A stretch of 64,000 bases of DNA from assembly GCA_026390115.1 (NCBI GenBank), contig JAPLGO010000024.1, forward strand, positions 1-64,000. The letters are read 5' to 3'. Of this stretch, positions 1-64,000 are shown piece by piece. The position numbers and the translations under genes are program-made. Every line of letters begins with the position of its first letter. The stretch's first letter is position 1. This DNA is from Campylobacterales bacterium (lineage in GTDB: Bacteria; Campylobacterota; Campylobacteria; Campylobacterales; Sulfurimonadaceae). Below the pieces are notes generated by a model. That model did not search any database. It worked only from the letters and a program-made list of their open reading frames with translations, and was not told the DNA's origin.

Positions 1-1
1 A

Positions 2-157
2 GTTTCCATACTTATCGTGCTACTTCCAACATTTTTCACAAAAAACGTTTCAAGAATCTCATCTGACAAAGAGATAAATTTACCGCTCATTCTCAATGAT
101 GAAAAAGGGATTAAACTTCTATTTTTTGGATATTCCGGATGCAACAACAGAAATTAA
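2..157 (+). pseudogene. SCO1/SenC-like N-terminal fragment (partial, runs into window edge)
   Basis: Frame 2 from the window edge reads VSILIVLLPTFFTKNVSRISSDKEINLPLILNDEKGIKLLFFGYSGCNNRN*, with a TM/signal-like start and an SCO-like LLFFGYSGC motif, then stops abruptly. Confidence 0.45.
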
Positions 158-584
158 AAGCTTTTCTAAAATACCTATAATTGCGGTAACCGCCTCCGTT
201 GTTTTTGAAAGTAAAGATAAGAAAAATAATATTTTTGATGACTTTTTACACAAACCTCTCAAAATTGAAAATTTAATCCACTCTCTATGTAAATTTATTA
301 AATGTGAGGTTAAAACTTTACCACTTGAACAAATAGATGATTATAAACACGAAACATTCTCTTTAAAAGAGTATTTATCAAAGTGCCCAAATCTTGACAA
401 AATGCTTTTTGATGCCAAGACGCAAGGGGATATTCAACTGATCCAAGAATTTGCAAAAGAGCTCTATAAATGTGGTGAAAAAAGCAACATAGAGAGTTTT
501 AAAAGAGTAGCAACACAACTGACTTTTGCAGTTGAGAGCTTTGACATAGGAGAGCGTAATATTTTACTGAATAGTTTTGAATGA
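145..584 (+). pseudogene. C-terminal fragment of a receiver-domain / hybrid kinase protein
   Basis: Frame 3 reads DATTEIKSFSKIPIIAVTASV...FDDFLHKPLKIENLI, the C-terminal half of a receiver domain, followed by an alpha-helical tail. The phospho-acceptor half is missing. The track ORF start at 96 lies in sequence that reads as SCO-like in another frame. Confidence 0.5.
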
Positions 585-592
585 TTTAGGGG

Positions 593-623
593 TTCACAAT
601 GCCTAAAATAATTGGCATGTGAA
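593..623. terminator. Hairpin between convergent genes
   Basis: TTCAC-a-ATGCC-taaaataatt-GGCAT-GTGAA: 10 bp stem with one bulged A, between the + strand fragment and the - strand CDS 635..1111. Confidence 0.5.
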
Positions 624-634
624 AATATATAACG

Positions 635-1111
635 CTATTTTTCTACTACAAATTCAGATGGATTTTCTAAACAATCCATCCCATCAGCATATTTTTCTAC
701 ATTTGCCCCGTAAGCGTAGGTTAATTCTCCACCCATTTTACCTTGGAACAGAGTTCCGCTGCTTATAATAGCAGCTAAAAGTATTGCAAAAATTTCAACT
801 TTTAAAATCTTTTTAAAACAGCCTATAAATTTAGCAAGAGTTGCTAGACCCATTCCGATTACCAAAAATAGTCCAAGCTCTTTATGATCTTTTAGTAAAT
901 CCTGTCCTGCATCAGGTAAAAGTATAAAAACTTCACCTCCGTCACTCTTTCCTGTAAAAAATGCAAATATCAGAAAAAGTGTTGCAAAAACCATAAAACG
1001 TGTAGAAATTTTTGACATAAGCTCACTCGGCTTAATCAAATAAGCAATTCCAATAACTAAAGAGACAACTGGTAAAACTACTGCAAAATGTGCAACCGCC
1101 GGATGTAACAT
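635..1111 (-). CDS. DUF2231-like membrane protein
   Basis: MLHPAVAHFAVVLPVV start and four hydrophobic segments. Confidence 0.6.
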   Translation of the reverse strand: MLHPAVAHFAVVLPVVSLVIGIAYLIKPSELMSKISTRFMVFATLFLIFAFFTGKSDGGEVFILLPDAGQDLLKDHKELGLFLVIGMGLATLAKFIGCFKKILKVEIFAILLAAIISSGTLFQGKMGGELTYAYGANVEKYADGMDCLENPSEFVVEK

Positions 1112-1199
1112 GTTCTATCCTTCTTTTAAACTGCAATATTTTACTATTTGTTTTATAACAATTGACTACAAAAGAAAACTAATTACTGATGTTACGCAG

Positions 1200-2492
1200 C
1201 TAATTATTTAACCTTACTCTCACAGACTGCTCATGCGCATGAAGACCCTCTGTATGTGCGATTAATGCGCAAGCTTCTCCTATCTCATTTATGGCTTTTG
1301 CAGAGAATGAGATAATGGATGTTTTTTTCATAAAATTTTCAACTCCAAGGGGAGAATAAAACTTAGCCGTTCCGCCCGTTGGAAGCGTATGATTTGGACC
1401 TGCAACATAGTCACCGATTGCCTCCGGTGTATTGTGACCCAAAAAGATAGCTCCGGCATGTTTTATAAAAGGAAGAAGTTCAAAAGGCGAATTTGTTGCC
1501 ACTTCGAGATGTTCCGGCGCAATCTCATTCATCAGTTTTATAGCTTCATCCATATCATGCGTGACAATAATCGCACCTCTTTCTTCTATTGACTTTCTAG
1601 CTATCTCTTGTCGAGGGAGTTTTAAAAGCCATTTTTCAATTTCAATCTTTACCTCATCTGCCAGTTTTTGTGACGGTGTTATCAAAATGGAGCTGGCCAT
1701 CTCATCATGTTCTGCCTGAGAGAGCATGTCAACAGCCAAATGGCTGGCATTTGCGCTATCATCTGCAAGTATTCCTATCTCACTGGGACCTGCTATCATG
1801 TCGATGTTTACTTCACCGAAAACCATTTTCTTCGCCGTTGCAACGAAAATATTTCCCGGACCGGTAATAACATCTACTTTTGGAATACTCTCAGTTCCGT
1901 ACGCCATAGCAGCGATTGCACTTGCCCCTCCAACCTTGTAAACTTTAGTGACCCCGCAAAGGTGACATGCAGCAAGTAAAAGCTCATTTGGCTCGTTGTT
2001 AGGTGTCGGCGTACATACAATTATATTTTCAACTCCCGCAACTTGAGCCGGAATTACATTCATCAAAAGAGAGGATGGATAGGCAGCTTTCCCACCCGGA
2101 ATATAGAGCCCCGCACTGTCAACCGGAGTTACTTTTTGCCCCAGAATTGTTCCATTGGGCTCATCGTCAAACCAGCTTTTTGGCTTTAATTTTTCATGGT
2201 AAACTTTAATTCTATCATAAGAGAGGTGCAGAGCTTTTTTCAACTCTTCATCGATATTATCATAGGCCTTTTGCATAGATTCAGTAGAAATTATCAAATC
2301 TTCATCTTCTATTGGTGTCCAATTATCAAACTTCGATATATGAAGTTTGAGTGCCTGATTTTTATCTTTTTTTATCTCTTCAATAATGTTCCCGACAATC
2401 ACGCTCACATTGGCAATATCCATTTTTCCACGTCCAAGAAGCTCTGAAAAACTCTCTTGAAAATTATTATCTGTTGTTTTTGTAAATATCAT
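1200..2492 (-). CDS. hisD: Histidinol dehydrogenase
   Basis: Full-length 430 aa; GLYIPGGKAAYPSSLLMNVIPA, DMIAGPSEIGILAD, AEHDE and GPNHTLPTGG motifs. Confidence 0.95.
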   Translation of the reverse strand: MIFTKTTDNNFQESFSELLGRGKMDIANVSVIVGNIIEEIKKDKNQALKLHISKFDNWTPIEDEDLIISTESMQKAYDNIDEELKKALHLSYDRIKVYHEKLKPKSWFDDEPNGTILGQKVTPVDSAGLYIPGGKAAYPSSLLMNVIPAQVAGVENIIVCTPTPNNEPNELLLAACHLCGVTKVYKVGGASAIAAMAYGTESIPKVDVITGPGNIFVATAKKMVFGEVNIDMIAGPSEIGILADDSANASHLAVDMLSQAEHDEMASSILITPSQKLADEVKIEIEKWLLKLPRQEIARKSIEERGAIIVTHDMDEAIKLMNEIAPEHLEVATNSPFELLPFIKHAGAIFLGHNTPEAIGDYVAGPNHTLPTGGTAKFYSPLGVENFMKKTSIISFSAKAINEIGEACALIAHTEGLHAHEQSVRVRLNN

Positions 2493-2494
2493 AT

Positions 2495-2920
2495 CTATTT
2501 TTCCACATTTTTCGTATTATCAAACTCTTCTTTTACGATAGCAAGAGCATTTAAAAAATTCTCCGCATCAACAGCACCCATAAGCGGTTCAAATATAGGC
2601 TCACCGTTGGAGAACAGAAACCATATCGTAGGTGTTCCCGGTCTCCATAACTCTTCGGGCGTATAATCATTTTCATCCGTGTAAGATATTATAGATACGA
2701 AATCTTTATTAAGTGCTTCTATAACTTTTGCATCTTTAAATGTTGTATTATCTAATAAAACGCAATAGTGGCAGGAGTGGCGAGAAAAAACAAATAATAC
2801 AGGTTTATTCAGTTGGGTGGCTTTTTTTATACCGCTCTCATAATCCTTTTCCCACTCTATGCCGGAAGCTGATAAAAGCGTAGAAACGAATAACGCTAAA
2901 TATAATAATTTTTTAAACAT
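2495..2920 (-). CDS. Thioredoxin-fold protein (thioredoxin_7/SoxW-like), exported
   Basis: Signal-like N-terminus; NKPVLFVFSRHSCHYCVLLDNTTFKD with CxxC-type motif CHYC. Confidence 0.75.
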   Translation of the reverse strand: MFKKLLYLALFVSTLLSASGIEWEKDYESGIKKATQLNKPVLFVFSRHSCHYCVLLDNTTFKDAKVIEALNKDFVSIISYTDENDYTPEELWRPGTPTIWFLFSNGEPIFEPLMGAVDAENFLNALAIVKEEFDNTKNVEK

Positions 2921-3434
2921 CTTTTTTTACCTTTTTTAATAACTCTTTTGCACATTCTGATGCACTTTTATTTTCAACATCTATCACTATGTCGGCCATT
3001 GCTAAATATTCCGGTCTTCTCATCTCATACAATGCTTTTGCTTTTTTTAAATCTTTGAGCAGTGGTCTTTTCTTAAGTTTTTGACTTGCATTCGGATGTT
3101 TTTTTATTCTCTTAATAATTGCATCAAACGAGGAATCTAAAAGAACAATTGTACCTATTTTATTTAAATTTCCCACTTTGTAGAATCCGCCGCCTGTCGA
3201 GATAAGTGTATTTTTCACACTGTTCTCTAACCATAAAGCAACTTTTTTTTCTAGATTCCTAAAGTAGGGTTCGCCTTCATCATGAAAAATATTTTTGATT
3301 TTTCTGTTTTGCATACTCTCTATCAAATCATCCGTATCAATAGCGATATACTCAGAGTTGTTTACCACTTCTCTGGCAACACTACCCTTTCCAACGCCCA
3401 TAAAACCAATTAAAATAATATTTTCCATTCTCAA
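2913..3434 (-). CDS. aroK: Shikimate kinase
   Basis: NIILIGFMGVGKGSVAREV P-loop, DTDDLIE, STGGGF and RRPEYLAMAD motifs. Confidence 0.9.
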   Translation of the reverse strand: MRMENIILIGFMGVGKGSVAREVVNNSEYIAIDTDDLIESMQNRKIKNIFHDEGEPYFRNLEKKVALWLENSVKNTLISTGGGFYKVGNLNKIGTIVLLDSSFDAIIKRIKKHPNASQKLKKRPLLKDLKKAKALYEMRRPEYLAMADIVIDVENKSASECAKELLKKVKKDV

Positions 3435-4732
3435 CTCTCTTTTGTTGCAAAGGCCTTCATGTCAAAATCCGGCTCCGTTTTCTTTATCTTCATATATATT
3501 AACACGGGTGCTACTATATTAAATTCTAAAATAGCAACGCTAATTATAAAACAAACTGCAGAAATTTCTAATAAAAGCGGCTCATAAAATGAAAATATAA
3601 ACCCAATCAATGAAGCTATAAACAGAATAAATTGAAGTTTCGCCAGATTTTTATTTATCATCTCGTTCATCGTAGGTATCTGTATGTATCCCATTGCGTT
3701 AAGATGAAACCATACTAAAAACGGAACTACTTTGTAAAGCATTCCCGTGACAATGGACATTATAAAGCCACCGCCTATTAATATGCCCACCATCACTATA
3801 TATTCATGTTTAAAATATTCATCGAATATCCATAAAAATGCGCCAAGAGTTAAAAATATGCTGGCACTTCTCCAATACCAAACCGTGACATCGCTGATTG
3901 GTCGGCGGCGTTTATTTAACTTTTTCCATACCGTTGTCGCGAATGCCCAAAAGAACAGAGTTATCCAAAGTTTTGCAACAAGGGCGTAAGTATCATTAAA
4001 TATATTTAGCATAACCCATAAAATAAGCCCTGCAGGAATAAGCCAGACAACTCTCTTTTTGCAAAAAGTTTTAAATTTTGGTGCAACATAGAACATTGGA
4101 AGAACTTGAAAAGAGACTCCGATAATCAAAATTCCTGCAAATCCGAATATTCCCAAAACACTATGAATATTTGCAATTGTCGCATGAAGCTCTGAAATGT
4201 TGTTTGTGCTATAGGAATAGAGTAAAAAAAGCCCCATAAATACGGTCAAAAATGCAAAAGTTATGCTGTTTGCCATTGATTTTACCGTTGGGGTAAAGTT
4301 TGTAACACTTTTGATTGCTACGGCAATAGGAATTAAAATCATCATAAAACCGCTGCCAAGAGATACAACTGCTATGGAACTAAATAGTGTATTATTTTGC
4401 AGAAGTCCCATAAGCATAAAAATAAGACCAAAGAAGAGAAGAAGATGTGAATATTTTGTAGCAAACTTCACATTAGAAATTTTTGCCCCTGCTAGAACAG
4501 GCAGCATCTGGGTTAAGGCACCAAGCATGACAAAACCAAAAAAACCTATAGTAATAGCATGGGTAACTACAATGGATTCCATCGAATATCTGCTCATAAG
4601 CGCACCGCTATCACTAAATAGAATCAAGAAACCTGCAAATAGTGCAAAAAGAGGTGCTGCTAAAAAGAATCTCAACGGTGCCGATATGGGAGGTGCTTGA
4701 TCTATAGACAAACCGTTAAAATCCACTTGCAA
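3431..4732 (-). CDS. Multi-TM membrane protein, NnrS/cytochrome-oxidase subunit I-like
   Basis: 433 aa with about 12 hydrophobic segments and conserved-looking His residues (THAITIGFFGFVMLGALTQMLPVL; WFHLNAMG). Family assignment tentative. Confidence 0.5.
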   Translation of the reverse strand: MQVDFNGLSIDQAPPISAPLRFFLAAPLFALFAGFLILFSDSGALMSRYSMESIVVTHAITIGFFGFVMLGALTQMLPVLAGAKISNVKFATKYSHLLLFFGLIFMLMGLLQNNTLFSSIAVVSLGSGFMMILIPIAVAIKSVTNFTPTVKSMANSITFAFLTVFMGLFLLYSYSTNNISELHATIANIHSVLGIFGFAGILIIGVSFQVLPMFYVAPKFKTFCKKRVVWLIPAGLILWVMLNIFNDTYALVAKLWITLFFWAFATTVWKKLNKRRRPISDVTVWYWRSASIFLTLGAFLWIFDEYFKHEYIVMVGILIGGGFIMSIVTGMLYKVVPFLVWFHLNAMGYIQIPTMNEMINKNLAKLQFILFIASLIGFIFSFYEPLLLEISAVCFIISVAILEFNIVAPVLIYMKIKKTEPDFDMKAFATKES

Positions 4733-4792
4733 ACCTTTTATTCAGATTATTTCCAATCACAAATATTCTACTTATCGGCGAAAAAAGAGCTT

Positions 4793-5233
4793 TTACTCGA
4801 CAATCATGGATTCCATCATAGAAACAATTCTATCTGAATCCGCACTAAGATGTTGCTGTGCCATCGGGTAAAGCATCTGTTCCTCTTTCATATTGTGCTG
4901 CTGATTTAAGATCATCAGAGTTTCAGATAATCCAAAAAATTTATCTTTGTTTCCTGCTTCGACAGCTTCTTTCATCTGTTCCATTAACGATCTCATTTGC
5001 GAATGTTCATGTCTCATCATCGCAGTCGGACCCTGAGTCATTCCTGTTTTTGTTTCAAACTCTAAAAACATAATTCTCTCTTCCATCTGAAAGTGTCTCT
5101 CACTCTCTTTAATAAACTCTTCACACGCCTTTTTCGCATCCTTTAGCGACTTAGTTGCCTTCTCTTCCATTGTTGCAAATAACTCATCACATTTTCCATG
5201 GTCGCTGCTTAAAAACTCTTTTATTGTACTCAT
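4793..5233 (-). CDS. Hemerythrin-domain protein
   Basis: DHGKCDELF, HFQMEERIMFLEFE, RHEHSQM and NQQHNMKEEQMLYP metal-ligand pattern. Confidence 0.85.
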   Translation of the reverse strand: MSTIKEFLSSDHGKCDELFATMEEKATKSLKDAKKACEEFIKESERHFQMEERIMFLEFETKTGMTQGPTAMMRHEHSQMRSLMEQMKEAVEAGNKDKFFGLSETLMILNQQHNMKEEQMLYPMAQQHLSADSDRIVSMMESMIVE

Positions 5234-5292
5234 AATTTATGCCTTTTGAAGTAATATTGGCATTATATAAGATTTAAATAAAAAATTTATTA

Positions 5293-8154
5293 TCACAAAT
5301 CAAGAGCCGATTGATATTCTAGAAGCGATTTTATATACGGCTTTATCTCTTCTAACTTTTTTAGAAAGTCAAAATCTTCCTTCTTGTCTCTTGAATTTGT
5401 TTCTAACTCTTGGGCTAGTTTTGCAATGACATCAAAACATAGAGAAGCAGCACCACTTTTTATATTATGTGCATTTATTTGTATCTTTGGAAAATCTTTT
5501 TGAGCAATTCCATCCTCAATGTTATTTTCAAGTTCATTTAAAGATGATACATAACTTTTTACAAGTTTTCCTATAATAGCTTGAGGAAAATTCATATTTT
5601 TAGCAGCCGATTCAAGGGATAAGTTTATATCCAAGAATCCTTTTGTTTGAGACGATAAACTCCTATTTTGAGTTATCACACTTTTATTGTTGCCGCCATT
5701 TGTCTGAACGGCTTGGCTTTGTTTTACCAAAAGAGCTTCAAAAGCTCTTATATCTATCGGTTTAGAGAGATAGTCATGCATTCCTATAGATAAAAATTTA
5801 TCTCTGTCTCCATCAAGTGCATTCGCAGTAAGGGCGACAATAGGCGTTGTAACTTTTAAATCGTTTATTATAATTTTTGTAGCATCCATGCCATTCATAA
5901 TAGGCATGTTTATATCCATCAAAATTAGGTCGTAGCTGCTATTTTTAACCATTTCAACTGCTTCTAAACCATTTGTTGCAAAACTGTATTCTATATCAAA
6001 TTGGTCTAAAAGTTCCGCAATAAGTATTCTGTTTACCTCATAATCCTCGGCTACTAAAATTTTTAAATGAACAGAATGCGCATCATTGCTGGCTTGCATA
6101 TCTGTTTTTATAAGCTTCAGTCTCATAAGCTCATTATAGAGAATAGATGGAAAATCATGAAAAATTTCAACTTGGTGATGCCTTAAATCTTCAAAACTAT
6201 CATCAGTTTTTAGAAGTAGTAATATCTTAGCATACTGAAAACTTTTTGTAGACTCTTCGTTCGTTGAAAGAATAATCGAATTATCTAAATCTATCTTTTC
6301 ATCAAATGTTTCTAAAATTTGATGCTCAATTTTGTAGGCATTCAGTTGTTCAGCTGCACTTCGTAATGAAATTTCATCCATATCAAAAAGATAGATTTTC
6401 AGCCCGCCCAAATGCTCTTTTAGCGTGTTGTTAGTTACGCAATGCTCATAAGCAAGATCAAAATAAAATTTGCTCCCTGCTCCCTCTTTACTTTCGAGCT
6501 GCAGCCGGCTTCCCATCATAGCAACCAAGCTATTTGAAATACTCAGACCCAGCCCTGTTCCGCCAAATTTTCTTGTGGTCGAACTGTCCGCCTGAGAAAA
6601 CGGTTCAAATATTTTTTGTTGTCTGTCCTCAGGTATTCCGATTCCGCTATCCTGAACAAGAAATCTCACACTCTTGTTACCGTTTATCAGCTGTTTTTTT
6701 ATTTTTATATCTACTGTTCCATGCTCCGGTGTAAATTTTATAGCATTTCCTATAAGGTTCATTAAAATCTGTTTTATATAAAAACTATCTAACTCGATAC
6801 ACTCCTCTAGCAATGGGTCAATCTCTATCATGTAAGATAAATTTTTCTCAGCCGCTCTGCCCGCTAAAAGTAAAAATGTATCTTCAAACTCCATAAATGG
6901 ATTGATTTTCATCGTGTCTAATTCCGTCTGTCCGCTCTCTAATTTTGAAAAGTCTAAAATATCATTTATGATTTGAATCAAAGTTGCACTGGAGCTTTTT
7001 ATTAAATCTACAAATTTACTCTGTCTGGCTTCTAATTTTGTTTTGGATAAAAGCTCTGAAAAACCTAGGATTGCATTCATAGGTGTTCGTATCTCATGAC
7101 TCATATTTGCCAAGAAATTTGATTTCTCTTTTTCTGCTTCATGTGATTTTATTCTAGCCTCTTCTATCTCGGTTATGTCTGTAAAAGTTGCCAAGTATGT
7201 CTTTTTATCATCTATTTCAACTATTGCTATTTTTACACTATACACTCGCTTATTAATTAGAGCGAGATGCACTTTTTGAGGCTCTTCTACTATAGGAGTT
7301 ACCCAAAAGAATGCATCGTTACTTGGTTTTAAAAAATTATCTTTCACTTCAAATAGTTCACATACGCATTGATGCTCTTCTTGAAATTTTTCAAGTGTAG
7401 CAAACCCAAACACTTCAAAAAATTTTTTATTTGCTTCTGTAACACCGGAAATTTTATCAAACAAAACAATAATGCTCTCTTGATTATCTAAAATTTGAGA
7501 AACTCTTTGCTTTTCAGATTCCAGTCTATTCTGATACTCTATTGCCTTTGTTACATCCTCTCTAAGAGCCATAAACTCCACAATGTTTCCATCTCTGTTG
7601 AGAAGAGGCACTATGGTCGCATTTACATAATATATCGTGCCATTCTTTGCCCTGTTTGGAAAGACACCCTGCCAAACTTTTTTATTTAAAATAGTGTCCC
7701 ACATCTCTTTAAAAACTGATTTCGGAACATCGGGATGCCTCACAATATTGTGAGATTTTCCTAGCAGTTCTGCTGCGCTATATCCGCTTATTTTCGAAAA
7801 GTTACTGTTTATATATTTAATCCTTCCGCTCAAATCGGTCGTACTTACAATCAACGACGTATCTATGGCTTCTTTATACTGATTAAGCATGTAAACCGTC
7901 TCTTCATTCTCGTCTGATCTCTTATCTAGGAGTCTTTGAAGATGGCTGTTTTGCTCTCTGATTTTGATATTTGCTTTTTCAATATCTTGTGAATTTATAT
8001 CAATAGTATGTTCTAAAAATTTTTTCTCTGCATAAAGCTCATCATAACTGTTTGATATCTCTTCAATAAATTTTGAAAACGACTCCCTGTTCAAAGAGTC
8101 TTCAAACTCCTCTCCAAAATATCTTTTAATCTGTCTTTTGAGCAATCTATGCAT
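5293..8154 (-). CDS. PAS-containing hybrid sensor histidine kinase with receiver and Hpt domains
   Basis: PAS motif (ISGYSAAELLGKSHNIVRHPDVP), H-box NFLANMSHEIRTPMN, ATPase boxes, receiver LILMDINMPIMNGMDAT...LSKPID, C-terminal Hpt NAHNIKSGAASL. Confidence 0.93.
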   Translation of the reverse strand: MHRLLKRQIKRYFGEEFEDSLNRESFSKFIEEISNSYDELYAEKKFLEHTIDINSQDIEKANIKIREQNSHLQRLLDKRSDENEETVYMLNQYKEAIDTSLIVSTTDLSGRIKYINSNFSKISGYSAAELLGKSHNIVRHPDVPKSVFKEMWDTILNKKVWQGVFPNRAKNGTIYYVNATIVPLLNRDGNIVEFMALREDVTKAIEYQNRLESEKQRVSQILDNQESIIVLFDKISGVTEANKKFFEVFGFATLEKFQEEHQCVCELFEVKDNFLKPSNDAFFWVTPIVEEPQKVHLALINKRVYSVKIAIVEIDDKKTYLATFTDITEIEEARIKSHEAEKEKSNFLANMSHEIRTPMNAILGFSELLSKTKLEARQSKFVDLIKSSSATLIQIINDILDFSKLESGQTELDTMKINPFMEFEDTFLLLAGRAAEKNLSYMIEIDPLLEECIELDSFYIKQILMNLIGNAIKFTPEHGTVDIKIKKQLINGNKSVRFLVQDSGIGIPEDRQQKIFEPFSQADSSTTRKFGGTGLGLSISNSLVAMMGSRLQLESKEGAGSKFYFDLAYEHCVTNNTLKEHLGGLKIYLFDMDEISLRSAAEQLNAYKIEHQILETFDEKIDLDNSIILSTNEESTKSFQYAKILLLLKTDDSFEDLRHHQVEIFHDFPSILYNELMRLKLIKTDMQASNDAHSVHLKILVAEDYEVNRILIAELLDQFDIEYSFATNGLEAVEMVKNSSYDLILMDINMPIMNGMDATKIIINDLKVTTPIVALTANALDGDRDKFLSIGMHDYLSKPIDIRAFEALLVKQSQAVQTNGGNNKSVITQNRSLSSQTKGFLDINLSLESAAKNMNFPQAIIGKLVKSYVSSLNELENNIEDGIAQKDFPKIQINAHNIKSGAASLCFDVIAKLAQELETNSRDKKEDFDFLKKLEEIKPYIKSLLEYQSALDL

Positions 8155-8155
8155 A

Positions 8156-9292
8156 TTAATTTTCGTATATAACCGTAAGCGTTATTGTCTGATTATGCAG
8201 TTCACACTTCAACTTATCAACCTCAAATGGTGCTATCTCTCCGTACGAGTAAAAACCTACAAGATTTACATTTTTACCGAGGATATCTCCCACTTCTTGC
8301 AGCTCTTCATCTATAAGTTGCCCCAAAACAAGCTTTCGTCCTACGCAACTCACCACAAGCCCAAGGGCGGGTTTATCATTTACGATCGTTATTTCACTTG
8401 CAGCATGTCCGGCTCCGTCTATCAGCTTATCTGTATCGGGCTTCATAAGTCTTGCCGAATAACCCTCCGGCACATCACCGGCGAAGATAATAGTTTTTTC
8501 TGCTTCATCCACCCCAAGGAGAGTTCTAATTACTTCTGGGTCACCCTCATTTTTCTTAATACTCAAAGGAAATCGTAGCCCGCTATTTGGTAAATCAGCG
8601 GCATACTCACCCAAATATCTCTTATACAAATCCAAAGCCGGCTCGTTATCTATCTCATAAAGAACATTCCCTTTTGACTTCGTAATAACCCTATGTGTTC
8701 CGAACTCGCTCCAACCGCCAAAACAGCCGCTGCTTATTACTAGATTATTTCCATAAAAACCAACTACAGCTATTCTGCCCTCTTTTGCTTCATCATCACA
8801 TAGTACGAATGTTTCTTGAAATCTTGCACCATCACCTGCTAAACCACCCGTCACCTCAACGCCTTCTAAGGATGAATTAATCCCTTTAACAAGCTCTGAG
8901 CCATTGATTTTCAATCCATCGGAGAGAACAAATACATGTTTCAACCCATCTCTACTTAATTTGTTTACAAGCTGAGATGACAATTCCTCAAGATTTGTTC
9001 CATCTATATAATCAACGCTTTGAACTTCTACTCTTGAACTCTCAAACTTGAGAGCAGTTGCCACCAAAGAGTTTTTTGAAATCTCCTTTCCAAGGACATT
9101 CCCAGATGAAGAACAACCTACAATATGACTTTTTGGAAATTTTTCTTTAATCTTTTGAAATGTTGTACCTTGCTTGATTACATCCGTATCTCCAAAAACA
9201 AACACTATATCAGCATCCGCACTTTCGTTCAACCCTTTTGAAATGCAATTCCAATCACCACTTTCACTCAACGCTAAATTACTTATGAACAT
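8156..9292 (-). CDS. FIST domain-containing sensory protein
   Basis: FIST N/C architecture: IVGCSSSGNVLGKEI, VTGGLAGDGARFQETFV, ALDLYKRYLGE, LVVSCVGRKLVLGQ. Confidence 0.85.
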   Translation of the reverse strand: MFISNLALSESGDWNCISKGLNESADADIVFVFGDTDVIKQGTTFQKIKEKFPKSHIVGCSSSGNVLGKEISKNSLVATALKFESSRVEVQSVDYIDGTNLEELSSQLVNKLSRDGLKHVFVLSDGLKINGSELVKGINSSLEGVEVTGGLAGDGARFQETFVLCDDEAKEGRIAVVGFYGNNLVISSGCFGGWSEFGTHRVITKSKGNVLYEIDNEPALDLYKRYLGEYAADLPNSGLRFPLSIKKNEGDPEVIRTLLGVDEAEKTIIFAGDVPEGYSARLMKPDTDKLIDGAGHAASEITIVNDKPALGLVVSCVGRKLVLGQLIDEELQEVGDILGKNVNLVGFYSYGEIAPFEVDKLKCELHNQTITLTVIYEN

Positions 9293-9301
9293 AATTTTTC
9301 C

Positions 9302-10336
9302 TTACAATTCAAATTTTTTATAAATTTCTCTAATCTTCTCTATATTCTTTATAAACAGTTCAACCAATCTTGGATCAAAATACTTTCCAGACTCATTTTT
9401 TAAAAACTCAACCGTATCTTCAAAGCTCCATGGTTTTTTGTATGGGCGTTCCGATGTTAGTGCATCAAATACATCTGCAATCGCCGTTATACGACCATAA
9501 ATATGTATCTCTTCTCCCTGCAGCCCGCTAAAATAACCGCTCCCGTCATATTTTTCATGATGATGTTTTGCGATAATTGCACCCGCCTGAAGATAAGGAT
9601 TTTTACTGTCTTTTAACATGTCATACCCTATAACAGAGTGAGTTTTCATAATTTCATATTCATCATACTCCAGCTTCGCAGCTTTCAATAAAATATTATC
9701 CCGTATGCCGACTTTTCCTATGTCATGCAGAGGAGAGGCAAAAAAAAGTATATCCTGTTCTTTTTCACTTAACCCGTACTCTCTAGCCAAAAGCCTTGAA
9801 TAGTGCGCTACTCTGGAGATATGGCTTCCTGTTTCTGGGTCTCTGTACTCTGAAAGTCTTGAAATAATTTGAAGAGCCTCATGTTCCCTCTCAACAAGAT
9901 CTGCAGTAGCCTTTTGCACTTCTTCTTGGAGCTTTGCATTAAAATTTTTTAACTGAAGTTTTAATTGAATTATCTTTGTGAAGTTTTTAATTTTTGCCTC
10001 TAGCTGTGCAACATCAACAGGTTTTGTTAGAAAATCTGCCGCTCCTGCCTTAAGTGCTTCAAGTTTCAAATTTTGGTCATCATCCACTGCAGTAACCATA
10101 ATAGGAATCAGTTCATCTTGAAGAGCGACTGCCCCCTCTATAAGCTCTATTCCATTCATCTCTGGCATCATATAATCGACAAACATCAAATCAACTCTAT
10201 TGTGTTGAATGAATAACAAAGCCTCCAGTGGATCTTGAAAACTTTGAACAATAACGCCCATTTCTTTTGCTATCTCTTCTATAAGTATTAAATTCATAAG
10301 AGCATCATCAACAGATATAACTTTCAAACTATTCAT
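9302..10336 (-). CDS. Response regulator with HD-GYP domain
   Basis: Receiver (DLMFVDYMMPEMNGIEL..LTKPVD) plus HDIGKVGI...HHHEKYDGSGYFSGLQGEEIHIYGRITAIADVFDALTSERPYK. Likely start MNSLKV at 10336; the track start is 33 nt upstream. Confidence 0.92.
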   Translation of the reverse strand: MNSLKVISVDDALMNLILIEEIAKEMGVIVQSFQDPLEALLFIQHNRVDLMFVDYMMPEMNGIELIEGAVALQDELIPIMVTAVDDDQNLKLEALKAGAADFLTKPVDVAQLEAKIKNFTKIIQLKLQLKNFNAKLQEEVQKATADLVEREHEALQIISRLSEYRDPETGSHISRVAHYSRLLAREYGLSEKEQDILFFASPLHDIGKVGIRDNILLKAAKLEYDEYEIMKTHSVIGYDMLKDSKNPYLQAGAIIAKHHHEKYDGSGYFSGLQGEEIHIYGRITAIADVFDALTSERPYKKPWSFEDTVEFLKNESGKYFDPRLVELFIKNIEKIREIYKKFEL

Positions 10337-10462
10337 ACAAATCCTTCTTCCACACAAGTATAAATACATAAAACTTAATTACTGTTGAACGAAATATAGG
10401 ATAGTTTTTTTCATAAAATCATCTACATAAAAGCTCAATTTTTCTTTGTCTAATTCTTTAAT

Positions 10463-10489
10463 TAAAAGTATTGTATAATCTGCCGATTT
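10463..10489 (+). promoter_or_regulatory. Sigma28 (FliA)-like promoter for motAB
   Basis: TAAA (10463-10466), exactly 15 nt, GCCGATTT (10482-10489), upstream of motA at 10573. Confidence 0.55.
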
Positions 10490-10572
10490 TAGTTTTTGAA
10501 CTTAAATTAATATATAACTAAAAATTTGTGTTTTTTAAAAATGAATATGTGCTATAAACAAGAAGGAGTCAT

Positions 10573-11343
10573 ATGGATTTAACAGTCATTTTGGGAATAC
10601 TAGGGGCAATGGCGAGTATTTCTATAGGGGACTTAATGGAGGGTGGAAACCCTGTGCATGTCGTCCATATAACTTCTATTATTATTATTTTTCCTACTTC
10701 GATGCTTGCAGCTATGGTAAGTACGGACGGCGAGTTTGTCAGAGGCGCTTATAAAAATCTTGGTTTTGTGTTCAAAAAAAATCCAATAAATCTGCATGAA
10801 AGAATCAAAGAGATTATTGAGTTATCAACCATGGCACGCCATGACGGTCTTTTATCACTAGAAAAAAAAGTCTCTATGCTAGACAACGAATTTTTAAAAC
10901 AAGGGTTAAGCATGGCGGTGGATGGGAATGAAATCGACACCATTATTGAAACACTTGATTTAGTCATTGAAGAGACAGAGGAGTATTGGCATGGGTGCGC
11001 CCATTACTGGATTCTTGCTGGAGAAACCTCACCCGTTATGGGACTAATCGGAGCCGTTCTCGGTCTTATTCTAGCACTTCAAAAACTAGACAATCCCCCA
11101 GAGATGGCAAAGGGTATTGCAGGGGCTTTTACCGCTACTGTAACAGGAATTTTTTCTGCTTATGTTGTTCTTGGACCATTTGGAAATAAAATGATGGCTA
11201 AATCGCACCATATAGTAAAAGAACAGAAACTTATGCTGGAGGGAATTATCGGTATTGTAAACGGTGACAATCCTCGTACACTTGAAGCAAAACTACTCAA
11301 CTTTCTTCCTTACGGGGAAGAGAAGCACAGTCAATTTAAGTAA
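10573..11343 (+). CDS. motA: Flagellar motor stator protein MotA
   Basis: Four TM segments; GETSPVMGLIGAVLGLILALQ and GIAGAFTATVTGIFSAYVVLGPFGNKM motifs. Confidence 0.93.
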   Translation: MDLTVILGILGAMASISIGDLMEGGNPVHVVHITSIIIIFPTSMLAAMVSTDGEFVRGAYKNLGFVFKKNPINLHERIKEIIELSTMARHDGLLSLEKKVSMLDNEFLKQGLSMAVDGNEIDTIIETLDLVIEETEEYWHGCAHYWILAGETSPVMGLIGAVLGLILALQKLDNPPEMAKGIAGAFTATVTGIFSAYVVLGPFGNKMMAKSHHIVKEQKLMLEGIIGIVNGDNPRTLEAKLLNFLPYGEEKHSQFK

Positions 11344-11354
11344 TGGATATTTAA

Positions 11355-12200
11355 ATGGGCAGACCTAAGAAGTGTAAAAAAGTTGTGTGTCCAGCAGGAG
11401 AAAAATGGGCGGTTCCTACCGCCGACTTTTTCAGTCTTCTTCTTGCACTCTTTATTGCTCTTTTTGCAATAGCATCTGTTAATACCGAAAAATTAAAGGC
11501 CGTTAAACAGGAGTTTATAAAGATTTACGATTTCACTCCTCCTCCTGATCAAATGAATCCGGTACAACGCCTCGAACCTGACAGTACAAAACCTGATTCG
11601 GAGGCCAAGGAAAAACCAAGCGGCAATATAATGTCGAAGAATGGCGGTTCACTCGTTTCAGGAGAGCAAAAAACAATAGAAATAAAAGACGCTATCAGTA
11701 AAATTCAAAAAGAGCTGCTTAATTCGACTATGGGAGGAGAGGGTCCATTGGATCAATCTATGGATGGAGTGTTACTAAAACTTCCGGTTTCCATTCCTTT
11801 CAAAGGCGCGACTGCAACTATAGATGATGAAGATTTACACCTATTCATCAGTCGTATAGCATACATTATCAATGCTCTTCCGGCTAATGTTGATATTTCT
11901 GTGCGTGGATATACAGATAGCCAACCTCTCTCAAAAGGCTCTCAATATATGGACAATATTGCGCTATCAAGCAAAAGAGCAGATGCAGTAATGCGCGAAC
12001 TCATCAGTAATGGTGTAAGTGCGGAGCGTCTCTCAATGGCAGGATTCGGCTCTGCGAAACCGATTGCAGATAACAATACTGAAGAAAACCGTGCTAAAAA
12101 CAGAAGAGTGGAGCTATACATATTTATAAATAAAGACATGCCTCTCACCCAAGAGAAACAGAATAATATACTAGACGCTCTGAGTAAACTTCAGAAATAA
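11355..12200 (+). CDS. motB: Flagellar motor stator protein MotB
   Basis: Single TM with stator Asp (PTADFFSLLLALFIALFAIAS) and OmpA-like domain (RGYTDSQPL...NRAKNRRVELYI). Confidence 0.93.
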   Translation: MGRPKKCKKVVCPAGEKWAVPTADFFSLLLALFIALFAIASVNTEKLKAVKQEFIKIYDFTPPPDQMNPVQRLEPDSTKPDSEAKEKPSGNIMSKNGGSLVSGEQKTIEIKDAISKIQKELLNSTMGGEGPLDQSMDGVLLKLPVSIPFKGATATIDDEDLHLFISRIAYIINALPANVDISVRGYTDSQPLSKGSQYMDNIALSSKRADAVMRELISNGVSAERLSMAGFGSAKPIADNNTEENRAKNRRVELYIFINKDMPLTQEKQNNILDALSKLQK

Positions 12201-12210
12201 ATCGCTCTTT

Positions 12211-12235
12211 CTCCTCATAAAAAACTTATGAGGAG
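12211..12235. terminator. Intrinsic terminator-like hairpin between motB and purL
   Basis: CTCCTCATAA-aaaac-TTATGAGGAG perfect 10 bp stem between convergent genes; followed on + by aactttatttt. Confidence 0.65.
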
Positions 12236-12250
12236 AACTTTATTTTAGTC

Positions 12251-14464
12251 TTATAAATCTCTCTCGATAACCCTTTTGAATGTATTAAAATAGTTGTCTT
12301 GAAGTTCATTCATGCTCATAGACACATCATTTATTCTGATGCTCTCTCCGCCGATTATTCCTATTTTTGCACATGCCAAACCGTTTAGCATGGATTCAAA
12401 TGCTACACAGTTTTCCGATTTTACTTCGATAATTGCTCGACTCATGCTTTCCGCAAAAATATCTCGCTCGTCTGCCACGCCCATTTTTACTTCACATCCA
12501 AGTCCGCTCACAGCTGACATTTTTGCCAAGGCGATAGCTACTCCGCCACTGCTTGCATCTTTTGCACACTCAAGTAAATCTTTCTTATTCGCTTCAATAA
12601 CAAGTTCCCAAAGAGCAAGTTCACTGTCATAACTAATCTCAGGAAGTTTTCCCGCAACAGTGCCGCAAATCTCTTTCATGTAGAGTGAGCCGCCGAACTC
12701 GCTTCTACTCTCGCCTACCAAATAAAGTGTATTCCCCTCACCTTGAAAGCTTGACATAAGAACTCTGTTCTCATCATCATTTACACCCACAGTTGCGATA
12801 GAAGGAGTTGGAAAAACAGAAATGCCGTTTGTTTCATTGTAAAGTGAAACATTTCCACCGATTACAGGCGTAGTAAGTGCAGAACATGCCTCTTTAATAC
12901 CTAAACACCCTTGCCCAAACTGCCACATAACCTCTGGATTTTCAGGGTTTCCATAGTTTAGACAATCCGTTATTGCAAGAGGTCTCGCACCGCTCATAGC
13001 AACATTTCTTCCACTCTCAATGACCGCGGCGGCAGCTCCGCCTTTTGGGTCGATATAGCAGTAGCGAACATTACAATCCGCACTCATCGCAAGTGCTTTT
13101 TTATTCTCTTTTACACGGACAACAGAAGCATCTAACATGCCCCCTTTTTTGATTGTGTTTGTCTGAACCATGGAGTCATACTGCGTATAAATCCATGACT
13201 TATCAACAACTTCCATAGATTTAGTGAGCTTCCCAAATGCTTCTTGGTTGGAGACTTTTGCAAAGTCGTTAATTGTAACATCCGCGATTGTGTCCAAATA
13301 GGCTGGGCGACTCATTGGGCGGTTAAGCACCGGAGCCTCCTCGCTCACAGGATTTACAGGAACTTCAGCACACTTTTCACCGTGCCAGAAAAGCTCCATG
13401 TTCCCTGTCGCTGTTACTTCACCGATAACGGCAGCATCTAAGTCCCACTTTTCAAAGATTTTGATAATCTCCGCTTCCGAACCTTTTTTTGCACAAAGAA
13501 GCATTCTCTCTTGAGATTCACTAAGCATAAAGTCATACGGAGTCATGTTCTCTTCTCGCGCCGGAACTCTATCGAGGTGCATAATCATGCCAGAACCTGA
13601 ACGACCCGCCATCTCAAAAGATGAACTCGTAAGTCCGGCAGCACCCATATCTTGAATACCGACAACATGGTCTGTTTTGAAGAGTTCTAAACATGCTTCA
13701 AGCAGAAGTTTTTCAGTAAATGGGTCTCCAACCTGCACAGTCGGACGAAGAGATTTTGACTCCTCTGTAAAACTGTCACTACTCATAACAGCTCCGCCTA
13801 ATCCATCTCTTCCCGTTTTTGCACCCACATAAATGACGGGATTGCCGATACCATCCGCACGTCCATAAAAAATCTCATCCGACTTTGCAAGTCCTAAAGT
13901 AAAGGCATTGACTAAGATATTTCCATTGTAGCACTCATCAAAACTTGTCTCTCCGCCGATAGTAGGAACGCCCATGCAGTTGCCGTAACCGCCGATTCCA
14001 GAAACTACACCGCGAACCAAATAGCGCTGATGTGCAGAAGTTTTATCATCATTGAGAACATTACCAAATCTTAGAGCATTCAAGTTTGCGATAGGTCTCG
14101 CCCCCATCGTAAAAACATCACGCATAATTCCGCCGACACCCGTTGCAGCACCTTGGTACGGCTCTATAAAACTCGGATGGTTGTGCGATTCCATCTTAAA
14201 TACAGCCGCATAACCGCCACCGATATCGATTACTCCGGCATTTTCCCCCGGACCTTGAATAACCCATGGTGCTTTTGTCGGAAAACCGTTTAGATGCACT
14301 TTAGAAGATTTATAAGAACAATGCTCACTCCACATGGCAGAGAAAATACCTATTTCTACAAGGTTTGGCTCACGCCCCAAAATTTTTTTGATATGTGTAT
14401 AATCTTCAGTTGAAAGTTTATGTGATGCAAGTACTTTTTCGATGTCTTTTAGTGGTTGGCTCAC
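12251..14464 (-). CDS. purL: Phosphoribosylformylglycinamidine synthase subunit PurL
   Basis: 737 aa; [51 protein letters not shown]. Confidence 0.96.
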
Positions 14465-14538
14465 GGATGATTCCTAAAATTTTGATTTTTGATTTTTAAG
14501 TGGGGATTATATCGCATAAGTAGTAAAAAAAATTTTAA

Positions 14539-16140
14539 CTAGCCATTTTTCAATGCATTATTCACTAGTAAATTAGATATCTCAAAACTTGCATCCACAA
14601 ATTCCAGTTCGGGTAAATCCCGCATGCTTTTTCTCTCCTCTACGCTATCGATTTTTATGATAATGTTTGCATTTTTAGAAAAACCGAGTATCGCTTCACT
14701 GATAAGCCGTTTGAGGTGTTCGCTGTTTACAGTTATAATTATGGCTTTGGCTTGATCAACCATGAGAGACTCTAAAACAGGGAGTTTATTCAGGTGTCCG
14801 AAATATGCCATGTAGCCTAATTTTCTTGCAAGAAGTACATGTTTGAGGTTGTCTGAGATGATGACGAAGTCAGCTCCTCTTGCCTTCAAGTCAGATGCTA
14901 CGATTCTTCCAAGAGTTGAAAATCCTGCGACAATGATGTGATTCTTTCGCCCGATGGGTGTAATAACATCCGATTCATAAAACTCTTTTTCAAAATAGGA
15001 GGAGAGTTTGTAAATATTACTGACTATGAAAGGTGTGAGTATCATCGACATGACGCTTACAAGTATCAAAAAACTAGCCATCTCTTCGCTGATGAGCCTT
15101 TGCGAGGCGGCAAGAGCAAAGATTGCAAAAGAGAACTCCCCAATCTGGGCAAGAGAGAGAGCCGTTTTTGCAGAGCTGTTTTTGTCTGAATTGCGTCTGA
15201 TGATTGCGTAAATTACAAGAGCTTTAAAAAGCATTACAAGTATAAAAATGAAAATAACAGTGTGAATATTTGCCATAAAATAGATCAAATCAATTTTTGT
15301 CCCGACACCAAAGAAGAACACGCCAAGAAGCAGATCCTTATAGCTCACGATGTCGGATTCTACTTTTACATTGTACTTTGTATCGGCTATTATCATTCCC
15401 GCTATGAAAGCACCCAAAGAGTAGGTAAAACCCATCGCATGTGCCAGCAAAGAGGCTCCGATAACAATAGAAAAAACAGAACCCAAAAATAGCTCTTCAA
15501 GCTCTGTTTTAGCAGAAAATTGAAGCAACATGTTTACTATTATCTCTCCGATAGTAAACATGAAGGCAACGACTAAAACAGCTGAAAGCAGCGTTGTGAT
15601 AAGAACTTCACCAATCGATAGAGTGTCGTTTGACAAAAATGTAATGAGCAGTAAAATAGGAATGACAGCTAAATCCTGAAAGATAAGTATTCCCATAGAT
15701 TTCTGTCCATAGGGAGTATGAATATCTTTGGACTCTTTGAGGTATGTCAGCACTATTGCGGTTGAAGAGAGTGAAAAAGCCAAAGAGATGATGATAGATG
15801 TGTTAAAGTCAAGCCTAAAAATATAAAATGATAGTCCATATATTACTACTACGCTCAGTAGAACTTGTAACAGACCATTTGTCAGCAGAATATCTTTCAT
15901 CTTTCTGATTTTTTGCAGACTGAGCTCAAGCCCTATTGTAAACATCAAAAAGACTATGCCAAACTCGCCTATAAGATCTAGGGAATCTATGTTTAATCCA
16001 TTGAATCCAAAGAGATAACTGATAACTGTTCCGGTAAAAATATAACCTATAATATGGGAAATTCCAAACTTTTTCAAGACAATATTAAGTACTGTTGCAA
16101 CGGCAATTGTTAAAAAAATTGCGAGTAGTAAATTTTCCAT
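14539..16140 (-). CDS. CPA2-family monovalent cation:proton antiporter (KefB-like) with TrkA-N-like domain
   Basis: Multi-TM N-terminus (FGIVFLMFTIGLELSL, LSLAQIGEFSFAI) and C-terminal Rossmann region IIVAGFSTLGRIVASDL. Confidence 0.9.
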   Translation of the reverse strand: MENLLLAIFLTIAVATVLNIVLKKFGISHIIGYIFTGTVISYLFGFNGLNIDSLDLIGEFGIVFLMFTIGLELSLQKIRKMKDILLTNGLLQVLLSVVVIYGLSFYIFRLDFNTSIIISLAFSLSSTAIVLTYLKESKDIHTPYGQKSMGILIFQDLAVIPILLLITFLSNDTLSIGEVLITTLLSAVLVVAFMFTIGEIIVNMLLQFSAKTELEELFLGSVFSIVIGASLLAHAMGFTYSLGAFIAGMIIADTKYNVKVESDIVSYKDLLLGVFFFGVGTKIDLIYFMANIHTVIFIFILVMLFKALVIYAIIRRNSDKNSSAKTALSLAQIGEFSFAIFALAASQRLISEEMASFLILVSVMSMILTPFIVSNIYKLSSYFEKEFYESDVITPIGRKNHIIVAGFSTLGRIVASDLKARGADFVIISDNLKHVLLARKLGYMAYFGHLNKLPVLESLMVDQAKAIIITVNSEHLKRLISEAILGFSKNANIIIKIDSVEERKSMRDLPELEFVDASFEISNLLVNNALKNG

Positions 16141-16223
16141 AGACGCATTATAAGATAAATGCGATGAGCTTTTAAAAAAGTTGCTGTATAAAATATAGAC
16201 ATGATTTTTCTCTCAGAATATTT

Positions 16224-16748
16224 TTAATGAAAAGAAAAATCAACTTTTGTGCGAATATTTTTTTTCAATGAAAAAATGTTTTTATACTCTATTTTTAAAA
16301 TTTCATAACTCTTCTTGGTATGTGGAAGTTTGATGGTAAACTCATCCTCTTCTTCCTTACCGATCAGTGCTTTTGCGAGGGGTGAATGAATCGAAATAAG
16401 CCCGTTTTCCGGTTCAGATTCCAAGACTCCGCACAGCGTATATATTTCTTCTTCATCACTCTCGATATTGACTATTTTTACAGTGCTTCCAAAACTGACT
16501 CTTGCATGGGAGAGTGATGAGGGGTCTATGATTTGAGACTTTTGTATCATCGAGTTGAGATAAAAAAGCCTCCTTTCTATAAAACGGAGTTTCTCTTTTG
16601 CGGCATGATAGTCGGCGTTTTCGCTTCTGTCACCCTGTGCCGCAGCAGTTAACTTCTCATGTGCGACTTTAGGCTTTTCTACCTCTAACAGAAATTTAAA
16701 CTCTTCCACTAAAAGGTCGTAACCCTCAATGCTCATAGGCTCAATCAA
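16224..16748 (-). CDS. GreA/GreB-family transcript cleavage factor, GreB-like tip
   Basis: Coiled-coil tip GDRSENADYHAAKEKLRFIERRL (E. coli GreB has GDRSENADYQ) and C-terminal ISIHSPLAKALIGKEEEDEF. Confidence 0.85.
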   Translation of the reverse strand: MIEPMSIEGYDLLVEEFKFLLEVEKPKVAHEKLTAAAQGDRSENADYHAAKEKLRFIERRLFYLNSMIQKSQIIDPSSLSHARVSFGSTVKIVNIESDEEEIYTLCGVLESEPENGLISIHSPLAKALIGKEEEDEFTIKLPHTKKSYEILKIEYKNIFSLKKNIRTKVDFSFH

Positions 16749-16757
16749 GTGAGAGCC

Positions 16758-17123
16758 TTAATGGTTAAAACCGATTATGTAATAGGTCTCTTTGTTCTCT
16801 AATTTTTTAACGCTTACTTTGAATTTATCACTGAAATGCTTAACTTTTTCATGCACTTCTTCAACGATTTCAGGGCTTGCAACTCCGATTTTTATTTTAA
16901 AATAGTCATTAGTATTTGACATAGCTACAAAAGAGCCGTCCACTTTTAGAGCATCATGCAAGTCCATAATGTGCTTGTTTATCTTTTCATACCCAACCGT
17001 ATTATTTTCAATTCTCTCAAGTTGAGCTAATAAAGCACTATTTGGCACATACCCCAACTGTGTCAACATGGCATCTCTTTGTATCATCATCACTTTTCCT
17101 TTTACTCTTTTTAATTTCTTCAA
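16758..17123 (-). CDS. Hypothetical protein
   Basis: 121 aa ORF in a tight same-strand arrangement with the gre gene; no family recognised. Confidence 0.6.
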   Translation of the reverse strand: MKKLKRVKGKVMMIQRDAMLTQLGYVPNSALLAQLERIENNTVGYEKINKHIMDLHDALKVDGSFVAMSNTNDYFKIKIGVASPEIVEEVHEKVKHFSDKFKVSVKKLENKETYYIIGFNH

Positions 17124-17217
17124 AAAATAATAACAGTAAATTGTAAATATTCAGTATCAATTTATCTGTATTAACTATAATTATAGCACTAAACTTAAAT
17201 ATAAAAAAGAGAGTATT

Positions 17218-18018
17218 ATGACCGAAGAATTATTGGCAAAAATAAAGCAACTCCCGCCGCTTCCGGAATCTGCAATGCAGATTGAGGCTATTTATCAAGA
17301 TCCAAACAGCAGCTTTAACGATATGGTGAAAATACTCGAAAAAGATCCTCTTTTGACTGCCGATATTTTAAAAGCTGCGAACTCTCCACTCTATGGTTTT
17401 TCTCGTGAAATAAATGCGATTAGTCAAGCCGTAGGTCTTTTTGGAATGGGAACAATAAGAGGTTTTGCTTTGGCATCTATTGTCAAAAAAAGTTTTTCTC
17501 TGGATCTCTCTCCTTACGGAATAACAAATGAGATGTTCTCTGAACTCTCAAAAAGACAGCATGCTCTCACAACCGCTTGGTGCATAAGAAAAGAAAACAA
17601 ACTTTTAGGAGTACTCTCCCCTGCTGCTTTTCTTGTCGAGATCGGTAAAGTTTTGATTGCGCAAGAAGTAATGGCAGACAAAAAACAGACAGAATTTTTT
17701 GATGCCCTAAAAGAGCTTCAAGATGTTGAAGCAGCCGAGTTAAAAGTAGTCGGCACTGATACTCCTGAAGTCAGTTCTACTATATTTGCCATGTGGAAAT
17801 TTGAAAAGGGTCTTATTGAGGTTATAAAATATTGTCAAGAGCCGGAAAAGGCTGACCCGGAGTACCAAAAGGCGGCAATGATCTTAAAAGTTGTTCGTGC
17901 TGCAGTACCTATAAACGGCATTATGACAGATGATAGTGTAGCATCTGCCAAAGAGCTCATCGTAAAATATGAGCTTGACATGGAAAGCTTTGACAAAGCT
18001 TTAGAAAGCGCTAGATAA
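17218..18018 (+). CDS. HDOD domain-containing protein
   Basis: LPPLPESAMQIEAIYQDPNSSFNDMVKILEKDPLLTADILKAANSPLYGF typical HDOD. Confidence 0.9.
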   Translation: MTEELLAKIKQLPPLPESAMQIEAIYQDPNSSFNDMVKILEKDPLLTADILKAANSPLYGFSREINAISQAVGLFGMGTIRGFALASIVKKSFSLDLSPYGITNEMFSELSKRQHALTTAWCIRKENKLLGVLSPAAFLVEIGKVLIAQEVMADKKQTEFFDALKELQDVEAAELKVVGTDTPEVSSTIFAMWKFEKGLIEVIKYCQEPEKADPEYQKAAMILKVVRAAVPINGIMTDDSVASAKELIVKYELDMESFDKALESAR

Positions 18019-18025
18019 TTTCCCT

Positions 18026-19966
18026 TTGAAATCCCTACTTATTAGGCTTACTCTTGGTTTGAGTGAGCAGGACATCACCCCCGAAGAAAGAGTCCATGTC
18101 AACAACTTCTTCGCAAAAAACTATCTCACTTTTAAAGACAGTGTCTATAAATTTAACTCTAAATACCGTGCAGGAACTCTAGGGCTTGTTCAAAAAGGGA
18201 CAGCCTATTTAAATGTTATCGGAGAGAATGTCCGTGATCTATTTATCGGCGAAGGCGATTTAGGAACGGCAAAAGAAGGTGACCTCATTATTGCCCAAAG
18301 ACTTTTGGGCAAAATGGGAACTCCAAGTGCAAAGATAGCAGAAATTGTAGGTCGTGCCGTGAGCTACAGTGTTGCTTACATCATTCAAAAAGGTACCCAT
18401 CGCTCTTTGGTTGACTTGAAAACTGATTTTCCAATTGGTGCAGAGATGAGCGATGAAAAGCTAAATGCTTATGAAGTCGGCGATGTCTTTAAAATCGACA
18501 ATCAAGAAAATGCCGTTATGGAAAAACTTGGAAATATCAACGACCCTCTGGTTGACGAGAAGATAGTCTTAGCCCAGTTCAACAAACATGATGAATTTTC
18601 TGAGGAAGTTTTAGAAATTGCAAAATCTTTTCAACCCGTTGATGCGCACAAATATCCAAATAGAAAAGATTTAAGAGATTTACCGTTTTGCACCATCGAC
18701 CCTGTTACAGCAAAAGATTTTGATGATGCAATCTACTGGGATGACAATAATACAACTCTGTATGTAGCAATAGCCGATGTGAGCGAATATGTAACACCTT
18801 TTGGTGCAATAGACAACGAAGCAATTTATAGATGTTTCTCTATCTATCTTCCACACCGCTCTATTCCTATGCTCCCCCGAGAGCTAAGTGAAACCCTCTG
18901 CTCTCTCCAGCCTCATGTAGACAGACTCGCCTATGTTTTTGAAATAAAATTAGATTTAAATACATTAGAAGTTACTAAGTCAAAAGTGTATGAGGCAATA
19001 ATTCACTCTGCTAGAAGATTTAATTATGAAGAAATTGATGAGTTTTTTGAAGGTAAACTGGGAGCCAAAAATGATGAAGAGATAAAAATCTTTGAATATA
19101 TAAAAAAGCTCAGACCGATCACCGATGCCCTCAAAGCAAAAAGATTAAAAGTGGGCTATGACTTTCGCTCAAATGAACTGGAGATGTTTATAGATGAGAA
19201 ATCAAATCTGACACATACAACTTATGCCCAGGAGACCCCATCACATGCCCTCATAGAAGATTGTATGCTATTAGCAAACAAAGAGGCAGCGAAGCAGTTT
19301 GACAGAGGAATATTCAGAATTCACGAACCTCCAAGTCAGATGAAACTTCAAATTCTCTACCAAGAGCTAGCTGGAATTGGCATGTTTATAGATATTAAGC
19401 ACTCCATCAAAGAGACCATTTCGGATATACAAAAACAGGCAAGGGATATGGGTCTTGAGTCAGAGGTCGATACGCTTATAATCCGTTCACAGATGCAGGC
19501 TAGATATTCTCCACTCAATTCGGGTCACTTTGGATTGGGCTTTGAGCAGTACACCCACTTTACTTCGCCAATTCGCAGATATTCTGATTTAATCGTACAC
19601 AGACTTTTAAAAGCTATTGCCAATAATGATACAGTGGAAGGCTCTTATGTTCTAAGAAATATTGAAGCACTCAGCATGACAATAAGCGAAAAAGAGAGAG
19701 AAGCAAGTACAATAGAAAATGAATTTATGGCTAGAAAATTTGCAAAATGGGCTGCAGAGCATATCGGTGAGAGTTTTAAAGCCCGCATCAATGCAACAGA
19801 CCCTGATGTAAAAGCTGAACTCCATGATGAAATTATTGGAGCAAGGCTCAATATTACTTCGAATGAGAATGTGGTTCTATTTGAAGATGTTTATGCAAAG
19901 ATAGAGAGTGTTGACATAGCTAAAGCAAAAATATTTGCGAGTGCTATAAAAAGAGATGAAGAGTAA
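18026..19966 (+). CDS. rnr: Ribonuclease R (VacB/RNase II family), TTG start
   Basis: CTIDPVTAKDFDDAIYWDDN, HRSIPMLPRELSETLCSLQP, HFTSPIRRYSDLIVHRLL motifs. Confidence 0.92.
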   Translation: MKSLLIRLTLGLSEQDITPEERVHVNNFFAKNYLTFKDSVYKFNSKYRAGTLGLVQKGTAYLNVIGENVRDLFIGEGDLGTAKEGDLIIAQRLLGKMGTPSAKIAEIVGRAVSYSVAYIIQKGTHRSLVDLKTDFPIGAEMSDEKLNAYEVGDVFKIDNQENAVMEKLGNINDPLVDEKIVLAQFNKHDEFSEEVLEIAKSFQPVDAHKYPNRKDLRDLPFCTIDPVTAKDFDDAIYWDDNNTTLYVAIADVSEYVTPFGAIDNEAIYRCFSIYLPHRSIPMLPRELSETLCSLQPHVDRLAYVFEIKLDLNTLEVTKSKVYEAIIHSARRFNYEEIDEFFEGKLGAKNDEEIKIFEYIKKLRPITDALKAKRLKVGYDFRSNELEMFIDEKSNLTHTTYAQETPSHALIEDCMLLANKEAAKQFDRGIFRIHEPPSQMKLQILYQELAGIGMFIDIKHSIKETISDIQKQARDMGLESEVDTLIIRSQMQARYSPLNSGHFGLGFEQYTHFTSPIRRYSDLIVHRLLKAIANNDTVEGSYVLRNIEALSMTISEKEREASTIENEFMARKFAKWAAEHIGESFKARINATDPDVKAELHDEIIGARLNITSNENVVLFEDVYAKIESVDIAKAKIFASAIKRDEE

Positions 19967-20928
19967 TGTACAAAAGCGAATTAGACAAACATATTCAAAA
20001 CAAATCTACTTCAAACAGTTTTGTTCTTTTTGGAGAGAGCACTTTTTTTATAGATACCTATACAAAAAAAGTCTCAGATGTTGAAGATGGTTCTATACTC
20101 TCGTTTTACCATGACGAGTATGATTTTGGCTCTGCAAAAGCCCATTTATCGCAAGGCTCTCTCTTTGGAGACAGAAATGTTTTAGTTATTAAAAGCGAAA
20201 AAAAAGTAGATAAGAAAGAGATAGATGTTTTTATCGAGCTTTGCGAAAAAAATCCTGACAATGTTTTTATCTATGCCTACTACGGAAGTGACCATAAGGT
20301 TTATGCAAAAGCATTTGACAAAAAAAGCACTATGAGTGTGAGATTTTTTCATCCAAAAGAGTATGAAGCACAAACAATAGTATCTCAAATCGCAAAAGAG
20401 AAAGAGGTAAATATAGATAACTACTCAATTATTCACCTCCTTCAAATTCACAACGGCGATATCGCTCTTGCCTGCAATGAGATAGAAAAATTCAGGATTT
20501 ACGACAGAGCAATTACAATCAAAGATATAGACAGTTTGGTTCACGGGCTGGCAGAAATAAACTTAGATGATTTTATAAAAAAGCTGCTCAATAAGAAGGA
20601 TTTTATAGAGGATTTAAACAACTTACTCGAACATGGAGAGGATGAGATAAGGGTAATAACCGCCATAACAAGCTACATAACTCAGCTCTACATGTTTAAC
20701 ATTTACATAAGGGTGAACGGCGCTCCGAACGCTCAGGAGATAATAGGCTACTCTCCTCCAAAACCCATAATAGATGAGAAGGCAGCGCTATCACTAAAAT
20801 TTAAGCCGAACATATACTACAAACTGCATGAGCTTCTGCTAAACAGCGAACTAAAAATGAAAAGTTCCAATGTGGATAAAGGTGCAATTTTGCTCTCAAC
20901 GCTTATCAGGGTTCAGAAACTTATATAA
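19966..20928 (+). CDS. holA: DNA polymerase III subunit delta
   Basis: FVLFGESTFFIDTYTKK start; delta-like HNGDIALACNEIEKF; directly after rnr. Confidence 0.8.
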   Translation: MYKSELDKHIQNKSTSNSFVLFGESTFFIDTYTKKVSDVEDGSILSFYHDEYDFGSAKAHLSQGSLFGDRNVLVIKSEKKVDKKEIDVFIELCEKNPDNVFIYAYYGSDHKVYAKAFDKKSTMSVRFFHPKEYEAQTIVSQIAKEKEVNIDNYSIIHLLQIHNGDIALACNEIEKFRIYDRAITIKDIDSLVHGLAEINLDDFIKKLLNKKDFIEDLNNLLEHGEDEIRVITAITSYITQLYMFNIYIRVNGAPNAQEIIGYSPPKPIIDEKAALSLKFKPNIYYKLHELLLNSELKMKSSNVDKGAILLSTLIRVQKLI

Positions 20929-20946
20929 AATTATTCAGGGAAAAAG

Positions 20947-21375
20947 ATGAACAATCAAACAATCAAAACAAACAGATATTTTGAGATAAACGATATTGAA
21001 AAACATTTAGAGAGTGTTGAGTATATTATTATGGCAGCACCTGCACCTGAACATTTTAGCGATACTCCAATTCACTTCACCATCTTTTTAAATACAGATG
21101 AGAGTCTGCCAAAAGAGATTCAAAAAGCAGTTTTAGATAAATTTTTGCAAGAGAATAACATCAAGACCCCAAAAGAGCTTATGAGCCAAATTATGGCCGT
21201 TGGATTTGCTCAAAGCACACAAGAGACACCGATGCCCATGCTTTTAATCAAACCTCAAGATATAAGTTCCATTCCGCATACCGCGATGTTTGTGATGGAT
21301 TTTTTAGCAGACTCAGATAACTTTAGCGAAGCAAAAGAGAAAAGTTTAACCGGCTGGAGTTATAGCCATATTTGA
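20947..21375 (+). CDS. Hypothetical protein
   Basis: 142 aa ORF with RBS-like AGGGAAAAAG upstream; no family recognised. Confidence 0.6.
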   Translation: MNNQTIKTNRYFEINDIEKHLESVEYIIMAAPAPEHFSDTPIHFTIFLNTDESLPKEIQKAVLDKFLQENNIKTPKELMSQIMAVGFAQSTQETPMPMLLIKPQDISSIPHTAMFVMDFLADSDNFSEAKEKSLTGWSYSHI

Positions 21376-21394
21376 TATTTCCGCAAACAAATCT

Positions 21395-21478
21395 CACAAA
21401 GCTTGCTTTGTGTAGCTTTAGGGGGTTGTAGGGACAAGTTTGTCCCTGCCACTCAAATGGGCTTCGCTCATTTGAGTG
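21395..21478. repeat. Triple inverted-repeat (three-hairpin) intergenic element
   Basis: CACAAAGC-tt-GCTTTGTG (21395-21412); AGGGACAA-gt-TTGTCCCT (21430-21447); CACTCAAATGGGC-ttc-GCTCATTTGAGTG (21450-21478, one G-U pair). Between convergent genes. Confidence 0.75.
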
Positions 21479-21489
21479 TGTAACATTAG

Positions 21490-22095
21490 TTATAGTACCC
21501 CATAAAAGAGGCGTTTTGAACTATTTTCATTCGGAAGAAGAAGCTTTTGCAACTCTGCCGAGACTTTGGAGTAATAAGGATTTCCTGCTACACGACCGTT
21601 ATAGGCATTTATAGCCTTGTAAGTGGATCCATGCTTTTTGTAGCACTCCCATAAAATTGCAGCCGAAACATTAAGATTTGTCTCTTGGTTTAAAAGGCTG
21701 TGAAGTGATATTTTCATCCCGGCAAGCACATCCTTATGAATATTATTAACTTGCATCAGCCCGATATCAAAGCTTGGATAGTGATTATTGTCCAAAAAGC
21801 TAATAACATATTTAGCTTGAGTAATATTTTCGTTCTCTATCGTTACCACTTTTGTAAAAGTTTTATAAGGGATACCTCTGTTGTTAAGCATAAGATAGAG
21901 TTTGTCGAGTTGTATTTTGCTTAACTTTTGGTAATTTACAGATACATTGAGTGGGTGAAGGTCGCTCTCAACTTTAGAAATCGCGTAGAGTAACCTCGGA
22001 TCTATTCCGTAGGTATCGCCTGTACGAATCCACATATTTGTTGCAGCGTTCGCAACAGCCATCATCATTATCCACAGTAGCAACGCTCTTATCAT
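21490..22095 (-). CDS. Lytic transglycosylase, SLT domain, exported
   Basis: Signal peptide; YGIDPRLLYAISKVESDLHPLNV, SFDIGLMQVNNIH, AYNGRV motifs. Confidence 0.88.
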   Translation of the reverse strand: MIRALLLWIMMMAVANAATNMWIRTGDTYGIDPRLLYAISKVESDLHPLNVSVNYQKLSKIQLDKLYLMLNNRGIPYKTFTKVVTIENENITQAKYVISFLDNNHYPSFDIGLMQVNNIHKDVLAGMKISLHSLLNQETNLNVSAAILWECYKKHGSTYKAINAYNGRVAGNPYYSKVSAELQKLLLPNENSSKRLFYGVL

Positions 22096-22137
22096 TATTT
22101 ATTATTTCCTTGCTTTAAAACTAGTAGTTTTGCTCTC

Positions 22138-23424
22138 TCAAGCAAATATAGTTCCTTTTTTTTCTATAGCCGCGACACTCTTTGCAATATTTTTTGAGAG
22201 ATTTTCATAGCTCTTAGATGTAACCAAAATATTATCTTCAATTCTTATCCCTATTCCACGGTATTTTTTAGGAATAGATTTGTCGTTTTTGTCACAGTAG
22301 ATTGCCGGCTCTATTGTTAAGACCATGCCAGCAACTAGAGGTATTTCTGTATCGTTGTGATACTTATAAGGTGCCTCGTCATGAACATCAAGCCCCATCC
22401 AATGACCTATGCCATGCGGAAAATATTTTTTATGCTTCTTTTTTTTGATAAGTTTTTTGTAATCACCCTTGAATATCCCAAGTTTTATCATCCCTAAGGT
22501 GAGTAACTTTTCAGCTCTTACCTGAAGAGTGCTTCTTTTTTCATGCGGCTTTACCATCTTTATGATTTTTTTCTGGACACCCAAAACCATATTATAGAGC
22601 TCCCTCTGTGGTTTTGTAAACCTGCCATTTACCGGTATAGTTCTGGTTATGTCGCTTGCGTAATACTCATATTCGCATCCCGCATCTATCAAAACAAGTT
22701 CTCCCTCTTTGAGCATTTTGTCGTTCTTTATATAGTGAAGCGTATTAGCAGAGTTTCCGCCTGCCACAATAGAGGTGTAAGCATCGCTGTATGCACCGTT
22801 TGATTTAAAAATATACTCTATTTCAGCTTGTAGTACATATTCAGGTTTACCCTTTTTATCAAGTTGCATTGCTTTATGATGCGCCTCTTTTGTGATTTTT
22901 ATCGCTTTTTTTATCAGCTCAATCTCTGCGGTTGATTTAATCAATCGCATCTCACCGATGATAAGTGCAATATTTTTATGCGCAAATATCCCTTTAGACT
23001 CTCTCTTGAGCATCTTTATTTTCGAATAATCTAAGCTAAAATCATAATAGAGAGATTTTTTATTAACCAAAAACTCTTTGAGCTTCTCTTGCAGTTTACT
23101 CATGGCATAAACTTCATCCACCAAAAATTTCTCTTTAGCTCTCTTCTCTCCCAACCTTTTTCCACTCCAAAGCTCTGCTTTTTTATCTTTACCCTGCACA
23201 AACAGAATAGTTTTCAGTCCCTTATTTGTCTTTACAAAAACTAGCGCTGAGTTATCCTCTTTAAATCCGCTCAAATAGTAAAAATTACTATTTTGTCTAT
23301 AAGGATATTCAGTGTCGTTTGAGCGGCTTTTAAGCTCTGTGCTAAATAAAACTGCGATAGAGTAATTGGAGAGTTTTACTCCAAGAGCATCTCTTCTTGC
23401 TTTGTACTCTGACTCTGTAATCAT
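22138..23424 (-). CDS. pepP: Xaa-Pro aminopeptidase, M24 family
   Basis: YLSGFKEDNSALVF, LVLIDAGCEYEYYASDITRTIPVNGRF, HGIGHWMGLDVHD, VLTIEPAIY. Confidence 0.92.
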   Translation of the reverse strand: MITESEYKARRDALGVKLSNYSIAVLFSTELKSRSNDTEYPYRQNSNFYYLSGFKEDNSALVFVKTNKGLKTILFVQGKDKKAELWSGKRLGEKRAKEKFLVDEVYAMSKLQEKLKEFLVNKKSLYYDFSLDYSKIKMLKRESKGIFAHKNIALIIGEMRLIKSTAEIELIKKAIKITKEAHHKAMQLDKKGKPEYVLQAEIEYIFKSNGAYSDAYTSIVAGGNSANTLHYIKNDKMLKEGELVLIDAGCEYEYYASDITRTIPVNGRFTKPQRELYNMVLGVQKKIIKMVKPHEKRSTLQVRAEKLLTLGMIKLGIFKGDYKKLIKKKKHKKYFPHGIGHWMGLDVHDEAPYKYHNDTEIPLVAGMVLTIEPAIYCDKNDKSIPKKYRGIGIRIEDNILVTSKSYENLSKNIAKSVAAIEKKGTIFA

Positions 23425-24017
23425 TTACAAACCTTAGAAAACCACTCGTTTATTTGAGAGAGAACATCATAGAGCGCACCGTCAAGTGCAATCACTCCAC
23501 CCTCTGAATCAAGTGTTTTAGCAACTACTTTTGAGCTGAAGGTTTTTGTGGAGAGTACACTGTTTGTATTCGAATCAATCAGCGTTAATGTTATTACGAC
23601 ACTGGAGTATGACTCTCTGAAATCTTCACTGTAGTACTGCATAAAATCTTCTATATTCGTCTCGAGTATCAGGTCATTTTTGCTTCTAGACTTTGAAACT
23701 TGAACACTCTTAAAAAGATTTGCATCTCTTATAAGCTCCAACAGCTTATCTGTTATGGCATGATTTGGTGAAGTTGACCATTGTGCTTGCGCATAGGCAA
23801 ACTGCTTATTTGTTCCCTGCACATAATTCATGTCAAGTGCCATAAGAGTACTTGAACTGAATGCTTCGGCAACTTTGAGAGATTTATTTGCACACCCTGT
23901 TTGGTTCAAAATCTTGCTCGGCATTTTTGAATTCAATCTGTATTCACTCTTTGGAGGAGTCATAGTAGAACATCCGCTAAACAATAAAATAGTAACTGCT
24001 ATAAAAAATAACTTCAT
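23421..24017 (-). CDS. ABC-type transport auxiliary lipoprotein (PqiC/DUF330-like)
   Basis: Lipobox MKLFFIAVTILLFSGCSTM; QFAYAQAQWSTSPNHAITDKLLELI. Start corrected from 24107 to 24017, just downstream of the MCE gene stop. Confidence 0.78.
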   Translation of the reverse strand: MKLFFIAVTILLFSGCSTMTPPKSEYRLNSKMPSKILNQTGCANKSLKVAEAFSSSTLMALDMNYVQGTNKQFAYAQAQWSTSPNHAITDKLLELIRDANLFKSVQVSKSRSKNDLILETNIEDFMQYYSEDFRESYSSVVITLTLIDSNTNSVLSTKTFSSKVVAKTLDSEGGVIALDGALYDVLSQINEWFSKVCK

Positions 24018-24018
24018 T

Positions 24019-24981
24019 TTATTTCTCCCCTGGACCTTTTTTGGTCTCTTCTTGTTTAAACAGAATATCTCCCGGGCTTCTCTCATAAGCATGGAGCGTA
24101 TCCTCAATTTTTATCATCAAGCCCTGCATCTCTAAAAGAGTGTTATTCATGGTTGGAACAACATCGCTGGATATCTCTTTAAGATTAAATTCGCCGCTTG
24201 AAACTGCCCTTTTCACCTCGTCCATCGCACTTTTAATACCTTTGTAGCTCTCCATGATAGAAGAAAGAGAAGAGGATGTGCTCTCCTCCCATTTGCCACT
24301 TTTATCTATAAGCTTATCAACATTCGGTGCGATTTTAGTAAACTCTTTACTCACTTGGTCTATGTTTTTTGCACTTGAGTGGAGATGATTGACACTCTCC
24401 TCATCCAAAAGTTTCTCCATTTTATCCATAAATCCTGCGGTTCTTTGAAGTACTAGCGTTATCTGTTTTTGGTTCTCTTCATTTAAGAGCTTCTCGGTTT
24501 GAGCGAGAGTTGCTGAGAGTTTTGTTGATACAGAGCCAAGGGAAGACTCAATGTTTTCAAAAAAAGATGGAGCACTCTTTATTGCCGGATACTTTTCTCC
24601 ATCTTTTACTTGTAATTCGGGCGCCTCGTTTGAACCCATGTCCAAGTTTATATAACTCAGACCTGTAATCCCCTGTGCGGTAAGTTTCGCTATCGTATCT
24701 TCTTTTATAGGAGTGTTTTTTAAGATGGTTACAAGAACCTCTACCTGCTCCGAGTTTTTGGCATTTATCTGCAGCTTTGAGACTTTGCCAACCGCGATTC
24801 CTCTATACTTTACCGGTGCATCTATGTTTAGACCCAAAATAGATTCATTGAAGTAGATTGCGTAAGTTTTTGTCTCCTGCTCTGAGGATGGCTTTAATAG
24901 CCAATAGATAAATGCAAGCATCAATGCAACCCCAAAAAGGACTAAAGAACCGACCAGAGAGTAGTTCACTTTATTATTCAT
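24019..24981 (-). CDS. MCE/MlaD-family protein
   Basis: N-terminal TM then YFNESILGLNIDAPVKYRGIAVGKVSKLQI and ITGLSYINLDMGS. Confidence 0.88.
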   Translation of the reverse strand: MNNKVNYSLVGSLVLFGVALMLAFIYWLLKPSSEQETKTYAIYFNESILGLNIDAPVKYRGIAVGKVSKLQINAKNSEQVEVLVTILKNTPIKEDTIAKLTAQGITGLSYINLDMGSNEAPELQVKDGEKYPAIKSAPSFFENIESSLGSVSTKLSATLAQTEKLLNEENQKQITLVLQRTAGFMDKMEKLLDEESVNHLHSSAKNIDQVSKEFTKIAPNVDKLIDKSGKWEESTSSSLSSIMESYKGIKSAMDEVKRAVSSGEFNLKEISSDVVPTMNNTLLEMQGLMIKIEDTLHAYERSPGDILFKQEETKKGPGEK

Positions 24982-25027
24982 ATAATTTTATCTCCATGTT
25001 TAAAAAGGCAAAAAAGCAAAATATAGG

Positions 25028-25762
25028 CTAAACCCCTCTGAAAAAAGTTTGTATAAATTCGTTTTGTACCGAAGTCACTTCACTCAGCGTTCCCTCATAT
25101 GCTATTTTCTTATTGTCTATAATTGCAACTCTGTCAAGTGTATCGTAAATTGATTTTAAATCGTGTGAAACCATAACGATAGTGAGACCCAAAAGCGAGC
25201 GAAGCTTTAAAATCAGAGCATCAAAATCTCTTGCAGAAATCGGGTCGAGTCCGCTTGTGGGCTCATCTAAAAAAAGAAGTTTTGGATCCATGGCAAGAGA
25301 ACGGGCAAGAGCCGCTTTTTTTTTCATACCGCCGCTTATCTGTGACGGATACAAAAGGGCATCCCTGCATTTTAGACCAACCAAATTGATCTTAAACTTT
25401 ACAATTTCATCTATCATTTTTGGTGATAAATCCGTGTACTCCTGAAGAGGAAGAGCAATATTTTCTGCAATACTCAGCGACGAAAAGAGTGCTCCGGCCT
25501 GAAACAATACTCCCCACTGGCGTCTTAGCTTTTGTGCATCATCCTGCCTGATATTTTCTAAGTTATACCCCAGTATCTCTATTGAGCCGCCGCCAAACTT
25601 TTGAAGCATCACCATTTCTCGCAGGAGTGTAGTTTTTCCGCACCCGCTGGGACCGAGCAAACCATAAATCTCACCCTGATTTACAGTGAGATTCAATCCG
25701 TCATGCACGACTCTATGTTCAAAAATTGTCTTAACATTCCGCACTTTAATTATAGCTTTCAT
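25028..25762 (-). CDS. ABC transporter ATP-binding protein (MlaF-like)
   Basis: Walker A GLLGPSGCGKTTLL, signature QISGGMKKKAALARSLA, Walker B LLFLDEPTSGLDP. Likely start MKAIIK at 25762, ATGA-coupled to the permease. Confidence 0.92.
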   Translation of the reverse strand: MKAIIKVRNVKTIFEHRVVHDGLNLTVNQGEIYGLLGPSGCGKTTLLREMVMLQKFGGGSIEILGYNLENIRQDDAQKLRRQWGVLFQAGALFSSLSIAENIALPLQEYTDLSPKMIDEIVKFKINLVGLKCRDALLYPSQISGGMKKKAALARSLAMDPKLLFLDEPTSGLDPISARDFDALILKLRSLLGLTIVMVSHDLKSIYDTLDRVAIIDNKKIAYEGTLSEVTSVQNEFIQTFFRGV

Positions 25763-26883
25763 CAGATTTTCAAATTTGTAAAAGCTATCGAAAAAATCGC
25801 ATCGCAAACGATTACTGCGAATATCGATTCAACTACACTTTTAGTTGTATTAAACCCTATACTTTGCGTATCATCTTTAACCATCAAACCTCTATAAATT
25901 CCGATTGTAGCTATCAGAAATGCAAAAAATGGACCTTTGGCTATACCTATAAAGAAATGTTTCGCTGCAACAACATCTTGAAATCTATCCAGAAAAAGTT
26001 CAGGAGTAATCTGTAAATCCAAATTTGCTACAAGCATTCCGCCTAAAACTCCCATAATATCCGAGACAAAGATAAGTATCGGCATGGCAATCATGAGAGC
26101 CAGAATACGGGGTAGTACCAAAAAGGCGTAGGGGTCAAACCCCATTGTACGCATCGCATCTAACTCTTGGGTTATCTTCATAGCACCGATTTGTGCAGTA
26201 AAAGCCGAGCCGCTTCTTCCGGCTACAACTATAGCAGTAATCAAGGGCGCCAACTCTCTAAGAATAGAGATGCCAAGCATGTCAACAATAAAAATATTGG
26301 CGCCATAAAGTTTTAATTGATATGCTGACTGATACGCCACAACTAAACCAATCAAAAAACTTGTTAATGCAATAATTCCCAAGGCTTTAATAGCACTCTC
26401 ATTCATCTCAAAAGCTATCTCTTTAAATCTAATATCTTTAAATGATTTTAGGCTTTGAGCATGTGTATGAAACATCTCTCCCAAAAAAGATAAAAAATAT
26501 AAAAGTTCCATATAATTTTTATGGGTAACTTTTCCGATAATTTCCAAATAGCTCTGCTTCGGAGTATGTGGAATCTTTCCTGCGACTTGCTTCTCTTTTT
26601 TTACCAATTCAAGACTCTCTACTATCTCCTGTTTATGACATATTAGAGAATTTTGTATATTTTTTGATTGTAAATTTTTTTGTAGGGTATTGATAAATAT
26701 TGCTGCTGCGGTGTCTAATAGTTCTAACTCACTAAAATCTATGGATACGCTTTCTATTTTGGAGAGATTAATACTCTCTATTTGCTTGTGATATTTTGTA
26801 ACTAAATAGACAGTAAACTCCCCTGAAAAATTCAAGGTGAGTTTTTTGTTTACATTATTTATAGTTAAAAAAGAAGCAGTCAT
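25762..26883 (-). CDS. MlaE-family permease with N-terminal STAS-like domain
   Basis: STAS-like N-terminus (ESVSIDFSELELLDTAAAIFINTLQ) fused to MlaE core (RELAPLITAIVVAGRSGSAFTAQIGAMKITQELDAMRTMGFDPYAFLVLPR). Confidence 0.9.
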   Translation of the reverse strand: MTASFLTINNVNKKLTLNFSGEFTVYLVTKYHKQIESINLSKIESVSIDFSELELLDTAAAIFINTLQKNLQSKNIQNSLICHKQEIVESLELVKKEKQVAGKIPHTPKQSYLEIIGKVTHKNYMELLYFLSFLGEMFHTHAQSLKSFKDIRFKEIAFEMNESAIKALGIIALTSFLIGLVVAYQSAYQLKLYGANIFIVDMLGISILRELAPLITAIVVAGRSGSAFTAQIGAMKITQELDAMRTMGFDPYAFLVLPRILALMIAMPILIFVSDIMGVLGGMLVANLDLQITPELFLDRFQDVVAAKHFFIGIAKGPFFAFLIATIGIYRGLMVKDDTQSIGFNTTKSVVESIFAVIVCDAIFSIAFTNLKI

Positions 26884-26894
26884 ATTGGTGTAGA

Positions 26895-27389
26895 TTAGAA
26901 GTCTCTTGCCAATAATTTATCTACTTTCAATATCGTTAAAATTCTACCTGCCTGTTTTCCGACACCGGCAATCATGCTATCATCGGCAGCGATAGTATCA
27001 GGAGCAGCACCAATATCCGATTTTTTAATTCTTATAGCCATGGTAAGCCTGTCTATAACAAAACCGGCAACTTCATCCCCTTGTTTTAATACAAAAAAAC
27101 GAGTCTCATCACTATGTTTTAAAGGACGAAGTCCAAACTTAGTTCGAAGGTCTATTAAAGGTATAACCGAACCACGGAGATTAAAAACACCCAAAACATA
27201 AGCAGGAGTTTGAGGAACTCTTGTCCATCTTATAGGCTTAATAATCTCTTGAATTGTTAAAATAGGCACCGCATATTCTTCTTCACCTATAATAAATCCA
27301 ACCAACTGAACTATATCAGCAGAGTGTTCAGTAGTACCTATTTGTTGTTCGCTTTGTTTATTAATAATCTGTTTTAATTTATCACTCAT
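26895..27389 (-). CDS. cheW: Chemotaxis coupling protein CheW
   Basis: VGFIIGEEEYAVPILTIQEIIKP, PAYVLGVFNLRGSVIPLIDLRTKFGL. Confidence 0.94.
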   Translation of the reverse strand: MSDKLKQIINKQSEQQIGTTEHSADIVQLVGFIIGEEEYAVPILTIQEIIKPIRWTRVPQTPAYVLGVFNLRGSVIPLIDLRTKFGLRPLKHSDETRFFVLKQGDEVAGFVIDRLTMAIRIKKSDIGAAPDTIAADDSMIAGVGKQAGRILTILKVDKLLARDF

Positions 27390-29779
27390 TATAAAAACTC
27401 CGATTTAAAATTCACATTTCTTTGAACTACGCTTGATAAATAATCGGCAGAGTATGGTTTTGTGATATACTCAACCATTCCCGATTCTACGCCTCTCATT
27501 CTATCCGACTTACCTGTTCGAGATGTTACGGCAATCAGAGGAAGATTTTTATATTTATTATATTTTTTAATCTCTCCTGCTAGCGTATAACCATCCATTC
27601 TTGGCATCTCTATATCAATGAGCATGGCATCAAAATTATGATCGCCCTGCTTTAAAATATTTAGCGCTTCCTGTCCATCTCCTGCTTCGACTAATGTAAC
27701 ACCTAAGGACTCTAGCGCTTTTCTCATAATCATTCTATCTGTTTTAGAGTCATCCACTATCATAACTTTATAGTCACTCGCTCTTGATTTTTCTCTTTTT
27801 GAACTGGCACTTGTATCTTCAACCATGGCTTTTGCTTTTACGCCTTTTGCTATCTGCATCAGTGCCGCTACATCAACAATTAAAGTGACACCTCCATCAC
27901 CGCGAATAGTTGCTCCGGCAATTCCCTCAATCCCTTTTAAATAGTCACCCATAGATTTGATAACTATCTCTTCTTGACCGACAAGAGTATCTACGATAAG
28001 CCCGAGTTTGCTTGAACCAAGCCCTAAAACAACAACATACGCATGTTCGCCCGAGTCTAATATCCGCTCAACTTCAAAAATATCACCGATGTGCACCAAA
28101 GAGAGGACATCATCACGAAGTCTCATAACGGAACGATTCTCAACTGTATAAATCTCGTCTTTAGAAATACGGACAGTTTCTAAAACAGACGCTAAAGGTA
28201 TTGCGTAATGCTCCTCTTGAACGCCTACTAAAAGTGCCTGAATGATAGCGAGAGTTAAAGGAATCTTTAACTTCATAGATATTCCGATACCGATTTCACT
28301 TTCGATATCAATGATACCGTTGAGTTTTTCAATATTCGTTTTTACAACATCCATACCAACACCACGGCCAGAAACACTTGTTACTGCTGCAGCCGTTGAA
28401 AATCCAGGTTTAAAAATAAGTGCAAATGCTTCTTTGTCGCTCAGAACATCCGCTTCAGCCTCGGTAATAATGCCTTTTTCAATTGACTTGTTTTTTAGCA
28501 TCTCAGGGTCAAGACCTTTACCGTCATCATCTATTTGAATAACGATAGCATTTCCCTCGTTGTATGCTTTGAGGGTAATTGTACCGAATTCAGCTTTTCC
28601 TGCTGCTAAACGGATATCCGGTGTCTCAACGCCGTGGTCACATGAATTTCTAATAATGTGAACTAACGGGTCGCCAATCTCTTCAACAATTGATTTGTCA
28701 AGCTCTGTATCTTCTCCAGAAATTTCAAGTTCTATCTTCTTGTTCAATTCACGGCTTAAATCACGAATCATCCTTGGAAATTTATTAAACACTTTTCCAA
28801 TCGGCAACATTCTGGTCTTCATAACCGCTATCTGAAGGTCTGTCGTAACTAGAGAAACAATAGAAACAACTTGATTCAGCTCTTCTAGGAACTCTTCGCC
28901 CTCGTATCGCTCTTCAACATCCACATTAATTTTAATCAAACGGTTTTTTGCCAGAACCAGTTCGCCGATAAGATTCATCAAATGGTCAAGTCTTTTTACA
29001 TCCACACGAATTGTTTGTTCAACAACTGTCGGAGCTCTTGTTGCAGGAGCTGCCGCTTTTGCATCATCCTCATCCTGCTTCGCACGAGCCGCGGCTCTTG
29101 GAGAAGCTTGAACAGCAACAGGAACTGGGGCAGGTTTTGGTGCCGGCTTAGCTTCAACTTCATCCATAGGTTCAGGCGGAGCTTCAGGAACACTCTCCCC
29201 TGCTGCTATTTTAGCCGCTCTTTTTGCTTTGTCTTGGTCTTGTCTTTCTTTCAAAAGTCTCTCAATTTCAGCTTCTACTTCATCCGCACCCATACTGTCA
29301 TAATCTGGCTCATCTTGATTAACCTTTAGCTCTTCAACCAGCTTTTCTTCGACTATTGGAGCTGCTACTGAAACAGGAGTATGCACATCCCCGCTTCCGC
29401 CACTAATTTTATCAAGTCTTTTTACGCACTCGCCGACTTCAATTCCTCCGTCAGAACTTGTATCTCGAATTCTAGACAGAAGAGATTTCATTAAATCTAT
29501 AGATTCTAAAACAACATCCATAACTTCTGCGGTGATAGCAAGTTCTCCATGTCTGGCTTTGTTTAAAACATCTTCCATATGATGCGTAAGATGCGTCAAT
29601 ACGTCAAAATTTAAAAATGACGAAGCACCCTTCACCGTATGCGCAACACGAAAAATTCCGTTTAAAAGCTCTAAATCATCCGGTCTTGATTCTAACTCCA
29701 CCAAATCTTGGTCTAACTGCTCTATCAACTCAAAAGATTCAACTAAAAAATCTTGTAATATTTCCTGAAATTCATCCAT
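27389..29779 (-). CDS. cheA: Chemotaxis histidine kinase CheA with C-terminal receiver (CheAY)
   Basis: Hpt RVAHTVKGASSFL, HIIRNSCDHGVETPDIR, GRGVGMDVVKTNIEKLNG, CheW-like domain, receiver DAMLIDIEMPRMDGYTLA..ITKPY. Confidence 0.95.
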   Translation of the reverse strand: MDEFQEILQDFLVESFELIEQLDQDLVELESRPDDLELLNGIFRVAHTVKGASSFLNFDVLTHLTHHMEDVLNKARHGELAITAEVMDVVLESIDLMKSLLSRIRDTSSDGGIEVGECVKRLDKISGGSGDVHTPVSVAAPIVEEKLVEELKVNQDEPDYDSMGADEVEAEIERLLKERQDQDKAKRAAKIAAGESVPEAPPEPMDEVEAKPAPKPAPVPVAVQASPRAAARAKQDEDDAKAAAPATRAPTVVEQTIRVDVKRLDHLMNLIGELVLAKNRLIKINVDVEERYEGEEFLEELNQVVSIVSLVTTDLQIAVMKTRMLPIGKVFNKFPRMIRDLSRELNKKIELEISGEDTELDKSIVEEIGDPLVHIIRNSCDHGVETPDIRLAAGKAEFGTITLKAYNEGNAIVIQIDDDGKGLDPEMLKNKSIEKGIITEAEADVLSDKEAFALIFKPGFSTAAAVTSVSGRGVGMDVVKTNIEKLNGIIDIESEIGIGISMKLKIPLTLAIIQALLVGVQEEHYAIPLASVLETVRISKDEIYTVENRSVMRLRDDVLSLVHIGDIFEVERILDSGEHAYVVVLGLGSSKLGLIVDTLVGQEEIVIKSMGDYLKGIEGIAGATIRGDGGVTLIVDVAALMQIAKGVKAKAMVEDTSASSKREKSRASDYKVMIVDDSKTDRMIMRKALESLGVTLVEAGDGQEALNILKQGDHNFDAMLIDIEMPRMDGYTLAGEIKKYNKYKNLPLIAVTSRTGKSDRMRGVESGMVEYITKPYSADYLSSVVQRNVNFKSEFL

Positions 29780-29789
29780 ATTTAAACTC

Positions 29790-30728
29790 CTACTTTATAT
29801 GTGCACGAACGACTCGTGCCACTTCATCATAAAATGAAGATGCTTCAAACTTAACCAAATAAGCCTCTCCACCAGCTTTTTTTCCTCTGCCTTCGCTAAA
29901 ACTATCGCTTATAGAGGAGTTAAAAATAATCGGTATATTATTGAACCTCGCATCCTCTTTAACATTCGCTGCAAAGTGAAAACCATCCATTTTCGGCATT
30001 TCAACATCCGATATTATAAGTTTTAAACGGCTAGAAATATCTTTGCCATAAGCATCATACAGATTCTCTAGTTTTTCTAATCCATCTTCCCCGTCTGTAG
30101 CTTCAACCACTTCAAAGCCCATTTTCACGAGAGCCTCTTTGACAATCTTTCTAGCAGTCGAGCTATCATCCAAAATAAGGACTAGTCCATCAAAAGAGTC
30201 TAACTCTTCAGAAATAAAATTAGTATCCGGCTCATAAAGTCCCAAATCTTGCACTACGCTTTCTAAATCTAAGATTAGCAGTACATTGTCATTTTCTATC
30301 ATTGTGACGCCGGTGATTTTACCGCCGTCAACAGAGCCTGAACCGCTCCCGAATGTTGATGGTTCTATATCGTTCCAATTGATTCTTCTTATCCTTTTTG
30401 CTTCATGAACGACGAAGCCTATAAGAACATTGTTGAACTCAGTAATTATTATTCTTGATTTTTCTTCAATTCCCTCAGGTGCTGTAATACCCATCCACTT
30501 TGCAAGATTAACAACAGGTATTACCGTACTTCTTAAATCAAAAATACCCTCTATAAAATCTGGCGTTCCCGGCAGCTCTGTTAACTTTGGAATGCGAATA
30601 ATTTCACGAACTTTTGAAACATTAATTCCGTAAATCCCCTCATATATTTCGCCGTCTTCCTCTTTTAATATGCGAAAATCAACAAGTTCCATTTCATTGG
30701 AGCCGACTTTTAGTGCACTATCATCCAT
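29790..30728 (-). CDS. cheV: Chemotaxis protein CheV (CheW-receiver fusion)
   Basis: CheW domain (GTPDFIEGIFDLRSTVIPVVNLAKWMG) plus receiver (LILDDSSTARKIV, LIISDVEMPKMDGFHFA). Confidence 0.93.
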   Translation of the reverse strand: MDDSALKVGSNEMELVDFRILKEEDGEIYEGIYGINVSKVREIIRIPKLTELPGTPDFIEGIFDLRSTVIPVVNLAKWMGITAPEGIEEKSRIIITEFNNVLIGFVVHEAKRIRRINWNDIEPSTFGSGSGSVDGGKITGVTMIENDNVLLILDLESVVQDLGLYEPDTNFISEELDSFDGLVLILDDSSTARKIVKEALVKMGFEVVEATDGEDGLEKLENLYDAYGKDISSRLKLIISDVEMPKMDGFHFAANVKEDARFNNIPIIFNSSISDSFSEGRGKKAGGEAYLVKFEASSFYDEVARVVRAHIK

Positions 30729-30730
30729 TA

Positions 30731-31468
30731 TTACTTATCCTTAAAGAAAATATTTTCTTCTAACAGCTCTACTTCTTTGAAAGATTTTACAATAAAATAT
30801 CTTTGATTGCAAGCAAAAGCCCCTAGATTCGTATATCTGAAATTATCAAACTTTATACTTCTATTTTGGTGAAAATGTCCTTCAACAAAGTAGTTACATG
30901 CATATTTATCATCTAATCTTTTCACTATAAATGCATCAAATCCTACAAACTCTCTACAATCATTTTTTTTACTCAGATAACTATCGAGTTTTTTTAAAAT
31001 AAGATTGTTGCTTATAAAATTTAAAGCTCTTAGAAAGAGCAAAACCAAAGGGTTTCTAATAATAAATGTATAAATTTTGTATCCCACATCTTCCCCAAAA
31101 TCACCATGTGCCAGCATTATAACTTTGTCATTATATTTACATGCCAATGGCTGCTGTTTGATTGGGAAGACTTTGGCATGCGGAAAAATATTTTTTAAAT
31201 TAAAGTCGTGATTCCCTTCCAGATAGATTAGTTCTATCTCTTGTGAAATCTCATTTAAAAGCTTTATCGCCTCTTGATTTATTTTTGCTGTATAGGGAAT
31301 TGCACCAAAGAGAGTGTCGAAAATGTCGCCCAGAAATAGAAGCTGCGTAGGTTGCAGTTTTTTTGAATGAATCTCTTTTAGAAAATTTAAAAGGTGTGGA
31401 CGGAGGTATGAATAGTGTGCATCCGCAACAACAAATGCACCCTCTTTTATCTCAATATTATGGGACAT
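30731..31468 (-). CDS. Calcineurin-like metallophosphoesterase, LpxH-like
   Basis: VVADAHYSYLRPHLL, LFLGDIFDTLFG, LEGNHDFNL, LAHGDFG, VEGHFHQNRSI. Confidence 0.8.
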   Translation of the reverse strand: MSHNIEIKEGAFVVADAHYSYLRPHLLNFLKEIHSKKLQPTQLLFLGDIFDTLFGAIPYTAKINQEAIKLLNEISQEIELIYLEGNHDFNLKNIFPHAKVFPIKQQPLACKYNDKVIMLAHGDFGEDVGYKIYTFIIRNPLVLLFLRALNFISNNLILKKLDSYLSKKNDCREFVGFDAFIVKRLDDKYACNYFVEGHFHQNRSIKFDNFRYTNLGAFACNQRYFIVKSFKEVELLEENIFFKDK

Positions 31469-32468
31469 AAGCGATATTTGAAATGCCTAAAGAGTCATGA
31501 AATCCCATCATAATATTTGCGTTTACAACCGCCTGAGAGGAAGCCCCACGCATTAAGTTATCGATTGCACTTGAGATAAAAAGCATGTTGTTTTTTTGCT
31601 TGACATATATATCACAGAAGTTAGTACCCGCAACATTTTTCATGTCAACAGGATTTTTGCAAACTCGTACAAAAGGCTCATCCTTGTAATACTCTTTTAA
31701 AACATCCACAGCATCGAAAGTTCCATTTACCTGCAGATAAATAGATGAAATCATTCCTCGAGTCAGCGGCACCAAATGGGGTACAAAGTTTACCTCTTCA
31801 TTTGGAATATCTAGCTTTTGAGCAATCTCAGGGGCATGCCTGTGAGAGAATGGATTGTAGGCAAAAAGGTTGTCGTTTACATTCACAAAATGAGTCACAT
31901 CGCTAAGCTTTTTACCAGCTCCGCTCACTCCTGTTTTTGAATCAATTATAACCGGGGTATGTGCAACTCTAAATTTCATAAACGGCAACATCCCTAAAAT
32001 CGCAGAAGTTGGAAAACAGCCAGGATTTGCAACAAGAGAGGCACTCTTTAGCTCATCTCTAAACATCTCAGGAAGCCCGTAAACGGCACTTTTCAAGTTT
32101 TCCACATCAGTATGAGGGCAATAAAACTCTTCATAAACATCTTGAGGAAGTCTATAATCCGCCGACAAATCGACAACCTTTACCCCAGTTGCAATAAGCG
32201 GTTTTACAAAAGCCATGGCTGTCTGATGCGGAACTGCCAGAAAAACGAGTTCACACCTCTTTGCAACCCCATCCATGTCGGCTTTTTCTACGTCACACTC
32301 ATACACTTTTGCCAAAGATGGATGAAGCTCACTCAGTGTAGTTCCCCCCTCGGAGTTTGCAACATAGTTAAGATGAAATTTTGGGTGATTTATAAGAATT
32401 TTAACAAGTTCCAAGCCGGTGTATCCGCTTACACCGATAATTCCGACATTAATTGCACTCAAACACAA
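31458..32468 (-). CDS. argC: N-acetyl-gamma-glutamyl-phosphate reductase
   Basis: NVGIIGVSGYTGLELVKIL, VANPGCFPTSAILGMLPF, FSHRHAPEI. A TTG at about 32462 is an alternative start. Confidence 0.94.
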   Translation of the reverse strand: MCLSAINVGIIGVSGYTGLELVKILINHPKFHLNYVANSEGGTTLSELHPSLAKVYECDVEKADMDGVAKRCELVFLAVPHQTAMAFVKPLIATGVKVVDLSADYRLPQDVYEEFYCPHTDVENLKSAVYGLPEMFRDELKSASLVANPGCFPTSAILGMLPFMKFRVAHTPVIIDSKTGVSGAGKKLSDVTHFVNVNDNLFAYNPFSHRHAPEIAQKLDIPNEEVNFVPHLVPLTRGMISSIYLQVNGTFDAVDVLKEYYKDEPFVRVCKNPVDMKNVAGTNFCDIYVKQKNNMLFISSAIDNLMRGASSQAVVNANIMMGFHDSLGISNIAYVP

Positions 32469-32946
32469 TCTCCTGATATTTCACTTCGAGTATCTCATAC
32501 TCTTTTTCACCGTTTGGAAGTTTCGCTTTAAAATCATCGCCTTCTTCTCTTCCTAAAAGCTGCTTAGCCAAAGGAGAAGCGAACGAAATCAGCCCGATAT
32601 CAGGGTTGCTTTCACATCCGCCTACTATCACATAGGTTATCTCCTCATCCGTTTCCAAATCGCACAAAACTACAGTCGAACCAAAACTTACACGGGCATG
32701 TTCAAGCTCTGAGGGGTCAACTATCTGAGCAGAACCGATAATTTCAGCCAATTCAATGAGTCGTCCATCAATAAGCCTCTGCTGCTCTTTTGCGGCGTGA
32801 TATTCGGCATTCTCTTTTAGGTCACCATGTTCAAGCGCCTCTTCAATATCTTTCACTGTTTGCGGTCTTTTAACTTGTTTTAAATCTTTCATCTCAGCCT
32901 GCAGTTTCGCATAGCCAAAAACTGTCATAGGTTCAATTCTTTCCAT
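32449..32946 (-). CDS. greA: Transcription elongation factor GreA
   Basis: MTVFGYAKLQAEMKDLK..RPQTVKDIEEALEHGDLKENAEYHAAKEQQRLIDGRL. Confidence 0.94.
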   Translation of the reverse strand: MERIEPMTVFGYAKLQAEMKDLKQVKRPQTVKDIEEALEHGDLKENAEYHAAKEQQRLIDGRLIELAEIIGSAQIVDPSELEHARVSFGSTVVLCDLETDEEITYVIVGGCESNPDIGLISFASPLAKQLLGREEGDDFKAKLPNGEKEYEILEVKYQEIVFECN

Positions 32947-32981
32947 AATGATTCTCTTTTATTTAAATTTTTAGTGAGTGA

Positions 32982-33251
32982 TTATATCGAAAGTTGTTTT
33001 ATAGTTGGTTTCATGGTGGATAAATCAAAATTTATTATTTCACTGTCACACATAATTGTGATTACACACCCTTTTTTACTTACACTTCTTGGCATGTGGA
33101 CATTTTTTAAAAGCAAAATATTTTGATTTGTCATAGGGTCATTTGCGAAAAGTGTTTCCTCTTTTATAAAAAATACTCTTCCACCACCGCAGCCATCGCC
33201 GATTATACCTTCACAAACAAGCGGAGAACTCAAATCAAAACCATGGAACAT
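32982..33251 (-). CDS. Hypothetical protein
   Basis: Small ORF; MFHGFD start proposed to reduce overlap with the upstream ORF; no family recognised. Confidence 0.5.
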   Translation of the reverse strand: MFHGFDLSSPLVCEGIIGDGCGGGRVFFIKEETLFANDPMTNQNILLLKNVHMPRSVSKKGCVITIMCDSEIINFDLSTMKPTIKQLSI

Positions 33252-33615
33252 TTGTACAATCCTTTTTTGCTTCTTTGATAAACTCTGCAAAGTCAGTGCT
33301 GTTTTTGTCTAAATTTTGATAACTTTCAAAACTGTATTCTTTAAAAATTTTTTCATCAATGCATGTATTCACTGTTTGATTTGTGTCATGTTGACTTGTA
33401 GAGATAACTTTCAGTTTTTGCCCGTCACCCCACTCGAAATAACTGTTATAATAGGGTTGCAAAGTCCATACTGCAAAACCCAAAGTAAAAATTATGTTCG
33501 TTATATACTCTTTCTTTTTTGTCTCTCTGTATTTTTTTATGTCATAAGAGATAAGTATTAAAAAAATTATTTGTAACGATATATTGAACCAATCACTATC
33601 TAAAAAATCAAACAA
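33235..33615 (-). CDS. Hypothetical protein with N-terminal TM helices
   Basis: 126 aa; hydrophobic N-terminus; no family recognised. Confidence 0.5.
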   Translation of the reverse strand: MFDFLDSDWFNISLQIIFLILISYDIKKYRETKKKEYITNIIFTLGFAVWTLQPYYNSYFEWGDGQKLKVISTSQHDTNQTVNTCIDEKIFKEYSFESYQNLDKNSTDFAEFIKEAKKDCTNVPWF

Positions 33616-33624
33616 ACCACTCTC

Positions 33625-34263
33625 CTATTTCTCTCTTATTTTTTTAATCGTTTGGGCACACATGGCAAGCCCGAATGTAGCCGTTACACCCATAAAACTT
33701 CCCTTCTCTTTTGTAACCACCTCTTCGCTTGAAAAGATGGTGGTGTATTTTTTGTTGAAGCCTCGTTTTTTGAGTTCATATCTTATTTTGGAGCCGAATT
33801 TATCACCGTATGTTTTCCAGATATCTGCTACTTCTACTTTTGTCGGGTCTAATCTTTTTGCACTTCCAAAGGAGGAGATGAGCTTTTTGTAGCACTTTTG
33901 AGCGATAGCTAATTTTGCATTTCTGTCATCTATGGCATCTAACACCAAATCATATTCGTCAAAATCAAAGTCCCAAACCCACTGCTCATCTACTCTTACA
34001 TTTATAATTTTGAGATGTGGATAATGGGTTAGCAGCGCCTCAACCTTAAACTCGCCCTCATGCAGTTCAGACCACATCTGGCGATTCTGGTTTGTCACAT
34101 CGTAGGTGTCAAAGTCAACAATTGTTATGTCGGTTATTCCGCTACGCGTCAGACAATCAAGACAAAAACTTCCGACTCCCCCTACTCCTAAAAGTATCAC
34201 TTTCGCATTCTGTATTTTTAAAAAATCATCTTGCAAAAGCTGTTTTATACGCTCATATTTCAT
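33625..34263 (-). CDS. ThiF/E1-like protein, TcdA/CsdL-type
   Basis: KVILLGVGGVGSFCLDCLTRSGITDITIVDFDTYDVTNQNRQ, VLDAIDDRNAKLAI. Confidence 0.85.
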   Translation of the reverse strand: MKYERIKQLLQDDFLKIQNAKVILLGVGGVGSFCLDCLTRSGITDITIVDFDTYDVTNQNRQMWSELHEGEFKVEALLTHYPHLKIINVRVDEQWVWDFDFDEYDLVLDAIDDRNAKLAIAQKCYKKLISSFGSAKRLDPTKVEVADIWKTYGDKFGSKIRYELKKRGFNKKYTTIFSSEEVVTKEKGSFMGVTATFGLAMCAQTIKKIREK

Positions 34264-34267
34264 CCGC

Positions 34268-35053
34268 TTATTTCATCCACTCTTCAAGTGCATTGATACT
34301 TTTGTATGCACTCATGTCGAGATGAATCGGCGTTAAAGAGACAAATCCTGCTTCGATTGCTTCGTAATCGCTCATGTCGTGCGCAACATCTCTAGATTTA
34401 AACTCTAGCGGATGAAGCCCAAGCCAGTAGTGCTCCTCACCGCGTGGATTTCTGTGAAGATGTGCGTCATTTGCGTAGCATCTGTACCCTGCATAAGTCA
34501 CTTTCATCGGGGCAACCGTGAGTTCAGCAGGAATATTTACATTCAGAAACTCTCTGTGAGGAAGAGGAAACGAACCCTCTTTTATCTTCATAACAAGCTC
34601 TTTAATCGTGTTGCATGCAAGCGAAAAATCTCCATCAGGATTCGTAAAATCCATCACCTGACTAATCGCAATAGCAGGAACGCCATGCAAAACAGCCTCC
34701 ATAGCACCCGCACATGTTCCTGAGTAGGTAATATCCTCGCCCATGTTTGAGCCGCGGTTTATTCCGCTGACAAGTAAATCAGGCTTTTCCCCCTCAAACA
34801 TGGAGTGAAGTGCGAGATAAACACAGTCGCTCGGCGTACCGTCATCCAGTTTATAAAAATCATCTTCTACACATATAAAACGGAGCGGACGAACCAAAGT
34901 AAGCGAATGCCCGCATGCAGACTTCTCATTTGCGGGTGCTACTACGGTAACATCCACACCATTAATCTCTCTCAAAGCACTGACCAAATTTCGCAGTCCT
35001 TTCGCCTCATAACCATCATCGTTTGTCACTAAAATTTTATACCTCAATGGCAT
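34268..35053 (-). CDS. surE: 5'/3'-nucleotidase SurE
   Basis: ILVTNDDGYEAKGLRNL, DLLVSGINRGSNMGEDITYSGTCAGAMEA. Confidence 0.95.
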   Translation of the reverse strand: MPLRYKILVTNDDGYEAKGLRNLVSALREINGVDVTVVAPANEKSACGHSLTLVRPLRFICVEDDFYKLDDGTPSDCVYLALHSMFEGEKPDLLVSGINRGSNMGEDITYSGTCAGAMEAVLHGVPAIAISQVMDFTNPDGDFSLACNTIKELVMKIKEGSFPLPHREFLNVNIPAELTVAPMKVTYAGYRCYANDAHLHRNPRGEEHYWLGLHPLEFKSRDVAHDMSDYEAIEAGFVSLTPIHLDMSAYKSINALEEWMK

Positions 35054-35083
35054 CTCCTAACTTCTCTCATAGAAATAATTTTC

Positions 35084-36136
35084 TTAATATTGGTTATATA
35101 CTCGTTTTGCTTTTGGATATGCATATATTATCGCTCCGGCTGCTATACCCAATATGATGAGCCAAACGAACATTGCGAATGAACTCTCATCCTCTGCCTC
35201 TTCTTTTATCTTTTTAACAACTATTGTCTCTTCTTTTTTTGCACTTTCTACACTTTTTGTTGCAACTTTTGTCTCTGCAGCGACGGAATAACTACTCTCT
35301 TTTATTGCTTGATTTGTCATATTTATCTCTTTAACTAGAGGTGCTGTTATGTTTGTGTCCACTTTTATTGCCATGTTATTTGCATCTGTTTTTGTTACTG
35401 AAATATTTTTATTGTCAGCTTCTTTTTTAGTAGGAATGATTGCCGACATCCTTGCTGCCGCTACTTTAAGGCTTTGTTCTTCTTCTTTGGTTTGATTTGT
35501 TTTATTTATCACATCATATTTTCGACTGAATGCACTCTTAAATTTTGGCTGAACCAAATTCATGACCTCTTGATACACCTCTTGATTTTTTATTGGTTCT
35601 ATTATCAGAACAGTATAGTTGCCAAGAGGTCGCACATAAATTGCAAAATCATTTTTTGTTGCTAGAGTATTAAGTTTTTCGTACACCTCCTTTTTTTGGA
35701 ACATTTCTAACTCCTCAAGCGCCACCTCTTTTTTAGAGTAGGTTTTTAATATAACCTTCTTTGGGTATTGCGAACTTAATGATGCATAGACAGATGAAGT
35801 TTGCGCCACATTTTGTGATAATTCTTCAATATTTATTGCAGTGGCTTTGAGAAACTTTGGCATAATCAGTTTCAATGTCTCTTCCAATATATACTGATTT
35901 TTTATAGGTTCTGCAACCAAAAGATTCTTTTTTCCAGATGCTGTAACATGAATATCAAAATCATTCTCTTTAGAAATAAGTTCAAGTTTACTATAAATTT
36001 CATCACTCTTTAGTTTTTCAAATGCAGCATTCGCACTCTCCCTGTCTTTAAAACTATCAAAAACAATCTGCTTTGTATATGCCCCTAAAGAACTGCTTAT
36101 CAGTATGATTGTCACTGCTGTAAAAATAATTTTCAA
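35084..36136 (-). CDS. Hypothetical envelope protein: signal peptide, two internal repeats, C-terminal TM
   Basis: Repeat 1 (aa ~23-97) ends NLLVAEPIKNQYILEETLKLIMPKF; repeat 2 (aa ~127-200) ends TVLIIEPIKNQEVYQEVMNLVQPKF. C-terminal TM FVWLIILGIAAGAIIYAYP. Confidence 0.75.
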   Translation of the reverse strand: MKIIFTAVTIILISSSLGAYTKQIVFDSFKDRESANAAFEKLKSDEIYSKLELISKENDFDIHVTASGKKNLLVAEPIKNQYILEETLKLIMPKFLKATAINIEELSQNVAQTSSVYASLSSQYPKKVILKTYSKKEVALEELEMFQKKEVYEKLNTLATKNDFAIYVRPLGNYTVLIIEPIKNQEVYQEVMNLVQPKFKSAFSRKYDVINKTNQTKEEEQSLKVAAARMSAIIPTKKEADNKNISVTKTDANNMAIKVDTNITAPLVKEINMTNQAIKESSYSVAAETKVATKSVESAKKEETIVVKKIKEEAEDESSFAMFVWLIILGIAAGAIIYAYPKAKRVYNQY

Positions 36137-36230
36137 GCATACTTCCCAGAAATAAATTTTGAATTCATTATATTGTTTTAATTATAAATAAAATCTAAAA
36201 ATGAATAAAAAAATTAAACCCTTCTTAGAT

Positions 36231-36257
36231 TAAAAAAAAATTTTCTTTTTCCGATAA
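36231..36257 (+). promoter_or_regulatory. Sigma28 (FliA)-like promoter
   Basis: TAAA (36231-36234), exactly 15 nt, TCCGATAA (36250-36257; 7/8 to GCCGATAA), 27 nt before ATG 36284. Confidence 0.6.
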
Positions 36258-36283
36258 TATTGAAAATTACTACAAGGTATATT

Positions 36284-36808
36284 ATGAACACTTCCTACGG
36301 ATTGAATTCCTATACATCACACGATTTAAGCATAAGCATGAAAACATCGAGCAGCGATGTTATCAATATGGATTTTGCAAATAAAAAAGAGCTTTCTTTG
36401 TCGCATCAAGAGAGCAAAAATGCAACTAAAGATAACCTCTCTTTTTCTTCCATGCAATCATTTCAATTCTCTATGACGGGCAATGGAATAGATGAACAAG
36501 ACCAAAAAGAGATAGATGCTTTTATGAAAATTGCAAAACCGTTTGTTGATTCATTTTTAAAAGAGCTAGAGCAAGATGCGCCGCAAACTCCGGTTACAAA
36601 GCTGGCAAACAAAATAGCGGATATTTTTGCACCTATGAAAGAAAAAGATCAAAATACAAAAAATCAGGTAAAAACAGACATAGTAAAAATGTTTGACAAC
36701 TCAATGAATCAAAGCGATTCCATGAGTAAAATCTTTGAAGATGCAAAAAAATTATTAGAAAAAACTCTTCAAGAGTTTGATGATTACAACAAAAAACTAT
36801 ATGCCTGA
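36284..36808 (+). CDS. Hypothetical Ser/Lys-rich soluble protein, predicted sigma28-controlled
   Basis: ATG 36284 with ACAAGG RBS; MNTSYGLNSYTSHDLSISMKTSSSD...; the track start at TTG 36260 is less likely. Confidence 0.65.
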   Translation: MNTSYGLNSYTSHDLSISMKTSSSDVINMDFANKKELSLSHQESKNATKDNLSFSSMQSFQFSMTGNGIDEQDQKEIDAFMKIAKPFVDSFLKELEQDAPQTPVTKLANKIADIFAPMKEKDQNTKNQVKTDIVKMFDNSMNQSDSMSKIFEDAKKLLEKTLQEFDDYNKKLYA

Positions 36809-36842
36809 TTCTTTTTGGAATAGTATATGCTTGTAAAATTGT

Positions 36843-38015
36843 ATGAAATCACTAATATTGATAATTTTATTAAATGTAGCTATTTTAGCTTCATCGGCGT
36901 TTGATGTAGAGCAGGAATATGAACAGCTCAATGCGGGAATTGAAAAAATATCTCCTCTTCTCTCCGCAGAAGATAAAGTATCTCTTTATCTGTTAGTTCT
37001 CGCAACGCATGACAAAATAGCAACTGCTTATGCTCTAGGGGAGCATGGCGGTGATTCAGTAAAAGAGGTAGAGCAAGAGACATTAAAGCTCTTCTCCTTA
37101 ATAAAAATGAATAACGAGAAAATTAAGAAGAGTGACGTCGAAAATTTAGTAGAGCTCTACTCCCAGATGAATAAATATGGGTTGGAGTTTATTAAAAGCA
37201 ACTCAAACGAGTCCAACAACCCTCTTCCTATTTTTATATTTTTAGGTGCTGCAGCTCTTGCTCTAGGATTTGGTGTAAGTTATTTTTTCTTTAGAAATCA
37301 AAACACCCCTCTAATCAATAGCGATAAACAAAGCCGCAACATTAACGATATCTTTGCAAATCTGCCGGAAATGGACAAAACACAAAACAAAAACGAAAGC
37401 GACAACTCGGGAAAAGCAGAGAAGGAAGTCTCTTCTGCGCATGCAGAATCCCGTCATGTTGAAACTCCTATAAAAAGTAGTGAGGATGGAGATGCATTGG
37501 CGAATCTGCAAAAAGTGCATAATAATGTTTTAAATGAAGTGAAACATTTAGAACGCCTAAAAGCATCTTGGCATGAAGAGCAAAATAAAGCAAACGATGA
37601 ACTGAAAAAAGAGAAGAGAGCTCTCGAGCATGACATCCAAGAGCTTAAGAAAAAAACAGCAGAGTTGCAAGATTCACAAAAAACACTTATTAGTGAATCT
37701 CAAGAGAATTTACAAAATCTAGATAAACAACCCTACGAGAATGATGCTGAATTTAATGAAAAATTAATTTCTCTCAAACATAAAAGCCATAACATATTCC
37801 ATATATTGGATACTATCTCGGATATCGCAGAGCAGACAAATCTGCTTGCTCTCAATGCAGCCATAGAAGCAGCCAAAGCCGGTGAACATGGAAGAGGATT
37901 TGCAGTAGTAGCAGATGAAGTTAGAAATCTTGCAGAAAAAACCCAAGAGACACTGAGTGAAGCAAAAGTAAATATTTCAAGTGTCGTAGATGCAATTTCA
38001 AGTTTAAAAAGTTAA
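36843..38015 (+). CDS. Methyl-accepting chemotaxis-like protein with truncated signalling domain
   Basis: Signal/TM, central TM, coiled coil, then [47 protein letters not shown]; ends about 30 residues past the hairpin tip. Confidence 0.85.
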
Positions 38016-38029
38016 GAGTGTCTTAAAAC

Positions 38030-38059
38030 TTGACATTGCCTCTTCAATTAGTGTAAAAT
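38030..38059 (+). promoter_or_regulatory. Sigma70-type promoter upstream of rho
   Basis: TTGACA (38030-38035), 18 nt, TAAAAT (38054-38059); rho starts at 38150. Confidence 0.55.
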
Positions 38060-38149
38060 TGCGGCATCAAAACAGATATTTACATATCTCAATATCCTCT
38101 AATTTATGCGTTGTGCAAAAAAATCCCAATAAACTAAGGTAATTACTTA

Positions 38150-39517
38150 ATGAGTGAAAACAATTCACAAACAACTCCGACAACCCCAGCAACACCGACC
38201 CAACCACGCAAGACTACAAAGCCAAACAACAAAACTCGTTCACACACTCCCGTTAAAGGTGTAACCGTTGATGACCTTCGTGCAAAAACAATTGAAGAGT
38301 TAGTAACACTCGCAAATGAGCTTAATGTTGAACATCCAAATGAGTTAAAAAGACAAGATATTATCTTTGAAATTTTAAAGGCTCAAACAGAGCAAGGCGG
38401 CTTTATACTCTTTAGCGGCATTTTAGAAATCATGCAAGACGGCTATGGATTTATCCGTTCGATTGACAAAAGTTTTAACGAAAGTATAAACGATGCCTAT
38501 GTTTCCAACACTCAAATTAAAAGATTTGCACTTAGAAACGGGGATGTTGTTACAGGTCAAGTCCGCCCTCCAAAAGACCAAGAGAGATACTATGCACTTA
38601 TCAAAATAGAAGCCGTAAACGGCTTACCGCCCGAAGAGAGCAAAAAAAGACCTCTTTTTGAAAACTTAACACCTCTTTATCCACTAGAACAAATCAAATT
38701 AGAATACAGAGAAAAAGGGCTTATTGGTCGAATGATGGATCTATTCGCACCCATCGGCAAGGGGCAAAGGGGTCTGATTGTTGCCCCTCCAAGAAGCGGT
38801 AAAACTGAACTATTAAAAGAGATAGCCCACGGTATAACTGCAAATCATCCCGAGATTGATTTGATGGTTTTACTTGTAGATGAGAGACCTGAAGAGGTTA
38901 CCGACATGGAGAGAAGCGTTAAAGGTGATGTTTACAGCTCAACCTTTGACATGCCTGCAAAGAACCATGTTAAAGTTGCCGAAATGGTAATAGAAAAAGC
39001 AAAAAGACGCGTTGAGTTAGGAAAGGATGTAGTCATACTTCTTGACTCTATCACCCGTCTAGCGCGCGCTTACAACACAGTCACTCCTTCAAGCGGTAAA
39101 GTTCTCTCCGGCGGCGTGGATGCGAATGCGCTGCATAAGCCGAAGCGCTTTTTCGGAGCAGCGAGAAATATTGAGAATGGAGGAAGTTTGACAATTATTG
39201 CTACTGCCCTTGTCGATACCGGAAGCAAAATGGACGAAGTTATCTTTGAGGAGTTCAAAGGAACCGGAAACTCTGAAGTTGTACTCGACCGCAAAATTGC
39301 CGAAAGACGCATATTCCCTGCAATCGACATCTTAAAATCCGGAACAAGAAAAGATGAACTTCTTATCGGTTCGGATGTTCTGCAAAAAGTGTTTATCCTT
39401 CGTCAGATGATTCATAAGCAGGATAATGAGGTAGAAGCACTCAAATTTGTTTATACGACCATGGGTAAAAAAGCTACGAATGAAGAGTTCTTAGAAAGCA
39501 TGAATACGAACCAATAA
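38150..39517 (+). CDS. rho: Transcription termination factor Rho
   Basis: [68 protein letters not shown]. Confidence 0.97.
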
Positions 39518-39519
39518 CT

Positions 39520-40263
39520 ATGAAACTAGGGGTATTTGATAGCGGAATCGGCGGTTTAACTGTTGTAAAATCACTTTTAGAGCATGAACTTTTTGAAGAG
39601 ATTATCTACTTCGGAGACACAGCGCGTGTACCCTACGGAATTAAAGACAAAAATACTATCATCCGCTATGCCATAGAGGCGGTAGAGTTTTTCAAAAACT
39701 TTGAACTCGATCTCATCATAGTTGCATGTAACACCGTGAGTGCCTACGCTCTTGAAGAGATGCGGGAGAGTTCTGCATGCCCTGTTATCGGGGTTGTAGA
39801 GTCGGGTGTGCTTGCAACATCCAACGCAATTAAAGACAAAAATTCAAATATTCTCATACTCGGTACAAAAGCCACCGTAAACTCAAAAGCCTATGAGACA
39901 AGCCTCCATAAACAGGGCTTTGTCAACCTTCAAGCCAAGGCTACAGGGCTGTTTGTTCCTATGGTTGAAGAGGGAATTTATGAGGGTGAAATTTTAGATG
40001 CCACACTCAAACACTACTTTAAAGATTTAGAAACTCCCCATGCCATCATTCTCGGCTGTACGCACTTTCCTCTCATCTCAAACGCCATTCAAAACTATTT
40101 CGGCAAAGATACAATTTTGATCCACTCCGGAGAAGCTATTGTTGAGCATTTAGAAAAGGAGTTTACATTTGAAACAAAATATAAAAACCCGAAACTCAAA
40201 TTCTTCGCCTCAGAAAATCCGGAAGCACTCAGAAGCGTTGCAAAAATGTGGCTGAAAATATAG
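39520..40263 (+). CDS. murI: Glutamate racemase
   Basis: GVFDSGIGGLTVVKSL, YFGDTARVPYG, VACNTVSAYAL, LGCTHFPLI. Confidence 0.95.
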   Translation: MKLGVFDSGIGGLTVVKSLLEHELFEEIIYFGDTARVPYGIKDKNTIIRYAIEAVEFFKNFELDLIIVACNTVSAYALEEMRESSACPVIGVVESGVLATSNAIKDKNSNILILGTKATVNSKAYETSLHKQGFVNLQAKATGLFVPMVEEGIYEGEILDATLKHYFKDLETPHAIILGCTHFPLISNAIQNYFGKDTILIHSGEAIVEHLEKEFTFETKYKNPKLKFFASENPEALRSVAKMWLKI

Positions 40264-40312
40264 AGTAGTATAATGTAACTGTTTTGCAATAATGAAGTTA
40301 TAAAATTTTGCC

Positions 40313-42070
40313 ATGGAAAATAAATTACCCAAAACATGGTTAAATAATTTAGAAGTTTTAGACATAGCCTTTCAACCCATCATCAATATTCATACCGGTA
40401 AAACTTATGCAGTAGAATCACTCCTTAGAAACTACCAAGAGATTGGTTTTGATTCTATTTTTGTCCTCTTCGACCAAATCTATAAAGAGAATCTCCTCTA
40501 CTCTTTTGATATTGCTCTGCGTGAGAAGGCGATACAGAAATTTATAAAAATTGATGACTTCAAAAATATAAAACTCTTCTACAACCTTGATAATCGCTTA
40601 TTTGAGATGCCTGATTTTACAAGCGGCAACACAGCTGCCCTACTCAAAAAATATGGTATAAAAAAGGATGATATCTGTTTTGAGATTTCCGAGAGACATG
40701 AGATTTCGAGTGATTGTAAAATGGATCAGGTTCTTATGCACTACAGAGATGAAAATTTTTGTATAGCCATTGATGACTTTGGGGTCGGCTATTCCGGTTA
40801 CAAACTTCTCTATGAGAGCACTCCGGATGTTATAAAAATTGATAGATTCTTTTTAACAGATATTGAAAAAGATATAAAGAAAAAAATAATGGTGAGCAAT
40901 ATAACGCATCTCGCTATTCAGCTGGGAATAAAAGTTATCGCGGAAGGTGTTGAAACAAAAGCAGAGCTTATGACTTGTAAAGAGATAGGATGCCATCTGG
41001 CTCAGGGTTACCTTGTGCAAAAACCAACGCAAAACACAAACGAAATTAAACAAAAATATAATGCTATTACTGATTTACTCAAGCACGAAAAAAGAGCGGA
41101 TGCCGAGTATAAAATAGATAGTTACCTAGATAAAATAAAACCTCTCTTCGTTCAATCCAAAATGACTCAAGTCATAGAGTACTTCAAAAAGTATCCCAAC
41201 ACCTCTATCATACCGATTGTAAATGCCAGTGATGAGCCGATTGGAATATTGCAAGAGAACATCATAAAAGAATCACTCTACTCTCAATACGGCAAATCAC
41301 TTCTTCTCAATGACGGTACAAAAAAATCAAAACTCAAAAATCTAATCAGCAATTGCGGTATAGCGGATATCAACAGCGATATAGCAACAATCATAGAGCT
41401 GTTCTCCAACAATCCAGACTCCAAAGGGATTATTTTAACAAACAACTCAAAATATTATGGCTATCTCTCTGCAAGAGCCATTATTACTATTATGAATGAA
41501 GAAAACATTCTCTTTGCGAGAGAACAGAACCCCCTCACAAAACTTCCAGGAAATACGATAATTGAAAAATATATTTCAACTGTTTCTACAAATAAAAATT
41601 CTTACATGTTATGCTATTTTGATTTGGACAACTTCAAGGCATATAATGATATTTACGGCTTTAGAAACGGAGACAGAGTTATACTTTTATTTGCAGATAT
41701 TATCAAAAAGCATCTACCCTCTGAGTTTTGCAAAGCTCATATCGGCGGCGATGACTTTTTTGTAGCTATAAAATATAACAACGATGATGAGCATTCCTAC
41801 AGCAACAAAATTATAAAAATTATCAAAAAGTTCACACAGGATGCAAAAGATTTTTACTCTCAAGAGGACAAAAAAAGAGGGTATATAATCGCAAAAGACC
41901 GAGAAGAAAAGATAAAAGAGTTCCCACTGTTAACCGTGAGTGCTTCAATTGTGATAGTTACAAAAACAACAAATGACAGGTCCTCAAAAAATATAAACTC
42001 TGTTTTATCTTTACAAAAAAAAGTTGCCAAACATGAAGACAGCCACATCTCCATAAGCAGTCTCTTATGA
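40313..42070 (+). CDS. EAL-CBS-GGDEF c-di-GMP signalling protein
   Basis: EAL: ESLLR, FEISER, IDDFGVGYSGYKLL, VIKIDRFF, VIAEGVET, AQGYLVQKP. Degenerate GGDDF in C-terminal GGDEF domain. Confidence 0.92.
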   Translation: MENKLPKTWLNNLEVLDIAFQPIINIHTGKTYAVESLLRNYQEIGFDSIFVLFDQIYKENLLYSFDIALREKAIQKFIKIDDFKNIKLFYNLDNRLFEMPDFTSGNTAALLKKYGIKKDDICFEISERHEISSDCKMDQVLMHYRDENFCIAIDDFGVGYSGYKLLYESTPDVIKIDRFFLTDIEKDIKKKIMVSNITHLAIQLGIKVIAEGVETKAELMTCKEIGCHLAQGYLVQKPTQNTNEIKQKYNAITDLLKHEKRADAEYKIDSYLDKIKPLFVQSKMTQVIEYFKKYPNTSIIPIVNASDEPIGILQENIIKESLYSQYGKSLLLNDGTKKSKLKNLISNCGIADINSDIATIIELFSNNPDSKGIILTNNSKYYGYLSARAIITIMNEENILFAREQNPLTKLPGNTIIEKYISTVSTNKNSYMLCYFDLDNFKAYNDIYGFRNGDRVILLFADIIKKHLPSEFCKAHIGGDDFFVAIKYNNDDEHSYSNKIIKIIKKFTQDAKDFYSQEDKKRGYIIAKDREEKIKEFPLLTVSASIVIVTKTTNDRSSKNINSVLSLQKKVAKHEDSHISISSLL

Positions 42071-42429
42071 GAAAAAAACAAAAAATCGTCAATCTTTTTC
42101 ATGATAAAGATGTCTATCAAATAAGATATGTGATTTCTATTACAACAGAGGAAGATATAAACCTATTTTGGGATTTTATCAGTGCATCGAATAACCCGAC
42201 ACATGAGCTGATTCATGCATTTATAACCAAATTTCATAACTTTGCCTTATCCTTTATCATAAATAATAAAGCGATGTTTTTTGAAATTATTTTAGAAGAG
42301 AGCGACGATTTTTTTTACTTTACTCTGTGGAATCAAAAAGTAGCTCTCGCATTTAAATCTTGCATGTACAAAGCACCCTTTGAATTTTTATATGACAAAA
42401 AAAAATCAGTGTCAAACTCAATAAGTTAA
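42067..42429 (+). CDS. Hypothetical protein translationally coupled to the EAL-GGDEF gene
   Basis: ATGA overlap with the upstream stop; 120 aa; no family recognised. Confidence 0.6.
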   Translation: MRKKQKIVNLFHDKDVYQIRYVISITTEEDINLFWDFISASNNPTHELIHAFITKFHNFALSFIINNKAMFFEIILEESDDFFYFTLWNQKVALAFKSCMYKAPFEFLYDKKKSVSNSIS

Positions 42430-42434
42430 AGTGT

Positions 42435-42974
42435 TTGGAAGATAGAAAAAAAATAAAACTCAAACATGAAAAAAGAGAGCAGTCACTTATAAATTCAGTA
42501 ATAAACCCAGAAGAAAATAAGTGGATAGAAGCTTATACATTTTTAAATAATGAAGACCTAGAATATCTATTGAAATTAAGTGAAGATATGCAAGAGTTGG
42601 CTTTTCAAATAAACAAAATTGGTTTTAATAAAAATATATTTATATCATTGAGATCTATCTTTTCTCTTTTTTGTCTAACTCTCAGCTACTATAAAAAAAT
42701 CTCTCCAATCGCAATTACAATATCTAACTTTTCTAATCTTATTAATGGAAACGAAGATAGATTTATAAAGCTGACTAAATTAGAACTGATGCTTATCGAC
42801 GGTTTTATAGAGAATATAGACACTTGGCTACAGACACTCTTTATAAAAGGAGGTGCAAATCTTTACTTCATGGATAACTCTTTAAAAGCTGATTTTGAGA
42901 CGATTCAAGAGATGATTCTTCCCCAAAAAAACGCATCTGAAGAAATCTCTTTAGATGATGTTTTTGATTTTTAA
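42435..42974 (+). CDS. Hypothetical helical protein, TTG start
   Basis: 179 aa, starts 5 nt after the preceding stop; no family recognised. Confidence 0.6.
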   Translation: MEDRKKIKLKHEKREQSLINSVINPEENKWIEAYTFLNNEDLEYLLKLSEDMQELAFQINKIGFNKNIFISLRSIFSLFCLTLSYYKKISPIAITISNFSNLINGNEDRFIKLTKLELMLIDGFIENIDTWLQTLFIKGGANLYFMDNSLKADFETIQEMILPQKNASEEISLDDVFDF

Positions 42975-43028
42975 AAGCCTTTTTGATAAGACTTTAACTC
43001 TTTAAATGCTAAAATCTTTTACTTAAAA

Positions 43029-44795
43029 ATGGAGTGGCATGTGAAAGAGAGTTCAGAGGTTTTAGCCAGAAAATATAGACCGTCAAACTTTGATGAGCTT
43101 ATAGGTCAAGAGACAATTTCTCAGACTCTCTCACTTGCACTCGACTCAAACCGCCTCTCTCATGCCTACCTTTTCTCAGGTCTCAGAGGAAGCGGCAAAA
43201 CATCAACCGCCCGTATTTTTGCAAAAGCTCTTATTTGCGAAAGGGGCATAACCCACAAGCCATGCGGAATTTGCCAAAACTGCACCCTCGCTCTGGAGGG
43301 TCGCCACATGGATATAGTGGAGATGGACGCCGCTTCAAACCGCGGAATAGACGACATCCGCGACCTTGTTGAGCAAACAAAGTACAAACCCTCCACCGCA
43401 AGATTTAAAATCTTCATAATCGATGAAGTCCACATGCTGACTCCTCAGGCCTTCAATGCACTTTTAAAGACGCTTGAAGAGCCGCCTGCCTATGTAAAGT
43501 TTATACTTGCAACAACTGACCCGCTGAAAATTCCAGCAACCATTTTGAGCCGTTCTCAGCACTTCAGATTTAAAAGCATAGCAACAAACAAGATAGCAGA
43601 CCATTTGGCATACATTCTTAATCGTGAAAAAATTGAGTATGAGAGTGATGCACTTGAAATACTCGCCAGAAGCGGCAACGGAAGTTTAAGAGACACTCTC
43701 ACTCTCCTCGACCAAGCCATCATCTACTCCAAAAATCATGTCGATGTCAAAACCGTAACCGACATGCTGGGTCTTGTTGACCCAAAATTTTTAACAGATC
43801 TCTTTGGTGCAGTTTTTGCAAAAGATTATGGACAGTTGGTTGAATATACCAAAATTTTAGAAGATTATGAAGCAGAGATGGTTGTGGATGAACTTATCGC
43901 CTACCTCAAAGAGCGAATGTATAACCATGACGCGCTCTTTTCAACACTGGTTTTAGATAGATTTTTCAGAATACTAAGTGACTCAAAATATCTCTTCAGC
44001 ATCAACGCAAACGGCTCTTTTGTCCTCTCCCTCATATTTTTCAAAATGGTTGAAGCACTTCGCATAAAAGAGATTGACCAGATGATTGAGTCTCTTCAGA
44101 AAGAGATTCAAAGACCGACGATAGAAGCTCCACATGCAGCAGTTGCGCACCCAAATCCGACAGAAGAGATACGAGTCCAACCGACCGTACAGGCTAAAGA
44201 AGAAATAGAAATCAGAATTGAAAAAGAGCCAAAAGCAACTTCATATTCCATTATCAATCCACATGTAAAAAGCTTTGAAGAATTGATAAATAGAATAGGA
44301 GACAGAAACCATAAACTCGGCGAATGTTTTACCAAAAGCGTAACATTTGTATCTTATGAGGACGGTATTTTGTCATGGGAGAGTTGTGCGAACGAGGAGT
44401 GCAAACAGGCACTCAAACATGGCTATACGGTTATCAGACAACTTGTTCGAGAGATATTTGGATTTGAAACCCAGATAAAAGGTTTGCCTTGTTCCAAAAT
44501 GATGGAAGAGGAAAAAAAAAATGATTTGATTTCAGAAAATGCTCCTCAAACGGTCGAGCCGACTGCAATACATCAACAACATATTATAGAACAGCCAGCA
44601 ATGCCGCTTGACCAAAGCAGTTCTATGATTGAAGATGCCGAAGTTAGCGGAAGTGATAGTTGCGTCAGCAGCTGTTCGCAAAGCGATGAATCCGCCAAAG
44701 AGATAAACGGAGTTGACATAAGAGAAGAGCCGATGGTTCAAAAAGCGATTGAACTTTTTGAAGCAAAAAAAGTAACAATTCAGTCTAAAATTTAA
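43029..44795 (+). CDS. dnaX: DNA polymerase III subunits gamma/tau
   Basis: ARKYRPSNFDELIGQETISQTL, YLFSGLRGSGKTSTARIFAKAL, Zn-binding Cys cluster, IDEVHMLTPQAFNALLKTLEEPP. GTG 43041 is an alternative start. Confidence 0.96.
   Translation: MEWHVKESSEVLARKYRPSNFDELIGQETISQTLSLALDSNRLSHAYLFSGLRGSGKTSTARIFAKALICERGITHKPCGICQNCTLALEGRHMDIVEMDAASNRGIDDIRDLVEQTKYKPSTARFKIFIIDEVHMLTPQAFNALLKTLEEPPAYVKFILATTDPLKIPATILSRSQHFRFKSIATNKIADHLAYILNREKIEYESDALEILARSGNGSLRDTLTLLDQAIIYSKNHVDVKTVTDMLGLVDPKFLTDLFGAVFAKDYGQLVEYTKILEDYEAEMVVDELIAYLKERMYNHDALFSTLVLDRFFRILSDSKYLFSINANGSFVLSLIFFKMVEALRIKEIDQMIESLQKEIQRPTIEAPHAAVAHPNPTEEIRVQPTVQAKEEIEIRIEKEPKATSYSIINPHVKSFEELINRIGDRNHKLGECFTKSVTFVSYEDGILSWESCANEECKQALKHGYTVIRQLVREIFGFETQIKGLPCSKMMEEEKKNDLISENAPQTVEPTAIHQQHIIEQPAMPLDQSSSMIEDAEVSGSDSCVSSCSQSDESAKEINGVDIREEPMVQKAIELFEAKKVTIQSKI
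44512..44521 (+). promoter_or_regulatory. dnaX: Candidate frameshift / transcriptional slippage site in dnaX
   Basis: GA-A AAA AAA AAT GAT TTG: a run of 10 A. Adding one A gives ...AAA TGA; removing one gives ...ATG ATT TGA. Confidence 0.6.
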
Positions 44796-44803
44796 CTGTC
44801 ATT

Positions 44804-45022
44804 TTACAGCTCTGCAAAAAAAAGTTCACGAGCACATAACCTCTCTTTTTGGCAAAACAACAGAATATTCTCATACGGCATAGAGTTTCTCCTCTTGAGA
44901 GTTGCAAAATTTGCCTGAGAAATATCTAACGCATCTGCCACATCTTTATCCAATATTTTTTTCTTTGCATCACGCGACAGGTAACACTTCAACTCTTCTA
45001 TAACGCTATAAAAATCTCTCAT
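44804..45022 (-). CDS. Small helix-turn-helix (CI-repressor-like) protein
   Basis: KILDKDVADALDISQANFATLKRRNSMPYENILLFCQKERL HTH pattern. Confidence 0.7.
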   Translation of the reverse strand: MRDFYSVIEELKCYLSRDAKKKILDKDVADALDISQANFATLKRRNSMPYENILLFCQKERLCARELFFAEL

Positions 45023-45188
45023 ATGAACTCTTTACTTTTAATTAGAGAGAAATATATCAGAAAAAATAGAGTTAAAGCAAAAATATTGCACCCTGCCATA
45101 TCCTATGTTTTGCCCCTCCTCAATTGAATCGATTACTATCTATTAAACTTCTTCCGCAAAAAGTCTAACCAAAGAGAATGCCAATATG

Positions 45189-46601
45189 TCAATTTTTTGT
45201 TTCGTTCTCCCAACCTCCGCCGAGAGCCTTACACAACATAACAAAATTTTGGCGTTTTGCCTCTTCATTGAGTACCAACTGATTTTCATTGGCTATTAAT
45301 GATTGTCTTATAACCAACAGAGGTAAATAAGCCGTTTTTCCATTATCGTATTGAGATTTGCTTATTGCTTCTGCTTGAATATATTTTTTTTGCGCACTTT
45401 CTAAGGCACTCCCCTCAACAAGCAGAGTATGCCGCTCTTTGAGAGCATTTTCTACTTCACCAAAAGCTATCAAGAGTGTTTGCTCATACTGCAACTGCGC
45501 CTCTTTTGTTTGTGCTTTAGCTATGTTAACCTCACTCTCTATCCGTCCTGCCGTAAAAATCGGAAGTGTCACCGAGGGAGCAATCTGCCATATTGAAGAA
45601 GGAGATTCTAAAAGTTTTGTAAGTTCCGCACTTTGAAATCCAAGAATGCCCGTGAGTGAAAAAGATGGAAAATAGGCAGCTTTTGCCATGCCTATGGAAG
45701 CATTCGAGGCATGCCACGAAGACTCGGCGGCCAAAATATCAGGACGGCGTTTTAAAAGAGTAGAGGGGATACCTGCAGGTATATCTATCGACGGCAGAGA
45801 CAGATACTTTTTACTCATCACAAACTCTTTTGGAAATTCTCCGGTAAGAATCGAGAGTGAGTTTTCCAATGCCGATATTTTTGCCTCAATCGGAGAAATC
45901 TTACTACTCGATTCATCTACGGATGCTTCCGCTTGCAAAACATCCCCGTAAGAACCAACGCCTTGATTCCATTTTGCTTGAGAAATTGAAGCAATCTGCT
46001 CTGCAAGCACTCTGTTTTTATATGCATTTTCGAGCAATACATGTTGACTCAATAAACTATTGTATGTAGAAACAACATTTGCCGTTATCGAAGATTGTAT
46101 CAACTTGTGTGCATAATCACTCGCCAAGAGTGCAGCTTTTGCCGACTCCTCCGCTCTGGCATATTTTCCCCAAAAATCTATTTCATATTGGCTCATTGCT
46201 AAATTCAGACCATAGGTCGTTGTATGGTCGTTAAAGCTTGAAAAGTGATTCGCAGTGGTATTGGACAACTGTTGCGTTGAAGCCGAAGCCCCTGCATTTA
46301 GTTGTGGAAAGAAACTTGACTTTGCAAGACCTAGTTTTGCCATGAAACTCTCATTTTTTGCAGCAGCGATAGCAATCTCTTTGTTTTGTTTGAGTGCCTT
46401 CTCCACCAAAGCGTTAAGGGCAGAATCATTCAATTTTTCCCACCATCGGTTTAGAACCTCAGTGGAACTATTTTGCTCTACTGTTTTCCACTTATCCGAG
46501 AGTTCTGGGCTGGGTGAAACAAAATCGGGTCCAACTCTTGTACAACCGCTTACAATAAAAAGAGCTGTTGTCAAAAAAAGTGTATGAAACACTGCTTTCA
46601 C
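45189..46601 (-). CDS. RND efflux outer membrane factor lipoprotein (NodT/OprM family)
   Basis: Lipobox FIVSGCTRVGPDF; PAGIPSTLLKRRPDILAAESSWHASNASIGMAKAAYFPSFSLTG. Confidence 0.93.
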   Translation of the reverse strand: MKAVFHTLFLTTALFIVSGCTRVGPDFVSPSPELSDKWKTVEQNSSTEVLNRWWEKLNDSALNALVEKALKQNKEIAIAAAKNESFMAKLGLAKSSFFPQLNAGASASTQQLSNTTANHFSSFNDHTTTYGLNLAMSQYEIDFWGKYARAEESAKAALLASDYAHKLIQSSITANVVSTYNSLLSQHVLLENAYKNRVLAEQIASISQAKWNQGVGSYGDVLQAEASVDESSSKISPIEAKISALENSLSILTGEFPKEFVMSKKYLSLPSIDIPAGIPSTLLKRRPDILAAESSWHASNASIGMAKAAYFPSFSLTGILGFQSAELTKLLESPSSIWQIAPSVTLPIFTAGRIESEVNIAKAQTKEAQLQYEQTLLIAFGEVENALKERHTLLVEGSALESAQKKYIQAEAISKSQYDNGKTAYLPLLVIRQSLIANENQLVLNEEAKRQNFVMLCKALGGGWENETKN

Positions 46602-49600
46602 TGCTTCTCCTTTGCTTTTTTGTTCTGTATTTTCTCTCGCAATGTAGAAATTTGATAATAGAGATAGGGTATAAAATAGCGTTCAATAAATGTAGCAGCA
46701 ATCATTCCCCCGAGAATGCCTATTCCGACTGAGTGGCGGCTTTGAGCTCCTGCCCCTGTGCTGAGGGCGAGAGGCAAGACGCCAAAAACAAAAGCCAAAG
46801 AAGTCATCATCATGGGGCGATATCGCAACCTTGCTGCAGAGATTGTCGCATCATAGATACTTTTGCCCTCTTTACGCTCCTCCTCTGCAAATTGAATAAC
46901 CAATATTGCATTTTTTGCCGCTAATGCCACAAGAGTGAGCAATCCGATTTGAAAATAAACATCGTTATTTTGCCCCGTAATCCATAGGGCAAGGTAAGCT
47001 CCCATCATTCCAAATGGAATAGAGAGCATAACAGCCAAAGGCAGTATCCATGCCTCATATTGCGCTGCAAGAATCAAAAATACAACTATAAGCGCAAAAA
47101 GAAGAATATTCTGCGCACGGTTTTGAACTTGTATCTGCTGATATGCGACACCGTCCCAACTCGTCACAATTTCAGGAGGAAGGAATTCATTTGCCAACTT
47201 ATCTAGGGTTTCTATCGCTTCACCGGTGCTGACTCCAGGTTTTAGAGTCGCACTGACGGGAACGGAAAGAATTGTATTAAAGTGTTGAATAGTTACAGGT
47301 GCAGACTCTTGACGAACCGACAACAGAGAGCTAAGCGGAATCATGGCACCCGACGAGGAGCGGACATATCCTCTGCCAATATCCGAGGGAGTACGTCTAA
47401 AAGCTTCATCCGCCTGTACTTTTACCCAATAAGTGTTTCCGTCTTTCACAAACTGATTTATGTTGGATAGACCTATTGTATCTTGTATCGTCGCAAATAA
47501 ATCCTCTAACGAAACCCCGAGTATCTTTGCTCTCTCTCTGTCAATATCCAAAAACAGCACGGGAGATGATGGGCGCATGGAACTGGTTACATTGGCAAAT
47601 TGTGGGAGCTCTCGGGCTTTGTCCATAAATTTTTGAGCGTGCTGCACAAGCAGATTTATATCCCCATCGGGGCTTTGAAGCCACAACTGTACGCCTCCTG
47701 TTTTACTTAATCCACGAATAGGCGGCGGTGGGTATGAATTGAAGCTGGCTTCCATGATTGGCTGAGTCGCTTTTTTAAACTCATTCATAATTGCTTTTAC
47801 GCTCAACTCTTCGCTTTGGCGCTCATCCCAATGTGCAAGCCGTGCAATGATTGTTGCAGAATTTGGCTCCTGCCCTCCTCCCATAAAATTATTCCCGACA
47901 ATCGTGACAATATTTTCAATTCCTTTGATTGACTGAACCGCTTTTTCCGCTTTTTCAACAACTGCCTGTGTACGTTCAATCGTTGCTCCTTCTGGAAGAG
48001 AGAGAACACTGTAAAAATAGCCTTGATCTTCGGTCGGTAAAAATGATTTTTGCAGCGTTGATGAGAGATAGTAGATAACTCCAAAAACGGATATATAGAG
48101 TAAAAAAGTGATAAAACCGCGTCGTATCATCGTAGAGGAGAGGTGCAAATAGCGCTCTGTCATTGAAGCAAATATTTCGTTAAAACGGACAAACGGTGCA
48201 AAAGGCACCTTCTCATGTGGTTGCAAAAGCAGTGCACCCAGAGCAGGAGAGAGGGTAAGTGCAACAAAGCCTGAAAAAACTACTGAAACTGCAATAGTCA
48301 TCGCAAACTGTTTATATAACTCCCCCGTCATTCCGCCGATAAAGGTTGCCGGCACAAATACAGCGCATATAACCAAAACTATCGCAATAATCGGACTCGC
48401 AACCTGAGACATCGCCTTGATGGCTGCATCTTTTGATGAAAGATGTTCATTTTGAATAATCCTCTCCATATTTTCGACAACAACGATTGCGTCGTCCACC
48501 ACAATTCCAATCGCCAATACCATTCCAAAAAGGGTCAATGTATTAATCGAATATCCTAAGAAATACATTCCGATAAATGCCCCCATCAATGATACCGGAA
48601 CAGAAATCAGTGCTATAAGACTAGCTCTAAAACTTTGTAAAAAGAGGTAAATAACCGCGATAACTAAGAGTATTGCCAATACTAGGGTTTTTATTACCTC
48701 TTCGATTGAGATTTTGACAAATTTTGTCGCGTCATGTGCTATCTTAAATTGAATACCAGAGGGAAATGTTTTGGAGAGATGCTCCATCTCTGCAGTGACC
48801 GCTTCAGAAGTTTCAATTGCATTGGCATCCGATTGTGAAAAAATAACTAAAAGAACCGCAGGATTTCCGTTGAAACGACCGTAATATTCATAATTGCTGG
48901 TTCCCAGTTCCACTCGGGCAATATCACTGAGATGCACTATTTTACCGTCCGCTTTTGCACGAACGACAATCTGCTCAAACTCCTCTACGGTCGATAATCT
49001 TCCTTTAGTCGTGAGCATAACCGTCATTTGCTGTGCCTGAATTTGACCTTGACCCAAACGCCCCGGAGAGACCTGAATATTTTGTTCATTAATCGCATTG
49101 TCTACATCGGATGTGCTAATCCCCATGGAAGCCATTTTATCGGGGTTAAGCCAAATACGCATGGCATAGCTGCGCTCTCCGGAAATAGATGCATCGCCTG
49201 CACCGGGAAGTCTTTTAATATTATTGATGACATGAGTCGCTACATAATTACTGATTTCAATATCACTTTTTGAGCCGTCAGGCGAGTACAGGGCGGCAAT
49301 CATCAGAATATCTTGAGTTTTCTTTTTTACATCAACTCCCAGCATTTTTACAACACTCGGAAGTCTCGGCAGTGCGAGGTTGACACGATTTTGGATATCA
49401 GTCAATGCTTTATCTGCATCCGTTCCCACTTCAAAGGTACATGCAATTCCCCCTCCTCCAGACATACCTGCAGCTGAAGAGCTTACATACATGAGGTTCG
49501 CAGCACCTGCAATTTGCGCTTCAATCGGAGCGAGCACCGTATCGGCAATCGTTTTAGCATCGGCTCCCGGATAGCTTATGCTGACACTGACAATCGGAGG

Positions 49601-49720
49601 TGTGACTTTTGGAAATTGCGATATGGGAAGAAGGCGCATCGCGGTAAACCCCAACACAATTATCAAAATGGCTATAACTCCTGCAAAAATGGGGCGATTG
49701 ATAAAATAACGAGAAAACAT
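46598..49720 (-). CDS. RND efflux permease, HAE1/AcrB family
   Basis: 1040 aa; MFSRYFINRPIFAGVIAILI, SYPGADAKTIADTVLAPIE, GIVVDDAIVVVENMERI, duplicated TM halves. Confidence 0.96.
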   Translation of the reverse strand: MFSRYFINRPIFAGVIAILIIVLGFTAMRLLPISQFPKVTPPIVSVSISYPGADAKTIADTVLAPIEAQIAGAANLMYVSSSAAGMSGGGGIACTFEVGTDADKALTDIQNRVNLALPRLPSVVKMLGVDVKKKTQDILMIAALYSPDGSKSDIEISNYVATHVINNIKRLPGAGDASISGERSYAMRIWLNPDKMASMGISTSDVDNAINEQNIQVSPGRLGQGQIQAQQMTVMLTTKGRLSTVEEFEQIVVRAKADGKIVHLSDIARVELGTSNYEYYGRFNGNPAVLLVIFSQSDANAIETSEAVTAEMEHLSKTFPSGIQFKIAHDATKFVKISIEEVIKTLVLAILLVIAVIYLFLQSFRASLIALISVPVSLMGAFIGMYFLGYSINTLTLFGMVLAIGIVVDDAIVVVENMERIIQNEHLSSKDAAIKAMSQVASPIIAIVLVICAVFVPATFIGGMTGELYKQFAMTIAVSVVFSGFVALTLSPALGALLLQPHEKVPFAPFVRFNEIFASMTERYLHLSSTMIRRGFITFLLYISVFGVIYYLSSTLQKSFLPTEDQGYFYSVLSLPEGATIERTQAVVEKAEKAVQSIKGIENIVTIVGNNFMGGGQEPNSATIIARLAHWDERQSEELSVKAIMNEFKKATQPIMEASFNSYPPPPIRGLSKTGGVQLWLQSPDGDINLLVQHAQKFMDKARELPQFANVTSSMRPSSPVLFLDIDRERAKILGVSLEDLFATIQDTIGLSNINQFVKDGNTYWVKVQADEAFRRTPSDIGRGYVRSSSGAMIPLSSLLSVRQESAPVTIQHFNTILSVPVSATLKPGVSTGEAIETLDKLANEFLPPEIVTSWDGVAYQQIQVQNRAQNILLFALIVVFLILAAQYEAWILPLAVMLSIPFGMMGAYLALWITGQNNDVYFQIGLLTLVALAAKNAILVIQFAEEERKEGKSIYDATISAARLRYRPMMMTSLAFVFGVLPLALSTGAGAQSRHSVGIGILGGMIAATFIERYFIPYLYYQISTLREKIQNKKAKEKQ

Positions 49721-50844
49721 TACTTCTCGTTCTTGAAAGAAACTATTTTTACGACTTTGCCTGCATCAACACGCGCATTACCTTCGCACACAATCTTTTC
49801 CCCATCTTTAAGCCCTTCTGAAATCACTATATTGTCAGCAATCCATTCTCCTACCTTAACAGGGCGGAATTGTGCTATTTTATCTTCGTCTACAACATAA
49901 ACAAAAGTTCCTTTTTCCCCCTGCATGAGTGCTTTAGAAGGAATAACTAAAGCATCTTTTTGCACTCCGCGTATCCGTACCTTTACAAACTCGCCCGGCG
50001 TTAAGAGACCTTTAGAATTTGACACTTCAGCTCTAACCATCCGTGTTCCTGTAACGCTATCAACTACGGGGCTAAAAAATGAAATTTTTCCTCTGTTTGG
50101 AAAGAGAGTTCCATCTGAGAGAATCACATCGATCGATAACTCTTTTTCGTTCTGATTTTTGAGTTTTTCCATCATCTCTGATTTAATTGAGAAATCCACA
50201 TAAAGTGGATCCGTTTGGTAGAGTGTCGTCAGTAAGCCATTTTGAGAGGGAACGATATAGCTTCCCTCATATTGCGTCACCTTATCAACCCATCCCGATA
50301 TCGGAGCTGCTATAGTTGTGTAACTCAGATTGAGTTTTGCCCCGTCCAAAGAGACTTTAGCCTGATTCAACGATGATTCCTGCGTTTTGTCAGCTGTTAT
50401 CGCCGCTTCTAAATCTTGTTGCGAAGAAGCTTTTTGCGCATACATGTTTCGAACCCGCTCGAGATTTTGCATCGTATTCTCTTTTTTTGCAACCTCCCCG
50501 CCCAATGCCGCCGCAGCGGACACTACGGCAAGGTTAAAAGGTTTCTGATCCATAGTAAATAGGGTCTGACCGGCTCGAACAAAGCTCCCCTCTCGATAGT
50601 TCTGAGTTTGAAGGAACCCTTCAACACGGGCGCGAATTTGAACAGGATGGCTGGCAACCGTAAGGGCAGTCAATTCTATCGGCAGCTCAACATTTTGTAC
50701 TTTAAGAATCATCAGATTAACTGTAACCGGAGGATGCTCCTCTTTCTTTGAACCTTGATTATCACTACATCCGGACAATATTCCAATCCATACCAAAGCA
50801 ATAAATATCTCTTTTTTACACATCTCTTTCCCCAATAAATACAC
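49720..50844 (-). CDS. RND efflux periplasmic adaptor (MFP)
   Basis: Lipobox-like ILSGCSDN; IRARVEGFLQTQNYREGSFVRAGQTLFTMD; YTTIAAPISGWV. Confidence 0.94.
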   Translation of the reverse strand: MYLLGKEMCKKEIFIALVWIGILSGCSDNQGSKKEEHPPVTVNLMILKVQNVELPIELTALTVASHPVQIRARVEGFLQTQNYREGSFVRAGQTLFTMDQKPFNLAVVSAAAALGGEVAKKENTMQNLERVRNMYAQKASSQQDLEAAITADKTQESSLNQAKVSLDGAKLNLSYTTIAAPISGWVDKVTQYEGSYIVPSQNGLLTTLYQTDPLYVDFSIKSEMMEKLKNQNEKELSIDVILSDGTLFPNRGKISFFSPVVDSVTGTRMVRAEVSNSKGLLTPGEFVKVRIRGVQKDALVIPSKALMQGEKGTFVYVVDEDKIAQFRPVKVGEWIADNIVISEGLKDGEKIVCEGNARVDAGKVVKIVSFKNEK

Positions 50845-50921
50845 AAAAATCTATGACAATACTAAAAAGCAATAATACCCTCTTTTTTTTGATTCCAATT
50901 TAAAACAACCTTTACGGTAAA

Positions 50922-52328
50922 CTAATTATATCTTTCCTTGTTTAACAAATTTTCTACCTTAAAACTGAAGACCGAACCTTCTGAATAGACAGATTTAATC
51001 TCTAATGCAGTTTTGTGTGCTTTTAAAATATAGCTCACCATGGCGAGTCCTATGCCCATTGAGTTGTCCCAGCTATTTTTCTCAACTCTATAAAACTTGG
51101 AAGTTACTTTGTCCAAATATTTCTCTTTTATTCCTATTCCGCTATCTTTTACATAAAGAGTATAATTTTTCAGGATAACTTCGACATTATCTTCCGAATA
51201 TTTGAGTGCATTATCCATAAGATTTATGAGAGCAAGCTCAAGCATAGTTTTATCACCATGAACAATATAATCTTCCCCCTCAATCGTTATCTCTCTTGAT
51301 TTATATTTTGAAGAGAGGTTTGCTATGACCTCCTCGCATAAAAGCTTGAGGTTAAAAGTTGTCTCTTTAATTTCGATATCACTGTTTTCAAGCTTGACGG
51401 TTAAGGCTAATCTGTCTAACATTTTTGCTATTTTGTCGCCGTTCGAGTTTATTTTTTCCAAAAACTTATCTCTTATTTTCATGTCCAGATTTGGATCTTG
51501 GCGGAGCGTTTGAGCGTAACCCATAATAGCAGCAACAGGATTTTTGAACTCATGCGAAATGGCTGAGAGAATGTCATTTCTCTGTCTGTTTATGAGTCTC
51601 TGTTTTGCCGTATATTTTCGTTTTTGTTTATCCCTGTGATGAAGCTTTTTTACAAGATTTTTAAGCAGTAGAGAGATTTGTAAAAATTCATAAAAATATT
51701 TTGTTTTTATAGTTGCTTTATAGTTTTTGTTAGAAATTTCATCAAGATACTTAGTAATCTGCACAATATCGTAAACTATTCTTTCACTCATTTTTTTTGA
51801 AGCATAAAGGGCCAAAAGCGATATAAAGAAAAATACAAAAAAGAGTTTAATCCATAGAAGGTAAAAATCATTCATAATCTGAGCTAAACTGATTGCCAAC
51901 CTGACATAAATAATTTCACTGTTATAGGAGATTTTTTTTACAACATACAAAAAATCGACATTAAGAGTCTCTGAATGCCTGATGACATGTGAAAATTCTT
52001 TATTATCTGCCTGCATTATTTCATATCTTGAAGAGTGGTTTTCCATGGTTGTTTTATCAGCGTTTGATTCAGCCATTACCAACCCTTTGCCATTGATAAT
52101 TGTTAATCTCATATTTGTTTCTTCACTAATTTTTTGAGCATACTTATCTAAATTATCAATTCTTGAGAGTTCAATGGAGAGAAGTTTTATGCTGTTTTGA
52201 AGATGCGTTGTATAGTTGCCGATGATTATCGACTTAAGCGTTGTGTAGCTAATAATAGATGAGATAAGTAAAGCACCTATAAAAAGCAGTAAAAATTTTG
52301 CAATAAACACTTGATGAATTTTTAACAT
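50922..52328 (-). CDS. Sensor histidine kinase
   Basis: Two TMs, H-box AISHEFKNPVAAIMGYAQTL, N-box NLMDNALKYSEDN, G-box KDSGIGIKEKY, MGIGLAMVSYIL. Likely start MLKIHQ at 52328. Confidence 0.9.
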   Translation of the reverse strand: MLKIHQVFIAKFLLLFIGALLISSIISYTTLKSIIIGNYTTHLQNSIKLLSIELSRIDNLDKYAQKISEETNMRLTIINGKGLVMAESNADKTTMENHSSRYEIMQADNKEFSHVIRHSETLNVDFLYVVKKISYNSEIIYVRLAISLAQIMNDFYLLWIKLFFVFFFISLLALYASKKMSERIVYDIVQITKYLDEISNKNYKATIKTKYFYEFLQISLLLKNLVKKLHHRDKQKRKYTAKQRLINRQRNDILSAISHEFKNPVAAIMGYAQTLRQDPNLDMKIRDKFLEKINSNGDKIAKMLDRLALTVKLENSDIEIKETTFNLKLLCEEVIANLSSKYKSREITIEGEDYIVHGDKTMLELALINLMDNALKYSEDNVEVILKNYTLYVKDSGIGIKEKYLDKVTSKFYRVEKNSWDNSMGIGLAMVSYILKAHKTALEIKSVYSEGSVFSFKVENLLNKERYN

Positions 52329-52452
52329 GGTTTGTATATTCCTTTTATTGTTATAAGGGCATCTCAAATGGGGCATTTTATCAAAATAACTTTATATGAA
52401 AGAAAGCTTAGATAACTTATAATGACTTAAATTTGTAAAAAAGGAGCATTAA

Positions 52453-52947
52453 ATGTTTGTATCATCCTATAACACCTACATTCAGACAAATGCTTCTGAA
52501 AAAAGCGTAAAAAATAGAGAAAATTCTTCAAAAGAGAGTTCCTCTTTTAGCTCAAAACTGCTTGATTCACCAAAATTTGATTTACTCTTTACATCGGATT
52601 TGCCTGTTGACTATATCTATAAAGCAAAATCTTTCAACACAAAATTAGAGTTGCAAAGACAAGAAGAGGCACTTAAAAATCCCGAAAATGAGTTTGTCGC
52701 AAAATCTAAAGAGCTGACAAAAGAGTTTATGGGCAATAAAACTCTTCAAAATGCGAAAAGTGCCTATGAAGATAACTCAAAAATATTTTCACTCATCAGA
52801 AAACCGCATGCTCCGCTCGACCAAACGCCACAAACAGACTCAAGACTTCCGGCGAATGTACAACAGCTTCAAGAGCTGTATCTACGCAAAACGATGGTAA
52901 ATACCTACGCACAAAACGATAAATATTACAACATTACGGCTGCTTAA
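52453..52947 (+). CDS. Hypothetical Ser/Lys-rich protein
   Basis: AAGGAG RBS before ATG; MFVSSYNTYIQTNASEKSVKN...; no family recognised. Confidence 0.65.
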   Translation: MFVSSYNTYIQTNASEKSVKNRENSSKESSSFSSKLLDSPKFDLLFTSDLPVDYIYKAKSFNTKLELQRQEEALKNPENEFVAKSKELTKEFMGNKTLQNAKSAYEDNSKIFSLIRKPHAPLDQTPQTDSRLPANVQQLQELYLRKTMVNTYAQNDKYYNITAA

Positions 52948-52948
52948 T

Positions 52949-53758
52949 CTACTCTTCTCTCCAAGCCTCGGTTTTCAAAACTTTTTTATCGTCAAAATAT
53001 TTTAGCTTAAAAGCATTCAAGCAACTGCCGTCACTAAAATCCATAATAGCCAACTGAAGTATTTTTTTGCATGACTTTGGAATGTCAAAATGCCCTTTTA
53101 TTCCGGTTAAAAACTGCTTGATAGGAATTTTTTCATCCATGCCTATCACATTATCCCTGCATCCGCTTAGCCCGATATCTGTAAGATAAGCTGTCCCTTT
53201 TACTATCTGAAAATCATCGGTTGAAACATGCGTATGTGTCCCGATAATTCCGCTTACTTTACCTTGTAATAACATCATCATGGCTCTTTTCTCGCTTGTA
53301 GCCTCTGCATGAAAATCTATAAATATATTTTTCACACCCTCCGCATGCAGCGATTCTACCGTCGTCAAAGCACATCTAAAAGCATTGTCCGTATAGGGCA
53401 TAGAGTAATGACCCATCAGATTAAGTACAGCTAACTTTTCGCCTGCTACTTCATAAACTTTACAGCCCGTTCCTGCAACCTCGGCAGGATAATTATGCGG
53501 TCTCAGTATCTCATGCGTACCAAAAAGTGCTATAACCTCTTTTTTATCCCAAGAATGATTTCCCCCGCTCATGCAGTCAACTCCACAAGCCAAAAGCTCA
53601 TCTGCATTTTTAATATTCACTCCAAATCCATGCGAAGCGTTCTCATAGTTTGCAATTACAAAATCCACTCCGTACTCTTCTCTGATTTTCTGCACATGCG
53701 CTCTCACCATCTCTCGCCCCGGTTTGCCGACTATATCGCCTATAAACATCACTCTCAT
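52949..53758 (-). CDS. YmdB-family metallophosphoesterase
   Basis: [65 protein letters not shown]. Confidence 0.9.
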   Translation of the reverse strand: MRVMFIGDIVGKPGREMVRAHVQKIREEYGVDFVIANYENASHGFGVNIKNADELLACGVDCMSGGNHSWDKKEVIALFGTHEILRPHNYPAEVAGTGCKVYEVAGEKLAVLNLMGHYSMPYTDNAFRCALTTVESLHAEGVKNIFIDFHAEATSEKRAMMMLLQGKVSGIIGTHTHVSTDDFQIVKGTAYLTDIGLSGCRDNVIGMDEKIPIKQFLTGIKGHFDIPKSCKKILQLAIMDFSDGSCLNAFKLKYFDDKKVLKTEAWREE

Positions 53759-56754
53759 ATTTTTACAGCACCTTTGGTTTGTTGTTTCTTAAAATAGGTA
53801 AGCGTCGCTTTTATAATGTCATCATCATCTTTAGAGTTTGATTTTATGCTCTCTTTTGTCTCGTTCATGTATGTAAATGTAATATTCTGCCCATAATTTG
53901 AGATGGATTTTATTCTATTCTCAAGACTTAAAAGTTTGATAACCATAAGCTCAAAAAACTGCTTTGTCGGAGTATCTAAAGTGCCGAATCTGTCGATTAC
54001 CTCCTCCTCTATCTCATATACCTCAACCACTTCCTCACACTGAGAAAGTCTTCTGTATATGTCTAATCGCAATCTGTCCTCTTTTACAATCTCATCAGAA
54101 ATATAAGCAGAAATAGTAAGCTTTATATCCACTTTGAGTTTCACTCTCTCCACCGTATTGCTCAGCACTTTTATAGCATCTTCGAGCATTCTGAGATAGA
54201 GTGAATAGCCGATATTTTTGATATGTCCGCTCTGTGCATCGCCTACCAGATTTCCGCCACCGCGAATCTCTAAATCGTGATACGCCAAAACAGAGCCGCT
54301 CCCCAAAAATGAGTTTGATTCGAGTGCCAACAATCTTTTTTTTGCCTCATCCGTAAGATTCTCTTTATTTTCAACTATGAAATAAGCAAAACCTTCTGCA
54401 TGTGCACGCCCTACTCTCCCACGCAATTGATGCAAATCCGCCATGCCGAATCTGTCCGCACCGTCAACTATTATGGTGTTTACATTAGGCATGTGGATTC
54501 CTGATTCTATGATGGAAGTCGCCAACATAAGGTCATATTTGCCCTCTTCAAACTTCAAAAGTTCCTCTTCCGTTTGCGTTGCCGAGATTTTTGAGTGAAG
54601 CATAACAACTCTGAGCTCAGGCAAAATTGCTTTGAGTTCGCCTAGTTTTATCGGCATGTGGTCTATGGAGTTGTGTACATAAAAAACCTGTCCGCCACGG
54701 CGAAGCTCCCTTAAAATAACTTCTTTGATGAGTTTCTCTTCATACTCTTTTACAAAGGTTCGCACAGGCTGTCTGTCACTTGGCGGAGTCAAAAGTTGGC
54801 TCATAGTTTTTATAGAACTCATCGCCTGATTGAGTGAACGAGGAATCGGTGTTGCACTCATGGAGAGAAGATGGACATTGTGGTAAAGCTCTTTTATCTT
54901 CTCTTTTTGCTTCACTCCAAACTTATGCTCCTCGTCGATGATGACGACACCCAGATTTTTAAACTCTAACCCAAAAAGAGAGTGTGTTCCTACAACTGCA
55001 TCCAACTCACCGCTTGCCAGAGCTTTAATGATATTGCTTTTATCTTTGGCACTTACAAATCTGTCAAGTTTTGAAATTTTTATGCCTACCTGCTCGAACC
55101 TCTCTCTGAGTGAGCGGTAGTGCTGTGCCGATAAAAGGGTCGTTGGAACAATAAGAGCCGATTGAAAACCCGACTTATAAGCTGCATAAATAGTATTCAT
55201 CGCTACTTCAGTTTTTCCAAAGCCCACATCACCGCTGAGGAGCCTATCCATGATATGCCCAGACTCCATTTGAGAGATAATCTCATCCACTGCTACGCGC
55301 TGGTCGTCCGTGTAGTCAAATCCTGAGAGTTTTTGAAACTCTTTTAGCTCACTTCTGTCAAGAATAATTTGAGGTGCTTTGATTAGGGCACGCGCCGCTG
55401 CCGTGTTTACGATAGCTCCCGCAATTTCAAAGAGTCGTTTTTTTACACTCTCTTTGAGCTTGGCAAAACTACCTTTTCCTAGCTTGTCCAAAACCGGAGT
55501 TGAACCTCCTGAAGCGATATAGCGGTCGATAAAATCTAAGTTCTCAACAGGGAGCAGAATCTTATCATCGCCGACATATTTGATGACGATAAAATCTTTC
55601 ACCCCGCCTAAAATCTCTGTCTGCTCAATTCCTTCAAAGATTCCCACACCGTAATCTTCATGTACGACATAATCACCGACTTTGAGGTCATCCAAGAGTA
55701 TGGCACTCTTTCTTCTTCGTCTCTTTTTCTCCGGTTTATTGAGTGATATTACCAGCTCATCTTTGGAAATAATATTTAAAATATAGGGTGCATACACTTT
55801 GTTTATATTTTGAAATTCATAGATACCGACCTGCTTCATGGAAGCTTCATTTGTTGCAATGATGGTTATCTTTTTCTCTTTATGAAATTTCAGGAGTGCA
55901 TCGGCATCCACGACCGACAACTCTTTATACTCCTCGGACTCTTTGAGAATTTCCAGGTTAAAACACTCTCTTGAGACTGCAGGATTGTTTATTCCGTACG
56001 CCTGTTTGAGAAGATTATCTAAATTTCTGCAAAGCACTACTTTTTTACCCTCTAAAAAGTTTGAACCGTTTTCATCAAGATACCAAAAGCCGAGAGATGC
56101 TACATCTTTGACCAAGGAGTCAAACTTAGAGTTTTGAACTCTCTCATTCAAGGCGTTAAAACCGGACTCATTGAGAGAGTAAAAGGCACTTGTAATCTCA
56201 ATGCTCTCAAGCTCCTCTTTAAGTGTTCTTTGCGACTCTAATTCAAAATATTTTATCTGCTCTATCTCATTATCAAAGAGCGAAATTCGTACAGGATTTT
56301 TAGCTGAGGGGGTAAAAATATCTATAATATCTCCGCGAAAAGAGATTTCACCTTCTACTTGCACCATGTCAACAAAGCTGTATCCCCAAAAAAGCATCTG
56401 CTCTTTAAATGTACCAAGTTCTATTGTCTGCCCAAACTCCAGCGAAGTGGATTGGAGCAGCTCCGCCTTTGGCATATGAAAAAGAAGCGTTTTGAGCGGT
56501 GCAATAACAAACGGTTTTTTCTTGGATGCATAGTAAATTCTAAGTTTAGAGAAGAGTTCATGCAACTCCTCTTTGTAGGAGCGCAAATCATCGCCAAAGG
56601 TTGGGCGAAAGTCCGGAAAAACAAGCACCTCTTCCTTAAAAAAGTGGGCAACGGTTGCAAGTTCTCCCGCTTCTTTGGCATCCTCGCAGATGAGGAGTTC
56701 AATATTTTTTGTTTTGCTTGTTTTAAAATATTCAAATAGAGAGCTTTGTGACAT
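53755..56754 (-). CDS. mfd: Transcription-repair coupling factor Mfd
   Basis: [74 protein letters not shown]. Confidence 0.96.
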
Positions 56755-56766
56755 AATATTCCTAGA

Positions 56767-57213
56767 TTATATTTTCAGAGGTTCTGGTTCCGGTACTTCA
56801 ATGGATTGAAGCGTTTTTTTGTGGTTTGAAGAAAAAGTTGAAGCGGTCGCCTTCGTTTTTAAAATACTGTTTCCTTCAAAAATACCCTTCGACTCTATAA
56901 CCAATTCAGAGGATTCTATCGTTCCCTTCACCCTGCCGTCAGCTTTTATCTCAACATTATCGACATTTATCATGCCCTCTATAAAGCCTTGAATAACAAG
57001 ACGGGTTGCAAAAATATCCCCTTTAATACGCCCATGTTTACCAACCGTTACTTGAGAGCTAGAGTTTATAACCCCTTCAAACTCTCCATCCACATAAAGA
57101 TTACATGATAAATTCATCTCACCCTTTATGGATGAGCCGACAGTAATGATGGTTGTGCTTGAGTCGGGATTGGCACTTTGATGTGCGCTGTCGCTTTTAT
57201 TAAAGATTGCCAT
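56767..57213 (-). CDS. Bactofilin / polymer-forming cytoskeletal protein (CcmA-like)
   Basis: TVGSSIKGEMNLSCNLYVDGEFEGVINSSSQVTVGKHGRIKGDIFATRLVIQGFIEGMI beta-helix repeats. Confidence 0.9.
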   Translation of the reverse strand: MAIFNKSDSAHQSANPDSSTTIITVGSSIKGEMNLSCNLYVDGEFEGVINSSSQVTVGKHGRIKGDIFATRLVIQGFIEGMINVDNVEIKADGRVKGTIESSELVIESKGIFEGNSILKTKATASTFSSNHKKTLQSIEVPEPEPLKI

Positions 57214-58070
57214 GGAATTTCTTTCTCCTTTTCAAATATTTCTTTATAATTAAGTGCATCCCATTTTATAAATAAAATCGGATTCACAACTCTTGCCATA
57301 AATTTCACTTCATAATGAAGATGAGGACCGCTTGTAAGTCCTGTATTGCCAGAATAAGCGAGTAAATCGCCTTTTTTAATAAACTGACCTGATTTTATCA
57401 CAATTTTATTTAAATGCGCAAAATATGTTTTGAATCCATAATTGTGTTGCAGTATCACAAGATTTCCGTATCCGCTTTTGCCATCAGACCCAGCAAATTC
57501 TACAATTCCATCCGCCGTGGCATGCACGGGGGTGTTTGAGTCCGCCTTCATGTCCGTTCCTGCATGGTACTCAACCTTTCCCGTGATAGGATGGATTCTT
57601 CTTCCAAAATCACCGCCAATTCCAGCGTATGGGACAGGTGAACCGCTTGGAATAAACTGTAAAAGCGTCGCCATGTCTTCGGAACTTAATTTTGCAATGT
57701 CAACTCTCTCTTGAAGGGTCATCTCTTCAACCGGGGCGAGTCCTATAAGAGTTTCTATATCGGAGAGTGATTGAGAAACTCTTTCTAACTCCTCTTTTTT
57801 CGTAAGAAGCGTTTCTAAAGTGGCATTCATATTTTCATTTAACTCTTTGTTTTTTAACTCTATCTCTTGATAATTTTTATGCATCGCTATGCGTTTGACA
57901 TCTATAGCGTCAACTTCATAGTTAAGATATAAAATTGTCATAACTGCAATAAAAGATATAGAAGCTAAAAATATTACCGCATAAAAAATTGCTTTTTTTA
58001 CAAAATTGTGCAGATTGTACTGTTGCATTCCATTATCGTCATGTATAGTAACGGTAAAGTGTGTGTTCAT
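57126..58070 (-). CDS. M23 family metallopeptidase (Csd1/Csd2-like by synteny)
   Basis: FGRRIHPITGKVEYHAGTDMKADSNTPVHATADGIVEFAG, YFAHLNKI, GNTGLTSGPHLHYEVKF. Confidence 0.92.
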   Translation of the reverse strand: MNTHFTVTIHDDNGMQQYNLHNFVKKAIFYAVIFLASISFIAVMTILYLNYEVDAIDVKRIAMHKNYQEIELKNKELNENMNATLETLLTKKEELERVSQSLSDIETLIGLAPVEEMTLQERVDIAKLSSEDMATLLQFIPSGSPVPYAGIGGDFGRRIHPITGKVEYHAGTDMKADSNTPVHATADGIVEFAGSDGKSGYGNLVILQHNYGFKTYFAHLNKIVIKSGQFIKKGDLLAYSGNTGLTSGPHLHYEVKFMARVVNPILFIKWDALNYKEIFEKEKEIPWQSLIKATAHIKVPIPTQAQPSLLSAHP

Positions 58071-59273
58071 CTATAAACTCCTTAAAAACTGTTCAACAAC
58101 ACTAAAAGAGCCAAACACAAGGTAGCTGCTGTTTTGATCTATCTCTTTAAACGGTCTCTGTTTTATATCTAACTCCTTTATACATTTTTGAAGTTTTGCC
58201 TCATCCTCTATCCTCTCATCATGTACGGTTATAATCTCTACATGCTCTATAATCGGTTTTAAAATAGCAAGGATTTCTCTGTAATTTTTATCTCTGTAGC
58301 TGTTATAAACTAATATATATTTTTTAGGAGCCAGTGATTCTACTATGGAAGCTGCTGCGAGCGGATTATGCCCTACATCGATTAAAACATTTTCGCCTAT
58401 TTTTGTCAATCTTCCAAATAATTTTGAGTTGTTAAAATCTTCAATTTCGTATTTGAGCCCAAAAAAATTCAAAGCGGAGATACTCAGTTTTAAATTCTCT
58501 TTTAGATAAGAAAAAAGCGAGAGTTTTTTTGAAATCTCCTCTATTTTTTTCCTGTCTTCATTCTCTATTAGCATATCAACTCCATAAAACTTTGCACTTT
58601 TTTTAAGAGCGATTATTTGAGCGATGAGAGCGACCTCTCTATATTTTTGGTTTGCTACAATCACACTTTTTTGTATGGCATTTAACTTTGTTTTCGCAAT
58701 TTGCGTTATATCACTCCCCAAAAAAGCCTCATGATCATAGTCGATAGGAGTTACTAGGGTGAGGGATTTGTCAAACACGGCAGTCGCATCATGTTCTCCT
58801 CCAAGCCCAGCTTCAAGAACCACAAAATCACATCCTCTAAAAATCAGCATCGCAAGGAGTGTTGTATATTCAAAATAGCTGAGTGAATCCGAATCTGCTT
58901 TTGTTAGAATTGTTTGCAGTTTTTGATGCGTTTCTTCAACTGTTTCGTCACTAACATTTGCACCATCGAGCCATATTCTCTCATTGAATTTTAAAATATG
59001 AGGCGAAGTATAATGACCAGTTTTAAAGCCCAAAGAGTACAAGGCACTTGCCAAAAAACGACCCGTTGTTCCTTTGCCGTTTGTACCGATAACATGAATA
59101 ACTTTTGGAGCATCGAAAGAGGATTTTATCGCACCAAATACCCTTGGCATGCGAGTATAATCAATCTCTCTATAATAAAGGGGCTTCTTACTTAAAAACT
59201 CTTTTACCACTGATTTACTTCTTATAAGCAACTCTATTGCGTCCATCTTTTTTTGCAGAATATAAGTATTCAT
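58071..59273 (-). CDS. folC: Folylpolyglutamate/dihydrofolate synthase
   Basis: VIHVIGTNGKGTTGRFLASAL, GHYTSPHILKFNERIWL, VLEAGLGGEHDATAVFD. Start uncertain; an internal Met would shorten the overlap with the upstream gene. Confidence 0.9.
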   Translation of the reverse strand: MNTYILQKKMDAIELLIRSKSVVKEFLSKKPLYYREIDYTRMPRVFGAIKSSFDAPKVIHVIGTNGKGTTGRFLASALYSLGFKTGHYTSPHILKFNERIWLDGANVSDETVEETHQKLQTILTKADSDSLSYFEYTTLLAMLIFRGCDFVVLEAGLGGEHDATAVFDKSLTLVTPIDYDHEAFLGSDITQIAKTKLNAIQKSVIVANQKYREVALIAQIIALKKSAKFYGVDMLIENEDRKKIEEISKKLSLFSYLKENLKLSISALNFFGLKYEIEDFNNSKLFGRLTKIGENVLIDVGHNPLAAASIVESLAPKKYILVYNSYRDKNYREILAILKPIIEHVEIITVHDERIEDEAKLQKCIKELDIKQRPFKEIDQNSSYLVFGSFSVVEQFLRSL

Positions 59274-60819
59274 CGGCGGATTTTAGCGTAACATTGAGCG
59301 AAGAGTGTTGCTTACGCTCTGAAACACCGGCACTCACTGTTACCGAAATTCTTTGATCTCTATACATAAATTTTGCCTGTTCAACATGTTTTCTCACTTT
59401 TTCTGCAAAAATCACACCGCCCTCAGTATCTGTTTCACTCAGAATCGCCATAAACTCCTCTCCGCCGAATCGCCCTATAATATCCTCTATTCTGCCTTCT
59501 TGTTTGAGTATTTTTGCAAAAGCAAAGAGCACTGCATCGCCGGCATCATGTCCGAAAGTATCATTTACGGCTTTGAAGTAATCTATATCAAACATTACTA
59601 CAGAAAAATTATGCCCATACCGTTCAAACTCCGACTCTTTTATATTTATAAAATCATCCAAGGCTCTTTTATTGTAAAGCTTGGTTAGGAAATCCTCTTT
59701 GGACTCCTCTTGTGCAGTTTTTAACTCATTTTCTAACTGGTGAACTCGCTGACTTAATATTGAAATTTCTTCACTATGTCCCCGTAAATCACTGCTTAGA
59801 AGTTGAGTATTCTCTTCCAATGCCAAAGCTATCGTGAAGAGTTTTTTATGGGAAAGAGTAAAGTTTTTAGTAGATTCGCCGCTGTACGCTTCTAGCTCAT
59901 CCTTTATTTTTCTAATTTCTATTGTAGAGTTCTCAGATTTTTCAATCATGTCTATTAATCTTAAAGAAAGTTTGTCTAGTACACCGTCGATGGATTCAAC
60001 CATCTCTTTTAAACTATCTTTATCAAGTGCGATTCTTAGCGTAATAGCAGCTTTAATCTCATTTATAATACTCCCACTGCCCAAAACAGATGGATTATCT
60101 TTAATTTTTTTGCTTATATTCGCTATATCTTCATTAAAACTTGAGGCAATAGAAGGAACCAAAGATGAAACCAAGAGTGAGGAGATTTTTGCCAAATCTA
60201 AATTGTCAAATGTATCGGCAGCAGAAACGGCAGGTATTCTTAAATTTTCAATACTCTCTTTTAGGTTACCGCTATCCACTCTCCCTAAACTGCTTAATTT
60301 TTGCAAAAATGTATCATTATAGGTTGTAATAAAATTTATCCATAACTGTCTGAACTGCTCAATCTGAGCTATTGTCGGATTCTGAGCCAGCATCTCTATA
60401 CTTTTTTTAGCTAATTCAGATGCCTCTTTATTGTGCAACACCTCGACAACCTGTAGCACCCTTTTTGTAAACATAATTTGACCCTCAAGCATCTCTGCGC
60501 AGTGATGTTGGTTTGTTCTATTTAATTTGGAGATTAAAAAACGAACCAACTCATTCATGGTTGTAATTCTATACTGTGTCAACTCTTTTTGAAAATCTTT
60601 ATGGAGGGTTTGCGTGAATTTATCTAACTGATGGCAATCTTCTACTTTCATACCGGCTTTAGCAGCCTCTTTACAAAACGCTTCCGCATAAAAATCGGGC
60701 GTTAAAAGTTTGTTTTCTAACTCAAGTCTTTTAATACTGTTTTTTATAATACTTTGTATTGTCATCAAATCACTCCTTTTTGTTATTTTCTCTTGCGCCA
60801 TCAGCCGAAACTTTTGCAA
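59215..60819 (-). CDS. Diguanylate cyclase (GGDEF) with helical N-terminal region
   Basis: DFLTKLYNKRALDDFI, MFDIDYFKAVNDTFGHDAGDAVL, RIEDIIGRFGGEEFMAIL (intact GGEEF with upstream RxxD). Start may be MTIQSI. Confidence 0.92.
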   Translation of the reverse strand: MQKFRLMAQEKITKRSDLMTIQSIIKNSIKRLELENKLLTPDFYAEAFCKEAAKAGMKVEDCHQLDKFTQTLHKDFQKELTQYRITTMNELVRFLISKLNRTNQHHCAEMLEGQIMFTKRVLQVVEVLHNKEASELAKKSIEMLAQNPTIAQIEQFRQLWINFITTYNDTFLQKLSSLGRVDSGNLKESIENLRIPAVSAADTFDNLDLAKISSLLVSSLVPSIASSFNEDIANISKKIKDNPSVLGSGSIINEIKAAITLRIALDKDSLKEMVESIDGVLDKLSLRLIDMIEKSENSTIEIRKIKDELEAYSGESTKNFTLSHKKLFTIALALEENTQLLSSDLRGHSEEISILSQRVHQLENELKTAQEESKEDFLTKLYNKRALDDFINIKESEFERYGHNFSVVMFDIDYFKAVNDTFGHDAGDAVLFAFAKILKQEGRIEDIIGRFGGEEFMAILSETDTEGGVIFAEKVRKHVEQAKFMYRDQRISVTVSAGVSERKQHSSLNVTLKSADEYLYSAKKDGRNRVAYKK

Positions 60820-61285
60820 TAAATGATTTTATAGCTTTTTCTGAACTAAATTTTATAGCATTAAATCTCTCTTGGTCGGTTAGAACCGCATTTGGACTGA
60901 CACTAAAATCATATGTTCCTTTCGTAGCATAATGTTTACTTAAACCGTTCTGCTCTTTTGTTATATTGAGCATAATAGTTGCTCTATATCCTACAACGAA
61001 ACCGTTGCTATTGTACTGGGTCGGAGAATAAAGAGGATTTGAGAGTTTTAAAATAAGGTGTGTTTGTGAGAGAGCACGACTAGTCACCGAAGCGTGAAAA
61101 ATCTCAATAATTGCAGCATCTACTGCATCTTTGATGATGACTGAGTTTTCCGGATCCTCATTAGAAATAATAACATTTGTACTTATCTTCTCACCAATTA
61201 CTTCACGGGCAAATTTAGAACTTGGCGTATATCCGCATGCCAAGAAAAGTGTAGCTATTAAAATAAAAATAGCAACTCTCATCAT
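60770..61285 (-). CDS. LptE-like outer-membrane lipoprotein
   Basis: Lipobox FLACGYTPSSKFAREVIGEKISTNVIISNEDPENSVIIKDAVDAAI; adjacent to leuS. Confidence 0.7.
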   Translation of the reverse strand: MMRVAIFILIATLFLACGYTPSSKFAREVIGEKISTNVIISNEDPENSVIIKDAVDAAIIEIFHASVTSRALSQTHLILKLSNPLYSPTQYNSNGFVVGYRATIMLNITKEQNGLSKHYATKGTYDFSVSPNAVLTDQERFNAIKFSSEKAIKSFIAKVSADGARENNKKE

Positions 61286-63735
61286 TACCCTTTAATTACC
61301 AAGTTTACAAGCTTCTTAGGAACAACTATCTCTTTTACAATCGTTTGCCCTAGAAGCCATTTTGCAGCACTCTCTTTAGCGATTCTTAAAATATTCTCAT
61401 CGCTCTCATCGGCAGATACCTCTATCTCCGTTCTTCTTTTACCGTTAATAGAAACGCCTATTGTTAAAGTGTCTTCAACAAAAACTTCTTCCAAAACGCT
61501 CACAGCAGAGAAATTTTTTAAAGAAAACTTTTCACTGCTTATATCCCAGCATGTATGCGGAATAACAGGCTCCATGATTGAGCTTAAAATCCAATACCCC
61601 TCACTCCAAACTGCACTGTTATTCTGAAGATTAAGAGCATTCATGGCCTCCATGACACCGGCTATCATCGTGTTAAATGTATATTTTTCAGAGTAAACAT
61701 CGTTTGCACGGACAAGTGCTTCATACACTTTCTTTCTTGCAAACTTCTCCTCTTTGGTAAGCGTTGAATGTGCAATTGTAGGGATTTTATCTGTTTTTGT
61801 AACATGAACAGAGCGCTCAAAAAATCTTTTTATAAATCTGTACGCGCCCTCCACTGCACTGTCATTCCACTCCAACTCCTGCGTTGGAGGAGCAGCGAAA
61901 AGTATAAAAAGTCTTGCCGTATCCGCCCCGTATTTTTCAATTATCGCATCAGGGTCAACGGTATTGCCTTTTGACTTACTCATCTTTGCTCCGTCTTTGA
62001 GCACCATTCCTTGCGTAAGAAGTTTATCAAACGGCTCATCAAACTCTAGATAGCCCAAATCGCGAAAAACTTTTGTAAAAAATCTTGCATACAAAAGGTG
62101 AAGAATTGCATGTTCAATCCCGCCGATGTAGTGATCTACACCCATCCAGTACTTAATCTGCTCACTTGAAAAAGCCTCTTTCTCCCAGTTTTTAGGAGAT
62201 GCGCAGAAGCGTAAAAAATACCATGAAGATTCAACAAAAGTGTCCATCGTATCTGTTTCACGAACAGCATCTTTCCCGCATTCCGGACATTTGCAGTGTT
62301 TCCAAGTCGGGTGGTTATCAAGAGGATTCCCTTCTCCCGTTATCTCAATATCTTCAGGAAGAGCAATAGGGAGATTCTCTTTTTTCTCCATCACCAGACC
62401 GCAATCATCACAATGGACAAAAGGAATCGGCGCACCCCAGTAACGCTGACGGCTTACACCCCAATCTTTGAGTTTGTAATTTGTAGTTCTTTTACCGATT
62501 TTTTCATTTTCAAAATAGTCTATGATTTTGGATTGCGCTTCTTTGGAGTTGAGTCCATCAAACTCTTTTGAGTTAAAAAGCTCTCCAATCTCTGTAAATG
62601 CCGAATCCTCTTTGGGTTCGCCCTCATAAGGTTTTATAACTGCATTTATAGGCAAGTCATACTTTTTGGCAAAATCAAAATCCCTGTCATCATGTGCAGG
62701 AACAGCCATAACTGCACCGCTTCCATAATCCATAAGAACAAAATTTGCAATCCAGACAGGAATTTTTTTGCCACTTAATGGGTGAATAACATCAAGACCA
62801 AGAGAGATACCGGATTTTTCTTTTTGTCTATCAATAGAAGAGGTCGTTTTCATCGTTTTAATTTGAGCAATTACATCTTCTGACAAAAGAGAATTTTCTA
62901 TCATGTAAGAAACTATCTCATGTTCAGGGGCAAGTGCCGTGTAGCTGACTCCGTAGATTGTGTCAGGTCTCGTTGTAAAGACATCAAAATTTTTAAATGT
63001 ATTACTTAATTTACTCAAGGACTTTTCATCAAAGTAGAGGTCAAATGCCAAGCCGTTTGATTTGCCTATCCAGTTCTCCTGCATGGTCAGAACCTGCTTC
63101 GGCCAGCCGCCTTCAAGTTTTTTTAAATCGTTAAGAAGCTCATCGCCGTACTGAGTGATTTTAAAATAATATTGGTTCATATCTTTTTTGACAATTGGAG
63201 TGTCGCATCTCCAGCAACACCCTTCAACTACCTGCTCGTTTGCAAGAACTGTCTGGTCATGCGGACACCAGTTGAGCATCCCTTTTTTACGGTAAAGAAG
63301 CCCTTTTTCATACATGTCGATTATAAAGCCCTGTTCAAACTTAGTGTAAAGCTCATCACTCGTTGCAAGTTCTCGCTCTTTTGAAAACGAAAAACCAAGA
63401 GAGTAGAACTCATTTTTCATATAATCTATATTGTCATATGTCCATTTTTTTGGGTGTGAACCATTTTTGATAGCTGCATTTTCAGCAGGCATGCCAAAGC
63501 TGTCAAAGCCGATTGGGTGAAGAACATTGAAGTTTTGCTGGCGGTAGTAGCGGGCAAATGCATCGCTAATCGTGTAGTTTCTGACATGCCCCATATGAAG
63601 TCGCCCACTTGGAAAAGGAAACATGCTCAATATATATTTTTTTTCTTTACTAAAATCTTCACTAGGTTCAAAACTTTTGTTTTCTTTCCAAAAGTTTTGC
63701 CATTTTTTTTCTATAGATTTTGAACTGTATTCCAA
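61285..63735 (-). CDS. leuS: Leucyl-tRNA synthetase
   Basis: 816 aa; [32 protein letters not shown], editing domain, [16 protein letters not shown]. Confidence 0.97.
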
Positions 63736-63912
63736 CTATTTCTCCTGATATTCTGATAATTATAAGTTAAATAAATTGGAGCAATTATACAAAAAGTATC
63801 TTAACAAGCGACTGAATAGAAAGATGGAAGACAATGGAAGCAACTCACTTAAATATGCGAACTAAAGTGTTTACAAAGTGCAGCTTGTACAATTTAAAAA
63901 CCAAAATCCAGA

Positions 63913-64000
63913 CTACTCTCCTGCTCTGACACAACGCACAAAAAGGGTCGTACCCTTATAATTACTGCGTGCATGTCCGTCATAGAAGTCCACAACCCAA
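63913..64000 (-). CDS. C-terminal end of a DUF1566/Lcl-like protein (partial)
   Basis: Reverse strand at the right edge reads WVVDFYDGHARSNYKGTTLFVRCVRAGE*, matching the FVRCVR-type C-terminus of DUF1566 proteins; absent from the ORF track because truncated. Confidence 0.6.
   Translation of the reverse strand, partial: WVVDFYDGHARSNYKGTTLFVRCVRAGE

Follow-up and report, generated by a model that had tools for sequence, protein, structure and literature searches.

The DNA considered here, referred to as the window, is a stretch of 64,000 nucleotides from a Sulfurimonas bacterium whose genome amounts to 2.64 Mb. In the list of ORFs drawn up for the window, dnaX occupies positions 43029-44795 on the forward strand. 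Almost the entire product matches the NCBIfam gamma/tau model PRK08451 (762.7 bits; cut-off 572), and its core resembles the Escherichia coli clamp loader in a Foldseek comparison (E 1.7e-31). With both the AAA+ clamp-loader core and the tau/gamma family signature present, the protein is the DnaX (tau/gamma) subunit of DNA polymerase III. The initial annotation began translation at ATG 43029, which gives 588 aa for the full-length protein and approximately 498-500 aa for a short form. However, the start is probably GTG 43041 instead, since several congeners (e.g. L006, L012, L014, L017 and L031) contain an in-frame stop downstream of where 'ATG GAG' would lie and ahead of the GTG codon, and since the GTG is preceded by GGAG, a probable Shine-Dalgarno sequence read directly at 43031-43034 (+). 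The probable coding sequence of tau therefore extends over 43041-44795 (+), and the lengths are revised to 584 aa for the long form and about 494-495 aa for the predicted short forms.

Late in the gene lies a run of ten adenines (A10; 44512-44521, +), a putative slippage site identified by direct reading and by comparison with congeners. The run falls at codon 495 of 588 (numbering from ATG 43029), where the in-frame codons are GAA AAA AAA AAT GAT TTG, and it contains, also read directly, the heptamer A AAA AAA in the register for -1 ribosomal frameshifting (44513-44519, +). If the run gains one A, or if the ribosome shifts by -1 after AAA AAA, translation continues with AAA UGA, the UGA of the -1 frame being at 44522-44524 (+); the loss of one A makes it continue with AUG AUU UGA, the UGA of the +1 frame being at 44527-44529 (+). 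As regards the sequence of the run, its phase and the stops in both shifted frames, the initial annotation was exact. It had also drawn attention to GGAAGAGG just upstream of the run; this is present in the genome of the window but is not conserved and has a spacing unlike that of an E. coli-type stimulator, and the upstream purine stretch has no conserved part in the putative slippage. Within the 2.64 Mb genome, GAAAAAAAAAATGATTTG occurs once, at the dnaX site, and a pattern search of the whole genome yielded six exact A10 runs. The only other one situated well inside a long frame, at G000:C16:39316-39327 (L296) in a frame of 233 codons, is likewise written GAA AAA AAA AAT (EKKN).

In an AlphaFold2 model of DnaX (52 homologues; residues numbered from ATG 43029), the core is well folded and the A10 run is situated just beyond a folded C-terminal domain. 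That domain, comprising residues 411-487 (44259-44489, +; pLDDT about 90-98), would be kept in the predicted short product. Lost from it would be a disordered, hypervariable linker that starts at the A10 run, residues 493-560 (44505-44708, +; pLDDT below 50), as well as a conserved C-terminal tail, REEPMVQKAIELFEAKKVTIQSKI, with a helix at residues 568-577 (44721-44792, +), which is recognized from the alignment, the structure and a weak match to PF12362. The Campylobacterota in the alignment conserve the end that would be lost, EPMVQKAIELFEAKKVTIQSKI, and its likeness to the C-terminal part of PF12362 (tau C-terminus) has an E value of 0.007, below the Pfam cut-off. The best PDB fold matches of domain 411-487 are DnaA domain I and DciA, a distant likeness. 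Domain V of E. coli tau was absent among the 50 fold matches listed, which were only distant small domains, and sequence searches of the PDB starting from the C-terminal region returned nothing useful. Additionally, the part of the linker near the C-terminus (44620-44685 of the window) carries a motif, SSMIEDAE..G..SCV..C, with two cysteines, that is conserved in most of the genus.

For an assessment across the genus, dnaX was taken from 122 Sulfurimonas genomes, that of the window included and many of them drafts. The initial annotation had proposed a check for a synonymous G breaking the run in relatives; the run proved to be intact, with 27 of the 122 genes having exactly A10 in the same phase, spelled GAA or CAA followed by AAA AAA AAT/AAC, and a run of nine or eleven A's in that phase being present at the site in none of the 122. 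In all 27 carriers, the run is located in the hypervariable linker after the folded C-terminal domain. A scan of named genomes brought up one Sulfurimonas carrier, an uncultured bin (L124); Sulfurimonas indica (L130) has an A8 nearby but not the site. The other 95 of the 122 congeners are without the A10 site, and a search of the A10-less congeners for other slippery heptamers with near stops revealed a few scattered AAAAAA and no shared site. Elsewhere in these dnaX genes, there are 86 A runs of length 7, 18 of length 8, 2 of length 9 and none of length 10; of the 32 instances of the pattern BAAAAAAAAAATGA in 136 genomes, 24 are the dnaX site. At codon 467 of L086, an A10 in another phase (TCT AAA AAA AAA ACT GAT) is found at the same place with a near -1 UGA; it is apparently independent of the main A10 site.

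The stops in the shifted frames are as regular as the run. Among the 27 carriers, 24 have an immediate -1 stop, and 22 have a +1 stop within three codons, the latter compared with 21 % at equivalent positions in homologues that lack the run; together with the phase of the A10, these stops lend support, at the level of sequence, to the programmed recoding of dnaX that the initial annotation had put forward. The mean distance to the stop is 0.5 codons in the -1 frame and 3.1 codons in the +1 frame, versus 9.2 and 12.4 codons in control draws, and distances this low arose in 0 of 5000 random draws from the same genes, the draws treating related taxa as independent. Synonymous changes counted on a tree, unlike those draws, take kinship into account. 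For 26 taxa, the tree-based counts at the E, K, K and N codons of the site are 0, 0, 0 and 2, whereas conserved Glu, Lys and Asn columns in the same taxa have undergone a mean of 4.5, 3.6 and 5.0 synonymous changes; summed over the four codons, there are 2 changes versus about 17 expected. The A10 run is constrained as nucleotides, beyond the peptide that it encodes. The codon that follows is GAT in nine cases, GAC in eight, GAA in five, GAG in one and another codon in three, with nine changes of its third base on the tree and the GA mostly held, such retention of GA being what the keeping of a UGA in the -1 frame would require.

These counts bear directly on the idea that conservation acts on the peptide EKKN[DE], e.g. 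as a protein-binding motif, and that the A run results from codon choice. The amino acids are indeed conserved too, and the genome is AT-rich; yet the codons at the site are invariant in taxa that elsewhere use GAG for 46 % of Glu, AAG for 19 % of Lys and AAC for 45 % of Asn, the following position holds D or E, its codon ending in any of the bases, such that only the UGA is kept, and the linker around the run is disordered and hypervariable. Across the whole genus, [EQ]KKN in the linker is coded by A10 in 27 of 27 cases, and the set was therefore not assembled by codon selection; EKKN written in other codons occurs in the linker of none of the congeners. Conservation of the peptide is, then, a very improbable account of the site. 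Just as improbable is a chance homopolymer, favoured by the AT-richness of the genome, or a contingency locus subject to slippage of the DNA itself. Homopolymer switches do exist in some Campylobacterota (Campylobacter jejuni, as cited in PMC1088944), and the dnaX linker of three congeners contains an extra base. Nevertheless, an exact A10 is rare in the genome, the other A runs in these genes fall away steeply between lengths 8 and 10, and the length of the run is identical in all 27 species.

Based on this evidence, the A10 run is very probably a programmed slippage site in dnaX and, if it is, transcription probably provides the main route. Overall, a programmed A10 site at which one dnaX gene would give rise to two proteins, most likely by slippage of RNA polymerase, is assigned a probability of roughly 0.64. 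RNA polymerase would slip on the A10 to produce mRNAs with one A more or one A fewer, and slipped mRNA of either kind would reach a stop within a few codons, yielding a gamma-like DnaX of the shorter length predicted above; the unslipped mRNA would yield the 584-aa tau, and -1 ribosomal slippage on A AAA AAA might make a contribution. Transcription is favoured because stops lie in both shifted frames, because conserved stimulators are lacking and because the run exceeds the length required of a ribosomal heptamer, its A's continuing through the third codon. As for an upstream Shine-Dalgarno stimulator, a 4-base match was found in 1 of 27 carriers (control 10 %) and a 5-base match in none; as for a 3' stem-loop, the mean folding z is -0.37 at the site versus -0.49 in controls, and the structures vary among taxa.

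The same two products could instead arise chiefly from a -1 shift of the ribosome on A AAA AAA, with the long run and the +1 stops as by-products. In favour of this route, the site has an in-frame heptamer of the X XXY YYZ type, A AAA AAA, followed by AAA UGA; the geometry A AAA AAA AAT GA is close to that of E. coli, where A AAA AAG is followed by a -1 stop one codon on; and the immediate -1 UGA, closer and more constant among carriers than the +1 stop, suits ribosomal frameshifting as well. Furthermore, a scan of the tRNA loci of the genome found only tRNA-Lys genes with a UUU anticodon, as in E. coli, and ribosomal slippage on A AAA AAA could therefore occur. However, the two stimulators of E. 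coli dnaX, an upstream Shine-Dalgarno sequence and a 3' hairpin (PMC3711429), are not conserved here, the A's extend beyond what the heptamer needs, and the +1 stops are clustered as well. In addition, A AAA AAG, which is more shift-prone in E. coli than A AAA AAA (PMC5009743), is not used with a near -1 stop at the site by any congener in the genus. Frameshifting on the ribosome as the main route is thus considered unlikely, while carrying distinctly more weight than either the peptide or the chance explanation.

Slippage by RNA polymerase, the preferred reading, has its closest counterpart in Thermus, where RNA polymerase slips on an A9 in dnaX to give gamma, and stops lie in both shifted frames (PMC1088944, PMC5009743). 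As in the Thermus thermophilus gene (PMC1088944, PMC5009743, PMC4320859), tau is encoded by a single intact ORF, the A run comes late in the gene (seven-eighths of the way along in Thermus, five-sixths here), near stops exist in both non-zero frames, and the short product, predicted in the present case, lacks the C-terminal end only. The hallmarks of the Thermus type, i.e. a run of at least nine A's late in an uninterrupted tau ORF and near stops in both frames, are accordingly found at this site, and the run length is kept among homologues, being A10 in all 27 carriers. On the other hand, the run here is an A10 followed by TGA with an immediate -1 stop, whereas the Thermus run is an A9; the phylum and the linker are different; and slippage here is predicted from the sequence. 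In E. coli dnaX, the signal consists of A AAA AAG, an upstream Shine-Dalgarno sequence and a 3' hairpin (PMC3711429). The two sites share the -1 stop directly after the slippery run and a long plus a short form of the clamp-loader subunit (predicted here), but the Sulfurimonas site has no conserved Shine-Dalgarno sequence or hairpin, and its run is extended to ten A's; moreover, the E. coli protein is cut at residue 431, early in domain IV (PMC11470591), whereas here the cut would come after the folded C-terminal domain. The Sulfurimonas site resembles Thermus dnaX more than E. coli dnaX, its mechanism being inferred. A third group, the two-ORF dnaX genes collected by GeneTack (nine with A10; Chlorobium and others), also has A10 and has been proposed to undergo transcriptional slippage (PMC3711429); there, however, the shift is needed for tau, whereas in Sulfurimonas tau is read in the zero frame and the short form would come from the shift. 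Three congeners, L096, L099 and L100 (genomes G057, G127 and G128), have a dnaX broken in the linker by a change of frame, located at a C6 in L096 and at an A8 in L099, with frame 0 ending early and the rest lying in another frame; these splits may reflect an error of assembly, a mutation or a gene of the two-ORF type, where tau depends on a shift.

As to what the two forms would do, E. coli tau without its last 25 residues has negligible binding to the alpha subunit, as is the case for gamma (PMC11470591). By analogy, the conserved terminal helix and tail of the Sulfurimonas protein are probably the contact with the polymerase alpha subunit. Short DnaX would keep the AAA+ clamp-loader core and the folded C-terminal domain, would lose the flexible linker and the terminal helix and, by the same analogy, would load clamps without tethering the polymerase. 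The formation of gamma by slippage in dnaX is already known from Thermus and E. coli, and a literature search found no report linking Sulfurimonas or Campylobacter to dnaX recoding; new here are strong comparative evidence for a putative dnaX slippage site in the Campylobacterota and its apparent gain or loss within one genus. According to a 2012 review, most bacteria keep no dnaX frameshift signature and may make no gamma (PMC3290774). A site that is the same letter for letter in 27 species and cleanly lost in sisters is strong evidence for selection on a second form in some lineages, and its presence and absence within a single genus allow paired comparisons of strains. Slippage that yields a shorter product is hard to recognize by sequence comparison (PMC1088944), a difficulty that Sulfurimonas dnaX answers for one gene.

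The history of the site was traced on a quick tree built from the conserved part of DnaX, the inner branches of which are weak. Eleven changes are needed to account for the presence and absence of A10 on this tree. Since all carriers are confined to one half of the genus, an old origin followed by repeated loss is likely, though the root, like some of the branches, is weakly supported. With 95 of the 122 congeners lacking the site, the short form is therefore either not needed throughout the genus or made in another way. Outside the genus, nine or ten A's stand at the equivalent position, with a -1 stop close behind, in several genomes from the rest of the family (other genera; L222, L229, L235 and L236) and in relatives of Geobacter and Desulfuromonas (L184, L191, L192 and L198); these may be recurrent, independent slippage sites. 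A still broader proposal, offered tentatively and with somewhat less than even confidence, is that a Thermus-like dnaX switch is widespread in bacteria, being old in Sulfurimonas, lost often and arisen independently elsewhere, and that many organisms regarded as tau-only also make the tail-less subunit. In L191 (Desulfuromonas), the A9 run reads GAG AAA AAA AAA GAG AGT GA. In L184, L192 and L198 (Geobacter relatives) as well as in L222 and L236, an A9 is written as GAA AAA AAA ANY CTT/CCT GA, with the -1 UGA slightly further on, and in the three Geobacter relatives this A9 lies amid GC-richer codons.
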